Shown: piece after piece, positions 1 through 9,529 of the stretch | Layout of the letters: the number at the start of each line of letters is the position of its first letter | Position numbering within the stretch: the stretch's first letter is position 1 | DNA from: Clostridia bacterium BRH_c25 | GTDB lineage: Bacteria; Bacillota_A; Clostridia; Lutisporales; Lutisporaceae | Reading direction: 5' to 3' | Assembly (NCBI GenBank): GCA_001515955.1 | Contig: LOES01000212.1 | Span: 1-9,529, forward strand | DNA: 9,529 nt | Notes under the pieces: model-generated | Database searches by the model: none | Seen by the model: only the letters and a program-made list of their open reading frames with translations | What the model was told of the DNA's origin: nothing | Position numbers and translations under genes: made by a program

Positions 1-225
1 GCACCGGATACTGTGATTAAAGCGCTTGAGGAACTAGGCTCTACTGCTGATAAAGCGGTGTATGTAGGTGATTCGGAAGTAGATGTTAAAACAGCTAAAA
101 ATTCTGGAATCATGTGTGTGGGTGTAACCTGGGGATTCAGAGACAGAGAGGTTCTGGAGCAGGAAGGTGCGGATTATATTATAGATAGGCCGCAGGAATT
201 ACTGGAAATACTGACTATTTCATAA
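1..225 (+). CDS. HAD-family hydrolase, phosphoglycolate phosphatase-like (C-terminal fragment, 5' end outside window)
   Basis: The open frame begins at base 1 with no start codon, so this is the last 74 residues of a longer protein; HAD phosphatases of the Gph type are usually 210-230 residues. Visible is the motif IV region VYVGDSEVDVKTAKNSG (fragment residues about 20-36), where the two acidic residues of GDSEVD (D24 and D28) bind Mg2+ in this family. The tail GVTWGFRDREVLEQEGADY followed by a hydrophobic helix is typical of phosphoglycolate phosphatase and PpaX-like members. The catalytic DxD motif and the cap domain lie upstream of the window. These enzymes hydrolyse small phosphate monoesters in the cytoplasm; the exact substrate cannot be told. 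The ndk gene follows after 42 bases, so the two probably share a transcript. Confidence 0.85.
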   Translation, partial: APDTVIKALEELGSTADKAVYVGDSEVDVKTAKNSGIMCVGVTWGFRDREVLEQEGADYIIDRPQELLEILTIS

Positions 226-267
226 ACAGATAAAAGAAAAGCAAAATAATGCTGAAAGGGTGAATTT

Positions 268-672
268 ATGGAAAGGACATTGGTCATTATCAAACCAGAT
301 GCTATGGAAAGGAGATTACTGGGTGAAATAATTTCTTTTTATGAGAAAAAGGGACTGCACATATCCTCTATAAAGATTGTCAAGCCTTCCATTGAGATTG
401 CAAAGAACCATTATTACGAGCATAAAGATAAGCCATTCTTTGATGAGCTTATTAGTTACATTACAAGAGGAGAAGTTTGCGTTTTGATTATTGAAGGAGA
501 CAATGTCATAAGAATACTTAGGAAAATCAATGGGGCAACTGATCCAATGGATGCAGATATGGGTACTATAAGAGGCAAATATGCAGTATCAAAAACTGAA
601 AATACCGTTCATTCTTCAGATAGTGTGGAAAGTGCTGAGCAAGAGATACAGATATGGTTTCCAGAGATATGA
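268..672 (+). CDS. ndk: Nucleoside diphosphate kinase
   Basis: This enzyme transfers the gamma phosphate from ATP to other (d)NDPs through a phosphohistidine intermediate, balancing cytoplasmic nucleotide pools. The 134-residue length is normal for bacterial Ndk. The usual residues are all present: K9 in TLVIIKPDA, Y50 and the HYYEHKDKPFF segment, R85 and T91 in RKINGATDP, R102 in GTIRGKY, N112, and the catalytic H115 in NTVHSSDSVESAEQEI. The residue after the catalytic histidine is Ser where Gly or Ala is more common; the pocket otherwise looks intact. AAAGGG at 255-260 gives a good ribosome binding site 7 bases before the ATG. It lies between a HAD phosphatase fragment and a PAT-like acetyltransferase, an arrangement that looks like linkage rather than a pathway. 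Confidence 0.97.
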   Translation: MERTLVIIKPDAMERRLLGEIISFYEKKGLHISSIKIVKPSIEIAKNHYYEHKDKPFFDELISYITRGEVCVLIIEGDNVIRILRKINGATDPMDADMGTIRGKYAVSKTENTVHSSDSVESAEQEIQIWFPEI

Positions 673-718
673 GCATGGAGTCTTGCCAAGGATATATATG
701 AAAAAAGGAGAAGGATTG

Positions 719-1285
719 ATGATAAGACTTGCTACAATACAAGATGCGGAGCAAATTTGCGAGATATACTCTCCTTACATTCAAACTACCAGCATTTCTT
801 TTGAGACAATCGTACCTTCCAAAGAAGAAATGGAGAGAAGAATTGAGAATGTATCAGTAAATAATCCATGGATTGTTTTTGAGGAGGGAAAATATATTTT
901 AGGCTATGCATATGCTTCCAAGCATCGTGAACGCGCTGCTTATAAGTGGTCGGTTGACTCTTCTGTCTATTTAAGACAGGATTACAGAGGCAAAGGAATT
1001 GGCAAGGTGTTGTATACTGCGCTATTGTCTATCCTAAAGCTCCAGGGGTATTACAACATTTATGCGGGGATTTGTTTGCCTAATGAAGCAAGTGTAGGAA
1101 TCCACGAGTATTTTGGTTTTAAAAAAATCGCCCACTACAATAATGTAGGATATAAATTTGGACAATGGCATGATGTAGGGTGGTGGGAGCTCCCTCTTAA
1201 GCAGCATTTGCCTGAGCCGGAGGAGCCTCTTCCCTTGAGCAGCATCAGCAAGGATGCAATATTTGCTATTATAAGAAAGCAATGA
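719..1285 (+). CDS. GNAT N-acetyltransferase, phosphinothricin acetyltransferase (PAT)-like
   Basis: A GNAT-fold enzyme that uses acetyl-CoA; PAT relatives acetylate phosphinothricin, methionine sulfoximine or similar amino-acid compounds. The frame is open from 581, but that extension overlaps ndk. I chose ATG 719 because AAGGAG at 705-710 lies 8 bases upstream and the family starts at IRLAT; a weaker alternative is ATG 698. With this start the protein has 188 residues. The acetyl-CoA loop is RQDYRGKGIG (R90, G93, G95). The PAT hallmark block follows at about 113-160: YAGICLPNEASVGIHEYFGF, then a short stretch and VGYKFGQWHDVGWWEL. A proline/glutamate-rich tail of roughly 25 residues (PEPEEPLPL) follows the domain. 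The substrate is not certain from sequence; broad amino-acid or xenobiotic acetylation is likely. The ndk stop is 46 bases upstream. Confidence 0.9.
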   Translation: MIRLATIQDAEQICEIYSPYIQTTSISFETIVPSKEEMERRIENVSVNNPWIVFEEGKYILGYAYASKHRERAAYKWSVDSSVYLRQDYRGKGIGKVLYTALLSILKLQGYYNIYAGICLPNEASVGIHEYFGFKKIAHYNNVGYKFGQWHDVGWWELPLKQHLPEPEEPLPLSSISKDAIFAIIRKQ

Positions 1286-1294
1286 TAAAGAATG

Positions 1295-1504
1295 CTAATA
1301 TCTGTGCTGCACAGATTTAACCCCACACATGAAACACTTTAATAAAACTGCAGAAAAAAAATAAACAGGTATTGAATATATATGTTTCCATGAAATTAGA
1401 ATATATAGCTTTGCCCAAACAAGGATAGGTTCGAACCAGTCTTCATATCTTGCCTGAAACAACAGCTTTTCGTATTTAACAATTAATTTCAGATGTTTAT
1501 CCAA
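1295..1504 (-). CDS. Possible small protein of unknown function, TTG start
   Basis: A 69-residue minus-strand ORF. I do not recognise it. It would start at TTG (1504-1502) with a well-placed AAGGAG (minus strand, 1519-1514) 9 bases upstream, which is why it is listed. The N-terminal third is charged (KHLKLIVKYEKLLFQARYED). The rest is rich in Trp, Tyr, Phe and Ile (WFEPILVWAKLYILISW, then IYSIPVYFFSAVLL), as in a small membrane-associated peptide. It would converge on the PAT-like gene with a 9-base gap between stops. It lies in otherwise non-coding AT-rich DNA, so it could be a chance ORF or the remnant of a longer gene. No clear minus-strand promoter was found; TATAAT occurs at 1596-1591 without a good -35. 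Confidence 0.3.
   Translation of the reverse strand: MDKHLKLIVKYEKLLFQARYEDWFEPILVWAKLYILISWKHIYSIPVYFFSAVLLKCFMCGVKSVQHRY
1300..1316. repeat. Palindrome ATCTGTGC-T-GCACAGAT after the PAT-like gene
   Basis: Two perfect 8-base arms flank one central T, 15 bases past the stop at 1285. As RNA it could fold as a 6-bp stem with a 5-base loop, but no T-run follows, so it is a poor intrinsic terminator. As DNA it could be a site for a dimeric protein. If the minus-strand ORF ending at 1295 is real, the palindrome lies in its last codons. Confidence 0.4.
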
Positions 1505-1666
1505 AACTTTATTCTCCTTGCTTTAAATAATGGTCTTGAATTATATTCTTTAGGCTGCTATTAAAAAGTATTTCTATAGTTATTGTTATCATTATAAGTT
1601 ATTTTATTTTATTGGTTTGTCAGTTGTAACAATCTGCCTGTTGTTATCGGGGCGATATTCTGTTGT

Positions 1667-1694
1667 TTGCTATAGTGTGGATGTGTGGTAAAAT
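1667..1694 (+). promoter_or_regulatory. Candidate extended -10 promoter for the MBL hydrolase / class D beta-lactamase pair
   Basis: TTGCTA (1667-1672) is separated by 16 bases from TAAAAT (1689-1694), which is preceded by TGG to give the extended -10 form TGnTAAAAT. It lies 26 bases upstream of the ATG at 1721, and GGAGGTG at 1710-1716 is the ribosome binding site. The -35 matches consensus at 4 of 6 positions. Confidence 0.45.
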
Positions 1695-1720
1695 AAGGTA
1701 GGGTCTAGTGGAGGTGAAAT

Positions 1721-2557
1721 ATGAAAATAACAGTCCTTGCAGACAATAATACAATCATAGACCGGTATTTCCTTGGTGAACCGGGGGTGTCTTTTTTTAT
1801 TGAAGAATGTGGCAGGAACGTAATATTTGATGTGGGATATTCTGATGTCTTTATCCGGAATGCACAGCGGTTGAATATCAATATGTATGATATAGACTTT
1901 GTTGCAATATCGCATGGACATATAGATCACACCTGGGGACTTGCGCCGTTGATAAGCTTATACAGTGAAGCTTTAATTGAAAAGCTGAGCTTCAAAAAGC
2001 CTGTGCTTATAGCTCATGAAGAAGCATTTTCAAGTAAATATTATGAAAACGAAGTAATTGGGTCTATAGTTACAGAAAAAACATTAAGAGATTATTTCAA
2101 AGTAAATTTGCGGGTAAAGCCTTTTTGGATTACGGAAAAACTGGTCTTTTTAGGCGAAATCGAGAGAACAAATAACTTTGAGAATAAAAAGCCCATTGGC
2201 AGATACATGCACAAGGGCATCGAAGAGGATGATTTTTTAATTGATGATACAGCCCTTGTATATAAATCAAATAAAGGACTGGTAATTATAACAGGATGCT
2301 CACATTCCGGCATATGCAACATCATTGAATATGCGAAGAAAATTTGTAATGATAACAGAGTAGCGGATATTATAGGGGGACTTCATTTGTTGAAGCCTGA
2401 TATAGAACAAATGGATTCGACAAAGAAATATATTAAGGAGACGAATGTGGAAGAGCTACATGCATGCCATTGTACCGATCTGCATTCAAAAATAGCATTG
2501 TCGGAAGTAACAGAAGTAAATGAAGTAGGCGTAGGGCTTAAATTGGAGTATGAATAA
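1721..2557 (+). CDS. MBL-fold metallo-hydrolase, COG1237 type (dihydropterin-aminobenzene-phosphate synthase-like)
   Basis: A 278-residue metallo-beta-lactamase-fold protein. The metal-binding motif SHGHIDH is at residues 64-70 (H65, H67, D69, H70). Further likely ligands are H195 in TGCSHSGI, H222 in IGGLHLL and H250 in HACHCTD. These blocks (FDVGYS early, GLVIITGCSHSGI, GGLHLL, CHCT near the end) are characteristic of the family that includes the archaeal methanopterin-pathway enzyme annotated as 7,8-dihydropterin-6-methyl-4-(ribofuranosyl)-aminobenzene-5'-phosphate synthase. Bacterial members usually have unknown substrates. It is probably cytoplasmic, with no signal peptide. Despite the fold name, it should not be assumed to hydrolyse beta-lactams. 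GGAGGTG 4 bases before the ATG fixes the start. The beta-lactamase gene begins at its stop codon, so the two are probably translationally coupled. Confidence 0.88.
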   Translation: MKITVLADNNTIIDRYFLGEPGVSFFIEECGRNVIFDVGYSDVFIRNAQRLNINMYDIDFVAISHGHIDHTWGLAPLISLYSEALIEKLSFKKPVLIAHEEAFSSKYYENEVIGSIVTEKTLRDYFKVNLRVKPFWITEKLVFLGEIERTNNFENKKPIGRYMHKGIEEDDFLIDDTALVYKSNKGLVIITGCSHSGICNIIEYAKKICNDNRVADIIGGLHLLKPDIEQMDSTKKYIKETNVEELHACHCTDLHSKIALSEVTEVNEVGVGLKLEYE

Positions 2558-2558
2558 A

Positions 2559-3419
2559 ATGAGAAAGTCAAGAATTATACTATTACTGTTTGTATTAGCG
2601 ATGACAATTGGCTGCAGTAATGCAAACAAAGAATCATTAATTAATGATGCATATATATCTGCAGAAGATACAAAAGACAGCAGTCAGGCAGTTGAAAAGA
2701 TTTTAACCGAAGATTTAAGCGATTATTTTACAGGGTATGAGGGATGTTTTGTTTTGTATGACAACAAGAAGGGCGAGTATTCCATATATAATAGAAATAA
2801 GAGTATAAAACAAGTACCTCCGTGTTCAACCTTTAAAATAGTTAACTCATTAATTGGCCTTGAGGCAAATGTTTTGCAGGATGGAAACACTGTTATTAAG
2901 TGGGATGGAACCAGATATGCAATTGAGGAATGGAATAAAGATCATTCATTATCTTCCGCAATATCAAATTCTGTTGTATGGTATTATCAACAGGTCGCAT
3001 CAACGGTCGGGGAAGAAAGAATGCAAAGCTGGCTGGACAAAATAAACTATGGGAACAAAGACATATCCGGAGGAATAACAAAATTCTGGCTGCAATCATC
3101 ATTAAAGATTTCTCCGAGAGAACAAGTTGATATGTTAAAACAAATGTATGCTTATAAATTACCTTTTTCACAGAAAAATGTTGATATAGTAAAAAAAATT
3201 ATCATACTTTCAGATGAGGATGGTATTGTTTTATCTGGAAAAACCGGTTCAGGAGTAAAAGAGAATAAAGGGATCAATGGATGGTTTGTCGGTTATGTTG
3301 AGCGGGATGGCAACGTATTCTTTTTCGCCGCTAATATTGAAGCAGAAGATGGTGCAGCCGGTGTCAAAGCAAAAGAAATAGCTATGAGAATACTGAAGGA
3401 TAAGAGTATTATACAGTAG
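2559..3419 (+). CDS. Class D beta-lactamase (OXA-type fold), predicted lipoprotein
   Basis: A serine beta-lactamase or penicillin-interacting protein with all class D motifs. These are S90-T-F-K93 (nucleophile and the lysine that is carbamylated in the family), S138-V-V140 (SxV), Y164-G-N166 and K228-T-G230, plus FWLQSSLKIS around W177 and GWFVGYVE. The N-terminus (MRKSRIILLLFVLAMTIGC) is a type II signal peptide with Cys19 as the likely lipidated residue. The lipobox TIGC is not ideal, and a low-complexity linker follows to about residue 45. The protein is therefore expected outside the cell, tethered to the membrane. I prefer ATG 2559 (286 residues) because GGAG at 2545-2548 lies 10 bases upstream. 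ATG 2550, in frame and 3 codons longer, leaves only one base. The preceding stop is at 2555-2557, so translation is coupled to the MBL gene. No blaI/blaR regulator is adjacent. Confidence 0.92.
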   Translation: MRKSRIILLLFVLAMTIGCSNANKESLINDAYISAEDTKDSSQAVEKILTEDLSDYFTGYEGCFVLYDNKKGEYSIYNRNKSIKQVPPCSTFKIVNSLIGLEANVLQDGNTVIKWDGTRYAIEEWNKDHSLSSAISNSVVWYYQQVASTVGEERMQSWLDKINYGNKDISGGITKFWLQSSLKISPREQVDMLKQMYAYKLPFSQKNVDIVKKIIILSDEDGIVLSGKTGSGVKENKGINGWFVGYVERDGNVFFFAANIEAEDGAAGVKAKEIAMRILKDKSIIQ

Positions 3420-3464
3420 CTTTAGTGCCCGTCAGTAGAGCAAAGAATTGGAGGTAGTATATGC

Positions 3465-4001
3465 ATGATGAAACAAATTGAAATGCGCAGAAGCATAAGA
3501 AAGTATTCCGGTAAGCAGGTAGAAGATGAAAAAATAGTTCAATTACTGGAAGGGGCCAGGCTTGCTCCATCAGGCAGCAATACGCAGCCTTGGCACTTCA
3601 TAGTTGTAAAATCGGAAACAACCAGACAAAAATTAGCTGAAGCTTCTCATAAACAGAAATGGATGCTGACAGCTCCGGTTTTTATAGTGTGCATAGCGGA
3701 TATCGGCTGCAGGATGGAAAATAATAAAATTTCTATAGATGAGAATAGTCCGCAGCATGAGCTGAAGCAGGTTATCAGAGATACATCAATCGCAATAGAG
3801 CATATTGTCCTTGAAGCTGAGAATCAAGGCCTAAGCACATGTTGGGTTGCATGGTTCACACAGGAGGAAATAAGACCGATTCTAAATATACCCTCCGACA
3901 AATATGTAGTTTCCATTCTGACCCTCGGATATGCCGATGAAACGCCTAGGGCCCGTCCACGAAAGAGGCTTGAGGAGATAGTACATTATGAAAACTGGTA
4001 A
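3465..4001 (+). CDS. Nitroreductase family protein (FMN-dependent oxidoreductase)
   Basis: A 178-residue nitroreductase-fold protein. Such proteins bind FMN as homodimers and reduce nitro compounds, quinones or similar substrates with NAD(P)H in the cytoplasm. Family blocks seen are RRSIRKYSGKQVE (residues 8-20, FMN phosphate contact), ARLAPSGSNTQPWHFIVV (31-48), the central helix with SIAIEHIVLEAENQGLSTCWVAWF (115-138), and the terminal LGYADETPRARPRKRLEEIVHYENW. The length is typical of short single-domain members. GGAGG at 3450-3454 lies 10 bases before ATG 3465; ATG 3461 is out of frame and ATG 3468 is a less likely alternative. It starts 45 bases after the beta-lactamase stop with no clear promoter between, so it may be read from the same transcript. 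The physiological substrate is unknown. Confidence 0.92.
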   Translation: MMKQIEMRRSIRKYSGKQVEDEKIVQLLEGARLAPSGSNTQPWHFIVVKSETTRQKLAEASHKQKWMLTAPVFIVCIADIGCRMENNKISIDENSPQHELKQVIRDTSIAIEHIVLEAENQGLSTCWVAWFTQEEIRPILNIPSDKYVVSILTLGYADETPRARPRKRLEEIVHYENW

Positions 4002-4026
4002 GGCTGATATTCAAGAGGAACAATTC

Positions 4027-4092
4027 ATGAAGCCTGGGGCAGGAGGCATAATTGAGAAGAGAGATCAAGGTCATGATACAAATATAGTATAA
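4027..4092 (+). CDS. Possible 21-residue leader or mini-ORF upstream of the flavodoxin gene
   Basis: ATG 4027 to TAA 4090-4092 encodes MKPGAGGIIEKRDQGHDTNIV, with AAGAGGA about 8 bases upstream. It fills most of the 114-base gap between the nitroreductase and flavodoxin genes and ends 23 bases before the flavodoxin ATG. The peptide has no recognisable motif. It may be a chance ORF, a translated leader or a worn gene remnant. Confidence 0.15.
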   Translation: MKPGAGGIIEKRDQGHDTNIV

Positions 4093-4117
4093 ATTAATTA
4101 GGGGGGTATAAATTAAT
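4088..4117 (+). repeat. Direct repeat TATAAATTAAT bracketing the flavodoxin ribosome binding site
   Basis: The 11-base sequence TATAAATTAAT occurs at 4088-4098 and again at 4107-4117, overlapping the ATG at 4116. The G-run GGGGGG (4101-4106), the likely Shine-Dalgarno, lies between the copies, 9 bases before the start. The AT-rich flanks should keep the start site unpaired. Confidence 0.5.
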
Positions 4118-4586
4118 GAAAGCATTGGTAGTGTATGATTCTATCTTTGGTAACACTGAGAAGATAGCCCAAGCAATCGGTGATTCTCTTGGTTCTCAAG
4201 AAAGTGTTGAGATTGTACGGGTAACCGACTTAAAAACCGGACAATTGGCAGATGTGAATTTATTGATAGTAGGATCACCTACAAGAGCGTTCAAACCAAC
4301 AAAGGCAATAGTTGACTTCTTGATCAAAATTCCTTTGAATGCCCTGAATGGTGTTAATGTTGTTGCTTTTGACACAAGGATTAATTCGACAGATGTAAAT
4401 TCCAGATTACTTAACGGCTTTGTCCGTATATTCGGGTATGCAGCCAAGCCTATAGCAGATAAGCTCGAAAAGAAAGGTGGAAAGCTGATAATTCAGCCGG
4501 AAGGCTTCTATGTAAAAGAATCTGAAGGCCCTTTAAAGGAAGGGGAGCTTGATCGTGCCGCAGATTGGATAAAAACAGCCATATAG
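4116..4586 (+). CDS. Flavodoxin family protein
   Basis: A 156-residue flavodoxin-like protein, an FMN-binding electron carrier of the cytoplasm. The N-terminal strand and phosphate-binding loop are KALVVYDSIFGNTEKIAQAI (residues 2-21; S9, N13 and T14 contact the FMN phosphate in the family). The second loop VGSPTRAFKPTKAIVDFL (about 53-70) replaces the usual aromatic-rich flavin loop. The C-terminal part (GKLIIQPEGFYVKESEGPLKEGELDRAADW) matches the flavodoxin domain end. The length is close to that of short-chain flavodoxins. The G-run Shine-Dalgarno is at 4101-4106. It follows a nitroreductase, another flavin enzyme, but sequence alone does not show that they are partners. Confidence 0.92.
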   Translation: MKALVVYDSIFGNTEKIAQAIGDSLGSQESVEIVRVTDLKTGQLADVNLLIVGSPTRAFKPTKAIVDFLIKIPLNALNGVNVVAFDTRINSTDVNSRLLNGFVRIFGYAAKPIADKLEKKGGKLIIQPEGFYVKESEGPLKEGELDRAADWIKTAI

Positions 4587-4603
4587 GTATAATATCTATA
4601 TGG
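4565..4603 (+). promoter_or_regulatory. Candidate promoter with its -10 inside an inverted repeat, upstream of the histidine phosphatase
   Basis: TATAAT (4588-4593) is a perfect -10 box, with TTGGAT (4565-4570) exactly 17 bases upstream as a weak -35 (3 of 6). The -10 lies in the 9-base loop between perfect 8-base arms CCATATAG (4579-4586) and CTATATGG (4596-4603). The flavodoxin stop TAG is within the left arm. The repeat may be an operator or a weak transcript hairpin; no T-run follows, so it is not called a terminator. Confidence 0.4.
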
Positions 4604-4635
4604 GATAAAGTTTAGGACGCAAAGGGGAGAATGTA

Positions 4636-5241
4636 TTGCGGATATACATAACAAGACATGGTGAAACTGAATGGAATATTGCTGGTAAGATGCAAGGCTG
4701 GCAAAATTCCAACCTCACCGAAAAAGGAATTTTAAATGCTAAAAAACTTGGTGAGAGCCTAAAGAATATTGAATTTGACTGTCTGTATTGCAGCCCTCAG
4801 GGAAGAGCTGTAGACACTGCAAAGAATATAAGAGGGGACAAGAATACGGAAATAATAATCAAGGATTCCTTGAAGGAAATGGGCTTTGGCTGCTGGGAAG
4901 GTATTCCGCATACTGAGATAGAAGCACTCTATCCTGTACAGAAGTATAATTTTTGGAATAAACCTCACTTGTATGAGCCTGTAGACGGTGAAGACTATGG
5001 AGAACTTATTGAAAGGGTTAGAGCCGTATTTGACGAAATAACCGCCGATACATCAGCCCGGAATGTATTGATAGTCACACATGCTGCTGTTATAAAGGCC
5101 ATCTATTCAATTATACGGGATATCCCCCTGGAAGATTTCTGGGGACCTCCCTACATACATGACACATGCCTGACAGTGCTGGAAATAACAGATGGAAAAA
5201 TTGACTGGATTTTAGAGGCTGATACTTGTCACATGGATTAA
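4636..5241 (+). CDS. Histidine phosphatase family protein (phosphoglycerate mutase-like)
   Basis: A 201-residue phosphatase of the histidine acid phosphatase/dPGM superfamily. The catalytic motif is TRHGETEWN with phosphohistidine H8 and R7. The other active-site residues are R57 (SPQGRAVDTA), E81 (LKEMGFGCWEG) and H149 (VTHAAVIKAI). The family includes broad phosphatases, cofactor-dependent mutases and alpha-ribazole phosphatase (CobC); residues alone do not decide. No cobalamin gene is nearby, so a general phosphatase is the safest name. The start is TTG 4636, supported by GGGGAG (4624-4629) 6 bases upstream. ATG 4631 is in another frame and closes after six codons. A promoter may lie in the end of the flavodoxin gene. 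Confidence 0.92.
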   Translation: MRIYITRHGETEWNIAGKMQGWQNSNLTEKGILNAKKLGESLKNIEFDCLYCSPQGRAVDTAKNIRGDKNTEIIIKDSLKEMGFGCWEGIPHTEIEALYPVQKYNFWNKPHLYEPVDGEDYGELIERVRAVFDEITADTSARNVLIVTHAAVIKAIYSIIRDIPLEDFWGPPYIHDTCLTVLEITDGKIDWILEADTCHMD

Positions 5242-5290
5242 AAACCTCTTAATATTCAACAAAGCAAATTACTTTGAAGGGAGAAAATTT

Positions 5291-6061
5291 ATGCCAAAAA
5301 CAGAAGATTTAAGGCTTGCGGTACTTATTGACGCCGAAAACGTCCCATACAAGAATATCAGGGGGATACTTGAGGAGGTTGCCAAGTATGGGACCCCTAC
5401 GATAAAAAGAATTTATGGTGACTGGACAAATGCAACTTTGTCCGGCTGGAAGAATTCCTTACTGGAAAATGCGATAACGCCAATACAGCAGTATAGCTAT
5501 ACCACTGGGAAGAACTCCTCAGACTCAGCGCTGATCATTGATGCAATGGATATATTGTATTCTGAAAAGGTTGACGGCTTCTGTATAATATCCAGTGACA
5601 GCGACTTCACAAGGTTGGCTACCAGACTGCGTGAGGCAGGCATGAAGGTCTTTGGTATAGGAGAGAGAAAAACACCCAATGCATTTATTGTTGCCTGTGA
5701 TAAATTCATATATATTGAAATTATAAATGCGCCTGTCAAGCATGACGATACAGATACTAACGGCACCCAAAAAGCAGATGTGGTTGAACAGGGACCGAAA
5801 ACCAACACCGTGGACATAGGACAAGAAATAATCAATCTTATTTCTGCATCTGTAAACGATGTTGCTGATGATAACGGCTGGGCTTTCCTGGCTGATGTGG
5901 GCAATCTGATATCCAAGAAGCAGCCCGATTTTGATGCCAGGAACTATGGCTTTTCCAAGCTTACTCCCCTTGTTAAGAGTCTTAAGCGCTTCCAAATCGA
6001 AGAAAGGGAGTCAAGTAATTCAAGAATTAAGCATATATATATCCGGAATAAGATTAAATAA
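5291..6061 (+). CDS. NYN domain protein with C-terminal OST-HTH/LOTUS domain (putative RNase)
   Basis: A 256-residue protein of two domains. The N-terminal NYN/PIN-like domain (about 7-145) has the expected acidic residues: D14 in VLIDAENVP, D78 and D84 in SSDSALIIDAMD, and D103 and D105 in ISSDSDF. In the LabA/NYN superfamily these bind a metal for RNA cleavage. A polar linker (about 146-173) leads to an OST-HTH/LOTUS-type winged helix (about 174-254: GQEIINLISASV, WAFLADVGNLISKKQPDF, YGFSKLTPLVKSL, then a basic end). In the family this domain binds RNA or proteins. It is probably a cytoplasmic RNA-processing or RNA-binding protein of unknown target. AAGGGAG (5277-5283) lies 7 bases before the ATG. 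The gene sits 49 bases after the phosphatase and 43 before a GNAT. Confidence 0.9.
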   Translation: MPKTEDLRLAVLIDAENVPYKNIRGILEEVAKYGTPTIKRIYGDWTNATLSGWKNSLLENAITPIQQYSYTTGKNSSDSALIIDAMDILYSEKVDGFCIISSDSDFTRLATRLREAGMKVFGIGERKTPNAFIVACDKFIYIEIINAPVKHDDTDTNGTQKADVVEQGPKTNTVDIGQEIINLISASVNDVADDNGWAFLADVGNLISKKQPDFDARNYGFSKLTPLVKSLKRFQIEERESSNSRIKHIYIRNKIK

Positions 6062-6104
6062 TCATCCGGAGCATTAGATAAAGATTGTTGATGGAGGAGC
6101 TTAT

Positions 6105-6605
6105 ATGCTGGTAGAGTTAAGAGAGCTTTCTATAGAGGATGGTAAAGAAATATTCGATATGCTGAAGGAAATAGGACCTGGAGAAAACGGCTTTATGAAC
6201 AGCGCCTATGGAGTAAGCCTTGATGAGTTCCCAGATTATTTAAAAGAAAATGAGGACTATTCAAAAGGTATTAATCTTCCGCCTGAATATGTGCCCCGGA
6301 CCATTTATTGGCTTTACATTGATTCAAAGCCTGTAGGGATAGGAAAGCTCAGACACTGCCTAAACAACTTCTTACGCAAGCATGGGGGACATATCGGCTA
6401 TTGCATAAGACCCACAGCCCGTGGCAAAGGATATGGCACCATCATTTTATATGAGCTTCTAAGGAAAGCAAAAGATAAGGCGGTTGATGAAGCTCTTATT
6501 GTATGCGATGAAGCTAATATACAATCCAGAAAGGTGATTGAAGGGAATAGCGGAGTATTGGAAGCTATAAACGAAGGTGAATGCAAGTACTGGATAAAGC
6601 TGTAG
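6105..6605 (+). CDS. GNAT family N-acetyltransferase (COG3981-like)
   Basis: A 166-residue single-domain GNAT enzyme that transfers acetyl from acetyl-CoA to an unknown substrate. The conserved core HIGYCIRPTARGKGYGT (residues 96-112) holds the pyrophosphate-binding loop R106-G-K-G109-Y-G111. The preceding segment PRTIYWLYIDSKPVGIGKLRH is strand beta-2 to beta-4. The N-terminal GENGFMNSAYGVSLDEFPDYL block is common in the COG3981 group of uncharacterised acetyltransferases. GGAGGAG at 6093-6099 lies 5 bases before the ATG; ATG 6091 is out of frame. It begins a closely packed run of four genes reaching 8594. Confidence 0.9.
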   Translation: MLVELRELSIEDGKEIFDMLKEIGPGENGFMNSAYGVSLDEFPDYLKENEDYSKGINLPPEYVPRTIYWLYIDSKPVGIGKLRHCLNNFLRKHGGHIGYCIRPTARGKGYGTIILYELLRKAKDKAVDEALIVCDEANIQSRKVIEGNSGVLEAINEGECKYWIKL

Positions 6606-6630
6606 TGCACTCAAATGGCAGGGGGTTAAT

Positions 6631-7491
6631 ATGTTTAAATACAACACCTTGGAAGATACAAATATTGAAACGTTACACAAGTCATTTGTGGACGCATTCT
6701 CAGATTACCAAATAAAAATTGACTTACCACTTTGGAAGCTTCAACAAATGCTTCAGAGAAGAGGTTATGTTCCTGAGAAATCAATGGGCGTATTTAGGGA
6801 TGATGCTTTGGTAGGTTTTATACTTAACGGATACCGGGAGTGGAACGGAAAACTTACAGTATACGATACAGGAACAGGCGTTCTCCCCGAGTATAGAAAG
6901 AAAGGCTTGACAACAAACATGTTCCGGAATGTTATGGAGCTGCTCAAAGCTGAGGGAGTGGAGCAGTATTTGCTGGAGGTAATCCAGCAGAATACATCAG
7001 CCTATGAGCTTTATAGAAAGCAAGGTTTTGAAATAACCAGAACCTTTACATGCTTTAAGCTGGATAAGAGTAAATATAAGTCACAAACAAACATCGAGGT
7101 AGAACATATCGACGGGTTTACAGCTGCTGAATGGGAGCAGGTGAAAACATTCCGGGATTGGAAACCATCATGGCAGAATTCTATTGAGGCTGTCTGCTCT
7201 TTGCCGGGAGAATTTATATATTCGGCAGCCCGTTCTGATAATAAAACAGTCGGTTATGGAATAATCGAAAAAAGAACAGGTGATATACCTCAATTTGGGG
7301 TAGACAGGAAGTATAGGCGTAAGGGAATTGCAGCAAGTATAATGACTGATCTGATTAATAATACTAAATCAGATAAGATTTCGGTTATTAATGTAGACGA
7401 TCAATCAAAAACGTCAAAGGAGTTCTTGATTGCACTAGGATTTGAGCATTATGTTGAACAATATGAAATGGTTTTGGATATTAATGCTTAA
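6631..7491 (+). CDS. Tandem two-domain GNAT acetyltransferase
   Basis: A 286-residue protein with two GNAT units. The first (about 1-145) has the acetyl-CoA loop PEYRKKGLTT (R89, G92, T94) and the helix NTSAYELYRKQGFEITR, which matches the end of a complete GNAT core. The second (about 155-285) has FGVDRKYRRKGIAASI (R229, G232, A234) and ends with FLIALGFEHYVEQYEM. Both loops look usable, though the first has Thr in place of the last Gly/Ala; in double GNATs often only one domain is active. The substrate is unknown. AGGGGG ends 5 bases before the ATG, and the gap from the preceding GNAT is 25 bases. The two neighbouring GNATs are not obvious duplicates of each other: the first has the COG3981 block, which this one lacks. 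Confidence 0.88.
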   Translation: MFKYNTLEDTNIETLHKSFVDAFSDYQIKIDLPLWKLQQMLQRRGYVPEKSMGVFRDDALVGFILNGYREWNGKLTVYDTGTGVLPEYRKKGLTTNMFRNVMELLKAEGVEQYLLEVIQQNTSAYELYRKQGFEITRTFTCFKLDKSKYKSQTNIEVEHIDGFTAAEWEQVKTFRDWKPSWQNSIEAVCSLPGEFIYSAARSDNKTVGYGIIEKRTGDIPQFGVDRKYRRKGIAASIMTDLINNTKSDKISVINVDDQSKTSKEFLIALGFEHYVEQYEMVLDINA

Positions 7492-7505
7492 GGAGAAACA
7501 TCAGA

Positions 7506-7844
7506 ATGAATATACAAATATTTGGGATAGATAAATGCTTTGATACCAAGAAAGCCCAGCGTTATTTCAAAGAGCGCAATATAAAATTCCAATACATTGA
7601 CTTGACAGTAAAGAGCCTCAGTAAGAGAGAACTGGATAGTGTTGAGTCTGCCGTAGGTCTGACAAATCTCATAAACAAGAGCTCAAGGGATTATGACAGG
7701 CTGAATCTCGGCAAGATAAACAGCAGTACCATAAAGAAGGAAATACTGCTTGAAAATCCCAAGCTGTATGTTACGCCTATTGTTCGGAATGGAAAGCAGG
7801 CTACTGTGGGATACGTGCCTGATGTCTGGAAAGCATGGGAATAA
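7506..7844 (+). CDS. ArsC/Spx-like thioredoxin-fold protein (single active-site Cys)
   Basis: A 112-residue protein of the ArsC/Spx/YffB family. The N-terminal strand and active-site loop MNIQIFGIDKCFDTKKAQRYFKERNI places a lone Cys at residue 11. The CxxC of Spx (second Cys) is replaced by Thr14, as in YffB-like members. The cis-proline loop is LYVTPIV (about 87-93) and the family end is GYVPDVWKAW. Spx members bind RNA polymerase under thiol stress and ArsC members reduce arsenate. The absence of both the second Cys and other ars genes makes either role uncertain, so a glutathione- or thiol-linked reductase is possible. AGGAG directly after the TAA of the two-domain GNAT gives the ribosome binding site, and the 14-base gap suggests one operon. 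Confidence 0.85.
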   Translation: MNIQIFGIDKCFDTKKAQRYFKERNIKFQYIDLTVKSLSKRELDSVESAVGLTNLINKSSRDYDRLNLGKINSSTIKKEILLENPKLYVTPIVRNGKQATVGYVPDVWKAWE

Positions 7845-7853
7845 GGGAAGAGT

Positions 7854-8594
7854 ATGTCAAAGTTAAAGAAGCTTTATGTTTCTATAATTCTATTTATAAT
7901 ACTAGCCTTGAGCATCTGGTATTTAACACTTGATTTTTCAAGGTTCTTTAGTCGGAATTACAGCTATGACATTTATCCAAGTGCTATGTTGAAGCGAATA
8001 AATGCAATTCTTGCTGTTTTTATTGCCTGGGCTGTTGATAAGGACGGGCTAAGCTTAAGAGACAGCAGAAGGATGAAAGCAGCTTTTATCTTTATCATTT
8101 TGGGAGAGGCTGCTTTTGCTATAGGAGAGAGAGCAATTGGCGTAGGAATTTTCACTGTTTGCCAAACCCTGCTGATTGTTAGAAATAGTACAGGCTTAAA
8201 ATACAAACTGAAGCATGCAAGTCATATACAAAAGAAGAGGCTAATAATATCAGGCTTTATTTTAATGCTCATTCTTGCAGTGTTCTCATTTATGTTCGCC
8301 TCTTTAATCAAGCTTTGCAGTGCATTCATAGCAGCATACCTGTATGGTATAGTACTGAGTATATCCCTATGGGCAGGCTTGGCCGCCAACACACTCGAGT
8401 TGCTTCCCAAAAGGAACTCAGTAATGGTGGCTGTGGGAATGATATGCTTTTATTGCTGTGATGTACTGGTAGGGCTTGATGCTGTGATGGAGGCAGGACT
8501 CCCATGGTTATGGGCAAACAGCTTGATCTGGATATTTTATATACCGGCTCTTGTACTGCTTGCGCTAAGCTGCTACAGATATAATAATATATAA
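7854..8594 (+). CDS. Multi-pass membrane protein, probable divergent YhhN/TMEM86 (lysoplasmalogenase-like) family
   Basis: A 246-residue protein with about 7-8 hydrophobic segments (roughly 7-25, 49-62, 75-92, 94-110, 130-148, 153-177, 188-208, 215-238). It is predicted to be in the cytoplasmic membrane. The layout resembles the YhhN family: a central ILGEAAFAIGERAIGVGIFTV segment at the place of the family's GD-L....GL.LF block, a late GMICFYCCDVLVGLD segment, and a final IWIFYIPALVLLAL helix. Family members in animals cleave the vinyl-ether bond of lysoplasmalogens; bacterial function is less clear. The central acidic position is Glu rather than Asp, so the match is divergent and I hold it as tentative. 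The 9-base gap after the ArsC-like stop suggests cotranscription. A new promoter starts 6 bases after its stop. Confidence 0.65.
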   Translation: MSKLKKLYVSIILFIILALSIWYLTLDFSRFFSRNYSYDIYPSAMLKRINAILAVFIAWAVDKDGLSLRDSRRMKAAFIFIILGEAAFAIGERAIGVGIFTVCQTLLIVRNSTGLKYKLKHASHIQKKRLIISGFILMLILAVFSFMFASLIKLCSAFIAAYLYGIVLSISLWAGLAANTLELLPKRNSVMVAVGMICFYCCDVLVGLDAVMEAGLPWLWANSLIWIFYIPALVLLALSCYRYNNI

Positions 8595-8599
8595 TAGTA

Positions 8600-8628
8600 T
8601 TGACACGGGAACAAATGTTCTGCATTAT
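8600..8628 (+). promoter_or_regulatory. Candidate promoter for the YcaQ/AlkX-type glycosylase
   Basis: A perfect TTGACA -35 (8600-8605) begins 6 bases after the stop of the membrane-protein gene. With a 17-base spacer the -10 would be CATTAT (8623-8628, 4 of 6); TATACA at 8626-8631 is an alternative but needs a 20-base spacer. The start would lie near 8635, giving a leader of about 140 bases. The LexA-type site lies inside the spacer. Confidence 0.5.
8609..8620. promoter_or_regulatory. LexA (SOS) box, Firmicutes type, GAAC-AAAT-GTTC
   Basis: GAACAAATGTTC fits GAACN4GTTC exactly and the Bacillus-type consensus CGAACRNRYGTTYC at all core positions; only the outer C's differ. It lies between the TTGACA -35 and the proposed -10, where LexA would block RNA polymerase. 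The target is the DNA-repair glycosylase at 8778. Confidence 0.65.
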
Positions 8629-8630
8629 AC

Positions 8631-8680
8631 ATTTCGCGAAAAACATTTTAAATTTTCATTCAAATTTCGCGTAAATGTTT
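8631..8680. repeat. Twin ATTTCGCG elements with AAACATTT/AAATGTTT arms
   Basis: ATTTCGCG occurs at 8631-8638 and 8664-8671, 33 bases apart, about three DNA helical turns. The first is part of a perfect 10-base palindrome TTTCGCGAAA (8632-8641). AAACATTT (8641-8648) and AAATGTTT (8673-8680) form an 8-base inverted repeat across the interval. These could be binding sites for a second regulator or a leader hairpin. Confidence 0.4.
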
Positions 8681-8690
8681 CCTTAGTTGT

Positions 8691-8738
8691 TATTGAATTC
8701 GCACTATACCCTATAGGAATACTTTTGTGCGTTCAATA
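8691..8738 (+). repeat. Interrupted hairpin in the leader of the YcaQ/AlkX-type gene
   Basis: The left arm TATTGAA-tt-CGCAC (8691-8704) pairs with GTGCG-TTCAATA (8727-8738), giving 12 base pairs with a 2-base bulge and a 22-base loop. The loop contains the palindrome CCTATAGG (8710-8717). No T-run follows, so it is not a standard terminator. It would lie in the mRNA leader, 39 bases before the start codon. Confidence 0.45.
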
Positions 8739-8777
8739 TACTATTACCAAGAAATGAAAATTGAGGTATAAATATTA

Positions 8778-9529
8778 ATGGATGCAATAATAATCACAAA
8801 ACAGCAGGCACGTCAATTCATTCTAGCCTATCATGGCTTGTCGGGCAAACGTATGTTCTCCGGAAAACAAGGCATATCTGAATTTATCGGCAAGGCAGGT
8901 TGCATTCAGTTTGACCCGTTGAACATAGTGGGACATAATCATGAACTGGTATTGCAATCAAGGATCAAGGGCTTTAAGCCCAAGATGCTTCAAGAGCTGC
9001 TGTATAAAGAACGGAAGCTTATAGACGGCTGGGACAAGAATATGTCTATATACTGCACAGCGGATTGGCCTTACTTCAAGAGATTGAGGGAAGCAGCCAA
9101 ACAGAGGCTGGGGAACAGTAATAAGCCAATCAATAATGTATTGGCACAGATACGCAGGGAAATTGAAGAGAGGGGCCCCGTATCTTCAACAGATCTGGAC
9201 TATACGGAGCTGGTGGATTGGTCCTGGGCACCCACCAAAATTTCCCGTGCGGCATTGGAAAGCATGTATTTCTGGGGAGAGTTAATAATTCATCATAAGG
9301 CATATACACGCAGGATATATGATTTTGCCAGCCGCAACCTGCCGGAGGAACTGTTGTTCGCTTCCGATCCGAATATTACCGACAGTCAGTATTTTGCATG
9401 GTATGTACTGCGGCGAATAGGCGGAATCGGCATGCTCTGGAATAAAGCAGGGGATGCCTGGCTTGGAATAGATGGATTAAAAAGCAAGGAGCGCAATGAA
9501 GCTTTTGAACTGCTGCTTGAAGCCGGTAA
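8778..9529 (+). CDS. Winged-helix DNA glycosylase, YcaQ/AlkX family (crosslink repair; 3' end outside window)
   Basis: The first 250 codons of a HTH_42 family protein (usually about 400 residues); the frame is open to the window end. AlkX/YcaQ unhooks interstrand DNA crosslinks such as those made by nitrogen mustards, by removing alkylated bases. The diagnostic block is GKAGCIQFDPLNIVGHNHEL (residues 38-57). Q44-F-D46 matches the QxD catalytic motif of the YcaQ/AlkX branch, not the QxQ of AlkZ, and LQSRI (59-63) follows as expected. WSWAPTKISRAALESMYFWGEL (148-169) is the typical middle winged-helix region, and SQYFAWYVLRRIGGIGML follows. GAGG (8763-8766) is a somewhat distant ribosome binding site, 11 bases before ATG 8778. 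A 183-base leader region with a LexA-type box precedes it. Confidence 0.88.
   Translation, partial: MDAIIITKQQARQFILAYHGLSGKRMFSGKQGISEFIGKAGCIQFDPLNIVGHNHELVLQSRIKGFKPKMLQELLYKERKLIDGWDKNMSIYCTADWPYFKRLREAAKQRLGNSNKPINNVLAQIRREIEERGPVSSTDLDYTELVDWSWAPTKISRAALESMYFWGELIIHHKAYTRRIYDFASRNLPEELLFASDPNITDSQYFAWYVLRRIGGIGMLWNKAGDAWLGIDGLKSKERNEAFELLLEAG

Follow-up and report, generated by a model that had tools for sequence, protein, structure and literature searches.

The stretch of DNA analysed here, referred to as the window, comprises 9,529 nucleotides of contig LOES01000212.1 from Clostridia bacterium BRH_c25 and ends within a predicted DNA glycosylase gene of the ycaQ/alkX (YQL) type. The gene occupies positions 8778..9527 of the plus strand and is open at the window end; its partial product (250 residues) matches the Pfam family AlkZ-like (PF06224, HTH_42) with 102.3 bits at a cut-off of 25.9, and no NCBIfam model matched it at an E-value of 0.001. 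The QΦD motif is present as Q44-F45-D46 (codons 8907-8915), and a Q-hydrophobic-D motif recurs in all 113 collected homologues of at least 300 residues. In excerpts of two papers, two clades are distinguished within the family, QΦQ (AlkZ-like) and QΦD (YcaQ-like) (PMC7367128, PMC9040887). The full-length YcaQ of the sister genome, G175, has a single sequence match in the PDB, 9ZD6, which aligns over residues 36-385 and is given, in the excerpted structure paper, as T. fusca AlkX (TfuAlkX) with DNA (PMC13303869). Crosslink unhooking and excision of 7mG are reported for other YQL/AlkX members in excerpts of the same literature (PMC7367128, PMC9040887, PMC13303869). By its PF06224 match and QΦD motif, the window product is presumably a YQL/AlkX-type glycosylase, and it may be expected to possess the corresponding enzyme activity. 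Elsewhere in the window, positions 2550-3419 encode a protein with a penicillin-binding transpeptidase domain (Pfam PF00905) and an STFK motif, which we take to resemble a class D beta-lactamase-type protein, and positions 5291-6061 encode an NYN nuclease domain fused to an OST-HTH/LOTUS domain.

The upstream open reading frame ends at 8594, leaving a gap of 183 bases before the ycaQ ATG at 8778; 114 of these bases belong to an inserted repeat. The preliminary description had reported, in such a gap ahead of a QxD YcaQ-type gene, a GAAC-N4-GTTC palindrome just after a TTGACA box, and both the gap and the coordinates of the two elements are confirmed in the sequence. On the plus strand, the -35 hexamer TTGACA (8600..8605; sequence reading and promoter scan) is followed by 3 bases, the putative LexA-type operator GAACAAATGTTC (8609..8620), 2 bases and the -10 hexamer CATTAT (8623..8628; promoter scan and alignment with G175). 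The operator assignment draws on the sequence itself and on the geometry in homologues. A Shine-Dalgarno-like GAGG, likewise read from the sequence, lies at 8763..8766 (plus strand). The resulting promoter, TTGACA-17-CATTAT, has a 17-bp spacer and 10/12 matches, and it is the only plus-strand promoter-like site found by the scan between 8500 and 8800. Over both strands of that stretch, the scan returned 3 promoter-like sites at a shuffle mean of 2.0 (sd 1.3), hardly an excess, so the promoter scan alone proves nothing. Exact GAACN4GTTC sites are found three times in the window, compared with 0.06 expected from shuffles; those at 6872 and 9348 are intragenic, and only the site at 8609 falls within a promoter-like spacer. 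Since two of the three palindromes are intragenic, the palindrome by itself is no proof of function.

Could the palindrome then have arisen by chance, in front of a constitutive promoter? The two additional intragenic copies are compatible with this idea, as is the description of E. coli ycaQ as constitutive in an excerpted study (PMC7367128). The comparison of homologous loci renders it exceedingly improbable. The search for GAACN4GTTC upstream of orthologues, which had been proposed as a check, was carried out on a set of 137 loci (50 from genome contigs, together with those from whole-genome searches), of which 120 were distinct after re-finding by tblastn and removal of duplicates; in the class to which genome G003 belongs, a YcaQ match was present in 26 of 341 genomes. 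The loci derive from best hits (the 30 best among 135 matching genomes and, in another search, 30 loci from 39 matching genomes), and the rates therefore apply to the nearer homologues, with Paenibacillaceae over-represented. Far from being absent, the exact box is located in the 350 bp ahead of the start in 51 of the 120 distinct loci, a count that is slightly low because a 52nd locus (L048, exact site at 2169) was missed. Paenibacillus silagei and P. jilunlii are examples of species with the box. Counted over all 120 loci, 52 exact sites fall into 41,457 bases of ycaQ upstream sequence versus 5 in 700,694 bases elsewhere, which are mostly coding. Per base, exact sites are thus approximately 175 times rarer outside the upstream sequence, and one of these 5 sites is inside the G175 ycaQ gene itself. 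The position is also largely fixed. In 44 of the 51 boxed homologues, the box is found at -45 to -65, and 38 of the 51 reproduce the geometry of the window, with a -35 hexamer beginning 9 bp before GAAC, a 17-bp spacer and at least 9/12 promoter matches. For 48 of the 51, the inner bases of the box match RNRY when read in one or the other orientation; RNRY is the inner consensus of the operator in B. subtilis.

The distribution of the box was compared with the phylogeny of the protein. In the tree branch of the window, all 39 sequences carry it, 37 of them from the Paenibacillales side and the remaining two being the window and its sister G175. The window and G175 are joined with a support of 100, and these two are joined to the 37 others with a support of only 80. 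Placed on the protein tree as a label, the box changes state 9 times (13 times if one-mismatch sites are counted) versus 38.0 for shuffled labels; the tree is a quick one with several long branches and no bootstrap, and kinship alone also clusters such labels. For the branch of the window, the explanation by chance can be discarded on the count of 51 among 120 loci, the enrichment, the 39 of 39 and the shared geometry. Outside this branch, the picture is mixed: 62 of the 113 homologues of at least 300 residues have no exact box, near ones included (L004 and the Sporomusa locus L047), and 7 of the 113 have, instead of the exact box, a one-mismatch site within 130 bp, some of them placed in the promoter (L021, L070, L120). 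The closest named relative, Sporomusa KB1 (66% identity), has an exact site by lexA and none at ycaQ. Together with the 62 homologues that lack the exact box, this indicates that LexA control of ycaQ is not universal.

Which repressor would recognize the box is best judged from G175, the nearest genome, whose YcaQ is 82% identical to that of the window and has the same neighbours, namely Spx/ArsC-like, membrane and GNAT genes. (In G175, the gene for the membrane protein immediately upstream of ycaQ, L232/L089, is far shorter than its window counterpart at 7854-8594, apparently through an internal deletion.) G175 contains one LexA match, with 100.6 bits, and the organism of the window probably has a LexA as well, judging from this sister. 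The G175 assembly of approximately 3.7 Mb holds 25 GAACN4GTTC sites, compared with 104 for the reversed control pattern; all were inspected, and 18 are intragenic and 7 intergenic. The intergenic sites are located (i) before uvrB; (ii) between lexA (~245 bp away) and a small, divergently oriented LysM-domain gene (29 bp away), a one-mismatch site being situated nearer to lexA; (iii) before recA; (iv) ~260 bp before a small open reading frame with an IMS (Y-family polymerase) gene behind it; (v) directly before an RQC-domain gene of ~142 residues (L236, C28:49246); (vi) before ycaQ, at -55; and (vii) in an intergenic stretch several hundred bases long (L241/L242, C34:80896), as an orphan that cannot clearly be assigned to any target gene. 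An RNRY centre in either orientation is present in all 7 intergenic sites versus 4 of the 18 genic ones (Fisher p 0.0007), and the RQC-domain gene, which stands behind an exact box of the RNRY type, is a possible further SOS gene. All 12 letters of the window ycaQ box are identical to those of the site before recA in G175. Four of the 25 sites lie inside mutS/mutL (L229, C23:200327-202466), three of them in mutL. The mutS site, the centre of which does not fit RNRY, recurs in the congeners G286 and G306 and not in G343 or G393; of the mutL sites, the first is shared with G393 alone, and neither of the other two is found in any of the loci that cover it. After this comparison, the mutS/mutL sites were set aside as coding-sequence sites rather than SOS boxes.

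Eight further genomes were probed for LexA, of which 5 have an exact ycaQ box, 1 a one-mismatch box and 2 neither. A LexA match is present in 6 of the 8, including all 5 with the exact ycaQ box, and is lacking in two (G007 and G008). Of the 6 LexA-bearing genomes, 5 have an exact site by lexA, and G002 has one with a single mismatch; among the 5 genomes with an exact ycaQ box, the corresponding numbers are 4 and 1. These data bear on the idea that a different repressor, recognizing the same palindrome, acts at ycaQ in place of LexA. Having no LexA match, G007 and G008 would be in line with such a regulator, in particular G007, which has a one-mismatch box at ycaQ (L021); on the other hand, both of them lack the exact ycaQ box (L021, L030), and in G175 the same 12-mer precedes recA and the same pattern accompanies lexA and uvrB. 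A repressor other than LexA thus appears very unlikely. In an excerpted study, in vitro binding of C. difficile LexA to sites of the GAACN4GTTC class is described for recA, lexA and uvrBA (PMC4234289). Overall, the proposal that ycaQ stands under LexA control is supported by the conservation of the box, its fixed place in the promoter and the occurrence of the same operator at lexA, recA and uvrB of G175, and LexA is the probable regulator at the level of sequence comparison.

The promoter of the window differs from that of its sister by an insertion, which the preliminary description does not mention. Aligned with the G175 promoter (TTGACA-AAC-GAACAGATGTTC-TG-CATACT, box at -55), the window shows 114 extra bases between GTTCTGC and ATACTATTACC, placing its box at -169 rather than -55. 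The insert (8624..8737, plus strand), which is missing from the G175 ycaQ promoter, begins within the -10 hexamer: CAT/ACT in G175 corresponds to CAT/TAT in the window, CAT being common to both and TAT derived from the insert. As its ends share AT, the insert could also be placed 2 bp further on, at 8626-8739; as to a target-site duplication, one empty site is available, with this 2-bp slippage (AT). The compact spacing in 44 of the 51 boxed homologues suggests that the window gained the insert rather than that G175 lost it.

Searched against G175, the insert gave at least 44 matches, with 40 of 99 candidates scored, the best showing 91% identity over 116 bases; these many matches mark it as a dispersed repeat. 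The copies in G175 (loci L166-L205) are approximately 114-117 bp long, and some are arranged head to tail (L167, L191). An alignment of 42 copies, the window included and two shortened copies among the 44 matches (L197, L203) left out, folds into two bulged hairpins, in which 11 of 22 pairs show at least one compensatory change; one pair, for example, is C-G in 27 and U-A in 14 of the 42 sequences. Hairpin 1 (8629..8678, plus strand) has arms at 8629-8641 and 8665-8678, and for 7 of its 12 pairs a compensatory change is seen in one or more sequences. Hairpin 2 (8692..8737, plus strand) has arms at 8692-8703 and 8728-8737 and a 2-nt bulge; 4 of its 10 pairs are supported by compensatory changes, in one sequence each, and 5 of the 10 are invariant in the 42 sequences. 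When 150 of 2,582 candidates in G175 were scored with a covariance model built on this alignment, at least 74 matches were obtained at E ≤0.001; of the 22 genomes in the taxonomic family of G175, 10 contain one match or more. Weak matches outside the genus (E ~1e-7 to 1e-4, from a roughly calibrated model) may represent looser kin or chance. The window copy scores 139.1 bits, by construction, as it is part of the alignment. An anti-Shine-Dalgarno-like stretch is found by the left end in 20 of 43 repeat copies and a Shine-Dalgarno-like one by the right end in 2 of 43; from this end-sequence pattern, the copies may often be located just before the ribosome site of a leftward gene.

Several origins of the insert were considered. 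Rfam yielded no match of weight for the window leader or for 6 of the 40 copy loci, only three microRNA hits far below their gathering scores, and the fold of the leader is hardly more stable than that of shuffled sequences (z -0.95); a known RNA in the leader was rejected on both accounts. Matches to Y1 transposases are present in all 4 genomes tried, with 12 matches in G175 and its congeners. No copies of the repeat occur in 8 regions around 8 of these 12 matches (G175, G306, G393), and the Y1 gene on G175 contig C8 is flanked by a repeat different from the window insert; kinship with REP/RAYT elements is therefore unsupported, and this origin was rejected. That C8 gene (L268:1443-2450) encodes a RAYT-like Y1 transposase with inverted GGGACAGGTACC-type repeats on both sides, which form a separate repeat family. 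A viral origin was likewise dismissed: four viral contigs share a 19-base pattern, and none of the four matches the repeat model at E ≤1. We call the insert an unclassified MITE-like repeat.

For a promoter altered in this way, the regulation itself may be questioned. The insert might have weakened or uncoupled the SOS promoter in the organism of the window, such that the box is kept and DNA damage barely raises AlkX; this would be compatible with LexA control in the relatives, and its odds overlap those of the explanation given below. The split of the -10 hexamer relative to G175, the two hairpins brought into the leader and a new -10 hexamer with just 4/6 matches all point in this direction. 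However, the G175 hexamer CATACT matches at 4/6 as well, the spacer and box geometry is intact, the promoter/terminator scan found no terminator-like site in the ycaQ promoter/leader stretch of the window, and the leader fold hardly exceeds shuffled sequences in stability. An uncoupled promoter is thus rather unlikely.

The explanation that best accommodates the operator, its conservation and geometry, its regulon-mates in G175 and the insert is that ycaQ/alkX belongs to the LexA (SOS) regulon of the window's lineage and that a repeat entered its promoter while sparing the operator geometry; we consider this joint explanation highly probable. RecA-stimulated cleavage of LexA and the unhooking of crosslinks by AlkX are established, and these activities could be linked at the locus in the following manner: LexA, bound at 8609-8620, would cover the spacer between -35 and -10 and thereby keep RNA polymerase off. 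Upon DNA damage, RecA filaments would trigger the self-cleavage of LexA, and the ycaQ promoter would open. More AlkX would then unhook N7-guanine crosslinks, the remaining base excision steps finishing the sites, and UvrB-dependent excision would be induced in parallel. The ancestral ycaQ promoter was presumably compact, with the box ~55 bp ahead of the start codon. In the window's lineage, the two-hairpin repeat of 114 bp would have entered the -10 hexamer, which re-formed as CATTAT. The insert would thus preserve the -35 hexamer, the operator and the spacer, supply half of a -10 hexamer with an equal number of matches and add a leader of ~140 nt with two hairpins, past which regulation presumably still works. 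The predicted transcription start is near 8635. A more far-reaching reading joins these elements: in one branch of the Bacillota, glycosylase-driven crosslink unhooking may belong to the core of the SOS response, as part of a compact regulon that also comprises recA, lexA and uvrB, and the promoter remodelled by the insert, with its new structured leader, may change the induction. As a whole, this wider reading is tentative and somewhat doubtful.

The regulation of alkX/ycaQ has been presented as species-specific and unsettled, the gene being constitutive in E. coli and induced by mechlorethamine in A. baumannii (PMC13303869). A conserved LexA operator would provide a concrete wiring in the Bacillota, in which UvrB and crosslink-unhooking base excision share a single switch, and the insert constitutes a natural test of how far an SOS promoter tolerates a mobile-looking repeat. 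In excerpts of the E. coli study, ycaQ is induced neither by mechlorethamine nor by MMS, and lexA and uvrA are upregulated with mechlorethamine (PMC7367128). The alkX gene of A. baumannii is induced by mechlorethamine and acid, and species-specific regulation of alkX/ycaQ is suggested in the same 2026 structure paper, the main text of which contains neither ‘LexA’ nor ‘SOS’ (PMC13303869). Excerpts of further work touch upon the gene: E. coli ycaQ was upregulated ~2.8-fold (log2 1.47), together with recB and recF, with versus without a quorum signal, and was supposed to work with the SOS response, LexA being unnamed in those excerpts (PMC11837865); ycaQ was among the genes with lower transcript levels in a relA mutant under enrofloxacin (PMC11015494); and in M. 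smegmatis it is named once in the excerpt, without LexA (PMC12027616). Two more excerpted papers mention ycaQ and LexA in unrelated places (PMC8483737, PMC10328246). As far as their excerpts extend, none of the four papers containing both terms (PMC7367128, PMC11015494, PMC8483737, PMC10328246) gives LexA control of ycaQ, and the main text of a paper on the LexA regulon of S. venezuelae does not contain ‘glycosylase’ (PMC9380542). In the open-licence PubMed Central literature, no report of LexA control of the YcaQ/AlkX family and no paper joining AlkX with LexA was found; a LexA-operated ycaQ would hence be a new regulon member behind a known operator.

Three known systems are most relevant for comparison. 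The insert resembles short hairpin repeats, for which MITE, REP/RAYT and BOX-like are names in use when they are dispersed, in being short, present in many copies and composed of two imperfect hairpins; it differs from them in that Rfam gives no match of weight and that 8 of the 12 Y1-transposase matches have no copy in their vicinity. The YQL/AlkX enzymes (E. coli YcaQ, A. baumannii AlkX and T. fusca AlkX, 9ZD6) share PF06224 and the QΦD motif with the window product, whereas the genetic setting differs: E. coli ycaQ lies within a putative four-gene operon according to the excerpted study (PMC7367128), and the window gene is the first behind a LexA-type operator. The LexA/SOS regulon of Bacillota such as B. 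subtilis and C. difficile is matched in the GAACN4GTTC operator, its placement between -35 and -10 and, in G175, the regulon-mates lexA, recA and uvrB; unlike the locus described here, the main text on the C. difficile regulon mentions neither ‘ycaQ’ nor ‘glycosylase’ (PMC4234289). As far as we can see, a LexA-operated ycaQ represents a new wiring of known parts.
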